Shown here: positions 1 through 64,000 of the stretch, piece after piece
Layout: the number at the start of each line of letters is the position of its first letter
Position numbering within the stretch: the first letter of the stretch is position 1
Assembly: GCF_026314945.1 (NCBI RefSeq)
Contig: NZ_CP111121.1
Span: 744,001 to 808,000, forward strand
DNA from: Chryseobacterium fluminis
GTDB taxonomy: Bacteria > Bacteroidota > Bacteroidia > Flavobacteriales > Weeksellaceae
Length of the DNA: 64,000 nt
Direction of reading: 5' to 3'
Program-made: the position numbers and the translations under genes
The notes under the pieces: generated by a model
Told to the model about the DNA's origin: nothing
Database searches by the model: none
The model's input: the letters and a program-made list of their open reading frames with translations, nothing else

Positions 1-1398
1 TTTCGACATGCGGTCAAACTCATGATCGTTTTTGATTACATGATCATACAGCAAAGTATTGGATGATGCCGGAGTGTACTGCAGGCTTTCCTTTAACGGA
101 AAATAAGACATTGCTCCCATTTCAAGGTTTACTTTTTGCGTTTCTCTGTAGAAAATATCTTTATTGAACTTCAGATTTAGATTCAGGCTTGTTACATATT
201 TATAGGTAATTCCCAACAGATCAATGGCTGAAAAATCGTTATAAACCCCTTCTAAAACTGCTCCGAATTTTATTTTTTTTCCATCTTTCAGCAGGAAATT
301 ATTTGCTGTGGATAATCGGTCCAGTGTCATCCTGTAATTCTGCCCGAATTCTGCGTTATTGTAATTATCCCCGGTGATGCTCTGGAAATTTACGTTTGAC
401 ATGAAATCTGCTGTCTCACTTTTATACCAATAATTGGCATCGGTCTTATAATTAGCAAGACGGTATTTCATTTTTTCCAGACTTTCCGCAAAATACGTTG
501 AACCGGTAGGAAGGTTATATAATTCTCCGGTGTTTCCATAGAGATTCTGCATCGCTTTGCTGTACGAAAAATTGATGTTGAAAAAATTCTTCTGATTTTC
601 GAATGCATATCCGGCTCCAAAATTCCTGTCGACTGTTCTGTAACTGAAATTTGTGTAAGAAGGAAAATAAACGATTCTGCCGTAACCATTGGAAAACCTG
701 ACATAGTATTCGGGATTAGCGGGTGCATTGATGAATTCATTCACAGCCATAATATCGTATGTTTCAGATTTTCTCCCTAATCCTCCGAATACGGATAACT
801 GATGGTTTCCGTAACGGTATCCGGCAAAAATTTTCCCTGAATAATCGGCTGTATTGATTTCAGGTCGCGGGTCTGATTTTCTGAACGAATTCTGGTTTCT
901 GTAATCTACCGTTGCTCCCAGTTCCAGTCCTTTCCAGAGATGATAGGAAATCCCTCCTTTTATATGGTAGTTCTGGTTTTCCCAATTCGCCTTTTTGGGA
1001 ACAAAAAGATAATTGGGATTCAGTACAAACTGGTCTTCGGTTCTTCCATTCGTCAGGTTATAGCCTACATTTTTTTCCGTCACAAACTGATAATCAAAGC
1101 TTCCCAGGAGTCTCAGTTTTTCAGAAATATTGAAAATCCCCTGCGTTTTAAAGCCGAATTCATTTGAGCTTTCGGCAGTTTGGGTTCTTTTCATATTCAG
1201 ATCTTTCACTACAGCGCTCAGCTCCGTTTCCGTGAAGTCCGAAAATTTCTGTTTTGAAAACTGAACCGGATTTTCCCAGATCTGATTGAGCTGTTTATAA
1301 TACATCTGGTTTTCCGGAATAAAAATACTGTCGTGAAGCTGTGCCGATACACAACCGCATGCCAGAAATGAAACTACATGTAAAATCTTAAAATTCAT
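1..1398 (-). CDS. DUF6850-type outer membrane beta-barrel protein, 3' end outside window
   Basis: The frame is open from an ATG at 1398 to the window edge, giving 466 visible residues; the C-terminus is missing. Residues 1-20 are a Sec signal peptide ending in VSAQ. The rest is rich in alternating aromatic and polar residues with Tyr/Asn-rich strands, as in outer-membrane beta-barrels. It is the last visible gene of a minus-strand operon after a TonB-dependent receptor and a DUF4876 lipoprotein; this trio is a recurring Bacteroidota arrangement in which the third gene is a DUF6850 barrel. The family name rests on that context plus the barrel-like sequence, so the precise family is less certain than the outer-membrane location. 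Substrate unknown. Confidence 0.72.
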   Translation of the reverse strand, partial: MNFKILHVVSFLACGCVSAQLHDSIFIPENQMYYKQLNQIWENPVQFSKQKFSDFTETELSAVVKDLNMKRTQTAESSNEFGFKTQGIFNISEKLRLLGSFDYQFVTEKNVGYNLTNGRTEDQFVLNPNYLFVPKKANWENQNYHIKGGISYHLWKGLELGATVDYRNQNSFRKSDPRPEINTADYSGKIFAGYRYGNHQLSVFGGLGRKSETYDIMAVNEFINAPANPEYYVRFSNGYGRIVYFPSYTNFSYRTVDRNFGAGYAFENQKNFFNINFSYSKAMQNLYGNTGELYNLPTGSTYFAESLEKMKYRLANYKTDANYWYKSETADFMSNVNFQSITGDNYNNAEFGQNYRMTLDRLSTANNFLLKDGKKIKFGAVLEGVYNDFSAIDLLGITYKYVTSLNLNLKFNKDIFYRETQKVNLEMGAMSYFPLKESLQYTPASSNTLLYDHVIKNDHEFDRMSK

Positions 1399-1404
1399 TA
1401 CTTC

Positions 1405-2790
1405 TTATTGTTGGAAACCTCTTGGATTTGCCGTTTGTCTTATAAAATCGTTTGCTGAATTGTTGGTATCTTCCAATACTTTCCTTGCCGGGGTATTTCC
1501 CTGCGCCGGAATAGTCGTTTTGGTCTTCCGGATCACTGCCTGGGAAATGTAAGCCTGATCACCTGCGATAAATGAGGCATCTACGGAAGCATTCAGCATT
1601 TTTGGTCTTTGCGAGTTCGGATTATAATGCTGAAGGTCTACCCCGTCTATAATAACATTGATCGGGATCTGTTTAAAATATCTTGTTGATACAGTGGCAT
1701 TGGTTACCGAAGGATCTGAATAGTCGGAAAGCGAGGTAAAGTCTGCTGGATCCATTTTAAAAATAATGAAACTGTCCCTTCCCGGGCTGTCCATGATAAA
1801 ATCATTATTTCCGCTCCAGTTTCCGGGTCTTCCCCAATACGCAATTTCCAGGTCTTTTACGGCAGGATTCTGGATATCAAATTTATAAATGGCCTCACCG
1901 ATCGAATTATTAAATGTTCCCAGATACACTTCAAAATCTGATCCGCTTAAATCAATAGTTAATGAAGGATTTAAAATATTTATCGGTGATCCTGTATTGT
2001 CTACTAAGGGAGATTTGTGATTTAAGGCATTTTGGGCAATAACCAGGCTCTGTCCCGGTAAAATCGGATACTGCGTTCCTGTCCCCGGAATTCTCATCAC
2101 ATAATCTGCGTAGACAAAATCTGTATTGGCAGTATTTCCCATGGTCATTCCCATAGATTTGCTCCAGTCGAACTGTCCGTTTGACTGGGTATAGCTGTTA
2201 ACGGTGGTATTTGTTTTTCCATAAAGCTGCCCCAGATATAAACCGTCTGCATAGATCACTTCGTTGGAGTTGTTATAAAGCTCTATAAACTGATCTCTTA
2301 TTCCTGCTCCCTGTGTGATGTGGGAACCGCCGTAATAAATCTGCTTGATAAGTAAATCACCGATTCGCGCCGATCTCACTTCTATTACCGTGCTCTGAAC
2401 ATTTACATTAATGGTGGCTCCTTCCTGCGTTCCGTTGAAACTGAGCTCTGCTGCAGGAGATACATAATTAAATGTAGCATAAAATTCATCGGAGAGCATT
2501 TTTTTGGAAACTGTAATTTTGTAGGTTCCAGGGATGATATTGGAAAAATTGGCAAAACCGTCAGCATCCGTAGAGATAGTGTAGGTGTCTCCGGAACTGT
2601 TGTTGACCATCACCACGGTAGCATTCTTTACACGTCTCGCATTGCCGCTTGTATCGTTGTAAGAAGCATCGTATTTTACTTCAACTTTAAAGTTTGTTGG
2701 CTGCAGGGTATTGCTGTTATTTCCAAAATCGTCATCACGACAGGAGAAAAGCAACATCAGTACTGCAAAATAGTTTAATAACTGTTTCAT
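1405..2790 (-). CDS. DUF4876 domain lipoprotein
   Basis: A predicted surface or periplasmic lipoprotein of 461 residues. I chose the ATG at 2790 rather than the in-frame ATG at 2802 because it gives a compact lipoprotein signal with lipobox LLFSC (Cys17). Residues about 25-105 look like a carboxypeptidase-regulatory/SpaA-like beta-sandwich (VEVKYDASYNDTSG, then TDADGFANFSNI), followed by the DUF4876 region with IKQIYYGGS and QFIELYNNSNEVIYADGLYLG. It starts 18 bases after the TonB-receptor stop and ends 6 bases before the DUF6850 start, so the three are probably one transcript. DUF4876 proteins are known only as partners of TonB-dependent receptors; a role in ligand capture is inference. Confidence 0.85.
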   Translation of the reverse strand: MKQLLNYFAVLMLLFSCRDDDFGNNSNTLQPTNFKVEVKYDASYNDTSGNARRVKNATVVMVNNSSGDTYTISTDADGFANFSNIIPGTYKITVSKKMLSDEFYATFNYVSPAAELSFNGTQEGATINVNVQSTVIEVRSARIGDLLIKQIYYGGSHITQGAGIRDQFIELYNNSNEVIYADGLYLGQLYGKTNTTVNSYTQSNGQFDWSKSMGMTMGNTANTDFVYADYVMRIPGTGTQYPILPGQSLVIAQNALNHKSPLVDNTGSPINILNPSLTIDLSGSDFEVYLGTFNNSIGEAIYKFDIQNPAVKDLEIAYWGRPGNWSGNNDFIMDSPGRDSFIIFKMDPADFTSLSDYSDPSVTNATVSTRYFKQIPINVIIDGVDLQHYNPNSQRPKMLNASVDASFIAGDQAYISQAVIRKTKTTIPAQGNTPARKVLEDTNNSANDFIRQTANPRGFQQ

Positions 2791-2808
2791 ATGGATGGAC
2801 ATTATATT

Positions 2809-5550
2809 TTAAAATTGATATTCGATTTTGGCACCGAAAGAAAGGGTTAATAAATCCGCTCTCAGGTTCGTTGTAGATCTTCCGGTCACTTCAGAGAACG
2901 TAGTCTGTGTCTGTTTTAAGTCGAGAAAATTGTTGGCATAGAAAGAAAACCTGAACCCGTTACGGAAATCTTTGGAGATCTTCAGGTTGATATTATGAAA
3001 AACCTTATCCAGACTTTTATTATCCTCCAGATATCCGGTGTCTTTGATATTGGCAAACTGGTTGGGATCGTCAATCTGTTCCCCGGTCAGCAATACTTTG
3101 TCTAAATTGCTGTTGATATACGCGTACAGGTCTTTAGGATTAAAAATCGACTGATCATCAATTAAATAGTGCTGACTTCTTAAGGTAATGACCAATCCAG
3201 CTTTCGGCAGATGATAATTTAAGGCAGCACTGACATTAAACTGTCTGTATTTTGAATCAAACGGTCTGTATAGTCCCCAGATCACATCTCCTTTCACACT
3301 TCCGTCGAGACTTACACTCTTATTAAAATACCGGTCTATTTCAGATCTGTTGGTGGTTTCGACATAAGCTCCGTTCAGATCGATGCTGATATTTCTAACC
3401 GGAAGCTTATCCAGTCCCAACATCAGTTCCAGACCCTTATCCTTGGATTGTAAAGCGTTCACCATTCTGCTTTGCAGGTAGTAATAATTGGTATACCCCG
3501 CAATAGTATAGGTCGGCAGATTCGTTCCGTTATCATTGATCTGAAGATTCGCCAATTGTCTTTTCGCACCATAACTTTCATTGGTAAACCCATCGTAAAG
3601 ATTATTGTAATACGCAGTTAGACCAATATTTCCGTATGCAAATTTATAATCAATCCCCACCTCCGAGCGCATACTTTTAGAAGGTTTCAGATTTTTATTG
3701 TCTGCATAATCAATGAAGGTCTGCATCACGCCCAGGTTATAATATCCGGGCAAACGTAAATCTGCCAGAATCATATCATAATACCTGGGTCCTGTATAGA
3801 TCATATTAATAGAAGGTGCCTTTGAAGCGATTCCAAATCCGCCTCTGAACTTGAAATTCTTATAAATCAGGTAAGAATTTACCCTTGGCTGAAGCACAGA
3901 AGCTCCAAACTGGTTATCATATCTCAATCCGGCATTCAGATTGAAAATATAGTTTCCGAATTTCCTGAAAATATTATCTTCGGCATATACCGAAAACTGA
4001 TATTCCGCTTTCACATTTTCTCCGTAATTATAAGGTCTGAAAGCCTGTCCACCACCTGCAAACTGACTGAGAATGGTTTCCGGGCTTCCCAGCCTGCCCG
4101 CTCCCTTATTGTCGCTGCTTCTCATGGAAGTTCCGATTAGGAAATTGTGGTTCCAGCCGGATTTTGTCCTTACATTCTTTTTTAAATCGGCAGAAAAAAA
4201 CATGGAGACCGGCTTTCCTTCAATTTCCTGAACCTGGGTATAGCTTGGCGGGGAATAGGTAGCGGTATAAACCCCTTCAGTAATGCTGGTTCCCACAAGA
4301 TCTCCCCCGTTATTGAGAATGCTTGATCGGTAGGTGTTCTGGTATCCTTGAGAATAATTGGCATTGACATCCAGGTTATCGAAAAACCAGTCTTTAAATC
4401 TCCAGTTAAAGCGGTTGGAAATGCGGATATCCCTCTTCTTATTTTTTACAATTAAATTCGTAACATCTTCTTCCTCAAAATTGGCATTGTCAAAATTGTT
4501 CCCGTAGTCTACGGATAACGAGTTTTTAATATTTTTATTCTTACTGTAAACCGTCCACATCAGATTGGTCGCAACCCTCTGATATCTGTTGAATTTTGTT
4601 CTCGGTTCAGAATTGGAGCTCAGATAATTAAGATTAACATTTAAAAATCCCAGTTTTTCATTCAACTGAAATCCCTTATTCAGATTATATTCCTGGGTGC
4701 CGTCCCGCATCGACAGATACGCTCTGTAAGGCGCTCTTCCGCTTTTCTGCTGAATGGTCACCAGACCTGAGGTCAGATCTCCGTATTTTGCAGAAGGAAT
4801 TCCCTGGACAACTTCTACACTTTCGATATTTTCAACCGGAATTTCACGTAAATCTGCACCGTAGTTGGTATTCGAAAAATATCCGCCTTCCGCTCCGAAA
4901 CCGATAAGATTAGGCATAAAAACAGAACCTTCATTTTGCCATGATCTTCCGATGGGTGAATAATTCCCGGTATAACTCTGCATATTTTCGTTATTGGAAA
5001 TCGGAATACCGTCAACAACGATGGCCGTTCCGAAAGACTTATTCCCAAATCCCTGATCAGATACGCTGGTGGGCTGAGTCGAACGGAAGACGATAGGTTT
5101 AAACTCATTCAGGTTAAGATTCTGTAATTTCTGCCCAGGAATCTGTTCCAGAACTTCATTGAGAGAAAATGCCTGGATGTTCTTCAGGGCTTCTTCTTTG
5201 ATCTCAATTTCAGAATAGTTTTTCTTTTTGGCGGCCAATGAAATCTCCTTGATCCTGATAGAAGCCACCTGCATTGCATACGTTTGCAGGGAAGATGGAA
5301 CAACCGTATAGGTCTTTTTATCTTCAATAAAACCCGCCCTGGAGAAGACCAAAGTCTGATTGGCATTGTAATTAATCTGAAAAGCTCCGGATTGATCGGT
5401 AACGGTCCAGATGCCGGTATTTTCTATCCCGACTTTAACTCCTGAAACAGGCTTCCTGCTTTCTGCTTCTACCACAATTCCTGTCAGAGCCTGCCCACTC
5501 ACAGATATAATTACAAACTGAAAAGCAACGAGTAAAACTTTTTTCTTCAA
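2809..5550 (-). CDS. TonB-dependent receptor with carboxypeptidase-regulatory N-domain
   Basis: Outer-membrane active transporter energised by TonB. After a signal peptide (about residues 1-20, ending VSGQ) comes a carboxypeptidase D regulatory-like domain (TGIVVEAESRKPVSGVKVG), then a plug domain with IVVDGIPIS and IESVEVVQGIPSAKYGD, then a long barrel ending in EYQF with the usual C-terminal Phe. There is no ATG near the signal peptide. TTG codons occur at 5568 and 5550; I prefer 5550 (MKKKVLLVAF) because 5568 lies inside a TAATTTTG box that fits the Bacteroidota -7 promoter element. First gene of the operon with DUF4876 and DUF6850. The imported substrate cannot be told from the sequence. 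Confidence 0.9.
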   Translation of the reverse strand: MKKKVLLVAFQFVIISVSGQALTGIVVEAESRKPVSGVKVGIENTGIWTVTDQSGAFQINYNANQTLVFSRAGFIEDKKTYTVVPSSLQTYAMQVASIRIKEISLAAKKKNYSEIEIKEEALKNIQAFSLNEVLEQIPGQKLQNLNLNEFKPIVFRSTQPTSVSDQGFGNKSFGTAIVVDGIPISNNENMQSYTGNYSPIGRSWQNEGSVFMPNLIGFGAEGGYFSNTNYGADLREIPVENIESVEVVQGIPSAKYGDLTSGLVTIQQKSGRAPYRAYLSMRDGTQEYNLNKGFQLNEKLGFLNVNLNYLSSNSEPRTKFNRYQRVATNLMWTVYSKNKNIKNSLSVDYGNNFDNANFEEEDVTNLIVKNKKRDIRISNRFNWRFKDWFFDNLDVNANYSQGYQNTYRSSILNNGGDLVGTSITEGVYTATYSPPSYTQVQEIEGKPVSMFFSADLKKNVRTKSGWNHNFLIGTSMRSSDNKGAGRLGSPETILSQFAGGGQAFRPYNYGENVKAEYQFSVYAEDNIFRKFGNYIFNLNAGLRYDNQFGASVLQPRVNSYLIYKNFKFRGGFGIASKAPSINMIYTGPRYYDMILADLRLPGYYNLGVMQTFIDYADNKNLKPSKSMRSEVGIDYKFAYGNIGLTAYYNNLYDGFTNESYGAKRQLANLQINDNGTNLPTYTIAGYTNYYYLQSRMVNALQSKDKGLELMLGLDKLPVRNISIDLNGAYVETTNRSEIDRYFNKSVSLDGSVKGDVIWGLYRPFDSKYRQFNVSAALNYHLPKAGLVITLRSQHYLIDDQSIFNPKDLYAYINSNLDKVLLTGEQIDDPNQFANIKDTGYLEDNKSLDKVFHNINLKISKDFRNGFRFSFYANNFLDLKQTQTTFSEVTGRSTTNLRADLLTLSFGAKIEYQF

Positions 5551-5565
5551 TTTTAAAAATTTGGG

Positions 5566-5573
5566 CAAAATTA
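5566..5573 (-). promoter_or_regulatory. Candidate -7 promoter box for the TonB-receptor operon
   Basis: TAATTTTG on the minus strand fits the Bacteroidota TAnnTTTG element. Transcription from it would begin about ten bases before the TTG at 5550, giving a very short leader. Confidence 0.4.
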
Positions 5574-5754
5574 TTTATAATTTTTCTAAATAAAAATAAT
5601 ATTTTACTTTTAAAACTTGATTTATTTCATAAAAAGAATTTTGCGGGTTTGCTAAGAGCTGATAGATGACTCAAATTATTGGCTAAGCAGACAGTAACTA
5701 ACGACTGCGAGCAAATGTTAATCATGCTAGGCACTAATCATTTCTAAAATTCAA

Positions 5755-5783
5755 ACAAAAAAAGAGAGACATTCGTCTCTCTT
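5755..5783 (-). terminator. Rho-independent terminator after lpdA
   Basis: On the minus strand AAGAGAGAC-GAAT-GTCTCTCTT is followed by a T-run, directly downstream of the lpdA stop. Confidence 0.85.
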
Positions 5784-5813
5784 AAATTGATATCAATGGT
5801 GTAAAATCAGATG

Positions 5814-7217
5814 TTACATATGAATCGGTCTCTTTCCTGTAGCATCCAAAGCTGCTTCTTTAATAGCCTCGGCATACGTCGGGTGTGCATGAGAACTTCT
5901 TGCGATATCTTCGGCACTTGCACGGAATTCCATAGCAATTACTCCTTCTGCAATAAGGTCAGCCGCTCTTGCGCCTACGATGTGCATTCCTAAAACTTCG
6001 TCTGTTTTTTCATCGGCAATGATTTTAACCAAACCATCTACATCACCGCTGGCACGGCTTCTTCCTAATGCTCTCATCGGGAAAGATCCTACTTTGTAAG
6101 CAACGCCTTCTTCCTTCAGTTGCTCTTCGGTTTTACCTACACCTGCCACTTCAGGCCATGTGTATACCACACCCGGAATCAGGTTGTAGTTTACGTGAGG
6201 TTTTTGTCCGGCCAGAGTTTCAGCAACAAATACACCTTCTTCTTCAGCTTTATGGGCTAACATGGCTCCCTTGATCACGTCTCCGATCGCATAGATATTG
6301 GAAACATTGGTCTGTAAGTGATCATTGGTTTTTACTCTTCCTCTTTCGTCCAGTTCCACCCCTGCTTTCTCCAGTCCAAGACCGTCTGTGTAAGGTCTTC
6401 TCCCTACCGAAACCAAGCAGTAATCTCCTTCTACGGTTACTTCTTCTCCTTTTTTATCTTTAGCCGTGATTTTCACGGTATCTCCGTTTCTTTCAACCGC
6501 AGAAACCGCTGTAGAAAGCATGAATTTCATCCCTTGTTTTTTAAGAACTTTGGTTAATTCTTTACTTAAGGCTCCATCCATTCCCGGAATAATTTTATCC
6601 ATAAACTCAACCACGGTTACCTGGGCACCCAATCTCAGATACACAGAACCCAGTTCAAGACCGATCACTCCTCCACCGATCACGACCAGATGCTTAGGAA
6701 TTTCCTTAAGATTCAAAGCTTCGGTAGAAGTAATCACTCTTTCTTTATCTAATGTAATAAAAGGTAAAGAAGTAGGTTTAGAACCTGTTGCAATGATGGT
6801 ATATTTGGATTCGATCGTTTCTGTAGAACCGTCGTTTTTCGTCACTTTAATCTGAGTGGCAGATTCGAAGCTTCCGACTCCTTCAAAAACAGTGATTTTG
6901 TTTTTGTTCATCAGATAGCTGATTCCGTCAGTATTTTGCTTGATGACCTCATTTTTACGCTCGATCATTCTTGCGATATCAGCCTGAGGTTCGTTGATGA
7001 TGATTCCATGACTGGCAAAATTGTGCTTGGCATTTTCAAAATGTTCAGAGCTGTCTAAAAGTGCCTTTGACGGAATACATCCCACGTTAAGACAGGTTCC
7101 TCCCAAAGTTGGATATTTTTCAATAATTGCTGTATTAAAACCTAATTGTGCAGCACGGATTGCAGCAACATAACCACCAGGCCCGGAACCGATTACGGTA
7201 ACATCGAATTGACTCAT
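5814..7217 (-). CDS. lpdA: Dihydrolipoyl dehydrogenase
   Basis: FAD-dependent E3 subunit that reoxidises dihydrolipoamide to lipoamide with NAD+, shared by pyruvate and 2-oxoglutarate dehydrogenase complexes and the glycine cleavage system. Residues 10-15 form the FAD dinucleotide fold (GSGPGG). The redox-active disulfide is Cys42/Cys47 in GGTCLNVGCIPSKAL. A second Rossmann motif GGGVIGLELGSVYLRLG binds NAD. The C-terminal interface domain carries the catalytic HPTYAE (His445, Glu450). Length 467 is normal. It stands alone with its own terminator; no E1/E2 genes are nearby. Function is secure; which complex it serves is not visible here. Confidence 0.97.
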   Translation of the reverse strand: MSQFDVTVIGSGPGGYVAAIRAAQLGFNTAIIEKYPTLGGTCLNVGCIPSKALLDSSEHFENAKHNFASHGIIINEPQADIARMIERKNEVIKQNTDGISYLMNKNKITVFEGVGSFESATQIKVTKNDGSTETIESKYTIIATGSKPTSLPFITLDKERVITSTEALNLKEIPKHLVVIGGGVIGLELGSVYLRLGAQVTVVEFMDKIIPGMDGALSKELTKVLKKQGMKFMLSTAVSAVERNGDTVKITAKDKKGEEVTVEGDYCLVSVGRRPYTDGLGLEKAGVELDERGRVKTNDHLQTNVSNIYAIGDVIKGAMLAHKAEEEGVFVAETLAGQKPHVNYNLIPGVVYTWPEVAGVGKTEEQLKEEGVAYKVGSFPMRALGRSRASGDVDGLVKIIADEKTDEVLGMHIVGARAADLIAEGVIAMEFRASAEDIARSSHAHPTYAEAIKEAALDATGKRPIHM

Positions 7218-7342
7218 GTTATTATATGAATTTATTTATTATTATCTCTTTAGTTATTACAAATTTACTGATAAATTGCCACACCCCCAAGTGAGTTTTG
7301 TCAAGTTTAAGGATGAAGCCGGTATTTTGAAAAAAACAGGGA

Positions 7343-7669
7343 TTACCGGTTGGCATTGATCCATATAATGACTGCAAGGACACATAAAGCAATTCCAAAT
7401 CTGAAGCCTCCCACAATCGTCAGCAGTATTCCTGCAAGAAGGACGACCGTACCCAATACGTATAAAATAATGCTAATGACAGATCTGTATTTATTTTTTT
7501 TCTTCAAGACTCTCTGTTTATCCGTATGGATATCCTTCATGACCTCATCTACATCGTTTTGGTGATAGCCTTCCTGGATGATCAGACGATAGATATATTT
7601 TTCATTATAATTGCCGGCCAGATAATGGGTATATCTTTGGTAAATTTCTTCTTTCAGTTCGGTATTCAT
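7343..7669 (-). CDS. Small two-helix membrane protein, function unknown
   Basis: A 108-residue protein with a charged N-terminal half (about residues 1-58, rich in Tyr, Lys and Asp; reads like a short helical domain) and two closely spaced hydrophobic helices at about 62-84 and 88-104 (IISIILYVLGTVVLLAGILL and FGIALCVLAVIIWI). The ATG at 7669 is the natural start and the leader upstream is AT-rich. No family recognised. It is separated from lpdA by about 125 bases and is probably its own unit. Confidence 0.65.
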   Translation of the reverse strand: MNTELKEEIYQRYTHYLAGNYNEKYIYRLIIQEGYHQNDVDEVMKDIHTDKQRVLKKKNKYRSVISIILYVLGTVVLLAGILLTIVGGFRFGIALCVLAVIIWINANR

Positions 7670-7957
7670 GGTTAAAAAATTTCAGCAATTTAATTATATT
7701 TAATGTAACTACAATTGCTCGTATGCCAGATTTATTTTTCTAAGCAGATGAAAAGTGTTATTAATCTTCATTCAGGTAAATAATTATAACAGCTTTGTTG
7801 TTAATCTCCTTTAATAAATTTACGGTAAACAAATACAAAACAAGAAGTCTGAATATTATTAATTGAGACTGTATAAAGCTATTTGGATGTAAAAAAGACT
7901 GCTTTTAAAATAATTGCCAGCTTCTGTTGAACGGCAATTAACGGTGGTAATAAAATC

Positions 7958-8308
7958 TTAAGCATCGACCTGCAATTTTCCGTGGCCGAACATACCTGCA
8001 CTTTCAAAAAACGGCCCTCCATAGACATACCATTCGAGGCTTTCCAAATATTCTACGGCATTTTCCGGGGTGATATGCGGGCGGTCTTTTTTTGAGACCA
8101 CTCCTTTATACCATCGTCCGGAACCGGAAGAACCTTCAAATTCGACATAATAATGAATCCATATTCTCTGACAAAGTTTGCACTGCTGAATCGCTACTTG
8201 CGCATTTCTTCCGTGGGTGGTGTCTGTTCCTAATGCAGAACTTCTGTATTCGGTATAGTCTGAAGTCGGTTTTTCGCAAAGACATCCGATTTTAGGGATT
8301 TTATTCAT
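7958..8308 (-). CDS. Conserved hypothetical protein with paired-cysteine motifs
   Basis: A 116-residue soluble protein. Cys residues occur as GCLCEKP near the N-terminus (Cys9, Cys11) and QQCKLCQRIW in the middle; these four could hold a zinc ion. The middle and C-terminal part is rich in aromatic residues (WIHYYVEFEGSSGSGRW, LEWYVYGGPFF). No signal peptide or membrane segment. I do not recognise the family; zinc binding is inference from cysteine spacing. It precedes the glycosyltransferase gene on the same strand's upstream side but lies about 600 bases upstream of no promoter I can define. Confidence 0.7.
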   Translation of the reverse strand: MNKIPKIGCLCEKPTSDYTEYRSSALGTDTTHGRNAQVAIQQCKLCQRIWIHYYVEFEGSSGSGRWYKGVVSKKDRPHITPENAVEYLESLEWYVYGGPFFESAGMFGHGKLQVDA

Positions 8309-8367
8309 TGATCGATTGGGATTTCTTAAAGTCCAAAGGTAAGAAAATAAGCACCCATACTACAATA

Positions 8368-9453
8368 CTAAAATTTGGTCATCAAATCCATTAAAACCTT
8401 TTCGTAGCGGTCTAAAATAATATTTTTTGAAAATCTGGATTTAATAGCGTCCTTAATAGCATCTTTATCATAGGTTTTATGGAGAATATTCATAACAGCC
8501 TGTGAAAAATCTTCATGATTATTGATGTCTGCAATCTCTCCGTTGATATGATGCTGAATGATCTCATTAATTCCGCCGGGACAATTATTGGCCAAAGAAT
8601 AGGTACCGCAGGCCCCCGCTTCCAGTAAGACATTGGGGAAACCTTCGTATCTTGACGAAAGAATAAAGAGGTCCGCATACTTCAGAAACTGGTACGGATT
8701 TTCCTGTCTGCCATGAAAAATCACATTTTTCAGCCCCAGGAAATCTTTCATCTGATGCAGAATTTCCCGATCCTGTCCGTCACCGAGGATATGCAGCAGC
8801 ACATTTTCGTTTTTAAGCCTTGAAAATACTTTCAGCAGGTTGTCAAACCCTTTTCTTGCCGATAGATTTCCTATAGCCACTACATTTTTACAATTGTATC
8901 TAAAACTCTCAGGCCTTACGGATGTCCTCATTCTTTCATCAATAAAATCAAAATCTACGGGATTGTTGATTTTCACGACTTTGCCGGGTTTTATCCCGAA
9001 ATTCCGAGTAAGGTCTTTCATCATATCATCACTCTGTGCGATGATTTTATGGTAATTATTGTAAAAATTATAGAAAAATTTAATCTCCTTTCGCGTCACA
9101 TGCTGAGTAACAACGTTGGTTTCCCGGGCAATAAATTTTGTTTTTGGAAATAGTTTTATAAAAAGCGAAAGGTATGCATTCACTTCGCCAAAGCCGGAGA
9201 ATACAATATCGGGTTTTCTTCTGTATATTTCCCTCAGGATAGGTTTCAGGGAATGCCTGATTCTTTCGGTATTGATATCAATAACCTCTATGTCTTTTTT
9301 AAGCAGATTAAGATAGCCTCCCTGCTTACGTAAAAGCAAAATCTTAGGTTCAAACCGATCCCGGGAGAGATGATTGGCAATGGTGGTAACGATTCTTTCT
9401 GCGCCTCCAGTCTCCAGATCCGGCAGAATAAATATAACGGAGATCTTTTTCAT
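8368..9453 (-). CDS. Family 4 glycosyltransferase (GT-B fold)
   Basis: Transfers a sugar from a nucleotide-sugar donor to a glycan or lipid acceptor, most likely in cell-surface polysaccharide synthesis. The N-terminal domain shows the GT4 loop ETGGAERIVTTIANHLS; the C-terminal domain has GNLSARKGFDNLLKVF, then LHILGDGQDREIL and the retaining-enzyme E-x7-E region in SRYEGFPNVLLEAGACGTY. Length 361 is typical. It lies 10 bases after the PH-domain gene and is the third gene of the recQ transcript. Donor and acceptor cannot be deduced. Confidence 0.88.
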   Translation of the reverse strand: MKKISVIFILPDLETGGAERIVTTIANHLSRDRFEPKILLLRKQGGYLNLLKKDIEVIDINTERIRHSLKPILREIYRRKPDIVFSGFGEVNAYLSLFIKLFPKTKFIARETNVVTQHVTRKEIKFFYNFYNNYHKIIAQSDDMMKDLTRNFGIKPGKVVKINNPVDFDFIDERMRTSVRPESFRYNCKNVVAIGNLSARKGFDNLLKVFSRLKNENVLLHILGDGQDREILHQMKDFLGLKNVIFHGRQENPYQFLKYADLFILSSRYEGFPNVLLEAGACGTYSLANNCPGGINEIIQHHINGEIADINNHEDFSQAVMNILHKTYDKDAIKDAIKSRFSKNIILDRYEKVLMDLMTKF

Positions 9454-9463
9454 CAGTGTAAAG

Positions 9464-10006
9464 TTAGTAAAAAGTTTTGTTAACCTTTAATCCCAATTCA
9501 TTAATTAAAACAATAATTTCATCTATATTTTCAATGCTCAGAAAGGCATATCTGTCGTTTTTAAAAGTGAGGATTCCACGGTTGCCTCCCAAATAACCGG
9601 AAGCATTATCTACGACGCCTTCAGGTTTTCCGAAAATAATATTGCCATAAAAGCGGTCATTCATATCAGCATGTACCTGATCGATCTCTTCCAGTTTCCT
9701 GTATCTGATGATTTCTTTCTTTGATCTTGATGCTATAATGATTCTCTGGTTGGTGATCAGATAATAATTGTTTTTTAAGTGATAAAAAACGGGAATCCAT
9801 CGTAAGAATGAATTATAAAATGCCGCGACAAGTAATGGAATGGTAAATAAAAATACAATCGTTTTAAAAGTAACTACTGCAAAAAACACCACAAAAATTA
9901 AATAACCAAAAGAAATCAGTATCCTGAGCTTCTCCGTTAAACTAAAAAAGAAACTCTTCCGGGGAAGAATTTCTTTTAATATTATTTCATTGCTGTTTAA
10001 AATCAT
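9464..10006 (-). CDS. Bacterial PH-domain membrane protein
   Basis: A 180-residue protein with two hydrophobic helices near residues 28-70 (FGYLIFVVFFAVVTF and IVFLFTIPLLVAAFY) followed by a bacterial PH-like beta domain: YYLITNQRIIIAS, then YRKLEEIDQVHADMNDRFYG and GILTFKND. This order matches the bPH families of membrane-anchored proteins. It starts 1 base after the recQ stop and ends 10 bases before the glycosyltransferase, so the three are co-transcribed. Role unknown. Confidence 0.72.
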   Translation of the reverse strand: MILNSNEIILKEILPRKSFFFSLTEKLRILISFGYLIFVVFFAVVTFKTIVFLFTIPLLVAAFYNSFLRWIPVFYHLKNNYYLITNQRIIIASRSKKEIIRYRKLEEIDQVHADMNDRFYGNIIFGKPEGVVDNASGYLGGNRGILTFKNDRYAFLSIENIDEIIVLINELGLKVNKTFY

Positions 10007-10007
10007 A

Positions 10008-12212
10008 TTAATTAGCTACGTCACTGATAAATTTTATTCTCAGCATTCTTACTTCTTCATCAGAAAGTTCATCCCCGAATTCGTCAAGCAGAACTTTCAT
10101 GCTGTCACTTTCAGATTCATTCATGAATTCCATGAAGCCGTCTACAATGTCTTCATCAAAATTATCTTCGATATAATAATCGATATTCAGCTTGGTACCC
10201 TGGTACACGATACGCTCCATTTCTTTCAGAAGGTCGTCCATGGAAAGGTTTTTCGCTCTTGCAATGTCTTCAAGATCAATTTTTTTATCGGTGCTCTGGA
10301 TGATAAAAACTTTGTGGCTGGACTTATTGGCCACCTGTTTCAGTACCATATCCTGAGTCCGTTCAATATTGTTATCCTCTACATATGTATTAATAAAATC
10401 AGCGAATTCTTTACCGTATTTTTTAGCCTTTCCTTCTCCTACCCCATAAATTTTGGCTATTTCTTCCACCGTTATGGGATACTGTACCGTCATGTCTTCA
10501 AGACTCGGATCCATAAATACCGTGTAAGGAGGAATTCCGTATTTCTTGGCTACCTTTTTTCTTAATTCTTTTAATAAGTTAAATAAATTCTGATCCAGTC
10601 CACCTGCTGACTGCATCTGGATCTGGTCACTCTCAGCTTTTGTCTGGGAGAGATCAAACTCGCGGTCTTCTGCAATCATAAAAGAATGTTCCAGTTTTCC
10701 GTTTAAAACCAGCCTTCCCCTTTCTGCAATTTTCAGAACACCATAGGTTTCTATATCTTTCTGCAGAAAGTTCTGTACCGTGGCCTGTCTGATGATCGTT
10801 TTCCAATAGTTATCTGCCTGCTCTTTTCCAAACCCGAAATAAGAACTCTGTTCTAATTTGTACGATTTGGTGACCGCTGTTTCCTTTCCTGCAATAACAG
10901 AGATCAGGTCTTTAGATTTAAATTTCTCTGCATTATCGTCTATCAGCTGCAGAACTTTTTTCAGATCATCCGTCGCATCTTTGAGTTTTGGCGGATGGGA
11001 TGCATTGTCACACATCTTCGCTCCATCTCCGTTTTCGGGATCGAAATTCTCCCCGAAATAATACAGAATATACTGTCTTCTGCTCATTGAAGTTTCAGCA
11101 TAACCTACTACCTCATTTAAAAGCTGCAATCCGATTTCTCTCTCGGAAACCGGCTTTTGAGCCAGAAATTTTTCTAACTTTTCGATATCTTTTGGATCAT
11201 AGAATGCCAGACAGTATCCTTCCCCACCATCACGGCCTGCCCGTCCTGTTTCCTGATAATAGCTTTCCAGAGATTTCGGAAAGTCATAATGGATGACGAA
11301 ACGTACGTCCGGTTTATCAATTCCCATTCCGAAAGCAATGGTTGCTACGATCACATCCACTTCTTCCATCAGAAATTTATCCTGGTTAGCGACTCTGACC
11401 TTCTGATCTAAACCGGCATGATAAGGCAGTGCATTAATACCGTTAACCTGGAGGAGCTGAGCAAATTCCTCAACCTTTCTCCTGCTTAAACAGTAGATAA
11501 TTCCCGATTTCCCTTTATACTGATTAATAAACCGTACAATTTCCTTGTCGATATTTACTTTCGGACGTACCTCGTAATAAAGATTAGGCCTGTTGAAGCT
11601 TTCTTTAAAAACCAGGGCATCGGTCATTCCCAATGTTTTCTGAATATCATCCTGAACTTTAGGCGTTGCCGTAGCCGTTAATGCAATTACAGGAACATCT
11701 GCAATTTTATCGATAATGGATTTCAGATTCCGGTATTCCGGTCTGAAATCATGGCCCCATTCTGAAATACAGTGGGCCTCATCAATGGCAACAAAAGATA
11801 TCTTCACCTCTTTTAAAAATTCCAGATAATCTTCCTTTATCAAAGATTCAGGCGCTACATACAGCAGTTTTGTCTTGCCCCTTTTAATATCGTCGAAGAC
11901 CTGCTTGGTCTGCGTTTTGTTTAATGATGAATTTAAAACGTGTGCTACTCCGTCATCAGATGAAAGACCGTTTACTGCATCTACCTGATTCTTCATTAAC
12001 GCTATCAGTGGTGAAACGACGATGGCCGTACCTTCGGAAATAAGTGCCGGAAGCTGATAGCATAAGGATTTACCACCTCCGGTAGGCATTAAGACAAATA
12101 TATCCTTTCCCTCTAACAGGTTTTCTATAATTTCTTCTTGCTGTCCTTTAAAAGTAGAAAACCCGAAATATTTTTTCAATTCGCCTGATAAATTGGCTTT
12201 TTTTGCGCTCAT
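10008..12212 (-). CDS. recQ: ATP-dependent DNA helicase RecQ
   Basis: Superfamily 2 3'-5' DNA helicase used in recombination and fork repair. Walker A MPTGGGKSLCYQLPA near residue 40; DEAH box in AIDEAHCISEWGHDFRPEY; motif III ALTATAT; motif VI in YYQETGRAGRDG. The RQC segment follows (SRRQYILYYFGENFDPENGDG), and an HRDC-like region occurs around residues 535-610. Length 734 is normal for Bacteroidota RecQ. The zinc-binding part of RQC keeps only one of the usual four cysteines (in KMCDNASHPP). First gene of the recQ / PH-domain / glycosyltransferase operon. Confidence 0.95.
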   Translation of the reverse strand: MSAKKANLSGELKKYFGFSTFKGQQEEIIENLLEGKDIFVLMPTGGGKSLCYQLPALISEGTAIVVSPLIALMKNQVDAVNGLSSDDGVAHVLNSSLNKTQTKQVFDDIKRGKTKLLYVAPESLIKEDYLEFLKEVKISFVAIDEAHCISEWGHDFRPEYRNLKSIIDKIADVPVIALTATATPKVQDDIQKTLGMTDALVFKESFNRPNLYYEVRPKVNIDKEIVRFINQYKGKSGIIYCLSRRKVEEFAQLLQVNGINALPYHAGLDQKVRVANQDKFLMEEVDVIVATIAFGMGIDKPDVRFVIHYDFPKSLESYYQETGRAGRDGGEGYCLAFYDPKDIEKLEKFLAQKPVSEREIGLQLLNEVVGYAETSMSRRQYILYYFGENFDPENGDGAKMCDNASHPPKLKDATDDLKKVLQLIDDNAEKFKSKDLISVIAGKETAVTKSYKLEQSSYFGFGKEQADNYWKTIIRQATVQNFLQKDIETYGVLKIAERGRLVLNGKLEHSFMIAEDREFDLSQTKAESDQIQMQSAGGLDQNLFNLLKELRKKVAKKYGIPPYTVFMDPSLEDMTVQYPITVEEIAKIYGVGEGKAKKYGKEFADFINTYVEDNNIERTQDMVLKQVANKSSHKVFIIQSTDKKIDLEDIARAKNLSMDDLLKEMERIVYQGTKLNIDYYIEDNFDEDIVDGFMEFMNESESDSMKVLLDEFGDELSDEEVRMLRIKFISDVAN

Positions 12213-12244
12213 CTAATTTTCTATTGCTAAATTTGCATCTCACC

Positions 12245-12252
12245 CAAAGTTA
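12245..12252 (-). promoter_or_regulatory. Candidate -7 box upstream of recQ
   Basis: TAACTTTG on the minus strand fits TAnnTTTG and lies about 33 bases before the recQ ATG. Confidence 0.5.
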
Positions 12253-12370
12253 TAACTTTTTTGCTTAAAATAAAAGCGAACGAATTTATTAAAAATAAAA
12301 TTTATATTAAATATTGTTTTTAAAATATAACATTTTTTAAGAGATTTTTTGTATACCCTATAAAATTAAA

Positions 12371-13330
12371 ATGGAAAAAGCCAAGATCATTTCAATAGCA
12401 AAAAGCACTTTAGAAATAGAAATTTCGGAACTTGAAAAATTAAAAAACAGAATTGACGAAGATTTTGTAAAAGCCGTTGAAATCATACACCATGCACAAG
12501 GAAAATTAATCATTGTAGGCATCGGAAAATCTGCCCATGTGGCCAATAAAATCGTGGCCACCCTGAACTCTACCGGTACTCCGTCCCAGTTTTTACATGC
12601 ATCGGAAGCCATCCACGGAGATCTGGGTGTCATCCAGAAACAGGATGTGGTTTTATGTATCTCCAATTCCGGAAACTCTCCTGAGATTGTAAACCTCGTG
12701 TCTTATCTGAAAGAATATTCTTCTGCGCTTATTGGAATGACCGGAAATAAAAACAGCAAACTGGCAGAATTTTCTGAAGTTATTTTAGATACTCATGTAG
12801 ATATGGAAGCCTGTCCGAATAAGCTGGCTCCTACCAGTTCAACGACCTTACAGATGGCTTTGGGAGACGCTTTAGCCGTTTCTTTAATGGAAATGAATGA
12901 TTTCCAAGCCAATGATTTTGCAAAATTTCATCCCGGGGGAAGTTTAGGAAAGAACCTGATCTCGAAAGTTGATGATTTTCTGTCTTCGCAAAAACCTCAG
13001 GTCACGGAAGATGCTCCCGTGAGAGATGTTATCATTTCGATCAGTGCCTCGAGACACGGGATCACAGTGGTAACCAATGGTGATGAGATCATTGGGGTGA
13101 TCACAGACGGAGATCTGAGAAGAATGCTGATGAAAGGGGATGATGTAACCAAGGTCCTTGCAAAAGACATTATGTCTTCCCATCCTAAGACAGTGGAAAG
13201 AAATACATTGGCAAAGGAAGCCATGAAGATTTTAAAAGATAATAATATCGGTCAGCTCATCGTTACCGAAAACGGAAAATATTTCGGGATTATCGATCTG
13301 CATAAGTTACTGGATGAAGGAATTAATTAG
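12371..13330 (+). CDS. kdsD: KpsF/GutQ-family arabinose 5-phosphate isomerase
   Basis: Interconverts ribulose 5-phosphate and arabinose 5-phosphate, the first step toward Kdo for lipopolysaccharide. Residues about 30-190 form a SIS sugar-phosphate isomerase domain (IIVGIGKSAHVANKIVATL; CISNSGNSPEI; PTSSTTLQMALGDALAV; FAKFHPGGSLGKNL). Two CBS repeats follow at about 205-260 and 265-319 (ISASRHGITVVTNGDEIIGVITDGDLRR; NNIGQLIVTENGKYFGIIDL). Length 319 fits the family. It stands divergently from recQ. The family assignment is strong; Kdo synthesis as the role is by analogy. Confidence 0.93.
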   Translation: MEKAKIISIAKSTLEIEISELEKLKNRIDEDFVKAVEIIHHAQGKLIIVGIGKSAHVANKIVATLNSTGTPSQFLHASEAIHGDLGVIQKQDVVLCISNSGNSPEIVNLVSYLKEYSSALIGMTGNKNSKLAEFSEVILDTHVDMEACPNKLAPTSSTTLQMALGDALAVSLMEMNDFQANDFAKFHPGGSLGKNLISKVDDFLSSQKPQVTEDAPVRDVIISISASRHGITVVTNGDEIIGVITDGDLRRMLMKGDDVTKVLAKDIMSSHPKTVERNTLAKEAMKILKDNNIGQLIVTENGKYFGIIDLHKLLDEGIN

Positions 13331-13431
13331 AATTCAGAGATAAAGAGCCAGCAAAGCAGGATCATCAGGAGCTATGCCATACAATAAAATTAACTTCTGG
13401 ATTCTATCCTCTAACTTCTTTAAATATTTCA

Positions 13432-13439
13432 TAAATTTG
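13432..13439 (+). promoter_or_regulatory. Candidate -7 box of tatC
   Basis: TAAATTTG fits TAnnTTTG and lies 21 bases before the GTG start of tatC. Confidence 0.5.
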
Positions 13440-13460
13440 AAGCCTTAAAAATATTATTCT

Positions 13461-14288
13461 GTGAGTGAAGGTAAAGACATGTCCTTTCTTGGACATATTG
13501 GAGAATTAAGAGGTCACCTCATCCGCTCGATTCTTGCTATTGTTGTGGCGGCATTTATTGTCGGATTTAATATCAACTGGATTATGGATCATATTTTCTT
13601 TGGTCCCACGAGAAATGATTTTCCTACTTTTGAGCTTGTCAATCACTTTTCCAGAATGCTTTTAGGAGAAAACAGCATTCATCTTCCCAAAGATTTTCCG
13701 GTACGTGCCAGCAAGCTTTATCAGCAGTTTAATGTCATGATGGCGGTTTCTATTTTCGGAGGTATGGTGGCTGCTTTTCCTTATATTGTCTGGGAGCTCT
13801 GGCGGTTTATCAGCCCTGCCCTGCATCCGAAAGAAAGAAAAAACTCGATATTTATCATTAATGCGGTCTGGATATTATTCATGACCGGAGTTTTGTGCGG
13901 ATATTACTTAATTCTGCCTTTTGCTGTTAATTTCGGAGTTATTTTTAAGATATCAGATATTATTGTTCCTCTTTATGACTTGAGTGATTATACAACTCTG
14001 TTTTTACAGGTTGTTTTAGGGATGGGGGCCATTTTTCTTTTCCCTGTTCTTATTTATTTCCTGACAGGCATTGGAATTTTAACGCCGATGTTTATGAGAA
14101 CTTACCGCAGACATGCGATCGTTCTTATTATGGTCGTAGCCGCAATCATAACTCCAGCCGATGTACTGAGCATGATGATGGCAGCCTTTCCGCTTTTATT
14201 ATTATATGAATTCAGCATCTTGATGTGTGCATACACGTATAAAAGGGTGCAGAAAGCCGCAGGAAATCTTCCCGCCGTCAAGCAGTAA
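13461..14288 (+). CDS. tatC: Sec-independent protein translocase TatC
   Basis: Inner-membrane receptor for twin-arginine signal peptides. The start is GTG; it gives the family's usual N-terminus, with GKDMSFLGHIGELRGHL matching the conserved cytoplasmic MSFxEHLxELR motif, whereas the next ATG (13479) would cut into it. Six hydrophobic helices follow (for example at residues 19-40, 88-108, 130-150), with YIVWELWRFISPAL corresponding to the conserved WxFxxPGL loop. Length 275 is normal for Bacteroidota, which have a longer first periplasmic loop (LGENSIHLPKDFPVRAS). No tatA is adjacent. Confidence 0.95.
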   Translation: MSEGKDMSFLGHIGELRGHLIRSILAIVVAAFIVGFNINWIMDHIFFGPTRNDFPTFELVNHFSRMLLGENSIHLPKDFPVRASKLYQQFNVMMAVSIFGGMVAAFPYIVWELWRFISPALHPKERKNSIFIINAVWILFMTGVLCGYYLILPFAVNFGVIFKISDIIVPLYDLSDYTTLFLQVVLGMGAIFLFPVLIYFLTGIGILTPMFMRTYRRHAIVLIMVVAAIITPADVLSMMMAAFPLLLLYEFSILMCAYTYKRVQKAAGNLPAVKQ

Positions 14289-14316
14289 ATTTAAAAATTA
14301 AAGAATACTCTATATT

Positions 14317-14344
14317 CCCGCAGATTTTTTTGCGGGATTTTTTT
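14317..14344 (+). terminator. Terminator after tatC
   Basis: CCCGCA-gatttttt-TGCGGG followed by a run of seven T. Confidence 0.88.
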
Positions 14345-14533
14345 GTCGAGAGTAATCGAAAAGATTAAAAAGCCTCTGTCAATGGGGTCACTTTAAACGC
14401 TCATTACAGGAAGGCATGGATCAGTTTAAATAAATAACTTTCGGTTTTGTGGTATAGCGAAAGATCCCGGCTTTGTTTTAATCCTATAGGTATTATATTT
14501 TAGTGTTTTGCCTGATTACAATCATAAATTTTC

Positions 14534-14541
14534 TATTTTTG
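14534..14541 (+). promoter_or_regulatory. Candidate -7 box of the M1 peptidase gene
   Basis: TATTTTTG fits TAnnTTTG, 20 bases before the ATG. Confidence 0.5.
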
Positions 14542-14561
14542 AAAAGAATAATTAATTTCAA

Positions 14562-16193
14562 ATGAAAAAGCTGTCATATACCCTTTTATTTGCATCGGGA
14601 CTGGTTTTCGGACAATTCTTCGAAAAAGATAAATCATTCACCCGGCAGGACACTTTAAAAGGTTCCAACACCGCATTCCGTAATTTTTGGGATGTAAAAA
14701 AATATGATCTGTCTGTAGAGCCTGATTTTGATCGTAAGAGCATTAAAGGAAATAACAAAATCAGTTTCGAAATCGTAAAAGACGTTACTGATCCGACTTT
14801 TCAGATTGATCTTCAACAGCCGATGAAAGCCGATCAGGTGAAGGCCAATTTCCCTGTCACCGAATTCAGGCAGGAAGGTGATTTTATTTGGATAAAAACT
14901 AAAAAAAGTTTTAAAAAAGGAGAAAAATACACCCTTGATGTCACCTATTCCGGAAATCCTCTCATCGCAAAAAATGCTCCCTGGGATGGCGGCTGGGTTT
15001 TCACCAAAGATGAGAACGGAAATCCGTGGATGAGTGTTGCTGATGAAGGAATCGGAGCTTCTGTATGGCTTCCGACAAAAGATATCTGGAGTGATGAGCC
15101 TGATGATGGTATGGTTATGAAAATTATTACTCCAAAAGATCTGGTGGGAGTCGGAAACGGAAGATTAACCGGAAAAAAAACGGATGGAAACAAAACAATT
15201 TATACCTGGGAAGTTAAAAACCCTATCAATGCCTACTCTATCATCCCGAATATCGGAAAATACGTGAATTTCAAAGATACTTTTCAGGGAGAGAAAGGCC
15301 GATTGGATTTGGATTACTGGGTGCTGGATTATAATTTGGAGAAAGCAAAAAAACAGTTCCAACAGGTAAAACCGATGCTTTCGGCATTTGAATACTGGTT
15401 TGGTCCTTATCCTTTTTATGAAGATTCTTATAAACTTGTAGATTCACCATATTTGGGAATGGAGCATCAGAGTAATGTAGCTTATGGAAACGGCTACCAG
15501 AACGGATATCGGGGAACCGATTTTTCCGGAACCGGGATTGGTCTGAACTGGGATTATATTATTATTCATGAAAGCGGCCATGAGTGGTTTGCCAACAATA
15601 TTACAGCGAAAGATCAGGCAGATATGTGGATTCATGAGAGCTTTACCATGTATTCCGAAGTGCTATTCACCGAAAAGTATATGGATAAAAAGTCCGCAGA
15701 AACTTATGCCATCGGGCTTAGAAATAAAATTGAAAATGATGTGCCTGTCATCGGGAAGTACGGAGTTAGAAACGAAGGCAGTGGCGATATGTATCCTAAA
15801 GGAGCCAGTATGCTCCATACAATCCGGCAGGTGATTAATAATGATGAAAAATTCAGACAGATTCTGAGAGGTCTGAGCAAAGACTTTTATCATCAGACGG
15901 TTACGACCGAACAGATAGAAAATTATATTAACAAAAAATCCGGGATTGATTTTTCAGGTGTCTTTAATCAGTATTTAAGGACTGTAAAAATTCCGACGCT
16001 GGAATATTCTCAAAAAGGGGAAACGCTGAAATTCAGATATACGCATATAGTTAAAGATCTGAAGCTCCCTATCCGGATTAATGGTGAACAGATCATTAAT
16101 CCGACTGAACAGTGGCAGACGGTAAAGCTTAAAAAGGGAACGCCGGTGACATTCAACAGGAATTATTATATCAATTATAAAAAAGTACAGTAA
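14562..16193 (+). CDS. Secreted M1-family metallo-aminopeptidase
   Basis: Zinc aminopeptidase acting in the periplasm or outside the cell. Signal peptide at residues 1-17 (ending VFGQ). The beta-saddle domain runs to about 215, then the catalytic domain: GMEHQSN is the substrate-binding counterpart of GAMEN, the zinc site is HESGHEW (His336, Glu337, His340) with the third ligand Glu359 in WIHES, 19 residues later as in the family. Length 543 indicates the short M1 form lacking the large C-terminal domain of PepN. Own promoter and terminator. Substrate range unknown. Confidence 0.92.
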   Translation: MKKLSYTLLFASGLVFGQFFEKDKSFTRQDTLKGSNTAFRNFWDVKKYDLSVEPDFDRKSIKGNNKISFEIVKDVTDPTFQIDLQQPMKADQVKANFPVTEFRQEGDFIWIKTKKSFKKGEKYTLDVTYSGNPLIAKNAPWDGGWVFTKDENGNPWMSVADEGIGASVWLPTKDIWSDEPDDGMVMKIITPKDLVGVGNGRLTGKKTDGNKTIYTWEVKNPINAYSIIPNIGKYVNFKDTFQGEKGRLDLDYWVLDYNLEKAKKQFQQVKPMLSAFEYWFGPYPFYEDSYKLVDSPYLGMEHQSNVAYGNGYQNGYRGTDFSGTGIGLNWDYIIIHESGHEWFANNITAKDQADMWIHESFTMYSEVLFTEKYMDKKSAETYAIGLRNKIENDVPVIGKYGVRNEGSGDMYPKGASMLHTIRQVINNDEKFRQILRGLSKDFYHQTVTTEQIENYINKKSGIDFSGVFNQYLRTVKIPTLEYSQKGETLKFRYTHIVKDLKLPIRINGEQIINPTEQWQTVKLKKGTPVTFNRNYYINYKKVQ

Positions 16194-16198
16194 TTGAA

Positions 16199-16239
16199 GA
16201 AAAAAGGCAGATTTGTGGCTCCATGAAGCTGCCTTTTTT
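16199..16239 (+). terminator. Terminator after the M1 peptidase gene
   Basis: AAAAAAGGCAG pairs with CTGCCTTTTTT across an 18-base loop; the arms supply both the stem and the T-run. Confidence 0.8.
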
Positions 16240-16341
16240 AGTTCACTGCATTAATCTTTCACAATTTTAAGAAAAATTTAATACGATGGTTCGTAACAAA
16301 ATCATCTTTACAACAACTATTTAAGTATAATTCAAAAATCA

Positions 16342-18198
16342 ATGAAAAAAATAGCACTTAGCGTAGGAATTCTGGCTGCTTTTGCATCAAACGCCCAATC
16401 GATCAGGACGACGATTGACCTGGTGAACGTAAAAGATGATAAAGTAGCCGTTACCATGGAATTTCCAAAGATGAAATCCGGTGATGTAAAATTCCATTTT
16501 CCAAAAACGGTTCCCGGAACCTATTCAGAAGACGATTACGGAAGGTTCGTCGAAGGGATTAAGTTTTATGATAATAAAGGAAAAGAGCTAACCTATACCA
16601 AAGTTAACGACAATACGTACGTTTTAAAAAATGCACAGAACTTAACGAAAGTGACTTACTTGGTTAATGACAGTTTTGATGAAGAAATGGACACTTCCAA
16701 ACATAAAGCTGTATTTTCTCCGTCGGGAACAGATATCGAACAGGGAAAAGTCTATCTGGTCAACACGCATGGATTTGTCGGATATATTGATCAGATGCAG
16801 GATGTACCTTATCAGTTGGTGATCCGGAAACCTGCTGACTTCTACGGAACGACAGCACTGGTCGATCAGGATAAATCCGATGCTACTGACACGTATACCC
16901 TGGCTAATTATGCAAAAGTGACCGATTCTCCGTTAATGTACACCAAACCTGACTACATCACTTTCAATGCAGGAGGAATGGATCTGGTACTGGGCGTGTA
17001 TTCACCATCCGGAAAATATAAAGCTGCCGATTTTAAAGATAATTTAGAAAAAATGGTGATGGCCCAGAAGAAGTTCTTAGGGGATATGAACACCAATAAG
17101 AAATACGCGATCATGCTTTATCTTGCAGGTACGGACGGACCTCAGATCAAAGGTTTCGGAGCATTGGAGCATCATGAATCCACCAGCGTTGTGCTTCCTG
17201 AAATGATGCCGAAAGATGCCATTGACAAAACTTTGACAGACGTTGTTTCCCACGAATTTTTTCATACGGTAAATCCTCTGAAAACCCATTCCGAAGAAAT
17301 TCACTATTTCGATTATGCAGATCCGAAAATGTCTCAGCACTTGTGGATGTATGAAGGAGGAACAGAATATTTTGCCAATCTGTTCCAGATTCAGGAGGGA
17401 TTAATCGACAAGGATGAGTTTTTACAAAGAATCAACGAAAAAATAACCAATTCAAAGAACTACGATGACACCATGCCATTCACGGTCATGAGCAAAAACA
17501 TCCTGAAAGAACCTTATAAAGACCAGTACCGTAATGTCTATGAAAAGGGAACCCTCTTAACCATGTGTCTTGATATTGAGCTTAGAAAGCTGTCCAATGG
17601 TGAAATGGGGTATCGTGATATGATCAGAAAACTGTCCCAGAGATTCGGGGAAAATAAACCTTTTAAAGATGATAAGCTGATCGATGAACTGGTAACGGTT
17701 ACGGGATATCCGCAAATTAAGGATTTTTACACTAAATATATTGCAGGGAATCAGCCGACTCCGTATGCAGACTATCTTAATCAGGTGGGAGTAGAAATCA
17801 AAAAGCAGGAAACACCTCCTATTTTCTGGTTTGTCAAAGATCCTAACCAGACCGGATACAATGAAAAGAACAACACCTTTGTCTTTGACGAAAGCTCAGC
17901 ACTGTCTCCATTTTCTAAAAGTATCGGATTCAAGATTACAGATGAGGTGGCAGCACTGGATGGTAAGACCATTGATATCAAAAACGTACAGGCTTTTATA
18001 GAATATGCAAAAACCATCAAGGATGGTCAGAATGTGACCGTTACCGTCTTAAGAAAAAACGGCGCCAAAACTGAGAAAATCGATCTCAAGGGAAAAGCGG
18101 TGTTAGATAAACTGACGGTAGAAACACTGCAGTACAAATCCAGTCCTACTCCGGCAGAACTGAAATTACAGACTCAGTGGCTGACTGGCAAAAAATAA
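16342..18198 (+). CDS. Secreted M61-family peptidase (glycyl aminopeptidase type)
   Basis: Zinc peptidase. Signal peptide at residues 1-18 (ASNAQ). A beta-rich N-domain precedes the catalytic domain, with the zinc motif HEFFH (His304, Glu305, His308) and the downstream glutamate in WMYEGGTEYFANL, the M61 pattern. A PDZ-like domain near residues 510-590 (SIGFKITDEVAALDGKTI) completes the usual M61 layout. Length 618 is typical. It lies directly after an M1 peptidase with its own terminator between, so the two are probably independent units with related digestive roles. Confidence 0.92.
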   Translation: MKKIALSVGILAAFASNAQSIRTTIDLVNVKDDKVAVTMEFPKMKSGDVKFHFPKTVPGTYSEDDYGRFVEGIKFYDNKGKELTYTKVNDNTYVLKNAQNLTKVTYLVNDSFDEEMDTSKHKAVFSPSGTDIEQGKVYLVNTHGFVGYIDQMQDVPYQLVIRKPADFYGTTALVDQDKSDATDTYTLANYAKVTDSPLMYTKPDYITFNAGGMDLVLGVYSPSGKYKAADFKDNLEKMVMAQKKFLGDMNTNKKYAIMLYLAGTDGPQIKGFGALEHHESTSVVLPEMMPKDAIDKTLTDVVSHEFFHTVNPLKTHSEEIHYFDYADPKMSQHLWMYEGGTEYFANLFQIQEGLIDKDEFLQRINEKITNSKNYDDTMPFTVMSKNILKEPYKDQYRNVYEKGTLLTMCLDIELRKLSNGEMGYRDMIRKLSQRFGENKPFKDDKLIDELVTVTGYPQIKDFYTKYIAGNQPTPYADYLNQVGVEIKKQETPPIFWFVKDPNQTGYNEKNNTFVFDESSALSPFSKSIGFKITDEVAALDGKTIDIKNVQAFIEYAKTIKDGQNVTVTVLRKNGAKTEKIDLKGKAVLDKLTVETLQYKSSPTPAELKLQTQWLTGKK

Positions 18199-18220
18199 CA
18201 TCATAACAAGAAGATAATCT

Positions 18221-18246
18221 GCGGGGAAATTTCCCCGCTTTTTTAT
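18221..18246 (+). terminator. Terminator after the M61 peptidase gene
   Basis: GCGGGGAAATTTCCCCGC is a perfect palindrome followed by TTTTTT. Confidence 0.88.
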
Positions 18247-18281
18247 TTGGAGAATAATATAATCTCACATGAAAACTTTTT

Positions 18282-19436
18282 TTATGCTTTCCTGATCGTT
18301 ATCCGGAAAGTCGTCCCCTTTCCTACTTCGGTCTGCGCAATTTTAATATCACCGTTATGATATTCCTTGATGACTCTCTTGGCGAGTGACAATCCAAGTC
18401 CCCAGCCTCTCTTTTTAGTCGAATAACCCGGTTTAAAGGCGTTTACTGCCTGTTGTTTTGTCATTCCGCTTCCGGTATCCTGCACTTCGATTACAATATT
18501 TTTATTTCTTTCCAGAACAGACATCGAGATCGCCCCTTCTCCCTTCATAGCATCCACCGCATTTTTAACCAGATTTTCTATCACCCAGCTCATCAGTATT
18601 TTATTGTGCGGAACCAGAATTTTATCATTGGGTAGATGGAGTCCGAAATTTATTTTCCTGGATATTCTGGTCTTTAAGTAATCATAATTTTCCCGGATCG
18701 TATTATTAAAGTCGGTATCATTGAGCTCAGGTACAGAACCGATCTTAGAGAACCTCTCCGATATGGTACGCAGTCTCTCTATATCTTTTTCCATTTCATG
18801 TACACCTTCAGAATCAGGCGTATCCAGCTTCATGATTTCCATCCATCCGATCATCGAAGACAGCGGAGTGCCGATCTGGTGTGCTGTTTCTTTTGCCAGA
18901 CCTGCCCAAAGGTAGCCCTCATCTGTTTTTTTGATCGTCCGTAAGAACCAGAAGGAAAAAAGAAAATAGCAGAGGATAAAAAAGCCCAGTATAAAAGGGG
19001 AATACTGAAGGTTATTCAGCAAGGGAGAATTGTCATAAAAAACAATCTGTTTATTTCCTTTTACCAGTTCAATTTCAATTGGAGCGTAACTCTTAGCCAT
19101 TTTGTTGGCCAGGGCTCTTATTGCTTCCGGATGATCTCCGACATCCTGGGGAATATTTTTATGCTCGATAATCTGGTTGTTCTGATCTAAAATGATCAGC
19201 GGAATGGTCGTATTGGAACTGTAGATCTGCAGAAGCAGGGCCTGCACTTCCAGATTGGGACTTTGTACTTCCTGTTGAAATTTCAGGGCACTGACCAGAA
19301 TATCCACCCTTTTGATCTCTTCCTTACGTAAAAAATTGATCAGAATGGTAGAGGCAATAACAATCGTTAACACCACAATCGTCATTAAAGTAAAAATAAT
19401 CCAGTTATTCAGCCTGGCAAAGATGGATTTCCTCAA
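18282..19436 (-). CDS. Membrane sensor histidine kinase
   Basis: Two-component sensor of 384 residues. Transmembrane helices at about 12-35 and 145-166 enclose a periplasmic sensing domain of about 110 residues. The phosphoacceptor is His186 in AKETAHQIGTPLSS, a variant of the H-box common in Bacteroidota. The ATPase domain has the N-box ENLVKNAVDAM, G1 DTGSGM and G2 GWGLGLSLAKRV. No response regulator is adjacent, so it is an orphan here. It ends close to the dacB gene upstream (6-base gap), so it may be co-transcribed with dacB, tying it to envelope status by inference only. Confidence 0.9.
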   Translation of the reverse strand: MRKSIFARLNNWIIFTLMTIVVLTIVIASTILINFLRKEEIKRVDILVSALKFQQEVQSPNLEVQALLLQIYSSNTTIPLIILDQNNQIIEHKNIPQDVGDHPEAIRALANKMAKSYAPIEIELVKGNKQIVFYDNSPLLNNLQYSPFILGFFILCYFLFSFWFLRTIKKTDEGYLWAGLAKETAHQIGTPLSSMIGWMEIMKLDTPDSEGVHEMEKDIERLRTISERFSKIGSVPELNDTDFNNTIRENYDYLKTRISRKINFGLHLPNDKILVPHNKILMSWVIENLVKNAVDAMKGEGAISMSVLERNKNIVIEVQDTGSGMTKQQAVNAFKPGYSTKKRGWGLGLSLAKRVIKEYHNGDIKIAQTEVGKGTTFRITIRKA

Positions 19437-19442
19437 AATAAT

Positions 19443-20816
19443 TTATTTTAAAACATTCAGGATTTTCTGCAATTCGGTACTTCCGCTTCCCTGATAGTTA
19501 TTGATAATAATCGAAAATACGTATTTCTGTCCGTTTTTAGCCGTATGATATCCTGCAAATGATTTGGTGTCTCTCATGGTTCCGCTTTTCATTTTCATCC
19601 CGTTATCCTGCGTAGGGAAACCGTCATAATAGGCTTCGAACCATGATTGCTTCCGAGCATAAAGTAATGCCTGGACTTCTGCTTTTGCGGCAACATAATT
19701 CTGTGGCGAAAGCCCGCTGCCGTCTGCAAAATTGATCATATTTGCATTAATTCCCTTTCCTTTCCAGAATTCTTTCAGGAAAGCAACTCCGCTTTTAAAT
19801 CCGGGATTGCCTTTCTTTTCTTTTCCTAAGGTTTTAATGAGTGTCTCACCATATAAATTGATGCTTTTTCTTAAAAACCAGTATACAATTTTATCCAGTG
19901 TGGGCGACTGATAGGTAAGAATCGTATGATCTCCCGAAAGTATGACGGGCCGTTTTCCTTCGATCTCCAGCTGAGAGCTGGTGACTACCCTTCCTGAAAA
20001 CTCAATTCCCGATTCTTTAAGCCACTGTTTTACTTCCATTCCCAGTTGCAAAGGCGGATTTGGAGCAGCTCCCGACACGGTAACTGTTTTACCGGCAGGT
20101 AAAGTCCCGTTGATTAATGCCACCTGCGAATGAGGAGCTGTAAAAATAAGGCTTTGGTCAGAGCTGCCGCCTGTTTTCAGGTCATTCAGCCATTGTACTC
20201 CCTCCAGTGGATAAGAAAAGCTTTTAAAATCTGTTCCGTTAATATGGATATCAAACTGGTTTTCCCGCCAGTTGATTCCCCAGACCCCGGCACCATAATA
20301 GTTCCCGAGATCATCCCAAGGCCAGCCACCCGGAATGGTCTGATGGTCAAAATATGAATCATCAACGACCAGATCTCCGGAGATTGTTTTGATTCCGGAT
20401 TTTTTTACAGCTTCCAGTAATTTTTTCTTAAAATCTTCCGGTTTGTATGAATCATATCTCCAGCTTCCTAAGGTAGGATCACCATTTGAACTGATCATAA
20501 GATTTCCGTTCAGCTGACCTCCCGAGATCGTTCCGGAATATCCTGAAATTGTTTGATAGGTGTAATCTTTACCCAGCGTTTCCAAAGCTGCGGCAGCAGT
20601 GAATATCTTTTGGGTAGAAGCCGTAGAGAGCCCTTTATTTCCCTGATAATCGTAGATCGGGTTTCCATTTTCATCGGCTACATAAAAAGAAACACTGGAA
20701 GACAATGCTCCGGAAGAATTGATCAGATTCTTTGTCGCTTCATCAAGCTTCTGGGTAATATTCTGGGCAAAAAATATTTGGGTGGACAGGGTAAGGACAG
20801 CAACTGTTTTTTTCAT
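19443..20816 (-). CDS. dacB: D-alanyl-D-alanine carboxypeptidase/endopeptidase (PBP4, S13)
   Basis: Periplasmic enzyme that trims peptidoglycan stems and cuts cross-links. Signal peptide at residues 1-18 (FFAQ). Active-site motifs are in order: SxxK as STQK (Ser67, Lys70), SxN-type motif in GSGLSPQNYV, and KSGTM near the C-terminus. The long insertion between the first two motifs is characteristic of S13 PBP4 proteins. Length 457 is normal. Followed by the sensor kinase after 6 bases. Confidence 0.93.
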   Translation of the reverse strand: MKKTVAVLTLSTQIFFAQNITQKLDEATKNLINSSGALSSSVSFYVADENGNPIYDYQGNKGLSTASTQKIFTAAAALETLGKDYTYQTISGYSGTISGGQLNGNLMISSNGDPTLGSWRYDSYKPEDFKKKLLEAVKKSGIKTISGDLVVDDSYFDHQTIPGGWPWDDLGNYYGAGVWGINWRENQFDIHINGTDFKSFSYPLEGVQWLNDLKTGGSSDQSLIFTAPHSQVALINGTLPAGKTVTVSGAAPNPPLQLGMEVKQWLKESGIEFSGRVVTSSQLEIEGKRPVILSGDHTILTYQSPTLDKIVYWFLRKSINLYGETLIKTLGKEKKGNPGFKSGVAFLKEFWKGKGINANMINFADGSGLSPQNYVAAKAEVQALLYARKQSWFEAYYDGFPTQDNGMKMKSGTMRDTKSFAGYHTAKNGQKYVFSIIINNYQGSGSTELQKILNVLK

Positions 20817-20973
20817 TGAATTTGTTTGCGTAATAGTTGAGGATGTTTATGCAGGAGCATTCAGAGACAGGACGCACTTTTCAGCTTTGTCATACTGAGC
20901 CTGTCGAAGCACCGATTAAAATTAATTAAAATATAAAAAGTCAGCTAATAGATCCGTACAGAACTTTTCATAT

Positions 20974-21669
20974 CTACTCGATGACACTGCCTGCTTCGAT
21001 CTCGTAAGGCGCTTTATCTTTCTCAAAAATCCGGGTCAGTTCTTTGCCTTCAACGGTTATTTGATCACCTTTTCTTCTGATCCAGTTTCCTTCGCGAAGT
21101 CCTACCACTTTCAGATCGTTCTGGGTCAAAAATTCTCTGATCCGGGTTTCACGGGTTTCCCCATTATGTTTCAGATCAGGATTGGGATCGAGATAATGTG
21201 GATTTAAATTAAAAGGCACCAGTCCCATACAGTCGAAACTCGGAGGGTAAACAATCGGCATATCATTTGTCGTTTTCATATTTTGCCCGCCAATATTGCT
21301 TCCCGCACTGCATCCGAGGTATGGTTTTCCGCTTTCAACGTTCTTCTTCAGAACAGACATCAGCCCTTCCTCGTGTAAAGTTTTTACCAGTAAAAAGGTA
21401 TTCCCACCCCCCGTAAAAAAACCTTGGGCATTATTCAGAGCTTCTGCTTTATCTTCAAATTCATGAAGACCTGTCACTTTGATGTTGATGGTTTCAAAGA
21501 ACGTCCGGGCCTTTGCGGTATATTCGTCATGAGATATTCCACCGGGTCTTGCAAACGGAACGAAAAGTATTTCATCTATGCCTTTGTACAATCTGATCAA
21601 TTCTTCTCTCAGGTATTCCAGATATTCTCCCCCGAAAAGAGTGGATGTTGAGGCTAATATAATATTCAT
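20974..21669 (-). CDS. pepE: Dipeptidase E (S51, aspartyl dipeptidase)
   Basis: Hydrolyses dipeptides with N-terminal aspartate. The nucleophile is the Ser of LGCSAGSNIGG, with the upstream GGGNTFLL loop and the His in NPHYLDP; these are the S51 landmarks. I place the start at the ATG at 21669 (MNIILASTSTLFGG), since the 20 residues added by the upstream ATG at 21729 are unlike the family and fall before the conserved N-terminal strand. That gives 231 residues, the usual size. Confidence 0.9.
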   Translation of the reverse strand: MNIILASTSTLFGGEYLEYLREELIRLYKGIDEILFVPFARPGGISHDEYTAKARTFFETINIKVTGLHEFEDKAEALNNAQGFFTGGGNTFLLVKTLHEEGLMSVLKKNVESGKPYLGCSAGSNIGGQNMKTTNDMPIVYPPSFDCMGLVPFNLNPHYLDPNPDLKHNGETRETRIREFLTQNDLKVVGLREGNWIRRKGDQITVEGKELTRIFEKDKAPYEIEAGSVIE

Positions 21670-21853
21670 ATAAAATATATTGATTAGAATAGTTGAGTAA
21701 CAAAGATAAGTGAAACCTGCACGAATCAAAAATTAAGATAAAATAAATTCTGTATCCGTTAATATTTTCTAAAAAACCTTAAAGGTTCTAAAATCTGAGT
21801 CATTATGGAATTATTATTGAATTTTAAACTACCGAATTGAAAAATATAAGAAT

Positions 21854-22417
21854 ATGAAAATGACTAAAATGCATACGAGAAACCTTTTTTTAGGTTTGAT
21901 ACTAGTAGGAACCGCGGGTTTTGCCAATGCGCAAACCACCAAAACGGACACGACAACCAATACAGCTACAACGGCAGCAACAGTTCAGACAACCGGTAAC
22001 TCTACGATCGAAGGTCTTAAGAAACAAATCGAAGCTAATCCCAAAGATACAGAATCATTAGCTAAACTGGCAGGTGCCTATCAGGAATCTGCAGACTGGA
22101 CCAATGCCGTAGAAACATGGAAAAAGATATCGGTACTTCTACCAGACTGGGCTCCGTCATATTACAGCCAGGCGTATGCCTATCAGTCGGCTAAAGATGA
22201 TGCCAATGCAAAATTAGCCTATGAAAAGTATATTGCCACTGTGAAACCTGAAGAGATCGAGCAAAATAAGAAAAACCTGGCGTATGCCTATTTCTATTTA
22301 GCTTTCTCGGAACAGACTACTGATCCGGCTAAAGCTAAACAGCATATCGCCAAATCAGTAGAATATGATCCTACCAACCAGGACGCTGTAAAACTTAATA
22401 AAACTTTAAATTCATAA
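21854..22417 (+). CDS. Secreted tetratricopeptide-repeat protein
   Basis: A 187-residue exported protein. Signal peptide about residues 1-27 (ending FANAQ), then a Thr/Ala-rich linker, then TPR-like helical pairs from about residue 55 (IEANPKDTESLAKLAGAYQE; WAPSYYSQAYAYQSAKDDAN; NLAYAYFYLAFSEQ). TPRs mediate protein contacts; the partner is unknown. Monocistronic, with a strong terminator immediately after the stop. Confidence 0.82.
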   Translation: MKMTKMHTRNLFLGLILVGTAGFANAQTTKTDTTTNTATTAATVQTTGNSTIEGLKKQIEANPKDTESLAKLAGAYQESADWTNAVETWKKISVLLPDWAPSYYSQAYAYQSAKDDANAKLAYEKYIATVKPEEIEQNKKNLAYAYFYLAFSEQTTDPAKAKQHIAKSVEYDPTNQDAVKLNKTLNS

Positions 22418-22422
22418 AACAG

Positions 22423-22449
22423 AGATCCGGAAATTTCCGGATCTTTTTT
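22423..22449 (+). terminator. Terminator after the TPR gene
   Basis: AGATCCGGAAATTTCCGGATCT palindrome followed by six T. Confidence 0.88.
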
Positions 22450-22490
22450 AGCTATATACCGAAAGTAGCACATCAATCTTAATACCTTCT

Positions 22491-22536
22491 AACTCATAAC
22501 TCATAACTCATAACTCATAACTCATAACTCATAACT
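22491..22536. repeat. 7-bp tandem repeat, unit AACTCAT
   Basis: Six perfect copies of AACTCAT (22491-22532) plus a partial seventh, upstream of the transaldolase promoter. Confidence 0.95.
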
Positions 22537-22571
22537 AAAATTAAAAAATTTCCCACTCAGAAAGGAATGAT

Positions 22572-22579
22572 TATCTTTG
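22572..22579 (+). promoter_or_regulatory. Candidate -7 box of the transaldolase gene
   Basis: TATCTTTG fits TAnnTTTG, 21 bases before the ATG. The 7-bp repeat array ends about 35 bases upstream, just where the -33 region would lie. Confidence 0.55.
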
Positions 22580-22600
22580 TAAAAATAAATCTGTAAACAA

Positions 22601-23254
22601 ATGAAATTTTTTATTGACACGGCTAATTTAGAGCAAATCAAGGAGGCGAAAGATCTGGGAATTCTGGATGGGGTAACAACGAATCCTTCATTAATGGCAA
22701 AAGAAGGAATCCAGGGCGCTGAGGCAATCAGAAACCACTATAAGGCCATTTGCGAAATCGTAGACGGTGATATTTCTGCTGAAGTACTTTCAACAACTTA
22801 CGAAGAAATGATCAAAGAAGGGGATGAACTGGCAGCCATTCACCCGAATATTGTAGTTAAGATTCCCATGATCAAAGACGGAATCAAAGCTTTAAAATAT
22901 TTTTCCGACAAGGGAATAAAAACAAACTGTACCTTAATTTTCTCTCCGGGACAGGCACTCCTGGCAGCTAAAGCGGGGGCAACCTATGTTTCTCCTTTCC
23001 TGGGAAGACTTGATGATATTTCAACTGACGGATTAAACCTGATCCAGGAAATCAGATTGATTTTTGATAATTATATGTATGAAACTGAAATTTTAGCAGC
23101 TTCGATCCGTCATTCAATGCATATTATCGACTGTGCAAAAATCGGCGCTGATGTGATCACCTCTCCGCTTCCTCCGATCTTGAGTCTGTTAAAACATCCT
23201 CTTACCGACAGCGGTTTGGCGCAGTTCGTTGCAGATTCTCAGAAACTTGCCTAA
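22601..23254 (+). CDS. fsa: Fructose-6-phosphate aldolase / small transaldolase
   Basis: Class I aldolase of the small transaldolase (TalC/FSA) subfamily, linking pentose and hexose phosphates. N-terminus [16 protein letters not shown] and [13 protein letters not shown] are signature stretches; the Schiff-base lysine is Lys87 in NIVVKIPM; later come [23 protein letters not shown] and SPFLGRLDD. Length 217 fits FSA/TalC and excludes the longer TalB type. Whether it acts as transaldolase or as fructose-6-phosphate aldolase cannot be decided from sequence. Monocistronic with its own promoter and terminator. Confidence 0.92.
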
Positions 23255-23272
23255 ATTTTAATGATAAATTAT

Positions 23273-23306
23273 AAATTCCCCTGAAACTTTGTTTCGGGGG
23301 AATTTA
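23273..23306 (+). terminator. Terminator after the transaldolase gene
   Basis: AAATTCCCCTGAAAC pairs with GTTTCGGGGGAATTT around a 3-base loop. Confidence 0.75.
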
Positions 23307-23331
23307 TATTCAGCAGATCCGCTTACCTGTA

Positions 23332-23898
23332 TCAGTTCTCTTCTGTTATATTTTTTACAACCCTGCATGGATTACCCACAGCCACTACATTGTCAGGAAT
23401 ATTTTTTGTTACAACACTTCCTGCACCTATGACGGAGTTATTCCCTATTGAAATTCCCGGAAGGATCACGACATTTCCGCCCAGCCATACATTATCACCC
23501 ACAGTAATGGGATGTGCATATTCAAGTCCTTCATTTCTTCGTTGTGCGTCTAAAGGATGTCCGGCTGTATAGAAACTGCAATTGGGACCGATAAAAACAT
23601 TATTCCCGAATTTCACCGGCGCACAGTCCAGAATCACCAGATTATGATTGGCATAAAAGTTTTCTCCGACTTCTATATTATAGCCGTAATCACACCAGAA
23701 GGAAGGCTCTATACAAATATTATCTTTTGTTTTACCAACGATCCTCTTAATAAGTTCTTCTCTTTTCTGAGTGTCAGAATTTTTCAAACCATTATATTCC
23801 AGACATAGATCTTTGCATACAATTCTTTCATTAATAAGTTCCTGATCGTAATTTGCATCGTACAAGAGCCCGGCGGCACATTTTTCTTTTTCTGTCAT
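23332..23898 (-). CDS. Maltose/sugar O-acetyltransferase (left-handed beta-helix)
   Basis: Acetyl-CoA-dependent O-acetyltransferase of the LacA/Maa type. The N-terminal Maa domain begins MTEKEKCAAGLLYDANYDQEL; I take this ATG (23898) rather than the one at 23964 because the family starts here. Hexapeptide repeats follow (FGNNVFIGPNCSFYTAGHPLD; VGDNVWLGGNVVILPGISIGNNSVIGAGSVV), with the catalytic His in TAGHPLD. Length 188 is typical. Sugar acceptor unknown. Confidence 0.92.
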   Translation of the reverse strand: MTEKEKCAAGLLYDANYDQELINERIVCKDLCLEYNGLKNSDTQKREELIKRIVGKTKDNICIEPSFWCDYGYNIEVGENFYANHNLVILDCAPVKFGNNVFIGPNCSFYTAGHPLDAQRRNEGLEYAHPITVGDNVWLGGNVVILPGISIGNNSVIGAGSVVTKNIPDNVVAVGNPCRVVKNITEEN

Positions 23899-23981
23899 AA
23901 GTAGATAATTTATTCTTAAATATATAAAAAAGAAAACAGGATGACCATGACGTTCATCCTGCATTATATTAAAATTTATGA

Positions 23982-24887
23982 TTATTTTACCAGATCCGGT
24001 TCTATCGGATTATTATTTTTAGCTAAAGATTCTTTCGTTTTTTTCTCCATCTCTCTGAACATCTGACTAGGATCTGAAATTTCCTTTCCGTCTGAAGTTT
24101 TTACCTTAAAGGACATTTTTGTGTTATCGCCCCCGCTGTTTCTCATCATCATTTCTCTCATATTTTTTGACGGATCATTCACATAGGCTTTCCAGACTTT
24201 TCGGTACTGATCTTTGCTTATTTCCAGTTCTTTTCCGCCAATTCCCACAATTTTTAAATTTCCCGTTATTCCGGATTCCGTCTCCACTACCGGACTATCT
24301 ATTTTCCTGTTTCCGACCAAAGTCATGATGTGACTTCCCGTTGTATCTTCAAGCTTTACGATGAGCCCCGGAAGTCCGTAAAATTTATAGGGACCGTCCT
24401 GAAAGGGAATCGCTGTACTGAACCAGGCGATCCATTCTCTTCCCCCGTAAGTGGTAGTTGCCTTCTGAGTATCGTATTCCCCGATTTTCTGCTTTTCCGC
24501 AAGGATTTTCCATTCCGGTTTCTGATCCTCTTTTACTTTATACAGGTCCATAGAAACCCTTGTAAAAAGGAAGGTTTTAAACTCGGGATATTCTTTAGTC
24601 ACTTTATAAGATACCTGCCCTGCCCTTTCGTTTCTGGTAACATTAAGGCTTCCTGAACCGCTTTTAATTTGCCTGCGGATATCTGCCATGGATGTGGAGT
24701 CTGCTATAAACCGGTCTCTGCTGTAGTAAATGGATCCTTTTTCGTCGATATCCAGATACATCATTTCTTTTTTTACATCTTCTTTATGATTGGAGTCGGG
24801 AATAAATCTATAGTCGTAATAAAACCGGTTGACCTGTGCATCAGCAAACATGCTCAGGAAGATTAAAAGAAATAGAATATTTTTCAT
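23982..24887 (-). CDS. GLPGLI family secreted protein
   Basis: A 301-residue protein of the Bacteroidota GLPGLI family (function unknown). Signal peptide residues 1-17 (MFADAQ). The diagnostic stretch is REWIAWFSTAIPFQDGPYKFYGLPGLIVKLED. It lies 61 bases after the M56/BlaI pair on the same strand, with a hairpin between, so it may be partly co-expressed with it. Two further GLPGLI genes in the window (48661 and 52429) have the same core WIAWF...GPYKF...LPGLI but are shorter and pair with small peptides; this one has no small peptide gene next to it. Confidence 0.9.
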   Translation of the reverse strand: MKNILFLLIFLSMFADAQVNRFYYDYRFIPDSNHKEDVKKEMMYLDIDEKGSIYYSRDRFIADSTSMADIRRQIKSGSGSLNVTRNERAGQVSYKVTKEYPEFKTFLFTRVSMDLYKVKEDQKPEWKILAEKQKIGEYDTQKATTTYGGREWIAWFSTAIPFQDGPYKFYGLPGLIVKLEDTTGSHIMTLVGNRKIDSPVVETESGITGNLKIVGIGGKELEISKDQYRKVWKAYVNDPSKNMREMMMRNSGGDNTKMSFKVKTSDGKEISDPSQMFREMEKKTKESLAKNNNPIEPDLVK

Positions 24888-24903
24888 GGTTTTAATTTAA
24901 AAT

Positions 24904-24938
24904 GGCTTTGTCCGTGTAATCTTTTATACAGACAAAGC
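24904..24938 (-). terminator. Hairpin between M56 and GLPGLI genes
   Basis: GGCTTTGTC pairs with GACAAAGCC; the T-run is weak (ATTTTAAATT), so it may be leaky. Confidence 0.5.
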
Positions 24939-24948
24939 CGGTTGGAAC

Positions 24949-26823
24949 TTATTTTTTGGTCTGAATCTGAATTTTACCTGTTACTGCACCTCCGTTTGTC
25001 GAATTTTTATTTACGGTAACAGAAGATATCTGGTCCGGTTTCAAAGCATCCATTTCCTGTTTGGTAGATTCTTTACCGTCAATAAAAATCTTCATATCAT
25101 CACCGTTCATATTGTTTATACTCGAAAGGATAATGGCTTTTTTATCACTGTTCATCGTATAATTATAATTGGTGTTGATTTTTTTAAACTGATCATCAGG
25201 AAAATTTTTGAATGTATTGTTCCCGTACATATACACCCTGCCGCGATCCCCTTCCAGAACTCTTCTTTCAGCTTCCAGCTTCGCCCTCTGCCCGTCCAGT
25301 TTTGCTCTTTTCTGATCTAATTTTGCTCTCTTCCGGTCGAGTTCGGCTCTTTTCTTTATGCTGGCAGCAGATCCTTTTGCCTGTTCGGCTGATCTGTAAA
25401 CCATATCGGCTTCAGGAGTCCACTTCATATCCTTCATGTCCTTAAATTTATATACTTTCAGCCTCGATGCGTCGGGTGCTTTGGGAGCATCCGGATAGCC
25501 TGGCGGCGGCGGTGGAGCATCCGGGAAATCAATATTTATTTCAGGAATATCCGGCATATAGATGTTCATTTCTTCCAATCCTTTTACTTTATCTTTCCAT
25601 TCTTTAGATTTGAAATAATCATTGATATTCACATTTTTGCCATCCATCCGAATGACCATTGCAGATTTAAGAAAATCCTGAGAACTGGCAATTTTCCCTA
25701 TTTCACCGGATAACTTCCCTATTTCTTCAAGACTTTTACTGTACTCCTTACTTTCAGGACTGAAATTTTTGAGAGCTTTACTCTGCTCTTGGATTTTTCT
25801 GTTGAGATCAGCAATCTTTTTGTCATCATCCGCTCTTTTATATTTCGGAGTTACCACAGCATCCTGTTTTGACGGCTCCGGAGTGATGGTATCCTGTTTT
25901 ATTTTGTTTTTCCCGTGAATCTGAAAAACAGCTTTCTCAATCTCCGTATTCGTTTCTTTAATTTCCGTATTCTTAGCATTTACCAGATAGGCAAAGGCTA
26001 CTGAAAATAATACCGGTAACGCAAAAATTCTACGCGCATATCCGAATTGGGTTTTAGGCTTTTGTAACATTTTAAGTCTTTTTTTAAGGTTTGAACTTAG
26101 AAACGGACTGGTCGCAGGCAACTGTGTTCCGGAAAAGTGGCTTGCTAAAAGCATCTGCGCAAATGCTTTTGTGTCCGATTGTTTTACGGCTTTTTTATCA
26201 GCCAGATATTCGTGAATTAAATTAATTTCTTTTTTAATGATATGAAAAAAAGGATTGAACCAGAAAACAGAGGTAATGATCTCGATCATGATCTTATCCA
26301 ATGAATGTCGCTGCTCAATGTGTACCATTTCATGCTTTAAAATCTGCGCCCCTACTTCCGAATCCAGCATAATGGAATTCTTCCAGAAAAGGTTTTTAAA
26401 GTAAGAGAATGGCGCTTCCGATAAGTTGGTACGGTAAAAGTTAATACCGTTAAAACTTTCTTTTTGAAACTGCCTCTTAAGCTTATGAATCTTAAAGACC
26501 CCAAAAATGAATTTTCCTACAAAATAGAGAGAAACCAATCCCAAAGCTGAAAAAATACTCTGAAAATAAATGTAATCATTGTTATCTTTTTTATGGATGT
26601 TAAAATTCTGTACATGGTCTATCAGTTTATACCAGTCACCACTTACCTCGATGGTGAAGTCTTCTACCTTTATCAAAGGAAGCAGCAGCGATATCAACAG
26701 AGCAGATAGCAAATAAAATCTGTTATAATGATGAAATGTCCTGTCTTTTAAAGACAACTGATAGTACAGAAACATTACACCGGAACATAGTATTACTTTT
26801 CCGAAATACAGAATTGCTTCCAT
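24949..26823 (-). CDS. M56-family BlaR1-like membrane metallopeptidase
   Basis: Signal-transducing membrane protease of the BlaR1/MecR1 type that senses an outside stimulus and leads to loss of the BlaI repressor encoded next to it. N-terminal membrane helices (residues about 7-20, 37-55, 93-110) surround the zinc site HEMVHIEQRHS, followed by YLADKKAV. A further helix (FALPVLFSVAFAYLVNA, about 268-285) leads to a periplasmic part of more than 300 residues. That part has a Lys/Arg-rich coiled coil built of RAKLDQK-type heptads and ends with MKIFIDGKESTKQEMDALKPDQ-like plug-domain sequence instead of the penicillin-binding sensor. It starts 3 bases after blaI. Confidence 0.92.
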   Translation of the reverse strand: MEAILYFGKVILCSGVMFLYYQLSLKDRTFHHYNRFYLLSALLISLLLPLIKVEDFTIEVSGDWYKLIDHVQNFNIHKKDNNDYIYFQSIFSALGLVSLYFVGKFIFGVFKIHKLKRQFQKESFNGINFYRTNLSEAPFSYFKNLFWKNSIMLDSEVGAQILKHEMVHIEQRHSLDKIMIEIITSVFWFNPFFHIIKKEINLIHEYLADKKAVKQSDTKAFAQMLLASHFSGTQLPATSPFLSSNLKKRLKMLQKPKTQFGYARRIFALPVLFSVAFAYLVNAKNTEIKETNTEIEKAVFQIHGKNKIKQDTITPEPSKQDAVVTPKYKRADDDKKIADLNRKIQEQSKALKNFSPESKEYSKSLEEIGKLSGEIGKIASSQDFLKSAMVIRMDGKNVNINDYFKSKEWKDKVKGLEEMNIYMPDIPEINIDFPDAPPPPPGYPDAPKAPDASRLKVYKFKDMKDMKWTPEADMVYRSAEQAKGSAASIKKRAELDRKRAKLDQKRAKLDGQRAKLEAERRVLEGDRGRVYMYGNNTFKNFPDDQFKKINTNYNYTMNSDKKAIILSSINNMNGDDMKIFIDGKESTKQEMDALKPDQISSVTVNKNSTNGGAVTGKIQIQTKK

Positions 26824-26825
26824 GA

Positions 26826-27191
26826 CTAGTCTTTCTTTTTGAGTTCGTCTAACAGCATTTCAAGATCCTCTACAGTCATTTCATTTTTTTCCACCAGAAA
26901 TGAAACGGCACTTTTATAAGAGCCCTTAAAATAGTTTTTTACAAGGCTCTTCATCGTTTTTCCCGAATATTGTTCCTTAGAAATAAGGGGGAAATATTCG
27001 TGCTGTCTTCCATATACATTATAATCTACAAATTCTTTATCCTTCAATACTTTTAATATCGTAGATACTGTATTGGTATGCGGCTTAGGTTCAGGATAAA
27101 GATCCAGGACATCTTTCAGAAATCCTTTTTTGAGTTTCCATAAATACTGCATTACCTGCTCCTCTGCTTTCGTTAAGGTCTGAATTTTCAT
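26826..27191 (-). CDS. BlaI/MecI/CopY family repressor
   Basis: Winged-helix DNA-binding repressor of 121 residues. N-terminal helix-turn-helix region (LTKAEEQVMQYLWKLKKGFL; HTNTVSTILKVLKDKEFVDY), then the dimerisation tail (YFKGSYKSAVSFLVEKNEMT). The family is inactivated by proteolysis triggered by BlaR1-like sensors, and the M56 gene follows directly. The upstream region holds two ACTAA/TTAGT inverted repeats around a promoter, suitable for autoregulation. No beta-lactamase gene is in the window. Confidence 0.94.
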   Translation of the reverse strand: MKIQTLTKAEEQVMQYLWKLKKGFLKDVLDLYPEPKPHTNTVSTILKVLKDKEFVDYNVYGRQHEYFPLISKEQYSGKTMKSLVKNYFKGSYKSAVSFLVEKNEMTVEDLEMLLDELKKKD

Positions 27192-27245
27192 ATCCCGTTT
27201 ATTTTTATCTTTATTGATGACAACAATCGACGTAAAATTGATATC

Positions 27246-27309
27246 ACTAATTAATTAGTTATACAAATGTAGAAATAAAAATCACTAAAACAACTATTTT
27301 TTTAGTGAT
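27246..27309 (-). promoter_or_regulatory. blaI promoter with two candidate operators
   Basis: TACATTTG on the minus strand (27264-27271) fits the -7 box, with TTG near 27291 as a -33 candidate. Inverted repeats ACTAATTAATTAGT (27246-27259) and ATCACTAAAA...TTTTAGTGAT (27281-27309) flank it and share the half-site ACTAA, as expected for a BlaI-type dimer. Operator function is inference. Confidence 0.5.
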
Positions 27310-27680
27310 AAAAATTGTAATTTTATAAGCCTCTGTTATCCAGTTGATTAGTATTTATTAAAATTTGTTAAATTTTAATATTATGCAGTATGAAATATTT
27401 TCAGAAGATTAAAACAATCGAAAAACTACTGTAAATTCGTATTAGGAGACTGCTAACTTCTATTGTATAAATGGATTACGGAAATCTGCTGCATTAGTAT
27501 AAGATTAATCAAGTTTACTCCTCCGGTTTTAATCGTAAGCTTCATTTGAGGCATATCTGCAGAGAGTCGTAGATATTTAATATATCTTTTAAAACTAAGT
27601 ATATATTGGCATAGTTTCTTCATGTTCCATATCTAGAATAATTGTTACGGTAAAGGAAATTTAAATCAATAATATATACT
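27310..27680. other. Intergenic region, no gene seen
   Basis: AT-rich spacer between the divergent blaI and the 76-residue ORF. Apart from the blaI promoter side I see no coding frame, repeat or RNA gene. Confidence 0.6.
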
Positions 27681-27911
27681 ATGAAATACGACGAAGCTGT
27701 AAAGCATAAGAAAGAATCTGTTCAGAATGCGGATGAAATTGTACTGCAAAATTACCACATCATTATTACGCCATCCAATACGGATGACAGTACAAAATAC
27801 ATAGAAGACTTTTTAAAAGATCCGGAGGCCTTTAGCGATGAAAGCTGTCAGAAATATACTGCTGATGATGACTATGAAGTAGTAAGTTTCAAAAAAGACG
27901 AAACGAAATAG
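27681..27911 (+). CDS. Small acidic hypothetical protein
   Basis: A 76-residue soluble protein with many Asp, Glu and Lys, beginning MKYDEAVKHKKESVQNADEI and containing IITPSNTDDSTKYIEDFLKD. No signal peptide, membrane helix or known motif. A convincing terminator follows, supporting a real gene. It opens the stretch of small stress-type genes. Family not recognised. Confidence 0.65.
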   Translation: MKYDEAVKHKKESVQNADEIVLQNYHIIITPSNTDDSTKYIEDFLKDPEAFSDESCQKYTADDDYEVVSFKKDETK

Positions 27912-27946
27912 CTTGAAAATCTCTTTTAGTCCTATTGATTACCAAT

Positions 27947-27978
27947 AAAAATAGAACCCTAAGTTGGGTTCTATTTTA
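27947..27978 (+). terminator. Terminator after the 76-residue ORF
   Basis: AAAATAGAACCC-taagtt-GGGTTCTATTTT followed by ATTT; the symmetrical arms may serve both strands. Confidence 0.8.
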
Positions 27979-28041
27979 TTTAGCAATAACAAAGATTTAC
28001 ATAAATTGTGTATTATACCGGATATAAAAGTAATGATTTAC

Positions 28042-28458
28042 TCATCCGGTAATTCCTAAACCGTTATTCTTTCCGTGAAGAGAATGTAATCCGTGAAAAT
28101 TACGGGCTGTGTAATAAAGGTCTTTAAAATAGGGATCTGTCTCCACTTCAAACCGCTCGATTATTTCCTTCGCTTCATACCCGGGATAGATCAATTTCAG
28201 TACACTATTCTCTTTCTGACAATGACAGTATATTTTATCATTTTCCGCATGCTTTTCAAGGGCAACCGTCCGTACATCTACATTTTCATCACTGCTGCAT
28301 CTCTCGAAAGTATCACTATCCAATGTAACCCATGGCTCACCATGGTAAAAGAAGTGATCAATAAATTCCGGATGGTTAACCGATATTTTACCTTCAGGAG
28401 TTGATGAACGATATCCTTTGCATTGTGTACAGAATGCTACTTTAATTTTCAACGACAT
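28042..28458 (-). CDS. Hypothetical protein with CxxC and CxC motifs
   Basis: A 138-residue soluble protein. Cysteines are in FCTQCKGY (Cys10, Cys13), in ERCSSDE and in IYCHCQKEN, a set that could bind a metal; this is inference. The middle is Glu/Lys-rich and the C-terminus is Gly/His-rich (FHGLHSLHGKNNGLG). I do not recognise the family. Stands alone on the minus strand. Confidence 0.65.
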   Translation of the reverse strand: MSLKIKVAFCTQCKGYRSSTPEGKISVNHPEFIDHFFYHGEPWVTLDSDTFERCSSDENVDVRTVALEKHAENDKIYCHCQKENSVLKLIYPGYEAKEIIERFEVETDPYFKDLYYTARNFHGLHSLHGKNNGLGITG

Positions 28459-28577
28459 AATATATGATTTATAGTGTATCTACTCTATATCAGAAGTTAT
28501 GCCATAAACCTTTTAAAGAACAGTAAATTTAAAAAAAATCTGTTTGTAGCAGCCTTCTACAGGAGTTTCGTAAAGAT

Positions 28578-28889
28578 TTACTGATGTCGGGCGCCCTTCT
28601 GATGATAATTGACCTCTTTGATCTGCGAATCATAGTTATTGATGACATTTCCTGAGTCCTCACTTAGAGTTTTAAGGTTATTTTCAGGCTGAGTTTCCGG
28701 GACATTAAAATGGAACTTCTTACCGTTTTTATACAGATCCCCTTCAAACGTGCGGTAAATCTGATCTTTGCGGTAGCTTATCCCATCTGGTGCCGTAAAT
28801 AATTCTTCCTTATTTTTTTTAGCCTTTCTGAAGGCAAGTACAATGGCAGACCCCGTAAGTACTGCTAATGCTATTTTAACTTTGTTGTT
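28578..28889 (-). CDS. Small membrane-anchored hypothetical protein
   Basis: 103 residues from the ATG at 28889; this start puts a single hydrophobic helix (VKIALAVLTGSAIVLAF) at the N-terminus, whereas the longer frame from 28931 adds a poorly hydrophobic leader. A basic stop-transfer follows (RKAKKNKEE), then a polar domain that reads ISYRKDQIYRTFEGDLYKNGKK-like beta strands. Probably anchored in the inner membrane. No family recognised. Confidence 0.6.
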   Translation of the reverse strand, partial: NNKVKIALAVLTGSAIVLAFRKAKKNKEELFTAPDGISYRKDQIYRTFEGDLYKNGKKFHFNVPETQPENNLKTLSEDSGNVINNYDSQIKEVNYHQKGARHQ

Positions 28890-28982
28890 CATAATGGTGA
28901 TTTTTATTGTAATAAACAAATCCTCTGCCAATCGGTGTTCTTTACACTATTAAACAGCTGAATAATTTGTGATCCGAAGATT

Positions 28983-30677
28983 TTATATCGCTTTTGCGAC
29001 TCTCCTGCCTGCCGTATCGCAAAAATCGAGACCTGAATAATCAGGATTCAGTCCTGCGATCAATGGGACGGACATGATAAACAGGTTTTCGGTAGCTTTC
29101 CCGTAATGATCCAATGCCTGAAAATTATCATTGATATTAAGGCCGTCCACTCTCAGATAGTAGTTTTCCGGACTGAGGTTCAGAATGTCTGTACTGTTTT
29201 TCCTATATTCCGAGTAGCCGGTCCTGTTATCGTTGAATCTGAGGTACCCGGAGCTTATATAACCGCCGTCGCGAAGCCCCTGAAAAGGGAAATCATTAAA
29301 CTGAACAGGCTGCTGCCCGATCGCATCTATATATAGTTTATAATGTTCGGACTTCTCATTTCCTTCTTTATCTTTGTAGTGAAAAATTCCTCCTTCATCA
29401 TCATGTGGTTCTATATGGCACTCATCACCTACGCTTACGAGCTGTATTATTCCTGCATTATACAGTGCAATAATCTCTTTATATGAATCCTGTGGAAGAG
29501 ACGCAATAATAACGGAAATAAGAGGATGCAGTGTTTTTTTCAGCCTCAGCATATCTTCTGCCGAGAAGTGCTTGGCAGGATAATTAATGGCGTAGCTGAA
29601 TGCTGATAAAACTTCTTTCCAGGCTATACTTTCATGTCTGCTGATGGATTTTCGGGCCTCATTATATTCAGCTTTAAAAAGCTCAAAACTATCGAGTTCC
29701 TCCCTGATACTGAGCATTTTTTCCACAAACTGTTCAATCGTAAGATCTTTGATCTTATGGTAGAAATTTTCGTTTCTTTGTCTGAGGGGTTGTTTAAAAT
29801 GGCGATCATATACATATTCCAAATCTACAAATCCCTGGTGGCGCTCTTTATATTCGTATATCTCATCCGGCGACATGATCCAGCCTTCTGAATAGGAGCT
29901 TCCCTCGGAATGAAACCGCAATGCAGGCAGATAACTGTTCCTGGAAAAAAGAGTAAGCGAAAAATTTTTACTATTTTCATCAATTTTGAATTCAAGTTCA
30001 TCGTTTTTCGATACAAATTCCCCATTAAGACGGGCCAATGTTTTCACCGCATCGACGGCAGTTAGTGAGGTTCCGCGTATGGCTACGGGAAAATCTGTCT
30101 GTCCGGTGAATTTTGACGGCGGATACGGAGAATCATACCATCCCTTCACTATTTCTTCGTGCCTTTTGGGCCAATGGTGTCCTGTACAGATAATCACTTT
30201 ACCCACGACTGTATTTTCTCTGTCGGTAATAATTGAAAACTCCTCTTGATCTGCTTTTTTAATAATATTCAGAACTTTTGTTTCAGTACAGACTATGACC
30301 TTAATGCCTGCCCGTATGGCTTTGTTTATATAATTCCTGAATTGCTCCTCCAGATAATCGCCCAGCAACAGTCTTGGAATAACCTGATATTCATTGAATT
30401 TACGCGAGATCATAAATCCCGGATAATCATGAATGTGCTTCCGTTGAAGATAATCCGAAAAACTTTCATAGAGGTCAGGAAGCTCGTTAGCGGAAACATT
30501 GGCTACATGTTCCTTATTGGATCCGCATGTACTGTAAGGCATTCCCGCTCCCAGCCTGCTGTTTTTTTCAAATATGAAAATTTTCTGGGGATATTTATTT
30601 TCGGATAATACATGTTTGAACACAAATAATGCTGCCGGGCCACCACCTATCAGAGCAATACTGTCATTTTTTTTCAT
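28983..30677 (-). CDS. FAD/NAD(P)-binding protein (NAD_binding_9 type)
   Basis: A flavoprotein of 564 residues. The dinucleotide fold is at the N-terminus (IALIGGGPAALFVFKHVL), followed by FEKNSRLGAGMPYS, HVANVSANELP and a second nucleotide-site stretch VVGKVIICTGHHWP, the pattern of the FAD-NAD(P)-binding family seen in stress and HpnW-like proteins. I start at the ATG at 30677, because the ATG at 30704 lies in the terminator of the preceding gene. It follows the DUF2383 gene. Substrate unknown. Confidence 0.82.
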   Translation of the reverse strand: MKKNDSIALIGGGPAALFVFKHVLSENKYPQKIFIFEKNSRLGAGMPYSTCGSNKEHVANVSANELPDLYESFSDYLQRKHIHDYPGFMISRKFNEYQVIPRLLLGDYLEEQFRNYINKAIRAGIKVIVCTETKVLNIIKKADQEEFSIITDRENTVVGKVIICTGHHWPKRHEEIVKGWYDSPYPPSKFTGQTDFPVAIRGTSLTAVDAVKTLARLNGEFVSKNDELEFKIDENSKNFSLTLFSRNSYLPALRFHSEGSSYSEGWIMSPDEIYEYKERHQGFVDLEYVYDRHFKQPLRQRNENFYHKIKDLTIEQFVEKMLSIREELDSFELFKAEYNEARKSISRHESIAWKEVLSAFSYAINYPAKHFSAEDMLRLKKTLHPLISVIIASLPQDSYKEIIALYNAGIIQLVSVGDECHIEPHDDEGGIFHYKDKEGNEKSEHYKLYIDAIGQQPVQFNDFPFQGLRDGGYISSGYLRFNDNRTGYSEYRKNSTDILNLSPENYYLRVDGLNINDNFQALDHYGKATENLFIMSVPLIAGLNPDYSGLDFCDTAGRRVAKAI

Positions 30678-30702
30678 ATGTTTCTCTAATTTCACAAAAT
30701 GC

Positions 30703-30730
30703 AAAAGAGAGAGTTAAAAACTCTCTCTTT
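30703..30730 (-). terminator. Terminator after the first DUF2383 gene
   Basis: AAAGAGAGAGTT-aaa-AACTCTCTCTTT, a near-perfect hairpin with T-run ends. Confidence 0.75.
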
Positions 30731-30749
30731 ACAATAAATTACTTTTATC

Positions 30750-31199
30750 TTATTTGATGTCTTCTAAACTTTTGAAGGTGTTATAAGAAGCTTTCAGATG
30801 ATGTAGATGATCGGATACTACTCTTGTGCTTTCCGGGCACAGATTTCCGCTGTCCAGTGCATCCTGGTAAGCGTCGATTGCAGCTTTTTCTCCAAAAACC
30901 ACATTTTCAAGGGTAGATTCGTCTTTATCTGAAGTGAATGTATTTTTTACATCAATCCACGTTCTGTGAAGTGCTCCTGCAGTACTTGTCGTATTATCAG
31001 GTTCACCTCCTTTTTCAGTGATCAGCTTAATAAGATCATTTTTCATTACCTGAGATTGTGAAACCATCTGATCATAATCACTTTTTAAAGCGGAATGAGT
31101 TTCCCATACCTTATCCTCTACTTTTGAAAATCCTTCAATTCTGTCATTTGTAATGTTCAGTAAATCGTTTAATACTGATACTGTGTTTTCGTTGTTCAT
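30750..31199 (-). CDS. PA2169-family four-helix-bundle protein (DUF2383)
   Basis: A 149-residue all-helical ferritin-like-fold protein. The N-terminus VLNDLLNITNDRIEGFSKVED and the later AGALHRTWIDVKNTF and NVVFGEKAAIDAYQDALDSG match the PA2169/DUF2383 family, usually found near stress-related genes. Its paralogue at 34375 shares the same motifs. Function in this family is not established. Confidence 0.9.
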   Translation of the reverse strand: MNNENTVSVLNDLLNITNDRIEGFSKVEDKVWETHSALKSDYDQMVSQSQVMKNDLIKLITEKGGEPDNTTSTAGALHRTWIDVKNTFTSDKDESTLENVVFGEKAAIDAYQDALDSGNLCPESTRVVSDHLHHLKASYNTFKSLEDIK

Positions 31200-31540
31200 A
31201 TTAAAATATTTAATTAGTGTACATCATAATTTACAATAAGCATGCCTATTTTAAACAAATTTAAAATTTATATGATTTTTTTTAACGTTAAATAAAATTC
31301 AGAGATTCGCCATCGAACAGTAAACGCTTCCCATTTACCTGTTTCATTTTTTGACAATAGGAATCTGACTGACTGAGCCTGCATAATGGTTATTGTTAAT
31401 AAAAAGGGATTGGGCTGAAAGCGGGCTGTACGTTAAATTATTCCTGAAACACCGAATGAAAGTAATAACCAGGCCTTCAATAGCAGTAATTTGGTCTTAT
31501 TCTTGAAGTTGGTTTAAGGCCAATTCATTAATAAATCATT
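31200..31540. other. Intergenic region with shared promoter-like motif
   Basis: No gene seen. GGTCTTAT at 31493-31500 recurs upstream of the ferritin-like gene at nearly identical distance (see findings). Confidence 0.5.
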
Positions 31541-32809
31541 ATGAAAAAACATATTATAATTGTCGGAGGAGGATTTGCCGGGATTAACCTTATCAAATCT
31601 TTAAAAAACGATAAAAGATTTCATATCACTCTGGTTGATAAAAATAACTATCATTTTTTTCCACCACTTATTTACCAGGTTGCAACTTCATTTATTCAGG
31701 CTTCGAACATCAGTTATCCCTTCAGAAGACTGTTTTCAAATTATAAAAATGTAAGCTTCCATATGGGCAGCCTTGTTGAGGTAGATACTGCCGGAAAGAG
31801 CATTAAAACAGACACGGGCGATCTGTCCTATGATTATCTGGTTCTTGCTATGGGTACCGAATCCAATTTTTTCGGAATGGAAAATGTCAAGCGATGTTCA
31901 CTTCCGATGAAAAGTATAGAAGAAGCGCTCTATTTAAGAAATCATATGCTGCTCACTCTGGAGGAGTCGGCCAGAAATAAAGACATCAGACAGGCTAAGA
32001 AACTACAGAATATCGTCATCGCAGGAGGAGGGCCTACAGGAGTGGAATTAGCGGGGATGCTTGCAGAAATGGGAAATTATATCGCAAAAAAAGAATATCC
32101 TGAGATTAAACTAAATCTTTCCAACCTGTACCTGATCGATGCCCTTCCCTCTCTTCTCGGCCCTATGAGTAAGGTAGCCCAGAAAACAGCGTATGAGACC
32201 CTGGAAAAACTGGGAGTAAAAATTATCCTTAATGTTTCTGTAAAAGATTATGTGGAGGGAAAGGTCATTTTATCGGACGGAAACACCATCGAAACCGAAA
32301 CACTTATCTGGACTTCGGGCGTCATTGGGCGGGAAGCACCTGGAATTCCGGCCACAAGTATCGGGAAAGGCAGACGGATTCTGGTAGATCAGCATAATAA
32401 AGTGGAAGGAACCGATAATATTTATGCATTAGGAGACCTGTGTCTCCAATTTTCAGATGAAAAATTTCCTAAGGGCCATCCTCAATTGGCACAGGTGGCT
32501 ATTCAACAGTCAAAAAATCTTGGCAAAAATTTTGTGAGGATTGAAGAAGGTAAAACGCCGGAGGCATTCAGCTATAATGATAAAGGAAGTATGGCTATTA
32601 TTTCGAAATTCAATGCAGTGGTAGATCTTCCCAAATTTTCTTTTAAAGGTTTTGTAGCATGGCTTACCTGGCTTTTTATTCACATCTTACCTCTTGTTAC
32701 TTTCAGAAGCAAAATCAGGCTTGGTCTGGACTGGTTCAGGCTGTTTATTACCAATAACCCGTCGATACGGCTGATTCTTTATCCTAAGAGAAATACAGAT
32801 CTGGAATAA
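31541..32809 (+). CDS. Type II NADH dehydrogenase-like flavoprotein
   Basis: Single-subunit NADH:quinone oxidoreductase-like protein, 422 residues, acting at the inner face of the membrane without proton pumping. FAD fold HIIIVGGGFAGINLIKSL at the N-terminus, NADH fold NIVIAGGGPTGVELAGMLAEM in the middle, DLCLQF after NIYALG as the second FAD contact (YALGD). The C-terminal segment WLTWLFIHILPLVTF gives the amphipathic membrane contact typical of NDH-2. It has its own promoter region and lies within the stress-type cluster, so it may be a secondary NDH-2. Confidence 0.9.
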   Translation: MKKHIIIVGGGFAGINLIKSLKNDKRFHITLVDKNNYHFFPPLIYQVATSFIQASNISYPFRRLFSNYKNVSFHMGSLVEVDTAGKSIKTDTGDLSYDYLVLAMGTESNFFGMENVKRCSLPMKSIEEALYLRNHMLLTLEESARNKDIRQAKKLQNIVIAGGGPTGVELAGMLAEMGNYIAKKEYPEIKLNLSNLYLIDALPSLLGPMSKVAQKTAYETLEKLGVKIILNVSVKDYVEGKVILSDGNTIETETLIWTSGVIGREAPGIPATSIGKGRRILVDQHNKVEGTDNIYALGDLCLQFSDEKFPKGHPQLAQVAIQQSKNLGKNFVRIEEGKTPEAFSYNDKGSMAIISKFNAVVDLPKFSFKGFVAWLTWLFIHILPLVTFRSKIRLGLDWFRLFITNNPSIRLILYPKRNTDLE

Positions 32810-32953
32810 AGCTATTATAAAACCTTCAGAATAAATGCCAACCGATATGAAATTGAAATATTTTGGTCGTTTTTCACCTAACTAATCAGCATTTTTTGAG
32901 AAATGGTCTTATAGTTGCAGAAGATACGTATCTGAAATCATTAAAATAGTATT

Positions 32954-33544
32954 ATGGAAACTAAAACAAAAAAGAAAGCTCCCGTAAAAAAGGCTGCAGC
33001 AAGTAAATCATCTGCAAAAACAGCAGCTAAATCCAAAAAAACGCCTGCTAAGAAAGATGCCGCCAAAGAACTGAAGGATTTGTTTGAAGATTCGTTAAAG
33101 GACATCTACTGGGCAGAGAAAGCTTTATTAAAGGCTTTACCTACCATGATGAAAAACGCCACCAGCGAAAAACTTAAGAAAGCGATCGACAAACATATTA
33201 CAGAGACAAAAGGTCAGGTAGAAAGGCTGGAAGACTGCTTTAAAGCTCTAGGAAAAAAGGCACAGGCAAAGAAATGCGATGCGATGCAGGGGCTTCTTGA
33301 AGAAGGAAAAAGTATCATTGAGGAAACAGAAGCAGGAAATGTAAGGGACGCAGGAATCATCGCCGCAGCTCAAAAGGTGGAGCATTATGAAATTGCTACT
33401 TACGGCACACTGGCTGCGTTTGCAAAGGTATTAAAAGAAGACAGATGTCTTAAAAATATATTAGCTACCCTGAATGAGGAGAAAAAATGTGATCAGCTTC
33501 TTACCAAAGTGGCAGATACTAATCTCAACAGTAAGGCATTGTAA
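32954..33544 (+). CDS. Ferritin-like DUF892 protein (YciE/YciF family)
   Basis: A 196-residue protein. The first about 40 residues are a Lys/Ala-rich tail (KKAPVKKAAASKSSAKTA) like histone-H1 or Dps tails, which could bind DNA. The rest is the DUF892 ferritin-like four-helix bundle: LFEDSLKDIYWAEKALLKALP, then HITETKGQVERLEDCFKALG, and KVEHYEIATYGTL with the metal-site-like Glu/His. YciE/YciF proteins are linked to osmotic and envelope stress. The tail is an unusual addition; DNA binding is inference. Confidence 0.9.
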   Translation: METKTKKKAPVKKAAASKSSAKTAAKSKKTPAKKDAAKELKDLFEDSLKDIYWAEKALLKALPTMMKNATSEKLKKAIDKHITETKGQVERLEDCFKALGKKAQAKKCDAMQGLLEEGKSIIEETEAGNVRDAGIIAAAQKVEHYEIATYGTLAAFAKVLKEDRCLKNILATLNEEKKCDQLLTKVADTNLNSKAL

Positions 33545-33567
33545 GTACTGCTGCTTCATATAACAAT

Positions 33568-33602
33568 AAAAGGAGATCATATTTCAGGATCTCCTTTTTT
33601 TA
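33568..33602 (+). terminator. Terminator after the DUF892 gene
   Basis: AGGAGATC pairs with GATCTCCT followed by seven T. Confidence 0.85.
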
Positions 33603-33722
33603 TGCAAGGACATCATTAAAATAGTCTAGGAAATCAAAATTTTGATGAAATCGTTTAACTTCTATGACTTCGATCATTAAATATATCTGGTTATTTTGTT
33701 TGTTTTGCTGTAAATGATACAT

Positions 33723-34169
33723 ATGAAAGTTTTAACATTCTGTTTAATTATTTTGTCTAAACTTTTAGCAGCTCAGTTATTAACGGTTAACAATCTCGAA
33801 AACTTAACCCAAAGTCCTCTGCATCATCTTGACCGCAAGCTTGCCGACCACTTCAGCTTAAAAAGAAATCCGGCAATGGAAGATAAGGATAACAGGGTAT
33901 ATTCCAATGACCACTCACATGAAAACTTTAAGGTTCTGACTGTTTTTATTAACGCAAAAAACTGCCCTGCCCTATCACTCGTAACTCATAATGAGGCAGA
34001 GATCAATCATTTCCACACTGATCTTATCAAAGAAGGTTTTATGGTCAGTGAGTACAGAGATCATCATGGTAAACTGTTTAAAAAGTTTGTCCGGGACCGT
34101 TTCTCTGTCATTATCAAAAAGACTGACGCACCGGTGCCTGCTCATCAGGTCGTGTGGATGTGCAGATAG
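33723..34169 (+). CDS. Secreted hypothetical protein
   Basis: 148 residues from the ATG at 33723, preferred to 33714 since it starts the signal peptide MKVLTFCLIILSKLLAAQ (about 18 residues). The mature part has a His-rich stretch (HHLDRKLADHFSLKR, NDHSHENF, NEAEINHFH) and a C-terminal beta-like region. A single Cys lies in NAKNCPAL. Possible metal binding is inference. No family recognised. Confidence 0.65.
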   Translation: MKVLTFCLIILSKLLAAQLLTVNNLENLTQSPLHHLDRKLADHFSLKRNPAMEDKDNRVYSNDHSHENFKVLTVFINAKNCPALSLVTHNEAEINHFHTDLIKEGFMVSEYRDHHGKLFKKFVRDRFSVIIKKTDAPVPAHQVVWMCR

Positions 34170-34374
34170 AAGTCATTATTAAATCAGGAACACTCGAACA
34201 GCATTCTTTCAGTATTTGAAAGACCATTGAAATAGGGTCTGAAAAGTCTTACTCCTGTATCATGTTAGATCAAATCTTTCTGCCCTGCAGCTCATCACCG
34301 AATGCGTAGGGAGGTATCTAAACCTGGCAGGGCACAGTTCTTGTACAAAAACAGTTAATCACAAAAAATATGTT

Positions 34375-34833
34375 ATGAAAACTACAGAAACAGTTGCCGT
34401 CTTAAATGATCTGCTGCAGATCACGAATGACAGGATTGAAGGGTTTGGTAAGGTCGAGGGAAAGATATGGGAAATGTATCCGGATATCAAAGATGAATAC
34501 GACCGCATGATCTCCCAGTCAAAGATCATGAAGAATGAACTGATTGATCTGATTAATGAAAAAGGAGGTACGCCGCAGGATTCTCCTTCTGTTGCCGGAG
34601 CTTTGCACAGAACATGGATCGATATCAAAAATTCGTTTACTATGGGAAACCGTGAAGAATCCACTTTAGGAAATGTTGTCTTTGGCGAACAGGCAGCCAT
34701 TGATGCCTATCAGAATGCCCTTGACAGTGGTGATCTCTGTGAAAAAAGCACAAAGATCGTAGCAGAGCAGCTTCACCAGCTTAACATCTCTTACAATCAG
34801 TTTAAAAAAATTGAAGATTATAAAAGCAAATAG
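34375..34833 (+). CDS. PA2169-family four-helix-bundle protein (DUF2383), second copy
   Basis: A 152-residue paralogue of the protein at 30750-31199. VLNDLLQITNDRIEGFGKVEG, AGALHRTWIDIKNSF and NVVFGEQAAIDAYQNALDSGDL are nearly the same in both. The two copies are on opposite strands about 3.2 kb apart, with NDH-2, DUF892 and a secreted protein between. A terminator follows. Confidence 0.9.
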   Translation: MKTTETVAVLNDLLQITNDRIEGFGKVEGKIWEMYPDIKDEYDRMISQSKIMKNELIDLINEKGGTPQDSPSVAGALHRTWIDIKNSFTMGNREESTLGNVVFGEQAAIDAYQNALDSGDLCEKSTKIVAEQLHQLNISYNQFKKIEDYKSK

Positions 34834-34908
34834 ATACACAACCTTATCTTTTCCGCCTTTTAATAGAAATTGATGCGAAATTTGAAGGATAGCAAACATT
34901 AAAAATAT

Positions 34909-34939
34909 AAATACCGGTGTGATACCGGTATTTTTTTTT
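34909..34939 (+). terminator. Terminator after the second DUF2383 gene
   Basis: AATACCGGT-gtg-ATACCGGTATT followed by a long T-run. Confidence 0.82.
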
Positions 34940-34944
34940 CACCG

Positions 34945-35259
34945 CTACCGCACGAATTCTTCGTGTGGGACATATTACCTCACCTCTACCGCACGAATCC
35001 TTTCGTGCGGGACTTATTACCTCAATCACATCTGCAGAACTTATTACATGCATCAAAATCCTGTAAAACCAGGTTTGGATTTCCACGCAAAGATTTAGAT
35101 GCAGCAGTGCAAAAATTAGTCTTATAAAAAGACTTTAAGATGATATTGTTGTTTTTAGAGTCTATGTGTAATACAGGCAACCACACGAAAGGATTCGTGC
35201 GGTAGCGGAGTAAGGATTCGTGCGGGAGCGGGGTAAGGATGCGTGCGGTAACCGGGAAT
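34945..35259. repeat. GC-rich palindromic repeats in inverted arrangement
   Basis: Left block: CCGCACGAA...TTCGTGTGG (34948-34969) and CCGCACGAA-tcct-TTCGTGCGG (34989-35010). Right block: CCACACGAA-agga-TTCGTGCGG (35181-35202) and three tandem units of about 23 bases starting GGATTCGTGCGG (35191-35259). The right block's GGATTCGTGCGGTAG is the inverse complement of the left block's CTACCGCACGAATCC, so the blocks form an inverted pair around about 160 bp with no gene. Resembles REP-like or MITE-derived sequence. Confidence 0.85.
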
Positions 35260-35295
35260 GAACTTGTCTAAATCTTTCCTCCTTAGGAACTATAA

Positions 35296-35892
35296 TCAGC
35301 AATAAATTTTTGAATGTATTATTTTAAGCGACCCGTTTTTTTCCATTTTTTTTAAAGTACGGATCACTGTTTCGATTCTCAGCCCAGTCAATAATGACAA
35401 CTGTAGCCTTGTAAAAGGGACAAGAAAACTGTATTTCTCATGGTATCCGAAATAGGTCTTAAGATGATCCAGTAGCTTCTGAATCTTAATGAAAGGTTCC
35501 GGTATTGCCAGGAAAGATGAAATAAGATACCGGAAATGAAGACGTTCTGCAGTATACCGGCTCACCTTAAAAAATATTTCCGGATCTTCATAAATCAGGT
35601 TAATAAATGATTTTTTATCCAGTCTCAGCACTGTGCAGTCCGTAAAAGCAATTGCATTAATGGCATATTTCTTTTCGGTGAGCAGATACGATTCCCCGAA
35701 ACAGTGTCCTATAAAGGGAAAGCCATGGACAAATTCTTTAGCATTTTCAAAAAAATTATTAATTTTTACTACTCCGCTTTGTATCTGAAAATAATACATT
35801 GGAGAATTACCTTCACTAAATATGAATTCATCTTCCTTAAATTTTCTTATTACCGCACCCCTTTCCAATAAAATATCCTCATGGATAATCAT
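35296..35892 (-). CDS. Crp/Fnr-family transcriptional regulator
   Basis: 198-residue regulator. A cyclic-nucleotide-binding-like domain spans residues about 15-120 (FKEDEFIFSEGNSPMYYFQIQSGVVKI; FGESYLLTEKKYAINAIAFTDCTVLRL), then the dimer helix and a C-terminal winged helix with the recognition region LSLLTGLRIETVIRTLKKMEKNG. No Fnr-type cysteine cluster is present, so the ligand is unknown. It lies at the edge of the stress-type genes and may control them; that is inference. Confidence 0.88.
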   Translation of the reverse strand: MIIHEDILLERGAVIRKFKEDEFIFSEGNSPMYYFQIQSGVVKINNFFENAKEFVHGFPFIGHCFGESYLLTEKKYAINAIAFTDCTVLRLDKKSFINLIYEDPEIFFKVSRYTAERLHFRYLISSFLAIPEPFIKIQKLLDHLKTYFGYHEKYSFLVPFTRLQLSLLTGLRIETVIRTLKKMEKNGSLKIIHSKIYC

Positions 35893-36213
35893 ACTAATAT
35901 CAATTTTTTTATAAAAGTACTATTTTTTCAAAAAATTAAAACAAGTCACCGGCAAGAAATTGCTTTACAGCAACTACTGATTAAAGACCAGAGCATAAGC
36001 ATCTGAGTAAAAATCTGTTTCATTTTTTTAAGATCTACGGTTTTTTCCCCGTGCCTGATGACAGAATGTGCATCCGGAAATAGATTCTTAACAAGCGATA
36101 GCATCGGTAATACGATGCTGCCACTGCCTACCAGATAAAAATTGCATAAATATGTCTGGGGTCATAAGATTATAAGCCTCTATCTTTTTAGCTTTAAAGA
36201 TTAAAGTTATTTT
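35893..36213. other. Intergenic region, no gene seen
   Basis: AT-rich spacer between the Crp/Fnr gene and the 85-residue ORF. I see no coding frame or structured RNA. Confidence 0.55.
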
Positions 36214-36471
36214 ATGAACCTTATCTTTACTACCTTAAAACCGGCCTCACTGAGCCACCCGCTGGAAACGGCCTATAAAACAGCCGTTATCGGTCTTAAG
36301 GATTCTATCAGAAAAGATTTAGAGCCGCTTGGTCCGGAACTCCGAAACATGGACATCCCTATTACTATTGATTTGAAGAATATGACCATTACTGTAGATT
36401 CTGATGACATTCCTGAAAAGACTTTTAAACTGATACAGCGTGCTCTGGAAAAGACGGCAAGTTTAAATTAA
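36214..36471 (+). CDS. Small hypothetical protein
   Basis: An 85-residue soluble protein with an alternating hydrophobic/charged pattern ending in a helical segment (TFKLIQRALEKTA). A central VDSDDIPEK stretch follows ITIDLKNMTITV, which reads as beta strands. No family recognised. It is followed by about 280 bases without another gene. Confidence 0.55.
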   Translation: MNLIFTTLKPASLSHPLETAYKTAVIGLKDSIRKDLEPLGPELRNMDIPITIDLKNMTITVDSDDIPEKTFKLIQRALEKTASLN

Positions 36472-36729
36472 TATCCCAGTATTTGATTTTAACGGTAATC
36501 ACTATTCAAATACAGGTGACTGATGCCTCTTTACACGGAATTTTTATCAGAAAACAGGTAAGGTTAATTTCTAATCCAATAGAAGACTGAGTAGTTTCAT
36601 TTAAATAAATCCTTTTTGACTGTTAAATTTTGCAAATTCTGAATCCTGCGAATAAACCTCTCAATTACCAGGCTGCAAAAGATTTTCAAAAGTGGCACTA
36701 AAAGTCTTTATAAAAAGTGAAATATAAAT

Positions 36730-36737
36730 TACTTTTG
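36730..36737 (+). promoter_or_regulatory. Candidate -7 box of the PAS kinase gene
   Basis: TACTTTTG fits TAnnTTTG, 18 bases before the ATG. Confidence 0.5.
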
Positions 36738-36755
36738 CAAGAATAATCTCTCTGC

Positions 36756-38609
36756 ATGGAAAATTTCAGTACGAACAATATTTCTCATGATTCATTGCTT
36801 ACCTTATTCAGTAAGGCACCCGTTGCCATGTCTCTGCTTTTGGGTGACAATTTTGTGATCAGTAATGCCAATCCGCAGATTCTGGAGCTTTGGGGAAGAG
36901 ACCGTTCGGTCATAGGAAAACCTTTATTTGAGGTCCTGCCGGAGATAAAATCACAAGGATTTGAAGCGATACTCGAAAAGGTATATAAAAAGGGCGAAAT
37001 ATTTAATGGAAACAAATGGCCTGTATTTTTACACAAGTACGGCCAGTACGAAGAACATTTCTTTAACTTCATTTACGCGCCTGTCTATAATGATGATCAA
37101 GCCATAATAGGTATCAGTATCGTCGCTACAGAAGTTACAGACCAGATTATTTACGAGAAAAAACTTAAAGAAAGCGAATATCGCTTTGAGGATCTGATCA
37201 GGCAGTCCGAATACTCAATTGCTATTTACCGGTCTGAAGACCTTTATATTGAGTTTGCTAACGACCCCATGCTTAAAACCTGGGGAAAAGATGCTTCGGT
37301 AATCGGAAAAAGACTTGAAGATGCTCTTCCTGAACTGGAAGGGCAGCCTTTTATCGGAATTCTGAAAGATATTTTCAGAACGGGCGATACCTATACTGCA
37401 ACTGAAGATATGGTGGAACTTGTTGTAGATGGAAAACTTCAGTCTTTCTATTACAATTTCTCCTATAAACCGCTAAAAAATTCCGAAGGTAAAGTGTATG
37501 CTATCCACAACATGGCGGTGAATGTTACCGATGAGGTTGTGGCAAGAAAATCTATCCAGGAAAGTGAAAAGAAATACCGCGATCTGGCAGATTCTATGCC
37601 TCAGTTTGTGTGGACCTGTGACAAATACGGACATATTACCTATATAAATGACAGCTGGTACAGCTATACGGGATTCAGCAAACAGGAAAACCCCAATGAA
37701 GCCATCAGAAAAATCATAAAACCTGAAGTATACCCGCATATTCTTGAAATCTGGGAAAAAAGCGCAAAAACAGGAAAACCTTTCGAGGTGGAATACGAAT
37801 TTCAGGATCCAAAAAAGCCGGATACCTACCGGTGGTTTTTAGGAAGAGCGGTCGCCAGTTTTGATGATAATGGAGAAATCGTGCAGTGGATCGGTACTTT
37901 TACTGATATCGATGACTTTAAACAACTTCAAAAACAGAAAGACGATTTTCTCGGTATTGCCAGCCACGAACTTAAAACACCGCTTACCAGCCTGAAGCTT
38001 TATGCACAGTTTATAGAAATGAAACTGCAAAAGCAGCAGGATCCCAAAAATGCCGAAGTAGCCAGGCGGATGAACGATCAGATCGATAAACTTACAGAAT
38101 TGATTAACGATCTGTTGGACGTTACAAAAATACAAAACGGAAAAATTCAGCTCAGTGAATCTGAATTCGATTTTGACCGGCTGGTCGAAGAGGTCATTAC
38201 CGAGCAACAAATGACGGCAAGGCATAAGATCATTTTCCATGAGCACCGTATCGGAATGGTAACGGCAGACCGGCACAGAATTTCTCAGGTGATGAGCAAT
38301 CTGATCAGCAACGCGATTAAATATTCCCCTGATGCGGATGAAGTATTTGTATCTGCAGCATTACAAAACAATAGGGTCAGATTTAGTGTTAAAGACCTTG
38401 GAATAGGAATTCCGCAGGATAAGCAGGAGAAAGTTTTTGAACAGTACTACCGGGTTAGCGGTTCAAAAGAATATACTTTCCCGGGCCTGGGACTTGGTCT
38501 GTATATCTCATCCGAAATTATAAAAAGAACCGGAGGTAAAATTTATGTCCACTCTGTAGAGGGAAAGGGCTCTGAATTTTCTTTCGAAATACCTAAAATA
38601 AAAATTTAA
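36756..38609 (+). CDS. Cytoplasmic PAS-domain sensor histidine kinase
   Basis: 617 residues without membrane helices. Three PAS domains: about 12-130 (PVAMSLLLGDNFVISNANPQILELWG), 140-265 (YSIAIYRSEDLYIEFANDPMLKTWG) and 270-395 (MPQFVWTCDKYGHITYINDSW). The first two are alike, indicating an internal duplication. The phosphoacceptor is His404 in ASHELKTPLTSLKLY, then N-box SNLISNAIKYS, G1 DLGIGIP and G2 FPGLGLGLYISSEII. It reads directly into the response regulator (1-base gap), so they form a two-component pair. Signal unknown. Confidence 0.95.
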   Translation: MENFSTNNISHDSLLTLFSKAPVAMSLLLGDNFVISNANPQILELWGRDRSVIGKPLFEVLPEIKSQGFEAILEKVYKKGEIFNGNKWPVFLHKYGQYEEHFFNFIYAPVYNDDQAIIGISIVATEVTDQIIYEKKLKESEYRFEDLIRQSEYSIAIYRSEDLYIEFANDPMLKTWGKDASVIGKRLEDALPELEGQPFIGILKDIFRTGDTYTATEDMVELVVDGKLQSFYYNFSYKPLKNSEGKVYAIHNMAVNVTDEVVARKSIQESEKKYRDLADSMPQFVWTCDKYGHITYINDSWYSYTGFSKQENPNEAIRKIIKPEVYPHILEIWEKSAKTGKPFEVEYEFQDPKKPDTYRWFLGRAVASFDDNGEIVQWIGTFTDIDDFKQLQKQKDDFLGIASHELKTPLTSLKLYAQFIEMKLQKQQDPKNAEVARRMNDQIDKLTELINDLLDVTKIQNGKIQLSESEFDFDRLVEEVITEQQMTARHKIIFHEHRIGMVTADRHRISQVMSNLISNAIKYSPDADEVFVSAALQNNRVRFSVKDLGIGIPQDKQEKVFEQYYRVSGSKEYTFPGLGLGLYISSEIIKRTGGKIYVHSVEGKGSEFSFEIPKIKI

Positions 38610-38610
38610 A

Positions 38611-38985
38611 ATGATTAATACCACACAGATTATGGTGCTGGACGACAGCCCTGCAATCGTAGATTCGATCGAAATGATGATGGAGTTTGAGGGCCTGACT
38701 GTTTCCAAATTCTATAAAGGATCCGATATGCTTGATGTTTTGTATGCCGGGGCCAGACCCGATGTTATCTTAATGGATATGTGGCTTTCCGGTGAAGATG
38801 GGAGGGATATTTGCAGGCATATACGGGCAGATGAGAGCCTCACCGAAATTCCTGTCATTATTATGTCTGCCAGCAGAGGCCTTGAACAGTCCGCCTTAGA
38901 CGCCGGAGCTAATGATTTTATCGCCAAGCCATTTGATATGGATCATATGGTGAGCAAAATCCGGGGTTATATAAAGACAGACTAA
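38611..38985 (+). CDS. Single-domain response regulator (CheY-like)
   Basis: A 124-residue receiver domain without an output domain. Acidic pair Asp11/Asp12, phosphoacceptor Asp56 in VILMDMWLSGEDG, signalling Ser/Thr in IIMSAS and Lys106 in IAKPFDM. It immediately follows the PAS kinase gene and is most likely phosphorylated by it. As it has no DNA-binding part, it must act through another protein or as a phosphorelay step. Confidence 0.93.
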   Translation: MINTTQIMVLDDSPAIVDSIEMMMEFEGLTVSKFYKGSDMLDVLYAGARPDVILMDMWLSGEDGRDICRHIRADESLTEIPVIIMSASRGLEQSALDAGANDFIAKPFDMDHMVSKIRGYIKTD

Positions 38986-39138
38986 TAAGATCTATATTTT
39001 TAAGCTTATGATAAAAGAGTAAAAATTTGTGCTCGTTACCATGTACGCGGCACAACCTTTGAATATAAAAAGGCAAACCATGTTTGTCTTTTTATTTCTC
39101 TGGTATGCATGGTAACAAATCCAACGCTCAAACAAAAT

Positions 39139-40269
39139 ATGAAGAAAATATTATCTGCTTTGATAGCCGGAATCTCAGCGACAGCGGCTGTAATTTATCT
39201 TTCAGGATACGGATATATTTTTAAGGCGATGGCTATTAATCTGAAGAAAGGGCCGCTGACCCCTTCAACTGACGATGAGGAAAAATTCCCTTCACTTACT
39301 GTACCTACACTGCATCCAATAGCATGGGAAAGGCATATTAACTATAATAAAGTCTCCCTATCTGAAACGCTGAGTAAGGAACTTGAAAAAACCAGAGCAT
39401 CATCACTCGTTGTCATCCGGGACGGGAAGCTTCTGTATGAACAGTACTGGAAAGAACATTCTTCTTTTTCAAGAATGAATTCTTTTTCAATGGCTAAAGG
39501 CATCCTGTCTGTCCTGGTTGGATGCGCGGTTGATGACGGATACTTAGAATCCGAAGATCAATTCATCAGTTCGGTACTGCCCTGCTATCTGAACAGCAAA
39601 TATGGGAAACTCCTGACTTTTCGCCATCTGATGACGATGCAGGCGGGGATGGACTGGAAAGAAGAATACCATCATCCTTTTGCAGAAAACTCCAAGCAGT
39701 ATTTTATAGACGATCTCCAGGAGCAGGCATTGAATATTGAAATTACAAAAGTGCCGGGTCAGGAATATGAATATCAAAGTGCTGCAGCACAGCTTTTGGG
39801 TATCGCACTGAAAAAAGCGATCGGTCGAGAGCTGGCCGGCTACCTTTCAGAAAAAATATGGAAACCATTAGCCATGGAACGTTCTGCCAAATGGAGTATT
39901 GATGAAAAAGGGATGGAGAAGGCGTTCTGCTGCATTCATGCAACTCCGAGGGACTTTGCAAAGTTAGGGCAGCTCATCATGCAGGAAGGGAACTGGAACG
40001 GTAAACAGTTAATCAGTAAAAAATACTGTAGAAAACTGCTTACTCCAACAAAAGTCAATGATGCTTTTTGTTTTACGCTCTGGGCCAATGATGACCAAGA
40101 TCTGAAATACCGTTTCTTTTATGGTTTTCTCGGGCAGTTTATTATTATGATACCTGAAAAAAACATGGTCATCGTTAAAACAGGATTCTACAACAGGCTG
40201 AGTGTCGATGAAAAGATGCGACCTCATCAGGTACAGATACTGGCAGAAGAGTTAAGCCGTTTTTCTTGA
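39139..40269 (+). CDS. Class C beta-lactamase-like serine hydrolase
   Basis: 376 residues from the ATG at 39139, chosen because it starts an N-terminal hydrophobic segment (MKKILSALIAGISATAAVIYL); the ATG at 39109 adds ten unrelated residues. SxxK motif in SFSMAKGILSVLVG, a Tyr-x-Ser motif in YEYQSAAAQLLG, and the C-terminal region FFYGFLGQFIIM in place of the KTG strand. It belongs to the beta-lactamase/esterase superfamily; many such proteins are esterases or amidases, not resistance enzymes. Probably membrane-anchored. Confidence 0.82.
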   Translation: MKKILSALIAGISATAAVIYLSGYGYIFKAMAINLKKGPLTPSTDDEEKFPSLTVPTLHPIAWERHINYNKVSLSETLSKELEKTRASSLVVIRDGKLLYEQYWKEHSSFSRMNSFSMAKGILSVLVGCAVDDGYLESEDQFISSVLPCYLNSKYGKLLTFRHLMTMQAGMDWKEEYHHPFAENSKQYFIDDLQEQALNIEITKVPGQEYEYQSAAAQLLGIALKKAIGRELAGYLSEKIWKPLAMERSAKWSIDEKGMEKAFCCIHATPRDFAKLGQLIMQEGNWNGKQLISKKYCRKLLTPTKVNDAFCFTLWANDDQDLKYRFFYGFLGQFIIMIPEKNMVIVKTGFYNRLSVDEKMRPHQVQILAEELSRFS

Positions 40270-40438
40270 GCATTCAAGATCACTATTGAGTTCCGAACCA
40301 CATTAAGGATTGCCTTTAATTAATCCGAATGTTAGTTTCTTCTTATCCGAATACTGGTTTTCAGAGTTGAACCATATCTGCAACAAATGGAAAAGAAAAA
40401 TCGTAAATTTTATCCCGCTATTTGCAGTAATTACCATA

Positions 40439-40465
40439 AAATAAAAACCCCGGCCAGAACCGGGG
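40439..40465 (-). terminator. Terminator of the 40.5-kb membrane protein gene
   Basis: On the minus strand CCCCGG-ttctgg-CCGGGG is followed by TTTTTATTTT. Confidence 0.85.
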
Positions 40466-40481
40466 ATATATGAGTAAAGTG

Positions 40482-40892
40482 TTACTTTATTTTGTCGTAA
40501 ATGAGTTTTGTAACGACTGCACCAAAAAGATAATACGCAACCGTCATAATTTTTTTCTGGTTGGTTTCAGCAACAGGTTTATCATCCAATCCCATTTTCT
40601 GAGGCAGCATAACCGCTCCTAGTCCGGCAACAACACCCGAAGCTATGTTATATCCGCTTGTAGCCGTCGTAGCATAATATAATCCGTTACTGATGACATC
40701 CCCCGCAAGCGTAGCAGCGTACAGCTGGTCCTGATCCGTTATTTTTAAATCCACCTTTGTCAAAGCTTTATCTAAAGCCTCCTCTCCCACTTTATTAACC
40801 TGGGGCACATTATCAAAATTTTTTCTTATTACTTCGTGTAAAAGGTTAAGGGCAATTGCTCCACCTAAACCTGCAAGAATTTTCTTATACAT
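40482..40892 (-). CDS. Small hypothetical membrane protein
   Basis: 136 residues from the ATG at 40892; the upstream ATG at 40940 adds residues with no counterpart of a signal or domain. Hydrophobic stretches: ILAGLGGAIALNLLHEV at the N-terminus, ASGVVAGLGAVML in the middle and IMTVAYYLFGAVVTKLIY at the end, so it is probably an inner-membrane protein. The middle part DLKITDQDQLYAATLAGDV is polar. No family recognised. Own terminator. Confidence 0.65.
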   Translation of the reverse strand: MYKKILAGLGGAIALNLLHEVIRKNFDNVPQVNKVGEEALDKALTKVDLKITDQDQLYAATLAGDVISNGLYYATTATSGYNIASGVVAGLGAVMLPQKMGLDDKPVAETNQKKIMTVAYYLFGAVVTKLIYDKIK

Positions 40893-41065
40893 ATCGTTCG
40901 AATTTTTGGTGTGATTAACTCTATACACAAATTGCGCCATTATAGATGAATTATTTCAGTAAATAATTTGATTTTATTAATATGATTATTTAGTCTTAGC
41001 GTTTACCAATTTTAAATCAGGCTTAACATCCGTTCTTGTTCAATCAAGAGATAGCAGGCAATATT

Positions 41066-41908
41066 TTACAGACGGTAGGAAGCACCGATAAAATAATGCT
41101 TTGCCGCGGTATGCTGAATTCCCAAATTTAATCCTGCATCAAGCTTAAAGTCTCTTGCGACTTCCATCTGTACGGCTGCATTGATATAATTTGAAAAATG
41201 ATGCGATTTGAAATCATAAGTGTAATATGTTTCTGCGATGCCGTCAATGCCTTTAGTAATAGAGTGACTGACCGTCAGGGTTTGCAGAAATTCAGTGTGC
41301 ATAGCGTTCTGATCCTGATCTTTCAGCCGGTCCAGTTCGACCTGAAATCCAAGATTCCATTCCCCGGGAAGCTTATACTGCATCGGCACAATCAATCCTC
41401 CTTCGAAACGGCTGTCTTCGAACCGGGAAGTAGGCAGCTTTACATAAGGCAGCAATGCAAGAGCAAAATTACCGTCGTTATTGCCTAGTATATTTTGCTT
41501 AATCCTCAAAGTAAGATCTCCGGGCCCTTCCGTCAAGGTTTTTGTACCCGAGTCCAATTCCGTTTCTTTTTGTCTGCCATAGGTCTGAAAGCCTATTTGC
41601 AGAGCTGTAGAACCGGTGAGCCCTATTTTAATATTCATTTGATTAATAAGCAAAGTGTTGGTCTTCTGGGAATCGCTTCTTTCTATGGTATTTCTGACCA
41701 GGTCTGTCTCTAACTGAAAATGCCCGGCATCAACGGTATAGGGTGATTCTGTGACGTCAGGACGGTCTGTTTCCATTTCTCTCATTTCTGCACGCGGAAC
41801 AGGATTGAACAACGAATAATTTTTAGGGGAAGTCTGCTGACCGAAGCCTTTCAGAGGCAATACTATTCCAAGGAATACCATTATTAAAATACTGCTGTTT
41901 TTTCTCAT
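41066..41908 (-). CDS. Secreted beta-barrel protein, PF13557 transporter-like
   Basis: 280 residues from the ATG at 41908 (start of signal peptide MRKNSSILIMVFLGIVLPLK, cleaved near GFGQ); the ATG at 41971 would put 21 residues before it. The mature part matches the outer-membrane transporter/phenol_MetA_deg-type family: MRETDRPDVTESPYTVDAGH-like start (ETDRPDVTESPYTVDAGHFQ), repeated beta strands and a C-terminal FIGASYRL. Ligand unknown; the family is often named only from weak homology. Confidence 0.8.
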   Translation of the reverse strand: MRKNSSILIMVFLGIVLPLKGFGQQTSPKNYSLFNPVPRAEMREMETDRPDVTESPYTVDAGHFQLETDLVRNTIERSDSQKTNTLLINQMNIKIGLTGSTALQIGFQTYGRQKETELDSGTKTLTEGPGDLTLRIKQNILGNNDGNFALALLPYVKLPTSRFEDSRFEGGLIVPMQYKLPGEWNLGFQVELDRLKDQDQNAMHTEFLQTLTVSHSITKGIDGIAETYYTYDFKSHHFSNYINAAVQMEVARDFKLDAGLNLGIQHTAAKHYFIGASYRL

Positions 41909-42118
41909 ATCGATCTTTTTTAATGATAGAAAGTTTATTGATATCTGTCGGTAGATTAAAAGGTATGCCATTCTGAATGGTTTTGCTGTATTTTATTATT
42001 TTTAGTCGATTAAGGAATCGAATTCTGACTTTCAGTCATATGTCTCAATGGAGCTTGGAATCGCCATAGCACAATCGGATATCACTTAAAAATAAAGCTT
42101 CACTTTTAAGCCGGCTTC

Positions 42119-42154
42119 ATAAAAAACCAGTGTCACATCGGCTGTGCACTGGTT
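42119..42154 (-). terminator. Terminator of the double-glycine peptide gene
   Basis: AACCAGTG pairs with CACTGGTT; on the minus strand the hairpin is followed by a T-run. Confidence 0.7.
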
Positions 42155-42207
42155 TAATTCATTGATTCTTTAGCTGTAAGACTCAATAAATCATTAACAA
42201 ATTGTTA

Positions 42208-42375
42208 TTAGCAAAATGGCGGAGGTGAATCCGGACAGGTTGTATTACCACAGTAATCAGGCGCCCATGCTCTGCAGCAGGTTGCCAGTGGGTTCCAATC
42301 GTTACATCCAAGCGGAGGTCTGCCGCCTTGAATAGCTTTCAGATCGTCTTTGTTTAGCTTTCTTAGATTTTTCAT
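42208..42375 (-). CDS. Bacteriocin-like peptide with double-glycine leader
   Basis: A 55-residue ORF. The leader MKNLRKLNKDDLKAIQGG is a classic double-glycine leader with the conserved helical hydrophobic pattern before the GG cut site. The core has 37 residues and six cysteines (positions 24, 33, 34, 42, 47, 55), Pro-rich at the end (DSPPPFC). Such leaders are recognised by C39-peptidase ABC transporters in gram-positives and in Bacteroidota bacteriocin-like families. No transporter or modification enzyme is in the window. It has its own promoter and terminator. Antimicrobial activity is inference. Confidence 0.82.
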   Translation of the reverse strand: MKNLRKLNKDDLKAIQGGRPPLGCNDWNPLATCCRAWAPDYCGNTTCPDSPPPFC

Positions 42376-42402
42376 AATGATATTTTTAAATTATTTGGTA
42401 AT

Positions 42403-42410
42403 CAAATATA
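42403..42410 (-). promoter_or_regulatory. Candidate -7 box of the peptide gene
   Basis: TATATTTG on the minus strand fits TAnnTTTG, 27 bases before the peptide ATG. Confidence 0.5.
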
Positions 42411-42675
42411 ATAAATTTCTAAGTAAAGTGATTTAATATAAATAAAACTATATATTTTCCATAAAGAATGTAGAATTAACAGATGTGGTAAAAGAATAAA
42501 ATTAGTCTGAATATTTTATGAAGAGAATTACCATTATGATTTGGCCTTGGAAAACATCATTTTTATAATAATGAACAATTTATATTATAGAATTGTTAAA
42601 ATTTATTAAATAAAATTAAAATCTATTTGTTTAAAGTGAGAAAATATATTTATTTTAGTGCTTTAAAAATTTCTC

Positions 42676-43257
42676 ATGAAAAGATATAATTTATTGATTG
42701 TACTATTACTCCTTATTTTTAATGTAACTACAGCACAGAAAAAAGGTTCACCTGCTGCAGATTTCAGTACGATAGGAGAAGCAAAAAGCAAAATTGAAAA
42801 TACCGTTCCATTAGTTATTAAAGCTCTGCAGGAAATCAGCAACAAGGAAGGTGATCCCAATATTTTATCTAACGGAAAAACGGCATTAGCCAGCGAATAC
42901 GGAAAAGTAGAGCTGGAATGGCGTTTATACAGAGGCAATATGAATAACTGTATCTTAAACAACTCCTCCAAAAAAGCAAAAAAATGCATGGAGTATCATA
43001 ATAATATGTTCAGAGATACAATGATCAACTATAATAATTATATCACTAACCTTACCAGAAAGAACGGATATCTTGGGGTAGAGGGTGATACTAAATTCGA
43101 CTTCAAACCGACTGAATTGGCTACCAAATTAAATGAAGCATACTTTAACGGGAGTGATGCTGCAGGAAGAATGAAGCTGGGACAGAAAAAGGAATTTTTA
43201 GGCCAGGCTACGGCGGATGACAATGCCCTTAAGCCGTTTAGCCAATTGGCACAATAA
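42676..43257 (+). CDS. Secreted hypothetical protein
   Basis: 193 residues with a clear signal peptide (MKRYNLLIVLLLLIFNVTTA, cut near TTAQ). The mature protein is mostly helical: DFSTIGEAKSKIENTVPLVI, SEYGKVELEWRLYRGNMNNC, KAKKCMEYHNNMFRDTMINY, with two cysteines (in NNCILN and KKCMEY) that could pair. No family recognised. A strong terminator follows. It is divergent from the double-glycine peptide gene, with about 300 AT-rich bases between. Confidence 0.65.
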   Translation: MKRYNLLIVLLLLIFNVTTAQKKGSPAADFSTIGEAKSKIENTVPLVIKALQEISNKEGDPNILSNGKTALASEYGKVELEWRLYRGNMNNCILNNSSKKAKKCMEYHNNMFRDTMINYNNYITNLTRKNGYLGVEGDTKFDFKPTELATKLNEAYFNGSDAAGRMKLGQKKEFLGQATADDNALKPFSQLAQ

Positions 43258-43281
43258 TTTTTACTTATATTAAATGATCCG

Positions 43282-43310
43282 AAAACCTGCTTATAAAGCA
43301 GGTTTTTTTT
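43282..43310 (+). terminator. Terminator after the 193-residue secreted protein
   Basis: AAACCTGC-ttataaa-GCAGGTTT followed by a T-run. Confidence 0.85.
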
Positions 43311-43560
43311 ATACGGTTACATGATTGGGAACCGATAATTTTAATTTAAGGTTATCAGGAAACATCTATTTTATCTTCAGTTTCGGATTTCAAAAACTAA
43401 TGTTTATAAGGCCTCAGGATGATTCAATATCTACCGTTAAACTATCTTAAGAATACTTTTTTCGATGTATTTTCATTTATTTTTGATTTACAATTGGAGT
43501 TTATTCTTTTTCTAAAGGATTAGTCAGCCACCATTTAACGATATTTTACACCTCTGTGAT
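43311..43560. other. Intergenic region, no gene seen
   Basis: AT-rich spacer with no convincing coding frame or RNA; the promoter of the DUF6515 gene must lie here but I cannot place it with confidence. Confidence 0.5.
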
Positions 43561-44310
43561 ATGAAAATAAATCAACAAAAAAAAGGATTGTCAGCCGGTA
43601 TTATCAGATTGTTATTATTAATAATTCTCATTCCGGGTACGGCTTCAGCACAGCGCAAGGTACGTTCTGCCAGGGTTGTCAGACCGGCACGTGCAGTTCC
43701 GCCTCCGCACCCTGTTATGCCGCCTCATGTTGTTCCGCCCGCGCATCCTGTTCCGCCGCCGCCTCATGTTGTTCCACCGGCTCGCATAGTACGGCCTGTG
43801 AACGTTATTACTCCCGTTCGGGTGGTACCTGTAGGATTTCGTCCCGTACCATATCCCTATTTTTACCATCCTTTTGTACCCTACTACTGGGGACCGACCT
43901 GGCACCCTATAGGCTTCTTTTTGGCTACCTTAACGACCACTGCAATTATCATTACCGTGGAAAACAATCAATACCACTATGATAAAGGCGTTTATTACAC
44001 AAAAGAATCTAACGGGTACAGAGTAGTGCCGGCGCCTATGGGAGCAAGCATTGCAGAACTCCCGCAAGGATACATCACCATCCCTGTATCCGGAGTCAAC
44101 TATTACTACTATGGCGGCACCTATTATGCAAAGTCATCCGGGAAATATAAAGTCGTAAAAGCACCGGTCGGGGCTGTAATCCCGCATCTTCCTGACGGGG
44201 CCGAAGAAAAAACAATAAACGGACAGAAATATATGACTTATGATAATGTATACTATCAGCCTATTTCCAAAGACGGCAAGAACAGTTATGTTGTGATGCA
44301 GGAAAAATAA
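43561..44310 (+). CDS. DUF6515-type secreted protein with Pro/Val-rich repeats
   Basis: 249 residues. A signal peptide (hydrophobic IIRLLLLIILIPGTASA, cut near SAQ) is followed by a low-complexity segment of Pro-Pro-His/Val-Val-Pro repeats (residues about 43-85), then an aromatic segment (YFYHPFVPYYWGP) and a short hydrophobic stretch, and a C-terminal domain with two copies of a pattern VNYYYYGGTYYAKSSGKYKVVKAP-like, which fits DUF6515. The repeat region is encoded by near-identical codons, giving spurious antisense frames. Role unknown; the protein is probably periplasmic or surface-exposed. Confidence 0.72.
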   Translation: MKINQQKKGLSAGIIRLLLLIILIPGTASAQRKVRSARVVRPARAVPPPHPVMPPHVVPPAHPVPPPPHVVPPARIVRPVNVITPVRVVPVGFRPVPYPYFYHPFVPYYWGPTWHPIGFFLATLTTTAIIITVENNQYHYDKGVYYTKESNGYRVVPAPMGASIAELPQGYITIPVSGVNYYYYGGTYYAKSSGKYKVVKAPVGAVIPHLPDGAEEKTINGQKYMTYDNVYYQPISKDGKNSYVVMQEK

Positions 44311-44409
44311 ACCCATTTTTGAAGTATTTATACACTTCTTAATTACTACAAAATAATCGTAGTATTCCCTCAATTAATTTTTCACCATTATAAAACAAAA
44401 GAATAATAT

Positions 44410-45858
44410 ATGAAATCATACATAACCATTGCTGCAGTCTGCCTGCTGGCATTCTCTAACACCACCACTGCACAAAATAAAACTACTGCTGTTGCCAGCA
44501 CTACACAGACGGCAATTTTTAAACCAGCCGACCTAAAGGAACATTTGGTTTACAGCCGTGCCGTTCAGGCAGTAATCTGGGGAATCCCAGCCGTTAATTT
44601 TGAATTAATGAAAGAAAGCATGGTCAGAGCAAACGGAAGTTTTAACCAAATTATCTATTGGTCAGCACTTATTAATTCTAAGAATCAGACCTTAACGCCC
44701 AATCCCGATGTTATTTACATCAATCCGCTATATGATGTGAGAAAAGGACCTGTAGTTTTGGAAATTCCTGCAGCAGAAGGAGCTTCATCCCTGACCGGAA
44801 GTCTGGATGATGCCTGGCAGACGGCAATCCAGGATATTGGACCTGTCGGAGTGGATAAAGGAAAAGGGGGTAAATACCTGATTCTGCCTCCAGGTTATAA
44901 TCAAAAAGTACCGCAAGGCTATATTCCTATGCCTTCATCTACGTTTACAGGATATGCTATATTGAGGTCCAATCTTACGGACGGAGGTCCGCAGGATATT
45001 AAAAGAGCTGTAGAATACGGCAAAAAAATTAAAATATATCCATTTTCACAAGCAGCTAACCCTCCAGCCACAAAATTTCTGGATTTACTTAATCAGCCAT
45101 TTAGCAACGTAATTCCTTATAATCTAAAGTTTTATGAATTATTGAATGAATTTGTCCAAAGAGAACCCTGGCTGACCAGAGATATGGTAATGATTGACCA
45201 ATTAAAATCTATCGGTATCGAAAAGGGAAAAGCCTTTGCGCCTGATTCCAGAACAAAGGAAATCCTTAACGCAGCCATTCGGGATGCACATCAGCTGGTG
45301 GATAATCAGTATGAAGCTATTTTCACACCTCCTTTTTACAAGGATACACATTGGGCTCTGCCTGCCTCACCGGATGTAGTAAAAGCAATATCCGGTAATT
45401 ATGAAATACCGGACATATATCCGGTGGATGACAGGGCCACCAGTTATTCGATGGCTTACTTCAGTGCCAAGAGTCTGGGTTCAGGTCAGTTTTATCTGAT
45501 GAGTACAAAAGATAAACAAAACAGGCCGCTGGACGGATCAAAGTTATACAAACTGCACCTGCCTGCCAATGTTCCTGTTAAATTATACTGGTCGGTTACT
45601 GCATACGACAGAGAAACTCATGCTCTGATTTCGGACACTCCATATTTTAGCAGAGCTTCAACAACCCCCGGACTTCAAAAAAACAGTGATGGTTCTGTAG
45701 ATCTTTACTTTGGAGCTACGGCTCCGGCAGGAAAAGAATCTAACTGGGTACCTACAAAAGCGAACAGGGAATTTGAATTATTAGCCCGTTTCTATGGACC
45801 GGAAAAAGGATTTTTCGATAAAGCCTGGAAAATGGCCGATATTGAAGGATCAGTATAA
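44410..45858 (+). CDS. DUF1254/DUF1214 secreted protein, C-terminus altered by IS
   Basis: 482 residues with a signal peptide (ending TTTAQ). The DUF1254 domain (GIPAVNFELMKESMVRANG; NQTLTPNPDVIYINPLYDV; GPVVLEIPAAEGASSLTGSLDDAW) is followed by a DUF1214 C-terminal domain (VPVKLYWSVTAYDRETHALI; FELLARFYGPEKGFFDKAWKM). The last codons GGA TCA GTA TAA come from the inserted IS (left end at 45847). The native end is still present past the right target copy and reads ADIE then EVK and stop at 47267. The domains are intact, so function is probably kept. Confidence 0.9.
   Translation: MKSYITIAAVCLLAFSNTTTAQNKTTAVASTTQTAIFKPADLKEHLVYSRAVQAVIWGIPAVNFELMKESMVRANGSFNQIIYWSALINSKNQTLTPNPDVIYINPLYDVRKGPVVLEIPAAEGASSLTGSLDDAWQTAIQDIGPVGVDKGKGGKYLILPPGYNQKVPQGYIPMPSSTFTGYAILRSNLTDGGPQDIKRAVEYGKKIKIYPFSQAANPPATKFLDLLNQPFSNVIPYNLKFYELLNEFVQREPWLTRDMVMIDQLKSIGIEKGKAFAPDSRTKEILNAAIRDAHQLVDNQYEAIFTPPFYKDTHWALPASPDVVKAISGNYEIPDIYPVDDRATSYSMAYFSAKSLGSGQFYLMSTKDKQNRPLDGSKLYKLHLPANVPVKLYWSVTAYDRETHALISDTPYFSRASTTPGLQKNSDGSVDLYFGATAPAGKESNWVPTKANREFELLARFYGPEKGFFDKAWKMADIEGSV
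45839..45846 (+). repeat. 8-bp target-site duplication, left copy
   Basis: ATATTGAA directly before the left inverted repeat; an identical ATATTGAA follows the right inverted repeat at 47248-47255. Confidence 0.95.
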
Positions 45859-45897
45859 AAAGTTGGGGAGAAAAATTAATAAATGTAATTTTACCAG

Positions 45898-46251
45898 ATG
45901 TCATCTGAGAAAGAATTATTAAAATTACTGTTACCGGAATATCTGGTTGAATACTTTGATATTACCCATTTTGAAGAAAAAGAAGGATTGCTTCATCTTT
46001 ATTTTGAGGAAAAAAATACTGTTCCCAAAGAGCTTTCCTCTTTGCATCTACAATCCAAAGGCTTTCATGAAGAAATCACGGTTAATGACTTTCCTCTCCG
46101 TGGAAAACCTGTAAAACTTCACATCAGACGAAGAAGATGGACCGATATAAAATCTGGTAAGATCCTGCAGAGAGACTGGAATCTCATTGCCGTTGGAACC
46201 CGCATGACAAAGGACTTTGCGGAGTTCTTAAAAAAAATCAGCCGATACTAA
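45898..46251 (+). CDS. ISAon1-type transposase N-terminal region protein
   Basis: 117 residues; the first half of the split transposase of the IS at 45847-47247. It reads LKLLLPEYLVEYFDITHFEEKEG and RRRWTDIKSGKILQRDWNLIA, the helix-rich N-terminal region that precedes the catalytic part in this family. The stop follows EFLKKISRY. An A8 run (46229-46237 region) near its end, in TTCTTAAAAAAAATC, is a slippery sequence; losing one A joins this frame to the next ORF, reading on as SADTKALPLETIGEMYG. Confidence 0.88.
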   Translation: MSSEKELLKLLLPEYLVEYFDITHFEEKEGLLHLYFEEKNTVPKELSSLHLQSKGFHEEITVNDFPLRGKPVKLHIRRRRWTDIKSGKILQRDWNLIAVGTRMTKDFAEFLKKISRY

Positions 46252-46279
46252 AGCCCTTCCCTTAGAAACCATCGGTGAG

Positions 46280-47224
46280 ATGTATGGGGTACAGGGAAAG
46301 ACATTCCGCAGGCAATACAAAAAATCATTAAGCGGGTTCAAAGACTGGCTCCAAAAGCCCCATGCGGAAGATTGGATTCTTTATCCGGAAAATTGCTCCT
46401 CTTCTCTGTCTCTGGATGAAGTTGCTCTTTCCCAGGGAGAATTATACACGGTTCTTACTTCCAAAAAAGCAAAAGGCAGGAAAGGCAGTATTGTTGCCAT
46501 TATCAAAGGTACACAGAGTGAAGAGGTCATTGAGCAGCTTCTGAAAATAAACAGGAAGCTTCGCAAAAATGTAAAGGAAATTACCCTTGATATGGCCGGG
46601 TCTATGAAGCTTATTGCCAAACGCTGTTTCCCTGATGCTATTAAGGTCATAGACCGGTTCCATGTTCAGAAGCTCGCCACTGAAGCCCTTCAGGAATTAA
46701 GGATCAACTACCGTTGGGAAGCTATAGAATGGGAAAATAGCCTGCTCGATGAAGCAAAGAAAAACAGGGAGCCTATTGAGATAGAAACGTTTGAAAACGG
46801 TGATACCCGCAAACAGCTTCTGGCAAGAAGCAGGTATTTACTCTACAAAAGCAGGGAAAAGTGGACGCCTTCTCAAATGCAGAGAGCTGAAATTTTATTT
46901 ACAGAATATCCTGATTTAAAGAAGGCATATGGGTTATCGGATGGATTAAGAAAGATTTACAATCAGAATATTCCCAAATCTATTGCCATGACAAAGTTAG
47001 CGCATTGGTTCAGGGATGTTGAAACATCAGGTTTTAAATCATTCTCAGTTTTAAGAAAAACAATAATGAATCATTACAGCGGCATCTTAAACTTTTTCGA
47101 CAGAAGAAGTACCAACGCTTCGGCAGAATCTTTTAATGCTAAAATTAAAAACTTCAGATTACAGCTTCGGGGAGTAAAAGACAAAGCATTTTTCCTGTTC
47201 AGACTCTCTCAACTTTTTGCATAG
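46280..47224 (+). CDS. ISL3-like DDE transposase, catalytic part
   Basis: 314 residues with the DDE_Tnp_ISL3 pattern. The catalytic Asp lies in VKEITLDMAGSMKLIAKRCFP, the second Asp in KVIDRFHVQKL and the Glu in TNASAESFNAKIKNF. The ORF begins before its first Met in an open frame that meets the upstream ORF at the A8 tract, so the full enzyme of about 440 residues needs a +1 shift or transcript slippage. The stop overlaps the right inverted repeat by one base. Confidence 0.92.
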   Translation: MYGVQGKTFRRQYKKSLSGFKDWLQKPHAEDWILYPENCSSSLSLDEVALSQGELYTVLTSKKAKGRKGSIVAIIKGTQSEEVIEQLLKINRKLRKNVKEITLDMAGSMKLIAKRCFPDAIKVIDRFHVQKLATEALQELRINYRWEAIEWENSLLDEAKKNREPIEIETFENGDTRKQLLARSRYLLYKSREKWTPSQMQRAEILFTEYPDLKKAYGLSDGLRKIYNQNIPKSIAMTKLAHWFRDVETSGFKSFSVLRKTIMNHYSGILNFFDRRSTNASAESFNAKIKNFRLQLRGVKDKAFFLFRLSQLFA

Positions 47225-47247
47225 TCCCCAACTTTTGTTCATGATCC

Positions 47248-47267
47248 ATATTGAAGAGGTAAAATAA
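47248..47267 (+). other. Right target duplication and orphaned end of the DUF1254 gene
   Basis: ATATTGAA (47248-47255) is followed by GAG GTA AAA TAA, the native last codons of the DUF1254 gene (reading ADIEEVK then stop once the IS and one target copy are removed). Confidence 0.85.
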
Positions 47268-47284
47268 TGAAAATCAATAAAGTA

Positions 47285-47316
47285 AAAAAGCCGTCTCTGG
47301 GTTAGAGACGGCTTTT
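47285..47316 (-). terminator. Terminator of the left tRNA-fMet gene
   Basis: AAAAGCCGTCTCT-aaccc-AGAGACGGCTTTTTT on the minus strand; the A/T arms would also stop plus-strand transcripts from the IS side. Confidence 0.85.
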
Positions 47317-47326
47317 CATATTTTAG

Positions 47327-47399
<73 letters not shown>

Positions 47400-47410
47400 A
47401 TATTGTGAGT

Positions 47411-47419
47411 GCAAAGATA
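47411..47419 (-). promoter_or_regulatory. Promoter of the left tRNA-fMet
   Basis: TATCTTTGC on the minus strand, about 12 bases before the mature 5' end; matches TAnnTTTG. Confidence 0.6.
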
Positions 47420-47879
47420 GAGCTATTTTTCCTAAACTACAAATATTCTTTTTATATTCGCGTTAGTATTCGTTTTGTTGTATTATTTTTTCTTGGGAAA
47501 ACCAAGAAGATCGTAGGCCTTAGTAGCTCCTTATCAAACATAACTACACTGCTGCACTGAACTTCTCCTCCATAATTTTTTTTTGATGTATAATCCCAAA
47601 TTACAGCTCATCCTCCACGATCATTACTATAATAGATCGAAACTTTTCTCGGAATGAATGAATATTTATTCTTGAGCCCTATGGTAACGAAGTCTCTTGA
47701 ATAGTCAATGATCCGTTGAATTTTTCAAAGGATATTGTATTCAATTCCTCGGCTTTAGAATTGAATGAAAACTCAACATTTACGTCCTGATCTTCTCACT
47801 TTTACGGGAATCTTTATTTTATCCAATAATCTGACTATAATACTGTTGTTTATAGTTTTAAAATACTCAGGTTTTTAAA
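47420..47879. pseudogene. Decayed coding sequence, minus strand, unidentified
   Basis: No intact ORF. On the minus strand protein-like fragments remain, for example DVNVEFSFNSKAEELNTIS (about 47700-47800) and LKNKYSFIPRKVSIYYSND in other frames, separated by stops and shifts. Composition is AT-rich like the rest of the island. Too decayed to name. Confidence 0.4.
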
Positions 47880-48188
47880 CCTGAATCCTCTGGATCTTCA
47901 TATTTCCAGGTATAACTGCTATCGCGCATTCTTTTAAATTAATCTAAAAATCAGGATATAATTCTTTCTCAGGGTTTCTGGATAATAATAAAAGGTCTCC
48001 GGCTTCTACTTTATGTTCTTTAATTTTGTTATGAATCCCCTATTGTAATGGGAAAAAAGTAAAATCCCATTTATGAGTGTGAAACTTGTCTTTCCAATAT
48101 ATTCTTGGAATCTCTCTAAGCAGCAATTTATCACCATCTAAAATTGCATCTACTGAATTGCTATTTCTTCGTTTGTATATTCTGCCAT
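47880..48188 (-). pseudogene. Remnant of an S24/LexA-like repressor
   Basis: From the minus-strand ATG at 48188 (MAEYTNEEIAI) the frame breaks, then in the next frame reads SVDAILDGDKLLLREIPRIYW and IKEHKVEAGDLLLLSRNP with LYPDF, in the order of the C-terminal catalytic domain of Bacteroidota S24-type phage repressors (ILxGDxLLxREI ... IKxHxVExGxIxxHSxNP ... YxDF). Several stops interrupt it. It lies where a phage repressor would be, divergent from the first peptide gene. Family match is by eye. Confidence 0.5.
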
Positions 48189-48284
48189 TCCAATTATATT
48201 AAGAGGTCAAATATAAAATTATTCTTGAATATTTGAAACATTACGGGAACCACTAATTTTCTATTAACATTTTTTACACATATG

Positions 48285-48292
48285 CAAATGTA
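48285..48292 (-). promoter_or_regulatory. Minus-strand -7 box in copy A
   Basis: TACATTTG, 97 bases upstream of the decayed repressor's ATG; its twin in copy B (52044-52051) is 98 bases from the corresponding ATG. Confidence 0.45.
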
Positions 48293-48381
48293 AGTAGTAA
48301 AGACACTTAACATAAAAAAATAATTCTCACATACATAGAATTATTGAGTATATTGGAAACGATTTTATTAAATACAGTATT

Positions 48382-48588
48382 ATGAAAAAAACAATTTTAT
48401 TAGGAGCTATTTTGTTAGCTGGTGTTGTTTCAGCATTTCCATTCCGAACATCTTGCGGTGTAGTATTACAGGTGAATGAAGCTGGTATTGATGGAATGTC
48501 ATATGGACAAGTTGTAAACACGTTAAAATTAATGAATGGCATTACTTGTGGTACAACAGACGTTGGTATTGTAGTTTACAATCACTAA
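48382..48588 (+). CDS. Small secreted two-cysteine peptide, copy A
   Basis: 68 residues. Sec signal peptide of 18 residues (ILLGAILLAGVVSA), then a mature peptide of 50 residues starting FPFRTSCGVV. Two cysteines, Cys25 and Cys56, could form one disulfide. It matches the peptide at 52152 at about half of all positions, with FPFRTSCG, MS, Q, NG and both cysteines kept at exactly the same numbers. A GLPGLI gene follows after 72 bases and a hairpin. No double-glycine leader. Function not known; it could be a signal, toxin or adhesin-type peptide. Confidence 0.82.
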   Translation: MKKTILLGAILLAGVVSAFPFRTSCGVVLQVNEAGIDGMSYGQVVNTLKLMNGITCGTTDVGIVVYNH

Positions 48589-48610
48589 TTAAATTTAACA
48601 AATGATTTTG

Positions 48611-48643
48611 GCAAAATGCGGAGTTATCTGCATTTTGCTTTTT
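48611..48643 (+). terminator. Hairpin between peptide A and its GLPGLI gene
   Basis: GCAAAATGC pairs with GCATTTTGC followed by TTTTT; partial termination here would give more peptide than GLPGLI message. Confidence 0.7.
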
Positions 48644-48660
48644 AATTAAAAATACAAACA

Positions 48661-49446
48661 ATGAAGTTATATTATACATTGATTTTAGTTTTTTTTGTCG
48701 CACTCATTAAAGCACAAATTGGATTTGATGTTGTTTATGAAGCTGATTATAAGCTAACATACAAAGATCAGACTGTTAATGCAGTAACGCAGGAAGATGC
48801 TTTCGCTCTATTAATAAATGAAAAAGAGTCATATTATAAGAATATGAAAAAATATATTGAGGATTCTTTAAAATTTGAAAAAAAATTAAATGATAAGTCT
48901 GATTTTAGACTTGGAATGAAGTACGCGACAGATTTTTCAGAATACATTGGTACAACTAGTGGAAAACTATATGTAACAGTTCCCGTATCAAATAAAGCTT
49001 TTAAATATGAAGAAGTAAATAATATTGATTGGTGGCTTTCAAATGAATCCAAAAAGATAGGTAAATATAAATGTCAAAAAGCCGTTTGTAAAAGGTATGG
49101 CAGGACTTGGATAGCGTGGTTTACAAAAGAAATACCTTTTCCTTTTGGTCCTTATAAATTTAATAAATTACCAGGACTTATTTTAGAAGTTTATGATGAT
49201 AAAAAGGACTATGTTTTTTCAATGTATAGTTTCCGAAAAAGAAAATATTTTGCTAAATCTGCAAATATGGAAGCGAAAGCTACCCCCGTTAAAAAATCAA
49301 AAATTTTTGACTATCAAAGAAAGGAGATTGCAGATCCCAACACTTATAATAAATTAGTTACTGATGCTGAGACACTTCGTTTTTTAATGAAAAAAGCTCA
49401 GGAAAGAGCAAAAAATTACAATCCTATTGAACTAAGTATAAATTAG
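48661..49446 (+). CDS. GLPGLI family protein, cassette copy A
   Basis: 261 residues with signal peptide (residues 1-19, ALIKAQ). The conserved block GRTWIAWFTKEIPFPFGPYKF then NKLPGLILEVYDDKK has Leu-Pro-Gly-Leu-Ile with GLP changed to KLP. It begins GFDVVYEADYKLTYKDQ, almost the same as the start of its paralogue at 52429 (KFDVVYEADYKLNYK). C-terminal KAQERAKNYNPIELSIN also matches it. It is intact among pseudogenes. A role linked to the peptide upstream is inferred from the repeated pairing. Confidence 0.9.
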   Translation: MKLYYTLILVFFVALIKAQIGFDVVYEADYKLTYKDQTVNAVTQEDAFALLINEKESYYKNMKKYIEDSLKFEKKLNDKSDFRLGMKYATDFSEYIGTTSGKLYVTVPVSNKAFKYEEVNNIDWWLSNESKKIGKYKCQKAVCKRYGRTWIAWFTKEIPFPFGPYKFNKLPGLILEVYDDKKDYVFSMYSFRKRKYFAKSANMEAKATPVKKSKIFDYQRKEIADPNTYNKLVTDAETLRFLMKKAQERAKNYNPIELSIN

Positions 49447-49515
49447 GATTTTCATGGTTATTAGTTTAAAGTACCTCTTTAAAAGATGCTTTTTTACGGG
49501 CTGTAATCTTTTTTT

Positions 49516-49790
49516 TCTTCTAAAAATTTAGAATAATCTTCGGCAAGTTCCGCATCAATATCTCGTCAATATACTTTCACTGCCTTTAATGTTGTGGCCC
49601 GGTAACTTTCATCAATAAATCATATGTTTCAAGCTCCGTTCTTTCCTTTCTCAACTCCCGGAATAACTTTGTAATAAATGTATGTCTGAACGAACAGATT
49701 GTATATTCTTCGCCCAAATTGAATTTATCCTTGATTTCTTTGAATTTTGCAGAAAAATTATTTCTTCGATTTACCTCTTTTGTCTGAATG
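49516..49790 (-). pseudogene. Tyrosine recombinase C-terminal fragment, copy A
   Basis: Reads TKEVNRRNNFSAKFKEIKDK and EEYTICSFRHTFITKLFREL, with the R-box His kept, then LMKVTG and a one-base deletion (compared with copy B) that destroys VTGHTTLKAL. The frame after the catalytic Tyr region has the same TGA stop seen in copy B. About 15 differences from copy B over about 275 bases by eye. Confidence 0.88.
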
Positions 49791-49945
49791 CCTGTTTTAA
49801 GTTTATATAAAATACAGTTAATAATCTCACAAATAGGTGCTTTTGATTTGAAACCTCTTTTCCAATTGGAATATAAGGTGCAATTTCTAATTCTATTGTA
49901 TCTTTGCTTAGTACTTGGTACAAGGGATAGGATTTTTTTTGTTTA
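49791..49945 (-). pseudogene. N-terminal fragment of an IS transposase
   Basis: On the minus strand: SYPLYQVLSKDTIELEIAPY then KRGFKSKAPICEIINCILYKLKTG with one frame shift, matching the first residues of Bacteroidota IS5/IS1182-type transposases (ELEIxPYIPxxKRGFxxKAPIxEIIxxILYKLKTG). It is joined at GIQT to the integrase fragment, so a deletion or recombination has fused the two. Confidence 0.6.
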
Positions 49946-49999
49946 GCGGCACTAATTTCCTAATCCCTTTTTTTATAGCAAACAACTAATCTATTTTTT

Positions 50000-50305
50000 T
50001 TTTAATAAGTCAAGATCACTTCATAATCTGATAATTGTCGCTTTGGCAATTATTGGAGTATTTTTTGCGGGGCATGTTCAGAAACTTTATATAGTGCTGT
50101 TTTTATTTCAACGGCCTTTATTGCTTCTTTTTTCTTCTATAAGAAAACTTTTCCCTTCATTATTATTGGTTTAGGCTTTTTCTGGTATGCTATTGTGGTA
50201 GATATCTGGAATGGTTACGATTTCTACAATCCAGATGGTACACGTTTCTCGTGGACGGTTGGAAATGTCCTGATCTCAATAGGCCTCATTTTATTGTTGC
50301 TTTAA
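50000..50305 (+). pseudogene. Small membrane protein, frameshifted (phage lysis region)
   Basis: NKSRSLHNLIIVALAIIGVF in one frame continues after a single shift near 50090 as SAVFISTAFIASFFFYKKTF, FIIIGLGFFWYAIVVDIWNG and GNVLISIGLILLLL. Three or four membrane helices, no clear ATG. Its place just before a lipoprotein and a muramidase suggests a holin-like role, as inference. Confidence 0.55.
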
Positions 50306-50342
50306 GAATATTTTCCAAAACAATATAAAAAAATATTTACCG

Positions 50343-50955
50343 GTGAAACTGATAAAAATACTGATCATTAGTGTTGTTTTCTTAGGCTGCAAAACAAAAA
50401 CCGTCACTCAATCCAAATCAAAGGAAATTGAGCAAAATGAATATTCAAAAACTATTTCTGAGGCAGATAATGAAGTTTTTACAAATAAGAAGGAAGAAAT
50501 TAATGAGACTAAACTCGATAAACATACAGAATAAAACCAAACGGATATTGACATTGAGGGTGAAACTGAAATTGATAAACCATCTGAAATGCAGGTCATT
50601 AAGGAAGGAGGCGCAAAAAAGTATCTTAAAATATCGGGTAAAGCAAAGTTCACTTTCAAATCAAACGAAAATTCAAAATCGGAGAAAACCGAAGGAAAAA
50701 GTAAAAAAAGCTCAGAAAATCAACAGCAAAACTCTAAAAATAATAACCTCATGGAAAAAGGTGATAATTCCAGGATTAAAAAAGTTGATGAAAAAAACAG
50801 AAAAAGGTCAAAGGTTGCAGTTCGGGGCTTATTCCATAATTATCATCTGGGGATCTATCATTATTATTTTGATTGCATTTTTTCTTTGGTTTAGAAAAAC
50901 AGAATTATTCAGAAAAATATTTAAAATAAAAATCGATGAAACAACAAATAATTGA
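50343..50955 (+). pseudogene. Phage-type lipoprotein with C-terminal membrane anchor, broken
   Basis: GTG at 50343 starts a lipoprotein signal (KILIISVVFLGCKTK, Cys16). An in-frame TAA at 50532 follows KLDKHTE; the same frame then reads NQTDIDIEGETEIDKPSEMQ and KYLKISGKAKFTFKSNENSK. A frame shift near 50810 leads to GAYSIIIIWGSIIIILIAFF and FRKTELFRKIFKIKIDETTN. The layout (lipid anchor, Lys/Glu-rich middle, TM helix) recalls Rz-type spanins; that name is inference. It overlaps the start of the muramidase gene. Confidence 0.6.
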
Positions 50956-51496
50956 TTTAACAAAAAAAGTCGCAGCGGAGTTTGGATTTGAGCTTGCTGT
51001 CATGCTTTCTTTTATTGAAGTAGAAACCGGAGGACAAGGATTCGACTCTAAAACAGGAAAAATCATGATCCAGTTTGAACCTTCCTGGTTCAAAAAAAAT
51101 GCTCCCTACGCCCCGTCTGGTAAATGGTCTATCAATAAGGTAGATATTCAAACAAAAGAATGGGAGGCTTTTAATGATGCTTTTGCTAAAGATAAAGATG
51201 CAGCAATGAAAAGTACTTCAATTGGCCTTTCTCAGATTTTAGGCATACATTACAAAAGATTAGGATTTGCTTCCGTTGGTGACATGTGATCATGCAAAAG
51301 TCTCTTTGAAAAATCAGATCTGGCAACTGGCAAAATTCATTGATACCGATAGGAACTTGAAAAATGCTATTCTGGAAAAAGATTGGTTTACCATTGCTAA
51401 AATTACAATGGATCAGGTTTTTTGAAGATAGCAAGACAGTACGGCCGAGAACCGCATAATATCAGCATGGAAAAGGCATACAAACGTTATACTTAA
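50936..51496 (+). pseudogene. N-acetylmuramidase (phage endolysin), frameshifted
   Basis: Begins MKQQIIDLTKKVAAEFGFEL and continues VMLSFIEVETGGQGFD (catalytic Glu in EVETGG), IMIQFEPSWFKK, YAPSGKWSINKVD, STSIGLSQILGIHYKRLGF, all signature stretches of the N-acetylmuramidase (DUF3380) family. The frame stops at 51289, but the rest remains in other frames: VSLKNQIWQLAKFIDTD and ARQYGREPHNISMEKAYKRY. Two or more shifts therefore broke a gene of about 185 residues. This is the clearest phage-type gene of the region. Confidence 0.85.
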
Positions 51497-51502
51497 TAAT
51501 CA

Positions 51503-51946
51503 TTACTTTTGATTATGTCGCCAATGAATAAATTTGCTCGTAGACTGAAGATCACTTTTAAACCATAAATCCATGTCTTTTAAAAGCTCTGCGTTTTCTT
51601 TAGACATGATCACACTATTTTTAGAAAGTTGATTTTTATATTCTTTTATGGCATTTGCTTTAGATTCTTCGATTTTGGAGAAAACAAAAAAGAAAACCGT
51701 AAAACTAACAATAAGCATAGCAAAAGATGATATCCACAAATAGAGGCTTAATTTTGGTACTTTAATTCGGGAATTTAGCTGATTAATATTTTCTTCAGTC
51801 TTTTCCTTGTAAAATGAATTTATGTAGCTTAAATCTGGCTCTATCTTTAATGTTTTAAGCTCAACAATTTTATACTCAAGTTGAGTAATGGCTTGTTCAA
51901 TTTAATGAGAAATTCTTTCTGTGTCATTATTTGTATTGTCTGCCAT
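51503..51946 (-). pseudogene. Coiled-coil membrane protein with early stop
   Basis: From ATG 51946 the frame reads MADNTNNDTERISH and hits TAA at codon 15, then stays open in the same frame to 51503: a coiled-coil part (AITQLEYKIVELKTLKIEPD), one membrane helix (WISSFAMLIVSFTVFFFVF) and a polar tail. The layout resembles small mobilisation-type membrane proteins of Bacteroidota elements, not certain. A frame from TTG at 51739 would be open but lacks a good start. Confidence 0.6.
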
Positions 51947-52043
51947 TTTTAATTATTTAAGATGTCAAATATAAAATTTATTCTTTAATATTAAGCATTA
52001 CGGAAAACCTTATTTTTTTTTAATAGCATTTTTAGTATCTATG

Positions 52044-52051
52044 CAAATGTA
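52044..52051 (-). promoter_or_regulatory. Minus-strand -7 box in copy B
   Basis: TACATTTG on the minus strand, twin of the box in copy A; would drive the coiled-coil membrane protein gene. Confidence 0.45.
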
Positions 52052-52151
52052 ACAAACAAAGGGACTTAACATAAAAAAATAATTCTCACTATATTAGATT
52101 TATTTTTTATTTTGAGTCTAATTAATAACTAATTTTTAAAAAAAGACAATT

Positions 52152-52361
52152 ATGAAAAAAGCAATTTTATTAGGAGCTTTATTTGTAGCAGGTGTAGTTT
52201 CTGCTTTCCCTTTTAGAACATCTTGCGGAAAAGTTATTCAAGTTAGCCAAACAATCGCTAACCATATGTCAATGGATCAATTGGCAAATTATCTTGGTGA
52301 CGTTAATGGTGAGCAATGTCCTGGATCTGGGGCTGTAGTTGTTCGCATCTATTATCACTAA
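52152..52361 (+). CDS. Small secreted two-cysteine peptide, copy B
   Basis: 69 residues. Signal peptide ILLGALFVAGVVSA cut before FPFRTSCGKV; mature part 51 residues with Cys25 and Cys56, the same numbering as copy A. The middle (VSQTIANHMSMDQLANYL) and C-terminus (AVVVRIYYH) differ from copy A more than the ends do. It is followed by a hairpin and the GLPGLI gene. Intact, with its own upstream region. Function unknown. Confidence 0.82.
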   Translation: MKKAILLGALFVAGVVSAFPFRTSCGKVIQVSQTIANHMSMDQLANYLGDVNGEQCPGSGAVVVRIYYH

Positions 52362-52380
52362 GAAATTAAGAAAAATGTAT

Positions 52381-52408
52381 GACCGCCATAAAACGTGGCG
52401 GTCTTCTA
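52381..52408 (+). terminator. Hairpin between peptide B and its GLPGLI gene
   Basis: GACCGCC-ataaaacgt-GGCGGTC followed by TTCTATTTT. Same place as the copy A hairpin but unrelated in sequence. Confidence 0.7.
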
Positions 52409-52428
52409 TTTTAGAAAAGAATATTACA

Positions 52429-53208
52429 ATGAAAAAGATTCTATTATTATTTCACTTACTAATTGTTATTGTCGTTTTTTCACAAAAAAAATTTGATGTT
52501 GTTTATGAGGCGGATTATAAGTTAAATTATAAGCTATCGACGGGAAGCAATTCTAAAAAAGAGACCACTTTTGCCCTTCTTATCAATGAAAACTCTTCTT
52601 TTTTTAAAGATCTACATAGATATATTTCTGATTCTCTCCTCGTTGAAAAAAAACTGAATACGATTGAGGAAGCTATGAAATATAATACAGATTTTCGCGG
52701 TTATGTTGGAACAACATCAGCAAAATTATATGTAACAGATGAAATCAATTACACATATTTTGCTTACGAAGAACCCAATAACATAAATTGGAAAATTAAA
52801 AATGAATTTAAAACTGTCGCAGGATATAAATGTCAGAGAGCAGAGACAACAAAATATGGCAGGACTTGGATCGCTTGGTTTTCAACTGATATCTCTTTCC
52901 CGTTTGGGCCATATAAATTTAATGGGTTGCCTGGTTTGATTGCTGAAGTATATGATACTAAGGATGAATATCATTATACACTCTATACCTTTAGAAAAAG
53001 AAAATATACCTGCAAATCGGCCAACGTTGCAACCAATGTCAAAAATTTATCCAAAGAAAAAGTAGCTGAAGTTTTCAAAAATAGGCTTGCCGGGAAACTA
53101 AGGTTGAATGAGCAATATATAGAAAATGCGGAAGATCGTGAATATATGAGGCGAAATGCAGAAGAAGCATTAAAAAAATATAATCCTATTGAGCTGAATA
53201 TTTATTAG
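52429..53208 (+). CDS. GLPGLI family protein, cassette copy B
   Basis: 259 residues from the ATG at 52429; the frame is open from 52339 but earlier Mets would overlap the hairpin and lack a signal peptide. Signal peptide ILLLFHLLIVIVVFSQ, then KFDVVYEADYKLNYK, the core GRTWIAWFSTDISFPFGPYK and NGLPGLIAEVYDTKDEY, and a C-terminal EALKKYNPIELNIY. It matches copy A throughout. Intact. A terminator follows. Confidence 0.92.
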   Translation: MKKILLLFHLLIVIVVFSQKKFDVVYEADYKLNYKLSTGSNSKKETTFALLINENSSFFKDLHRYISDSLLVEKKLNTIEEAMKYNTDFRGYVGTTSAKLYVTDEINYTYFAYEEPNNINWKIKNEFKTVAGYKCQRAETTKYGRTWIAWFSTDISFPFGPYKFNGLPGLIAEVYDTKDEYHYTLYTFRKRKYTCKSANVATNVKNLSKEKVAEVFKNRLAGKLRLNEQYIENAEDREYMRRNAEEALKKYNPIELNIY

Positions 53209-53228
53209 GATCATGGTATTAGTTGGAC

Positions 53229-53255
53229 AGCACCTTTTCAAGAGGTGCTTTTTTA
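53229..53255 (+). terminator. Terminator after GLPGLI copy B
   Basis: GCACCTTTT-ca-AGAGGTGC followed by TTTTTT. The corresponding stretch after copy A is degenerate. Confidence 0.75.
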
Positions 53256-53275
53256 TTGGCTGTCATCTTCTTTTT

Positions 53276-54420
53276 CTTCTAAAAATTTTGAATAATCTTC
53301 GGCAAGTTCCGCATCAATATCTCGTCAATATGCCTTCAATGCCTTTAATGTTGTGTGCCCGGTAACTTTCATCAATAAATCGTAAGTTTCTAACTCCGTT
53401 CTTTCCTTTCTCAACTCCCGGAATAACTTTGTAATAAATGTAGGTCTGAACGAATAAATTGTATATTCTTCGCCCAAATGAAGTTTATCCTTGATTTCTT
53501 TGAATTTTGCAGAAAAATTATTTCTTCGATTTACCTCTTTTGTCTGAATCCCCTTTTCATTTGTTTTAAAAATGAGTTCATTGGGATCACCAAATTTCAT
53601 TTTTTCCAGATCTTTCAATAAGATGTTCGGAATCAGCTTCGTTTTAAATGGCTTATTTTTAGCTTTAACCCATAAGTAAGGCTGGTTTGCTCATTTATTT
53701 TTAGATCGTCGAATTTTAGCCTCACTACTTCAATAGGACGTAAAAAATTATAACTCACAAATTGAATGAACAATAATAAATTTTCATCCTTTGAAATTTC
53801 TTCAAAAAGTGTCTCTAATTGTTCGCTTGAATAAGATTAATTTTTTTTTGGCGTGGAGCTTTGGTTCCAATTTCTTTGATGAAATCATCTTTGATCATTT
53901 CGTTTCTTTCCAGAACATCAAAAAGAAAAGATAATGCTACTTTGTGATTATTATGCGATTTCCCTGAATTTTTCAATATTATTTCATTTAGATAATTCAA
54001 AGCGTACTTTTTTGGAAATTCATCTGCAGCAATAACATCATATCCATTTTTCTCAAGATATTTAATAAATTGGTTTTTTTTGACCGGAAATCTGGAATAC
54101 AGGTTTCTGACAAAGTAGCCTCTTATTTTATACATCCATTCAATTGAACTTTTGATCGTAGATTCATCTTTCAAATCTTCACTCGGATATGGAGAATAAC
54201 CTTTTTTCAATAATTCTGCAAGACTTTTTCTGATTGCTTTCAGTCTGGCCAACCTCTCTTTTACCGTTGTATAGACCCTAATTGACATTCATGTAAATTG
54301 GGGCTGTCTTTTCATCTTCCCAGTTTTCGGATCTGCGTGAGAGTATTAAACGTACTATCTTTGAGAAAGATCATAGTCCTGTCCGCCGTGATAAATCTTC
54401 GGTAGTTTATAGGGTACGTT
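53276..54420 (-). pseudogene. Tyrosine recombinase (phage/island integrase), broken
   Basis: Pieces in order on the minus strand: N-terminal arm VRLILSRRSENWEDEKTAPI (about 54300-54370), SAM-like core-binding domain in 53815-54288 (IRVYTTVKERLARLKAIRKS ... SHNNHKVALSFLFDVLERNE), a degraded middle, and the catalytic part in 53325-53618 with SFRPTFITKLFREL and VTGHTTLKALKAY. The R-box HxxR has Pro for His, and TGA follows AY, after which RDIDAELAEDYSKFLEEKED continues. At least three shifts or stops. It lies beside the tRNA-fMet array, the expected place for an island integrase. Confidence 0.9.
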
Positions 54421-54468
54421 AGGCATTTCAATACTGTATAGTCTTTAAAATCTGAAGTAAAGATAACA

Positions 54469-54501
54469 TAAAAAAATCGGTGTAACTTGTTGTTAAACCG
54501 A
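54469..54501 (-). terminator. Terminator of the tRNA-fMet array
   Basis: TCGGTTT...ACACCGA followed by a run of seven T on the minus strand, after the last tRNA of the array. Confidence 0.7.
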
Positions 54502-54524
54502 CATTTATATTTTAGAAATCTTAG

Positions 54525-54597
<73 letters not shown>

Positions 54598-54635
54598 GTG
54601 TATCTTTAGAGTGCTTACCGAAAGCACTGTCTTAG

Positions 54636-54708
<73 letters not shown>

Positions 54709-54747
54709 GTGTATCTTTAGAGTGCTTACCGAAAGCACTTATCTTAG

Positions 54748-54820
<73 letters not shown>

Positions 54821-54859
54821 GTGTATCTTTAGAGTGCTTACCGAAAGCACTTATCTTAG

Positions 54860-54932
<73 letters not shown>

Positions 54933-54942
54933 ATATTGGATT

Positions 54943-54951
54943 GCAAATATA
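54943..54951 (-). promoter_or_regulatory. Promoter of the tRNA-fMet array
   Basis: TATATTTGC on the minus strand, 10 bases before the mature 5' end of copy 1; fits TAnnTTTG. Confidence 0.65.
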
Positions 54952-55021
54952 CGGCTATTTTTTTAAAATCCTAATTTTCCTTTTAAATAAAGGACTTTTA
55001 TAAAAACTATTTTATAATTTG

Positions 55022-55029
55022 TATCTTTG
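55022..55029 (+). promoter_or_regulatory. Candidate -7 box close to the Sua5/YciO gene start
   Basis: TATCTTTG ends 4 bases before the ATG at 55034, so a transcript from it would be nearly or fully leaderless. Confidence 0.45.
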
Positions 55030-55033
55030 ATCC

Positions 55034-55645
55034 ATGGCAAAAATACTGAAAATCTATCCTGATAATCCACAGGAAAATCTTATTAATGAGGTCATTAAAA
55101 CTTTAAACAACGGCGGACTGATTATATATCCGTCTGATACCGTTTACGCGTTAGGTTGCAATATTTTTGATATCAAAGCCATGGAAAAACTGGCTCAGCT
55201 AAAAAAAATAAAGCTTGAAAAGTCCAAATTTTCGATCATCTGTAACGACCTCAGTCATCTTTCTGACTTTACAAGACCTATCGATACTTCTGTCTTCAGG
55301 TTTTTAAAAAGCCATCTTCCGGGGCCATATACTTTTATTCTTGATGCCAATAAAAGCCTGCCGCTTGCCTACAAAGGTCATAAAACAATCGGTATCCGCG
55401 TTCCTGATCATCCTATTCCGCAGCTGATCGTGGAAAAACTGGGCCACCCCATTGCCTCCACTTCCATTAAGGATGATGATGAGGTTTTGGAGTATTCTAC
55501 GGACCCTGAACTTATTGCTGAAAAATACGACCACCTGGTAGATATCGTTATCGATTCAGGCTATGGTGATAATACGGCATCCACGATAGTGGACCTTACT
55601 TCCGGAGAGCCCGAAATTATCAGACAGGGCAAAGGAATTATTTAA
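55034..55645 (+). CDS. Sua5/YciO/YrdC-family threonylcarbamoyl-AMP synthase-like protein
   Basis: 203 residues. The YrdC fold begins with GGLIIYPSDTVYALGCNIFD, then KSKFSIICNDLSHLSDF, LPGPYTFILDANKSLP and TIGIRVPDHP, and ends with ASTIVDLTSGEPEIIRQGKG. YrdC/Sua5 makes threonylcarbamoyl-AMP for tRNA t6A; this short form without the Sua5 C-domain resembles YciO, whose activity is less certain. First gene of a four-gene plus-strand run to prmC. Confidence 0.9.
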   Translation: MAKILKIYPDNPQENLINEVIKTLNNGGLIIYPSDTVYALGCNIFDIKAMEKLAQLKKIKLEKSKFSIICNDLSHLSDFTRPIDTSVFRFLKSHLPGPYTFILDANKSLPLAYKGHKTIGIRVPDHPIPQLIVEKLGHPIASTSIKDDDEVLEYSTDPELIAEKYDHLVDIVIDSGYGDNTASTIVDLTSGEPEIIRQGKGII

Positions 55646-55679
55646 GGTAGCCCAATTCTAAAGCAGTTAATACATTTTT

Positions 55680-56390
55680 ATGCACGATCGGAACCTGAAC
55701 GGAAAATATTCCTTAGGTATCATTTTTACCTTTGTCTTACTTGCTTCGGCAATGCTGTTTATTTTTCCATTGATTAATTTCATTACCGGAACGGTCTATA
55801 TGACGTCTGAAAAATTTTTCTATTCACGAATCGCTCTTTGGGCGGTGTTGCTGATTATTTTTCTCTACAGTCTGTATATTGAAAAAAAAACTTTTCTGCT
55901 TTGGCAAGAGAAAAAGCATTCATTAGGGTTTTATATCGGAGCCCTTGTCTCTCTTTACTTTATATGTTTATTCGGGGGCGCTTTTTTAAATGCTTTTATT
56001 CAAATGCTCACGCACGAAAAATACAGTGACAAGATAATTAAGCTGAGTTTGTTATTTAAAAATAATTATTTACTGATTATTTTTACCTGCTTAACAGCGG
56101 GAATGGTTGAAGAGCTTCTGATGAGAGGATACATCCAGCCGAGAATTGAAAAAATTTATAACAGCCGGTATCTCGGAATATCTATTTCAGCCCTTTTGTT
56201 CGGTATCCTTCACAGCACATACGGAACAGTGGGTCAGGTGGCAGTACCAACCTTTATAGGAATCGTCTTTGCCGTTTTTTATAAAAAATTCTCCAACATT
56301 AAAATCCTTATAATCTGCCATTTCATGTACGACTTTATATCCCTGATGATCATGAATTTTATTGATTTTAAACATTTATCTGCATTTTAA
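55680..56390 (+). CDS. CPBP-family intramembrane glutamic endopeptidase
   Basis: 236 residues with six to eight membrane helices. The CPBP (Abi/Rce1-like) motifs are present: EELLMRG (Glu144, Glu145, Arg149), LLFGILHSTYG with the first His, and ICHFMYDF with the second His. Family members cleave or process peptides in the membrane, some as bacteriocin immunity proteins. It follows the Sua5/YciO gene by 34 bases and its end nearly meets yaaA, so they are co-transcribed. Confidence 0.9.
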   Translation: MHDRNLNGKYSLGIIFTFVLLASAMLFIFPLINFITGTVYMTSEKFFYSRIALWAVLLIIFLYSLYIEKKTFLLWQEKKHSLGFYIGALVSLYFICLFGGAFLNAFIQMLTHEKYSDKIIKLSLLFKNNYLLIIFTCLTAGMVEELLMRGYIQPRIEKIYNSRYLGISISALLFGILHSTYGTVGQVAVPTFIGIVFAVFYKKFSNIKILIICHFMYDFISLMIMNFIDFKHLSAF

Positions 56391-56394
56391 CATT

Positions 56395-57153
56395 ATGAAA
56401 ATAGTAACATCTCCTGCCAAATTAATGAATGTCGACCACACAACAGACCTTTTAAAGACTACAAGTCCCGCATTCATTGAAGAGGCAGCCCTTATCCATT
56501 CTCATTTAAAGGAGAAATCACCTAAATATCTTTCCGAACTTATGGAAATTTCACCTAAACTGGCGGATGAAAACTGGGAAAGAAACCAGAAATGGAAAGC
56601 AAAACCTACAGCAAAAGAATCTGCACCGGCGATGTTTGCCTTTACAGGCGAAGTTTACAGAGGTCTTGATGCCAAAACACTGAATAAAAGCGCCGTAGAT
56701 TATCTACAGAAAAATTACAGAATTCTTTCCGGACTATACGGTTTGTTGAGACCTTCCGATAAAGTAATGCTGTACAGGCTCGAAATGGGAAGACCTTTTC
56801 AATTTGATGAATACAAGAACCTGTATGAATTCTGGAGGGACAGAATTACAGAACAGCTTAATTCTGAAATGAAAAAGAACGAAATTCTTTTAAATCTTGG
56901 AAGCAATGAATATTTTAAAGCTATCGACCGTAAAAAATTAAACCATACCGTCATTGATTTTGAGTTTTTTGAATTAAGAGAAGGAAAACTAAAAACCATC
57001 GTGGTTTACACAAAACACGCCAGAGGCTTAGCTGTAAGATTCTGTGCAGAAAACAATGTTCAGACTCTGGACGAAATGAAGGCATTCAACTACGAGGGGT
57101 ACAGAATTGATGAAGAAAAATCAACTGATGTAAAATTGGTATTCACACGGTAA
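56395..57153 (+). CDS. yaaA: Peroxide-stress protein YaaA
   Basis: 252 residues from the ATG at 56395 (MKIVTSPAKLMNVD); the earlier ATG at 56362 overlaps the CPBP gene and adds residues unlike the family. Signatures: SPAKLM, MFAFTGEVYRGLDA, YRILSGLYGLLRPSD, LYEFWRD and ILLNLGSNEYFKA, with KHARGLAVRF near the end. YaaA (DUF328) limits free iron during hydrogen peroxide stress in E. coli. It is followed directly by prmC (1-base gap). Confidence 0.95.
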   Translation: MKIVTSPAKLMNVDHTTDLLKTTSPAFIEEAALIHSHLKEKSPKYLSELMEISPKLADENWERNQKWKAKPTAKESAPAMFAFTGEVYRGLDAKTLNKSAVDYLQKNYRILSGLYGLLRPSDKVMLYRLEMGRPFQFDEYKNLYEFWRDRITEQLNSEMKKNEILLNLGSNEYFKAIDRKKLNHTVIDFEFFELREGKLKTIVVYTKHARGLAVRFCAENNVQTLDEMKAFNYEGYRIDEEKSTDVKLVFTR

Positions 57154-57154
57154 T

Positions 57155-58003
57155 ATGACAATTTCAGAATTTAAAAACCATTTTAACAGAGTGCTTTCCG
57201 GGTTGTATACCGATTCGGAAATTGCTTTGTTGAGTGCTCTTTTTATAGAAAAAACAGTAGGCTTCAATTCTTTTCAGCAGAGAAGATTTTCTGAACAGCA
57301 GCTGTTAATGGAAGATGAAAAAAGATTACTCGACATCATTTCAGAGCTGAAAACCTCTAAGCCTTATCAGCATATTCTGGGGGAAACAGAGTTTTACGGA
57401 ATGTCATTTTTTGTCAATGAAAACGTCCTGATTCCACGCCCCGAAACAGAGGAACTTCTGGAGTTAACCATCCGGAAAATTCAGGATTTGACTGATATCA
57501 CAAGTTTAAAAATACTGGATATCGGAACCGGCAGTGGTGTCATTCCTCTTGTCTTAAAAAAATATTTTCCTGAAGCTCAGATTACCGGTATTGATTTTTC
57601 AGAAAAAGCCCTTGAGGTTGCTCAAAAAAATGCAGATCTTCACAGGCTCGACATCCATTTTATCCACACCGATTATCTGGGCTATGACCTTAGGGAAAAC
57701 TTTGATGTTATCATTTCAAATCCCCCCTATATCGGCATCGATGAACAACAGGATATCGAATATTCCGTAAAAGGTTTCGAGCCTCTGATGGCCCTTTTCT
57801 CTCCTACTTCCGACGCTTTAATTTTCTACAGGAAAATCGCTGAAGATTCAAAAAAATATCTGAATAAAAACGGGTTTCTTTTTCTAGAAATCAATCAGAA
57901 ATTAGGTCCTGAAACTTTGGCGCTGTATCAGGACCATTTTACACAGGTACAATTAATAAAAGATCTGTCCGGAAATGACCGTTTTATTTTCGGTATCAAA
58001 TAG
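57155..58003 (+). CDS. prmC: Release factor N5-glutamine methyltransferase
   Basis: SAM-dependent enzyme that methylates the GGQ glutamine of release factors RF1 and RF2. The N-terminal helical domain (about 1-85) includes KPYQHILGETEFYGM and FFVNENVLIPRPETEELLEL; motif I is LDIGTGSGVIPLVL; the catalytic NPPY is in DVIISNPPYIGI. Length 282 is normal. Last gene of the operon; a terminator-like hairpin lies about 220 bases on. Confidence 0.95.
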   Translation: MTISEFKNHFNRVLSGLYTDSEIALLSALFIEKTVGFNSFQQRRFSEQQLLMEDEKRLLDIISELKTSKPYQHILGETEFYGMSFFVNENVLIPRPETEELLELTIRKIQDLTDITSLKILDIGTGSGVIPLVLKKYFPEAQITGIDFSEKALEVAQKNADLHRLDIHFIHTDYLGYDLRENFDVIISNPPYIGIDEQQDIEYSVKGFEPLMALFSPTSDALIFYRKIAEDSKKYLNKNGFLFLEINQKLGPETLALYQDHFTQVQLIKDLSGNDRFIFGIK

Positions 58004-58220
58004 AAAGAAGAATCGGTTCTGACGTTATTACGCTATTAATATTCAGCAATGTATGTTCTTATATTATATATCGGGACATCACATTTCCCTATATGAACTC
58101 AAATAAAAATGACACGGATATAAAGCCTTTATAATAGAAAATAATACAATTGAATGTCAGGATATAATCATCATACAATTTATTTCTAATTAACAACCGG
58201 TTCAGACACATTCCGGCAAT

Positions 58221-58259
58221 AAAGAGACATTTAATTTTTCATAATTTAATGTCTTTTTT
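58221..58259 (+). terminator. Terminator-like hairpin after prmC
   Basis: AGACATT pairs with AATGTCT, flanked by AAAG and TTTTTT. Confidence 0.65.
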
Positions 58260-58422
58260 GATTCTATATCGGTTATTGGGGAATGTATGATATATATTTT
58301 CCTTACTGGTTATACGATTAACATATTTTTAAGGATCTGTCTAAAACTATTTGAAATAAAGGGTTTAACAGCATATTTGAAAGAAATTTCACAACAAAAT
58401 GATTTAATTGAATTATTTATAT

Positions 58423-58446
58423 ATATTTGTGTGTAATCGATTACAT
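58423..58446 (+). promoter_or_regulatory. Pectate-lyase promoter with LacI-type operator
   Basis: TATATTTG (58423-58430) is a -7 box; two bases later TGTAATCGATTACA (58433-58446) is a perfect palindrome fitting the LacI/CcpA consensus TGnAAnCGnTTnCA. A repressor bound here would block initiation. Binding is inference. Confidence 0.6.
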
Positions 58447-58487
58447 ATTATCAAATACATTTTAAATCAATCCAAAAATTATTAATC

Positions 58488-60980
58488 ATGAAAAGAATTT
58501 TCACTTATTTTATGGTGCTGTCCAGTTCTGTTATGCTGAAAGCCCAGGTTTCGATTACACAGGCCACCGGCTGGCTGGAGTCTGCATATGTAAAATGGGC
58601 TCCGGTAAGCGGTGCTGAAAGTTATAGGGTATATTACAGCGGAGGCGGACTTACAAATAAAATCATTGACAACCAGCTTATCAGAAACTACGGATCTTAT
58701 TTCAGAGCTGATATTCCCGGACTAGCTGCAGGAAATTACACCATTAAAGTTGTTCCCGTAACCGGTAATGCAGAAGGTCCGGCCGCTACGACCTCAACGG
58801 TTACTGTTCTTCCCCACGACAGGTCAGGATTCGCCCACAGTAACGGAAGAGTTCCCGGCGCATATCAACTAGACGGTACCCTGAAGTCTAACGCAGTGGT
58901 GCTGTATATCACTGAATCTACGAAAAATACGGTTTCCCTGAATGTAACGGGGGCAAATTCCAATCCTTGCGTGGGATTACAGACCATTCTTGACGGATTT
59001 AAAAAGGGAAATGACACGCGTCCGCTGGTAATCAGATTTATCGGAAATATAAAAGATCCGGGCTATCTGCTTAACGGAGATATCGTGGTTGAAAATAAAA
59101 GTAATGCTTCAGGGTCGATCACTTTGGAAGGAATCGGCTCAGATGCGGTGATCAACGGATGGGGAATCAGGATTAAAAATGCAACTAATATTGAGATCCG
59201 AAACCTTGGATTTATGCTCACCGATGCTGGGGAAGGCGATAATTTAAGCTTACAGCAGGACAATACGTATATCTGGGCTCACAACAATGATCTCTTTTAC
59301 GGAAAACCCGGTGGTGATGCTGATCAGGCAAAAGGTGACGGCGCTCTGGATGCTAAGAAGTCCACCTACATCACCTTTTCTTATAACCATTTCTGGGACA
59401 ACGGAAAAAGCAGTCTCCTGGGATTAAGCGAAGGAACCACTTCAGGATTATATATTACGTACCATCATAACTGGTTCGACCATTCTGATTCCAGGCATCC
59501 GCGCATCCGGTATTATTCGGCTCATGTATACAACAATTATTATGACGGAAATTCCAAATACGGGGTAGGCTCTACGATGGGCTCTTCTGTTTTTGTGGAA
59601 GGAAACTATTTCAGAAACTGTAAATATCCGATCCTGACTTCAAAACAGGGCACTGATGTTGCCAATGGATCGGTAGGCACCTTTTCCGGTGAAAACGGAG
59701 GGGTTGTTAAAGCATTTAACAACTTTATGACGGGACAGAATTCATTTATTCCTTATTCTGCAACTGCTTCAAGCCAGTTTGATGCCTATGTTTCGTCCTC
59801 AAGAAATGAAACTTTAGGAACAAATATCAAAGCTTTCCTGGGCGGAGGAACCTATAATAATTTTGATACCAGCGCGTCTTTATATGTCAGTTCACTGGTT
59901 CCTGACGCGCCGGCAGTGGCAAGAGATAAAACAATGCAGTATTCCGGAAGAGTTTCAGGCGGAGATATTTCGTGGACCTTCAATAACGCAACAGACGATA
60001 CTTCTGATGCGGTAAATCCGGGATTGATGGCTTTGCTGCAAAATTACACTTCTTCTCTGGTTTCTGTACAGGGAGAATCTACAGCACCGGTGAGTCAGCA
60101 AACTTTACAGATAGCTTCCAATAATGACCAGACCGTGATACCGGGGAGCGCCATCACACCGATGATCTTTACCTGGGGAGGAACCGCTGCGGATGTTACG
60201 GTAACCGGACTTCCTGCCTCGGGAATCAGTTTTGTTAAAAATATGTCTGCCAAAACAGTCACAATTTCGGGAACTCCGACTGCTGATGTGGATTTTACCC
60301 TGACGACATCCGGACTGTCCGGAACTCCCGTTTCCGGAACAGGAAGTATATCGGTGACTTCTACCACTCCCAATCCTCAGGGCAGCGAAATTCATAATTT
60401 TACCACCTCAAACCTGAGCAGTACTTTTTACAGTTTCTCCAGTGCCAACATGAACTCAACGGATGGGTCTGCAACGTACGACGGACTTACTTTAACGAAA
60501 AGACTGAAATTAGAATCTTCAACAACGATTAGCTATACTACGACCGCTTTATCAACTTTAAATTTAGTTTTTGATTCCGCTTTTACCGGAACAGTAAAAG
60601 TGGACGGAAATTCGTACATCGCTGCATCGGGAATAGTTACCGTCCAGAATCTGGCAGCCGGATCACATACCATTACCAAAGGAAGTGTGGCCAATCTGTA
60701 TTATATTAAAACACAATATTCTACAACGGCAAAATCAACGGCAGGAGAAACCGTGACGGAAAAACCCGTTATCTATCCGAATCCTGTTCAGACAACATTT
60801 ACAATTTCAAGCGTAAATTCCATCGAACAGATCCTGATTTCCAATAATACAGGAAAAATTGTCAGAGAAATAAAGGGAAATATAAAAACCATTGATATCA
60901 GTGATTTGAACTCTGGAATTTATTTTCTGTCGGTTAAAACCGGTAAAGGAATTTTCAGTCAGACTTTAATTAAAAAATAA
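58488..60980 (+). CDS. Secreted pectate lyase-like protein (PL1) with T9SS sorting domain
   Basis: 830 residues. Signal peptide ends LKAQ. A fibronectin-like domain (about 20-110; AYVKWAPVSGAESYRVYY) precedes the parallel beta-helix of polysaccharide lyase family 1 (about 120-480): IRNLGFMLTDAGEGDN, YITFSYNHFWDNGKSSLLG, YHHNWFDHSDSRHPRIRYYS (the PL1 catalytic Arg region). Ig-like repeats follow (about 540-630), then further beta domains, and the last about 75 residues are a type A sorting domain (YPNPVQTTF ... LNSGIYFLSVKTG). Likely exported by the type IX system to degrade pectin. Confidence 0.92.
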   Translation: MKRIFTYFMVLSSSVMLKAQVSITQATGWLESAYVKWAPVSGAESYRVYYSGGGLTNKIIDNQLIRNYGSYFRADIPGLAAGNYTIKVVPVTGNAEGPAATTSTVTVLPHDRSGFAHSNGRVPGAYQLDGTLKSNAVVLYITESTKNTVSLNVTGANSNPCVGLQTILDGFKKGNDTRPLVIRFIGNIKDPGYLLNGDIVVENKSNASGSITLEGIGSDAVINGWGIRIKNATNIEIRNLGFMLTDAGEGDNLSLQQDNTYIWAHNNDLFYGKPGGDADQAKGDGALDAKKSTYITFSYNHFWDNGKSSLLGLSEGTTSGLYITYHHNWFDHSDSRHPRIRYYSAHVYNNYYDGNSKYGVGSTMGSSVFVEGNYFRNCKYPILTSKQGTDVANGSVGTFSGENGGVVKAFNNFMTGQNSFIPYSATASSQFDAYVSSSRNETLGTNIKAFLGGGTYNNFDTSASLYVSSLVPDAPAVARDKTMQYSGRVSGGDISWTFNNATDDTSDAVNPGLMALLQNYTSSLVSVQGESTAPVSQQTLQIASNNDQTVIPGSAITPMIFTWGGTAADVTVTGLPASGISFVKNMSAKTVTISGTPTADVDFTLTTSGLSGTPVSGTGSISVTSTTPNPQGSEIHNFTTSNLSSTFYSFSSANMNSTDGSATYDGLTLTKRLKLESSTTISYTTTALSTLNLVFDSAFTGTVKVDGNSYIAASGIVTVQNLAAGSHTITKGSVANLYYIKTQYSTTAKSTAGETVTEKPVIYPNPVQTTFTISSVNSIEQILISNNTGKIVREIKGNIKTIDISDLNSGIYFLSVKTGKGIFSQTLIKK

Positions 60981-61003
60981 AATAGTCTTCAACATTTTTG
61001 TTT

Positions 61004-61037
61004 GGCCGTTCCAGGATTTTCGGAGCGGCTTTTTTAT
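61004..61037 (+). terminator. Terminator after the pectate lyase gene
   Basis: GCCGTTCC pairs with GGAGCGGC (one G:T) followed by TTTTTTT. Confidence 0.78.
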
Positions 61038-61060
61038 TTCCGCGGATACAGGGTATCAAC

Positions 61061-61534
61061 ATGGCATTACTGTCAGCAGATGTGGCTAACTGGGAGGTCT
61101 TTCTGAAATCACATCTCGACATTATGAATGACCGTTTTTGAAAGGGTATAGGATGCCAGCTACGCATGGAAGGACCGACCGACTTACATCAGGGAGCTGG
61201 AAGAACTGGATATTAATTTTTATGATCTGTTATTCTGTATCATTTTCCAGACCGAGAACCCTGAAAAAACCATTATTTCGGAAATATCGGAAGACTGGGG
61301 CGCGCCATTTCTGAATCTAAAGACAGTAACTTATTTTTAACTCAAATGCTTTCCATGATTGAGGACGAAAAGCTTGATGACTACAACAGGGTCCTGACCT
61401 ATTTTCTTTATAAGAACTGTAATTATTATACAAAGAGCAAAACAGAGAAAAAAATAAATAGTGCGAAACTGATGAATTCTGTAAAAAAACTCCCAAAATA
61501 TCTGGCTGATCATATTAAAATTGAATCGGTCTAG
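61061..61534 (+). pseudogene. Broken small gene, plus strand
   Basis: MALLSADVANWEVFLKSHLD from 61061 stops near 61139, then another frame reads DASYAWKDRPTYIRELEELD and EISEDWGAPFLNLK, and after a one-base shift near 61320 DSNLFLTQMLSMIEDEKLDD continues to the stop at 61534. The pieces join into about 155 residues of one soluble protein, broken by two shifts. Family not recognised. Confidence 0.6.
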
Positions 61535-61543
61535 AAAACAACA

Positions 61544-61566
61544 AACCCAATGGCTGGCCATTGGGT
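61544..61566 (-). terminator. Terminator after the rhomboid gene
   Basis: AACCCAATGGC pairs with GCCATTGGGTT around 2 bases; on the minus strand TTTGTTGTTTT follows. Confidence 0.8.
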
Positions 61567-61580
61567 TATGTATTGTGAAT

Positions 61581-62222
61581 TTATCTTATCTTCTTTTTTA
61601 TAAAAATTTGATAACTGAGATAAGCTAATGGAAGTGCCATAACCCCTAAATATAATATATTACTCATCGCAAGATCCGGGTGCATCACTATAGAATAAAC
61701 TAATCCAAAGAAAGCTCCTCCCAAGTGTGCTGAATGCCCTAAGTTGTCCCATTGTTTAGGATTAAGCATCATATAAACCGAGTATCCGAAATATAAAGTT
61801 CCGAAAAGCCAACCCGGAAGGAAATTAATACTGATTTCATTGGGAGCCATTGCGATAGATGCAAAAATAACTCCTGAAACCGCACCTGAAGCTCCAATTG
61901 CAGAGTACCATGGCTGGTTTTTATAAATAAGCAGGCTAAACAGGTTTCCTAATATCATTGACCCAAAATAAATAATCAGAAAGCCTACGTTACCAAAAAA
62001 ACTGATAATGGCTCCCTGAAAAAAGTACAGTGACAACATATTGAAAAACAAATGCATAAAATCTGCATGCAGAAATGCAGAACTTATCAGTCTGAAATAT
62101 TCTTTTCTGCCAGTAATAGCACTGACATTAAATTTATATTTTTCAAACATTCTTATATTGTTCAATCCTAAATAACTGACAATACAAGTGATTCCGATTA
62201 TAACTAAAACAATTGAATTCAT
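61581..62222 (-). CDS. Rhomboid family intramembrane serine protease
   Basis: 213 residues with six hydrophobic helices. The catalytic Ser112 is in AIGASGAVSGVIF and the His166 in GHSAHLGGAFFG; LISSAFLHADFMHLFFNM is the usual rhomboid loop/helix. Cleaves transmembrane segments of unknown substrates. It follows the topoisomerase gene by 3 bases, so it is co-transcribed with it. Confidence 0.94.
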   Translation of the reverse strand: MNSIVLVIIGITCIVSYLGLNNIRMFEKYKFNVSAITGRKEYFRLISSAFLHADFMHLFFNMLSLYFFQGAIISFFGNVGFLIIYFGSMILGNLFSLLIYKNQPWYSAIGASGAVSGVIFASIAMAPNEISINFLPGWLFGTLYFGYSVYMMLNPKQWDNLGHSAHLGGAFFGLVYSIVMHPDLAMSNILYLGVMALPLAYLSYQIFIKKKIR

Positions 62223-62225
62223 CTT

Positions 62226-64000
62226 TTATTTTTTAATGTCCGGACTTTCATCGCTTTGAAATAAGTCCCCTATCATTCCGTCCTCATCCGCACTTGCGGT
62301 GGGCTCAGATTCTTCGTATACCTCAGGTTCTTCTTCCTCAGGCTCCGGTATGGTAATGTTGATCGCTTTTACTTTAAACTTCGTAAACTGGTTACCGATC
62401 GCTTTAATTCCTTTTACTGCGATAAACTCATCCACATTAACCGTTTCAGGATCGCGCTCTTTTCCTTTATCTTTGGCAAAAATAATTTCTGCCGTCACCC
62501 CGTTAGCAACGATGACATTTTCAATAAACGACTTCGGATGCTCAGAAGGCATAAAGGTCTGTATATTGGATGTATTCTCAAATAAAAATCTTTTGATAAA
62601 GTAGATGTCTTTTTCTCCGTCATAATAGATACAGGTCACCGGCTGTGCAGGTTTCCATTTTTCAAGGATAAGATACTGGTCGTCAAAACGGTTTCCGAGA
62701 TCAAAACTGATCAGCTTCGCTTCACCGTTTGTGTTCACCGTTAATATTTTATCATCGCCCTTGAAATTTCCGAGCAAAGTGCCCCTTCCGTCTGCATTCA
62801 GCCTTCTTACCGTATCATCAAACCAGATTTTTCTCGGAGCCAGAGTAGAGACTCCCTCTTCCTTCAAATCTACTTTCTTAATAGAATATTTCGTCACCAG
62901 ATTACCTTTAGAATCACGCCCTTTAATGGCTAATTCTGAGAAATCGACATCCATTTTATTTTTTCTGATTCTTGGATTCGGTTTTAATAAAATGGTTACT
63001 GTTTCAGCTTCTCCATTGGGATTGGCGGAGAAATACAGGGTCTCCGAACCTTTTTTATCTGAAGCCAAAGGATAATCGGTATTTCGGGTTACTCCGGTGA
63101 CCGAAAAACGTTTCATATAGTAAGGTCCGTCGCGACCTTCACGATAAATCATGTTATATACCGTTCTCCTGTCATTTTTCTTCCAGACGGCCACGTGCAG
63201 AATATCTTTCCCGATGAACGTTTTAGCTTCAACCTTTACCACCTTCATACTTCCGTCTTTTCTGAAAGTAATAATATCATCGATATCCGAACAGTCAAAT
63301 AAATACTGGTCTTTTTTCAGAGAGGTTCCGATAAATCCTTCCTCAAAATTGGCATAGAATTTCTCGTTGGCAACCGCTACTTTGGTAGCATCTATGGTGT
63401 CAAAAATTCTCAGTTCCGTCCTTCGCTGTCTTTCTTTGCCGTATTTTTTCTGAATATTCAGATAATAATCAACAGCATACTGAATAAGATTCTGCAAATG
63501 GTGTTTTACCTGCTCTATCTTATCTTCCAGAGAAGCAATGTTCTGCTTAAATTTATCTAAATCGAACCTGGATATTCTCTTAATTCTGATCTCGGTCAGT
63601 TTTAAAATATCTTCTTCGGTAACAGCTCTCAAAAGATGTCCCGTGTGAGGTTTTAATCCAATATCAATGGTCTTCAGGACGTCTTCCCACGTCTTTACTT
63701 CTTCAATATCATGATAAATTCTGTTCTCGATAAAAATTCTTTCCAAAGAAGAAAAATGCCAGCTTTCCTGTAATTCATGAAGCTCTATTTCAAGTTCTTT
63801 CTTAAGCAATGAAACGGTATGGTCCGTATTCATTCTTAAGATTTCCGATACGTTGAGGAACATCGGTTTATCCCCTACGATAACGCAGGCATTCGGGGAA
63901 ATGGTCACCTGGCAATCTGTAAAGGCATACAGAGCATCAATAGTTTTATCGGGCGAAACATCATTATGAAGATGAATTAAGATCTCGACTTTATCGGAGG
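62226..64000 (-). CDS. parC: DNA gyrase/topoisomerase IV subunit A, 5' end outside window
   Basis: About 590 residues of the C-terminal part; the frame stays open across the window edge (VEILIHLHNDVSPDKTIDAL reads in), so the winged-helix and catalytic Tyr lie outside. Visible: the coiled-coil region of the breakage-reunion domain (residues about 60-190 of the visible part; ELEIELHELQESWHFSSLER and IKRISRFDLDKFKQNIASLE), then beta-pinwheel-like repeats (DQYLFDCSDIDDIITFRKDGSMKVVKVEAK), and an acidic tail (PEPEEEEPEVYEESE). The organisation fits the Bacteroidota topoisomerase IV-type A subunit better than gyrase, without the GyrA-box. Followed by rhomboid after 3 bases. Confidence 0.85.
   Translation of the reverse strand, partial: SDKVEILIHLHNDVSPDKTIDALYAFTDCQVTISPNACVIVGDKPMFLNVSEILRMNTDHTVSLLKKELEIELHELQESWHFSSLERIFIENRIYHDIEEVKTWEDVLKTIDIGLKPHTGHLLRAVTEEDILKLTEIRIKRISRFDLDKFKQNIASLEDKIEQVKHHLQNLIQYAVDYYLNIQKKYGKERQRRTELRIFDTIDATKVAVANEKFYANFEEGFIGTSLKKDQYLFDCSDIDDIITFRKDGSMKVVKVEAKTFIGKDILHVAVWKKNDRRTVYNMIYREGRDGPYYMKRFSVTGVTRNTDYPLASDKKGSETLYFSANPNGEAETVTILLKPNPRIRKNKMDVDFSELAIKGRDSKGNLVTKYSIKKVDLKEEGVSTLAPRKIWFDDTVRRLNADGRGTLLGNFKGDDKILTVNTNGEAKLISFDLGNRFDDQYLILEKWKPAQPVTCIYYDGEKDIYFIKRFLFENTSNIQTFMPSEHPKSFIENVIVANGVTAEIIFAKDKGKERDPETVNVDEFIAVKGIKAIGNQFTKFKVKAINITIPEPEEEEPEVYEESEPTASADEDGMIGDLFQSDESPDIKK

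Follow-up and report, generated by a model that had tools for sequence, protein, structure and literature searches.

Two small-peptide genes, each followed by a gene of the GLPGLI family, stand open in a prophage-like island of the Chryseobacterium fluminis genome whose other contents are decayed, and the question raised by this locus is what such a pair does. The window analysed here is the whole stretch of 64,000 nt taken from the forward strand of contig NZ_CP111121.1 (positions 744,001-808,000; assembly GCF_026314945.1), and all coordinates given below are window positions. The best reading is that of a bacteriocin-like peptide with a GLPGLI immunity protein, which we regard as having about an even chance of being correct.

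Two modules in a decayed island

On the forward strand, the first module encodes a peptide of 68 aa (48382-48588), in which a signal peptide is followed by FPFRTSCG, Cys25, Cys56 and a C-terminal His, then a terminator-like hairpin with a T run (48611-48638; locus L031; 12-bp stem with one mismatch, z -4.9) and a GLPGLI protein of 261 aa, GLPGLI 1 (48661-49446). The second module follows the same plan on the same strand, with a 69-aa peptide (52152-52361), a hairpin with a T-rich tail (52381-52403; locus L062; z -5.0) and the 259-aa GLPGLI 2 (52429-53208). Each of the two peptides opens like a signal peptide and contains AFPFRTSCG together with Cys25 and Cys56, and the modules are present as the original prediction had described them. 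The partner proteins score 141.8 and 154.1 bits against TIGR01200 (cut-off 50), both lying above the curated cut-offs of TIGR01200 and PF09697 (Porph_ging). The decay of the surroundings, likewise predicted, is borne out by a cut phage endolysin (N-acetylmuramidase; 50936-51289, forward strand; PHROG 1224, E 1.5e-21) and by a remnant, 78 aa long, of a divergent membrane protein (51503-51739, reverse strand), recognised by comparison with other loci, where this protein is open at 144-165 aa (e.g., L192, L193 and L204). Debris resembling an integrase lies on the reverse strand 3' of both GLPGLI genes (copy 1, 49452-49813; copy 2, in several pieces, 53211-54288). While debris after each module is present as expected, its likeness to a tyrosine recombinase was judged by eye, and a Pfam search of the copy 2 pieces gave no confirmation of it.

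The cassette had been described as duplicated. The debris at 49452-49813 and 53211-53573 is 86-91% identical, and at the protein level the two peptides share 54% identity and the two GLPGLI proteins 49%; between the modules, DNA identity is 55% for the mature peptide and 59% for GLPGLI, as against 90% for the dead flank. Because the coding DNA is far more divergent than the decayed flank, a recent tandem duplication is ruled out. To judge from this divergence, the two modules are old alleles, and the arrival of two related elements, or an exchange of cargo, fits better as their origin.

Pairing of peptide and GLPGLI genes across genomes

Of 173 genomes of the same genus, 38 carry the FPFRTSCG peptide, at 46 places altogether, and a GLPGLI gene lies directly downstream every time (46/46). 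The peptides of a second family mostly bear a double-glycine leader, and at 52 of the 52 places examined for this family GLPGLI stands behind the peptide; second-family matches with E above about 1e-5 were mostly left out, many covering the leader only. When the search was made by rule from the GLPGLI side, a small leader-bearing Cys peptide was found upstream of at least 24 of 111 GLPGLI genes and of 0 of 274 other genes, the former count being a lower bound because the rule misses real peptides (at L006, L016, L029 and L160); L128 and L153, without GLPGLI at the centre, were dropped from this set, and without L066, which was fetched via its peptide, the count is 23/110. The pairing is thus more frequent than in the control, the peptide does not occur mostly apart from GLPGLI, and the proposal of a two-gene system is supported. 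The stronger statement, that every GLPGLI gene has a small secreted peptide for a neighbour, does not hold. The C. fluminis genome contains 35 GLPGLI genes, and about 14 of the 34 inspected have a small peptide, some of them broken (10 by rule and 4, at L006, L013, L016 and L029, by eye), the 35th match lying in a 559-aa frame outside this inspected set. Since many GLPGLI genes have no peptide, part of the family has some other role and may be retained on that account.

A hairpin with a T-rich tail separates the peptide and GLPGLI genes in 40 of 41 pairs (L059, where no stem carries a T tail, is the exception), with z < -2 in 38/41; this set includes the wrong-frame row of L046 and the differing peptides of L075 and L076, and leaves out L050, L055, L060, L068 and L074 of the 46 FPFRTSCG places. 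An exact TAnnTTTG promoter box was found in 21 of 37 family members and in neither window copy. Among 20 loci with long flanks, the same pair occurs at different sites with different neighbours, and the sole gene cluster besides GLPGLI common to more than five of them is the divergent membrane protein (six loci).

Selection, leaders and the fold of the partner

Intact frames had been taken as a sign of selection, with dN/dS as the proposed check. The selection test, made on 94 pairs that are non-independent and in many of which dS is saturated, gave a median omega of 0.08 for GLPGLI and, for the pooled mature peptides, pN of 0.19 versus pS of 0.68. These sequence estimates indicate that both genes are under purifying selection, as had been suggested. 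Distances among mature peptides follow those among GLPGLI proteins (r 0.84), and RecQ distances follow neither. The signal-peptide part also correlates with GLPGLI distances (0.30), and the co-variation of peptide and GLPGLI is owed in part to linkage.

Lesions are one-sided, with 9 loci broken in the peptide only versus 2 in GLPGLI only and a peptide gene four times smaller (P 1.7e-5 by length), in a test that takes loci as independent and whose sorting was done partly by eye. This excess is seen although the loci were found via the peptide. It should be noted that the peptides sorted by eye were those unmatched by the pattern, namely 20 second-family and 3 first-family peptides beside intact GLPGLI and 3 further ones beside broken GLPGLI, all of them sorted from their frames, and that L278, with a shortened leader, was scored as open.

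One kind of mature domain can bear a Sec leader or a double-glycine one, which is unusual, and it is accompanied by GLPGLI in both cases; the leader is swapped inside a single GLPGLI clade. The tree was built rapidly, has long branches and carries labels assigned by rule and by eye, and its broad grouping alone was used. Since the leader changes under a constant GLPGLI, GLPGLI follows the mature peptide and not the export route, and a role as export partner, one of those originally proposed, becomes unlikely. The usual leader of the second family corresponds to NCBIfam NF047798, named bacteriocin-like protein, which is matched by three double-glycine peptides preceding GLPGLI (30.3-36 bits; cut-off 23.5). 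In Chryseobacterium, such leaders precede GLPGLI in the double-glycine relatives, whereas the window peptides carry a Sec signal and, with E values up to 1 allowed, hit none of the NCBIfam families, NF047798 included. Profile searches with the mature peptide gave no match to known bacteriocin domains. When the FPFRTSCG peptide domain was compared with the QDW domain by hhalign, the FPFR set against the double-glycine set gave a probability of 6%. The WTxxTSCG set reached 47% with the double-glycine set alone and 70% with two Sec-leader sequences added, and the FPFR and WTxxTSCG sets combined gave 35% without and 28% with the Sec-leader sequences.

Class II microcin-like bacteriocins comprise a small peptide with a double-glycine leader, a C39 ABC exporter and a neighbouring immunity gene, and kill relatives; their type of leader is present in the second family but absent from the window peptides, which have a Sec-type start. 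Bacteroidetocins, which are likewise small Cys peptides and come from Bacteroidetes, combine a double-glycine leader with a C39 transporter and a thiol oxidoreductase (PMC6671954). They have four Cys, another sequence and no immunity protein, whereas in the window peptide there are two Cys, and its leader is a Sec signal.

The literature found on the GLPGLI family gives neither a function nor a dedicated peptide partner, and a dedicated partner is a testable handle on the function of one GLPGLI branch. The structure model of GLPGLI 2 (pLDDT 91) matches best the bowl domain of PNGF-II and then LolA/RseB. The N-terminal bowl fold of PNGF-II is common to the model over most of the domain, at 13% identity, and the two GLPGLI proteins score 23.8 and 17.7 bits against PF22252, below its gathering score of 27.6; the model thus indicates a fold shared with the PNGF-II bowl, without a claim of PF22252 membership. 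With LolA and RseB/MucB the model shares 5-13% of residues, the Z values lying near the unspecific range, and these proteins have no partner gene in common with GLPGLI. The N-terminal bowl of PNGase F-II is given as one domain of an enzyme, without known function (PMC9522356), and a dedicated peptide partner of GLPGLI might hint at the purpose of this orphan domain.

Competing accounts of the pair

If the peptide is a toxin and GLPGLI its antidote, the first gene of the module would yield a small pre-peptide whose Sec signal would be removed after SA. The mature product, about 50 residues long (FPFRTSCG...C...IxYxH) and probably closed by a Cys25-Cys56 disulphide, would then be a bacteriocin of narrow range that acts extracellularly. 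More peptide message than GLPGLI message may arise through a leaky terminator, and the second gene would give a bowl-fold protein, secreted and probably periplasmic, which would bind the peptide of its own module and shield the producer from it. The two partners would diverge jointly and pass jointly from strain to strain, in part by way of prophages and tRNA-borne elements. This is supported by the pairing, joint inheritance, purifying selection, the hairpin, the model fold, leader independence and the one-sided lesions, as well as by the bacteriocin-like leader of the second family, the phage genes close to the cassette in the window and at L192 and L208, and the C39 exporter with an HlyD-like protein upstream at L193. 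Against it stand the Sec signal of the window peptide, given the outer membrane still to cross, the absence of a match between the mature peptide and any known bacteriocin domain or between the pair and a defence model, the many GLPGLI genes that have no peptide, and the share of linkage in the co-variation. If the pairs are indeed toxin and antidote, they would amount to a large and so far unexploited stock of antibacterial peptides of narrow range, together with the proteins that confer resistance to them.

The original prediction had also allowed for the peptide as signal or surface ligand and for GLPGLI as maturation partner; the lesion pattern favours immunity over these, and the role itself stays a proposal. 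A chaperone or maturation factor, whose bowl holds the peptide during folding, oxidation or trimming and then hands it on as LolA does with lipoproteins, would suit the LolA-like fold of the model, the probable attenuation of the second gene by the hairpin and the finding of GLPGLI genes also behind SPASM peptide maturases; of a SPASM maturase such as grasp-with-spasm RiPPs have, none was seen by eye among the window ORFs around the cassette or in the inspected flanks. However, such a factor should decay once its peptide is lost and, being larger, should take more hits, and the opposite is seen (9 versus 2), leaving this account rather unlikely. That the peptide is a strain-specific signal, with GLPGLI as a periplasmic sensor or carrier like RseB/MucB, agrees with the RseB/MucB-like fold and with diverse, co-inherited alleles, but is improbable given that no recurrent regulator or kinase was found among the neighbours at the 20 long-flank loci.

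Phage genes lie close to the cassette in the window and at L192 and L208, and one contig of a viral collection carries the pair, as might be expected if the pair were cargo of prophages and served to modify the envelope, for instance so as to exclude other phages. Against this, inspection by eye revealed no phage gene in many other loci, the island DNA found no match in phage records, the pair matched no defence model or annotated phage family, and the double-glycine family suggests a product that leaves the cell, making cargo of this kind very improbable. Chance neighbourhood within an abundant family (7-35 GLPGLI genes in each of seven same-genus genomes) has a negligible probability, being ruled out by the counts of 46/46 and 52/52 versus 0/274, and the same pair recurs at different sites with different neighbours.

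Extended beyond the window, the immunity reading would make one branch of the GLPGLI proteins a superfamily of secreted bowl partners. Each of them, probably an immunity protein, would belong to a single kind among many "CG-helix-C" peptides, which would spread on mobile elements and swap leaders (Sec, Sec with a basic pro-region, double-glycine) without a change of mature domain or partner, a generalisation that we offer tentatively, its probability being somewhat short of even. The genome has 7 C39 matches, 6 of them in open frames of 702-770 aa, and at a single locus, L193, a C39 exporter and an HlyD-like protein lie upstream of the cassette.

Association of the peptides with GLPGLI genes

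The peptide and the GLPGLI (TIGR01200) gene do form a two-gene system, as the original prediction had proposed, and the pair is both mobile and under selection. Peptides of the first family (FPFRTSCG, with a Sec-type signal, Cys25 and Cys56), which includes both peptides of the window, were found at 46 places, spread over 38 of the 173 genomes searched within the genus, and a same-strand GLPGLI frame lies directly 3' of the peptide at every place fetched (46/46). This frame is broken at loci L055 and L068, and at two of the places (L075 and L076) the peptide is of a different type that includes a pro-region. The second family, whose members mostly combine a double-glycine leader with a mature part of the form TSCG...TTTQDW...W...C, is followed by GLPGLI at all of the 30 places initially examined and, once 20 more places and two of the window's own genome were added, at 52 of 52 (broken in three). 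When 246 genomes of the bacterial family were searched with a profile, 28 gave a match, belonging to 4 of 33 genera; all 17 loci inspected carry GLPGLI, seven being new and ten repeats of the 46 places. GLPGLI is likewise present at 20 of 20 loci from scans of named genomes (19 loci, one in Riemerella anatipestifer) and of a viral collection (one locus), many of which repeat places among the 46. By a mechanical rule, a leader-bearing Cys peptide precedes 24 of 111 GLPGLI genes and none of 274 other genes.

The suggestion that GLPGLI always stands beside a small secreted peptide does not hold, since only about 14 of the 34 genes looked at in the window's genome, which has 35, possess one (10 by rule, 4 by eye). 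Of the 35 peptide-labelled members of a 95-protein GLPGLI tree, 29 fall in one part of 37 rows, along with eight unlabelled ones. At three loci of the window's genome (L008, L023 and L024), GLPGLI genes lie directly 3' of grasp-with-spasm SPASM maturases (TIGR04193, above cut-off), which places part of the family in other peptide loci as well, and loci for modified peptides may often contain a GLPGLI gene. The third GLPGLI gene of the window lies behind a gene that we take to be M56/BlaR1-like (the two genes at 24189-24884 and 24949-26823, both minus strand); similar pairs occur in four other genomes (L135, L158, L167 and L181), and the group looks like a housekeeping branch without a peptide. 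In two genomes (L021 and L161), GLPGLI follows a 491-aa membrane and thioredoxin-like protein with a weak disulphide-isomerase match.

Selection, joint inheritance and expression signals

Purifying selection was detected on both genes, with a median omega of 0.08 for GLPGLI where dS was computable and a pooled pN/pS of 0.19/0.68 for the mature peptide over 94 close, non-independent pairs. Distances of mature peptide and GLPGLI are correlated across 39 pairs (r 0.84, Mantel p 0.0005), compared with 0.30 for the signal-peptide part against GLPGLI, and with 0.05 and 0.08 for RecQ against peptide and GLPGLI (p 0.17 and 0.08). Peptide and GLPGLI alleles move together; the correlation is in part due to linkage, yet the remaining neighbours differ between sites.

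In 40 of 41 pairs the two genes are separated by a stem with a T-rich tail, whose position is kept while its sequence varies among subfamilies. It folds better than shuffled sequences (mean z -3.8; z < -2 in 38) and should give an excess of peptide message over GLPGLI message. Upstream, a TAnnTTTG box occurs in 21 of 37 members (5.2 in shuffles), and in neither copy of the window.

Nature of the peptide and role of its partner

Nine columns are invariant among 39 aligned FPFRTSCG-family members: M, K and K at the start, F-R and C-G within FPFRTSCG, the second Cys, and a Tyr close to the C-terminus. The middle is variable, and His is the last core residue in 37 of the 39. The window's peptides match no model in Pfam, NCBIfam, PHROGs or PADLOC, and their predicted fold, a beta hairpin plus helix (pLDDT 80), gave no meaningful match to solved structures. 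The best mechanism, in our view at about even chances, is a bacteriocin-like peptide whose partner is an immunity protein of bowl fold. The double-glycine leader carried by most of the second family is of the type named "bacteriocin-like" in NCBIfam (three peptides tested). The window's peptide, in contrast, fails the leader tests of known bacteriocin families and is therefore not filed as a member, but it may work like a bacteriocin nonetheless. An export role for GLPGLI, also put forward originally, is unlikely. The second family's kind of mature domain is preceded by a Sec signal and basic pro-region at L274 and L279-L282 (L014 is a more distant Sec-type example and L016 a broken one), and the GLPGLI genes next to either leader type group in one clade (support 100/99). 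Three to four leader changes are required by the tree, of which only one is forced when its strongest branches are taken alone, and such changes within one clade indicate that the partner belongs to the mature peptide and not to the export route.

Lesions bear on the choice between immunity and a chaperone of the peptide, which ranks second and appears unlikely. Among 96 loci of both families, both frames are open in 79, only the peptide is broken in nine (L050, L059, L074, L091, L100, L104, L264, L270 and L277), only GLPGLI in two (L088 and L272) and both in three (L055, L068 and L271), the start being unclear in three (L013, L078 and L087). Only a fifth of single lesions is expected in the peptide from length (binomial P 1.7e-5), and ascertainment of loci via the peptide biases against an excess of peptide lesions. 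Retention of the partner after peptide loss is a prediction of immunity and not of a chaperone, although a further role of GLPGLI could be an alternative reason for it. That the peptide acts as a signal seems less probable still, and phage cargo acting on the envelope is the least probable of these readings, with very little weight. Locus L151 (genome G012), absent from these counts, has an FPFR-branch GLPGLI gene and no open peptide; an upstream FHFTTSSGKV stretch may be a peptide remnant.

The modules of the window and their surroundings

Both modules (48382-49813 and 52152-53573) follow one plan, a pre-peptide of 68-69 residues, a hairpin, a GLPGLI gene and integrase-like debris, and the earlier observation that they lie in broken surroundings is correct. 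They are flanked by tRNA-Met genes (47326-47399 and 54524-54932) in a stretch of 29-32% G+C, compared with 32-42% in other blocks of the window, and the remainder of the island is broken, with a cut endolysin and a fragment of a divergent membrane protein whose frame is intact at other loci. Their description as a duplication cannot mean recent copying, which we reject because mature-peptide and GLPGLI DNA are only 55% and 59% identical between modules, versus 90% for the dead DNA behind GLPGLI. From these identities, the history more likely involved either cargo exchange or successive arrival of related elements with different cargo. An ISL3-family transposase in two frames lies just 5' of the island (45898-47224, plus strand; PF01610, E 6.9e-52; zinc ribbon below cut-off).

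Phage genes occur near the cassette in the window, at L192 (baseplate hub, E 3e-61) and at L208 (weak tail-protein matches), and a C39 ABC exporter and HlyD-like protein are encoded upstream of it at L193. At Chryseobacterium culicis locus L191 the pair sits at a tRNA-Met array, and an integrase piece there looks by eye to be of the same type. In three species (L194, L196 and L206) the cassette occupies apparently the same site, beside a gene that is presumably exosortase XrtF. The divergent coiled-coil membrane protein (144-165 aa; L192:9268-9765, minus strand; window remnant 51503-51739, minus strand) has no match in Pfam or PHROGs; at 6 of 20 loci it is a neighbour of the cassette, of which it is a possible third gene.
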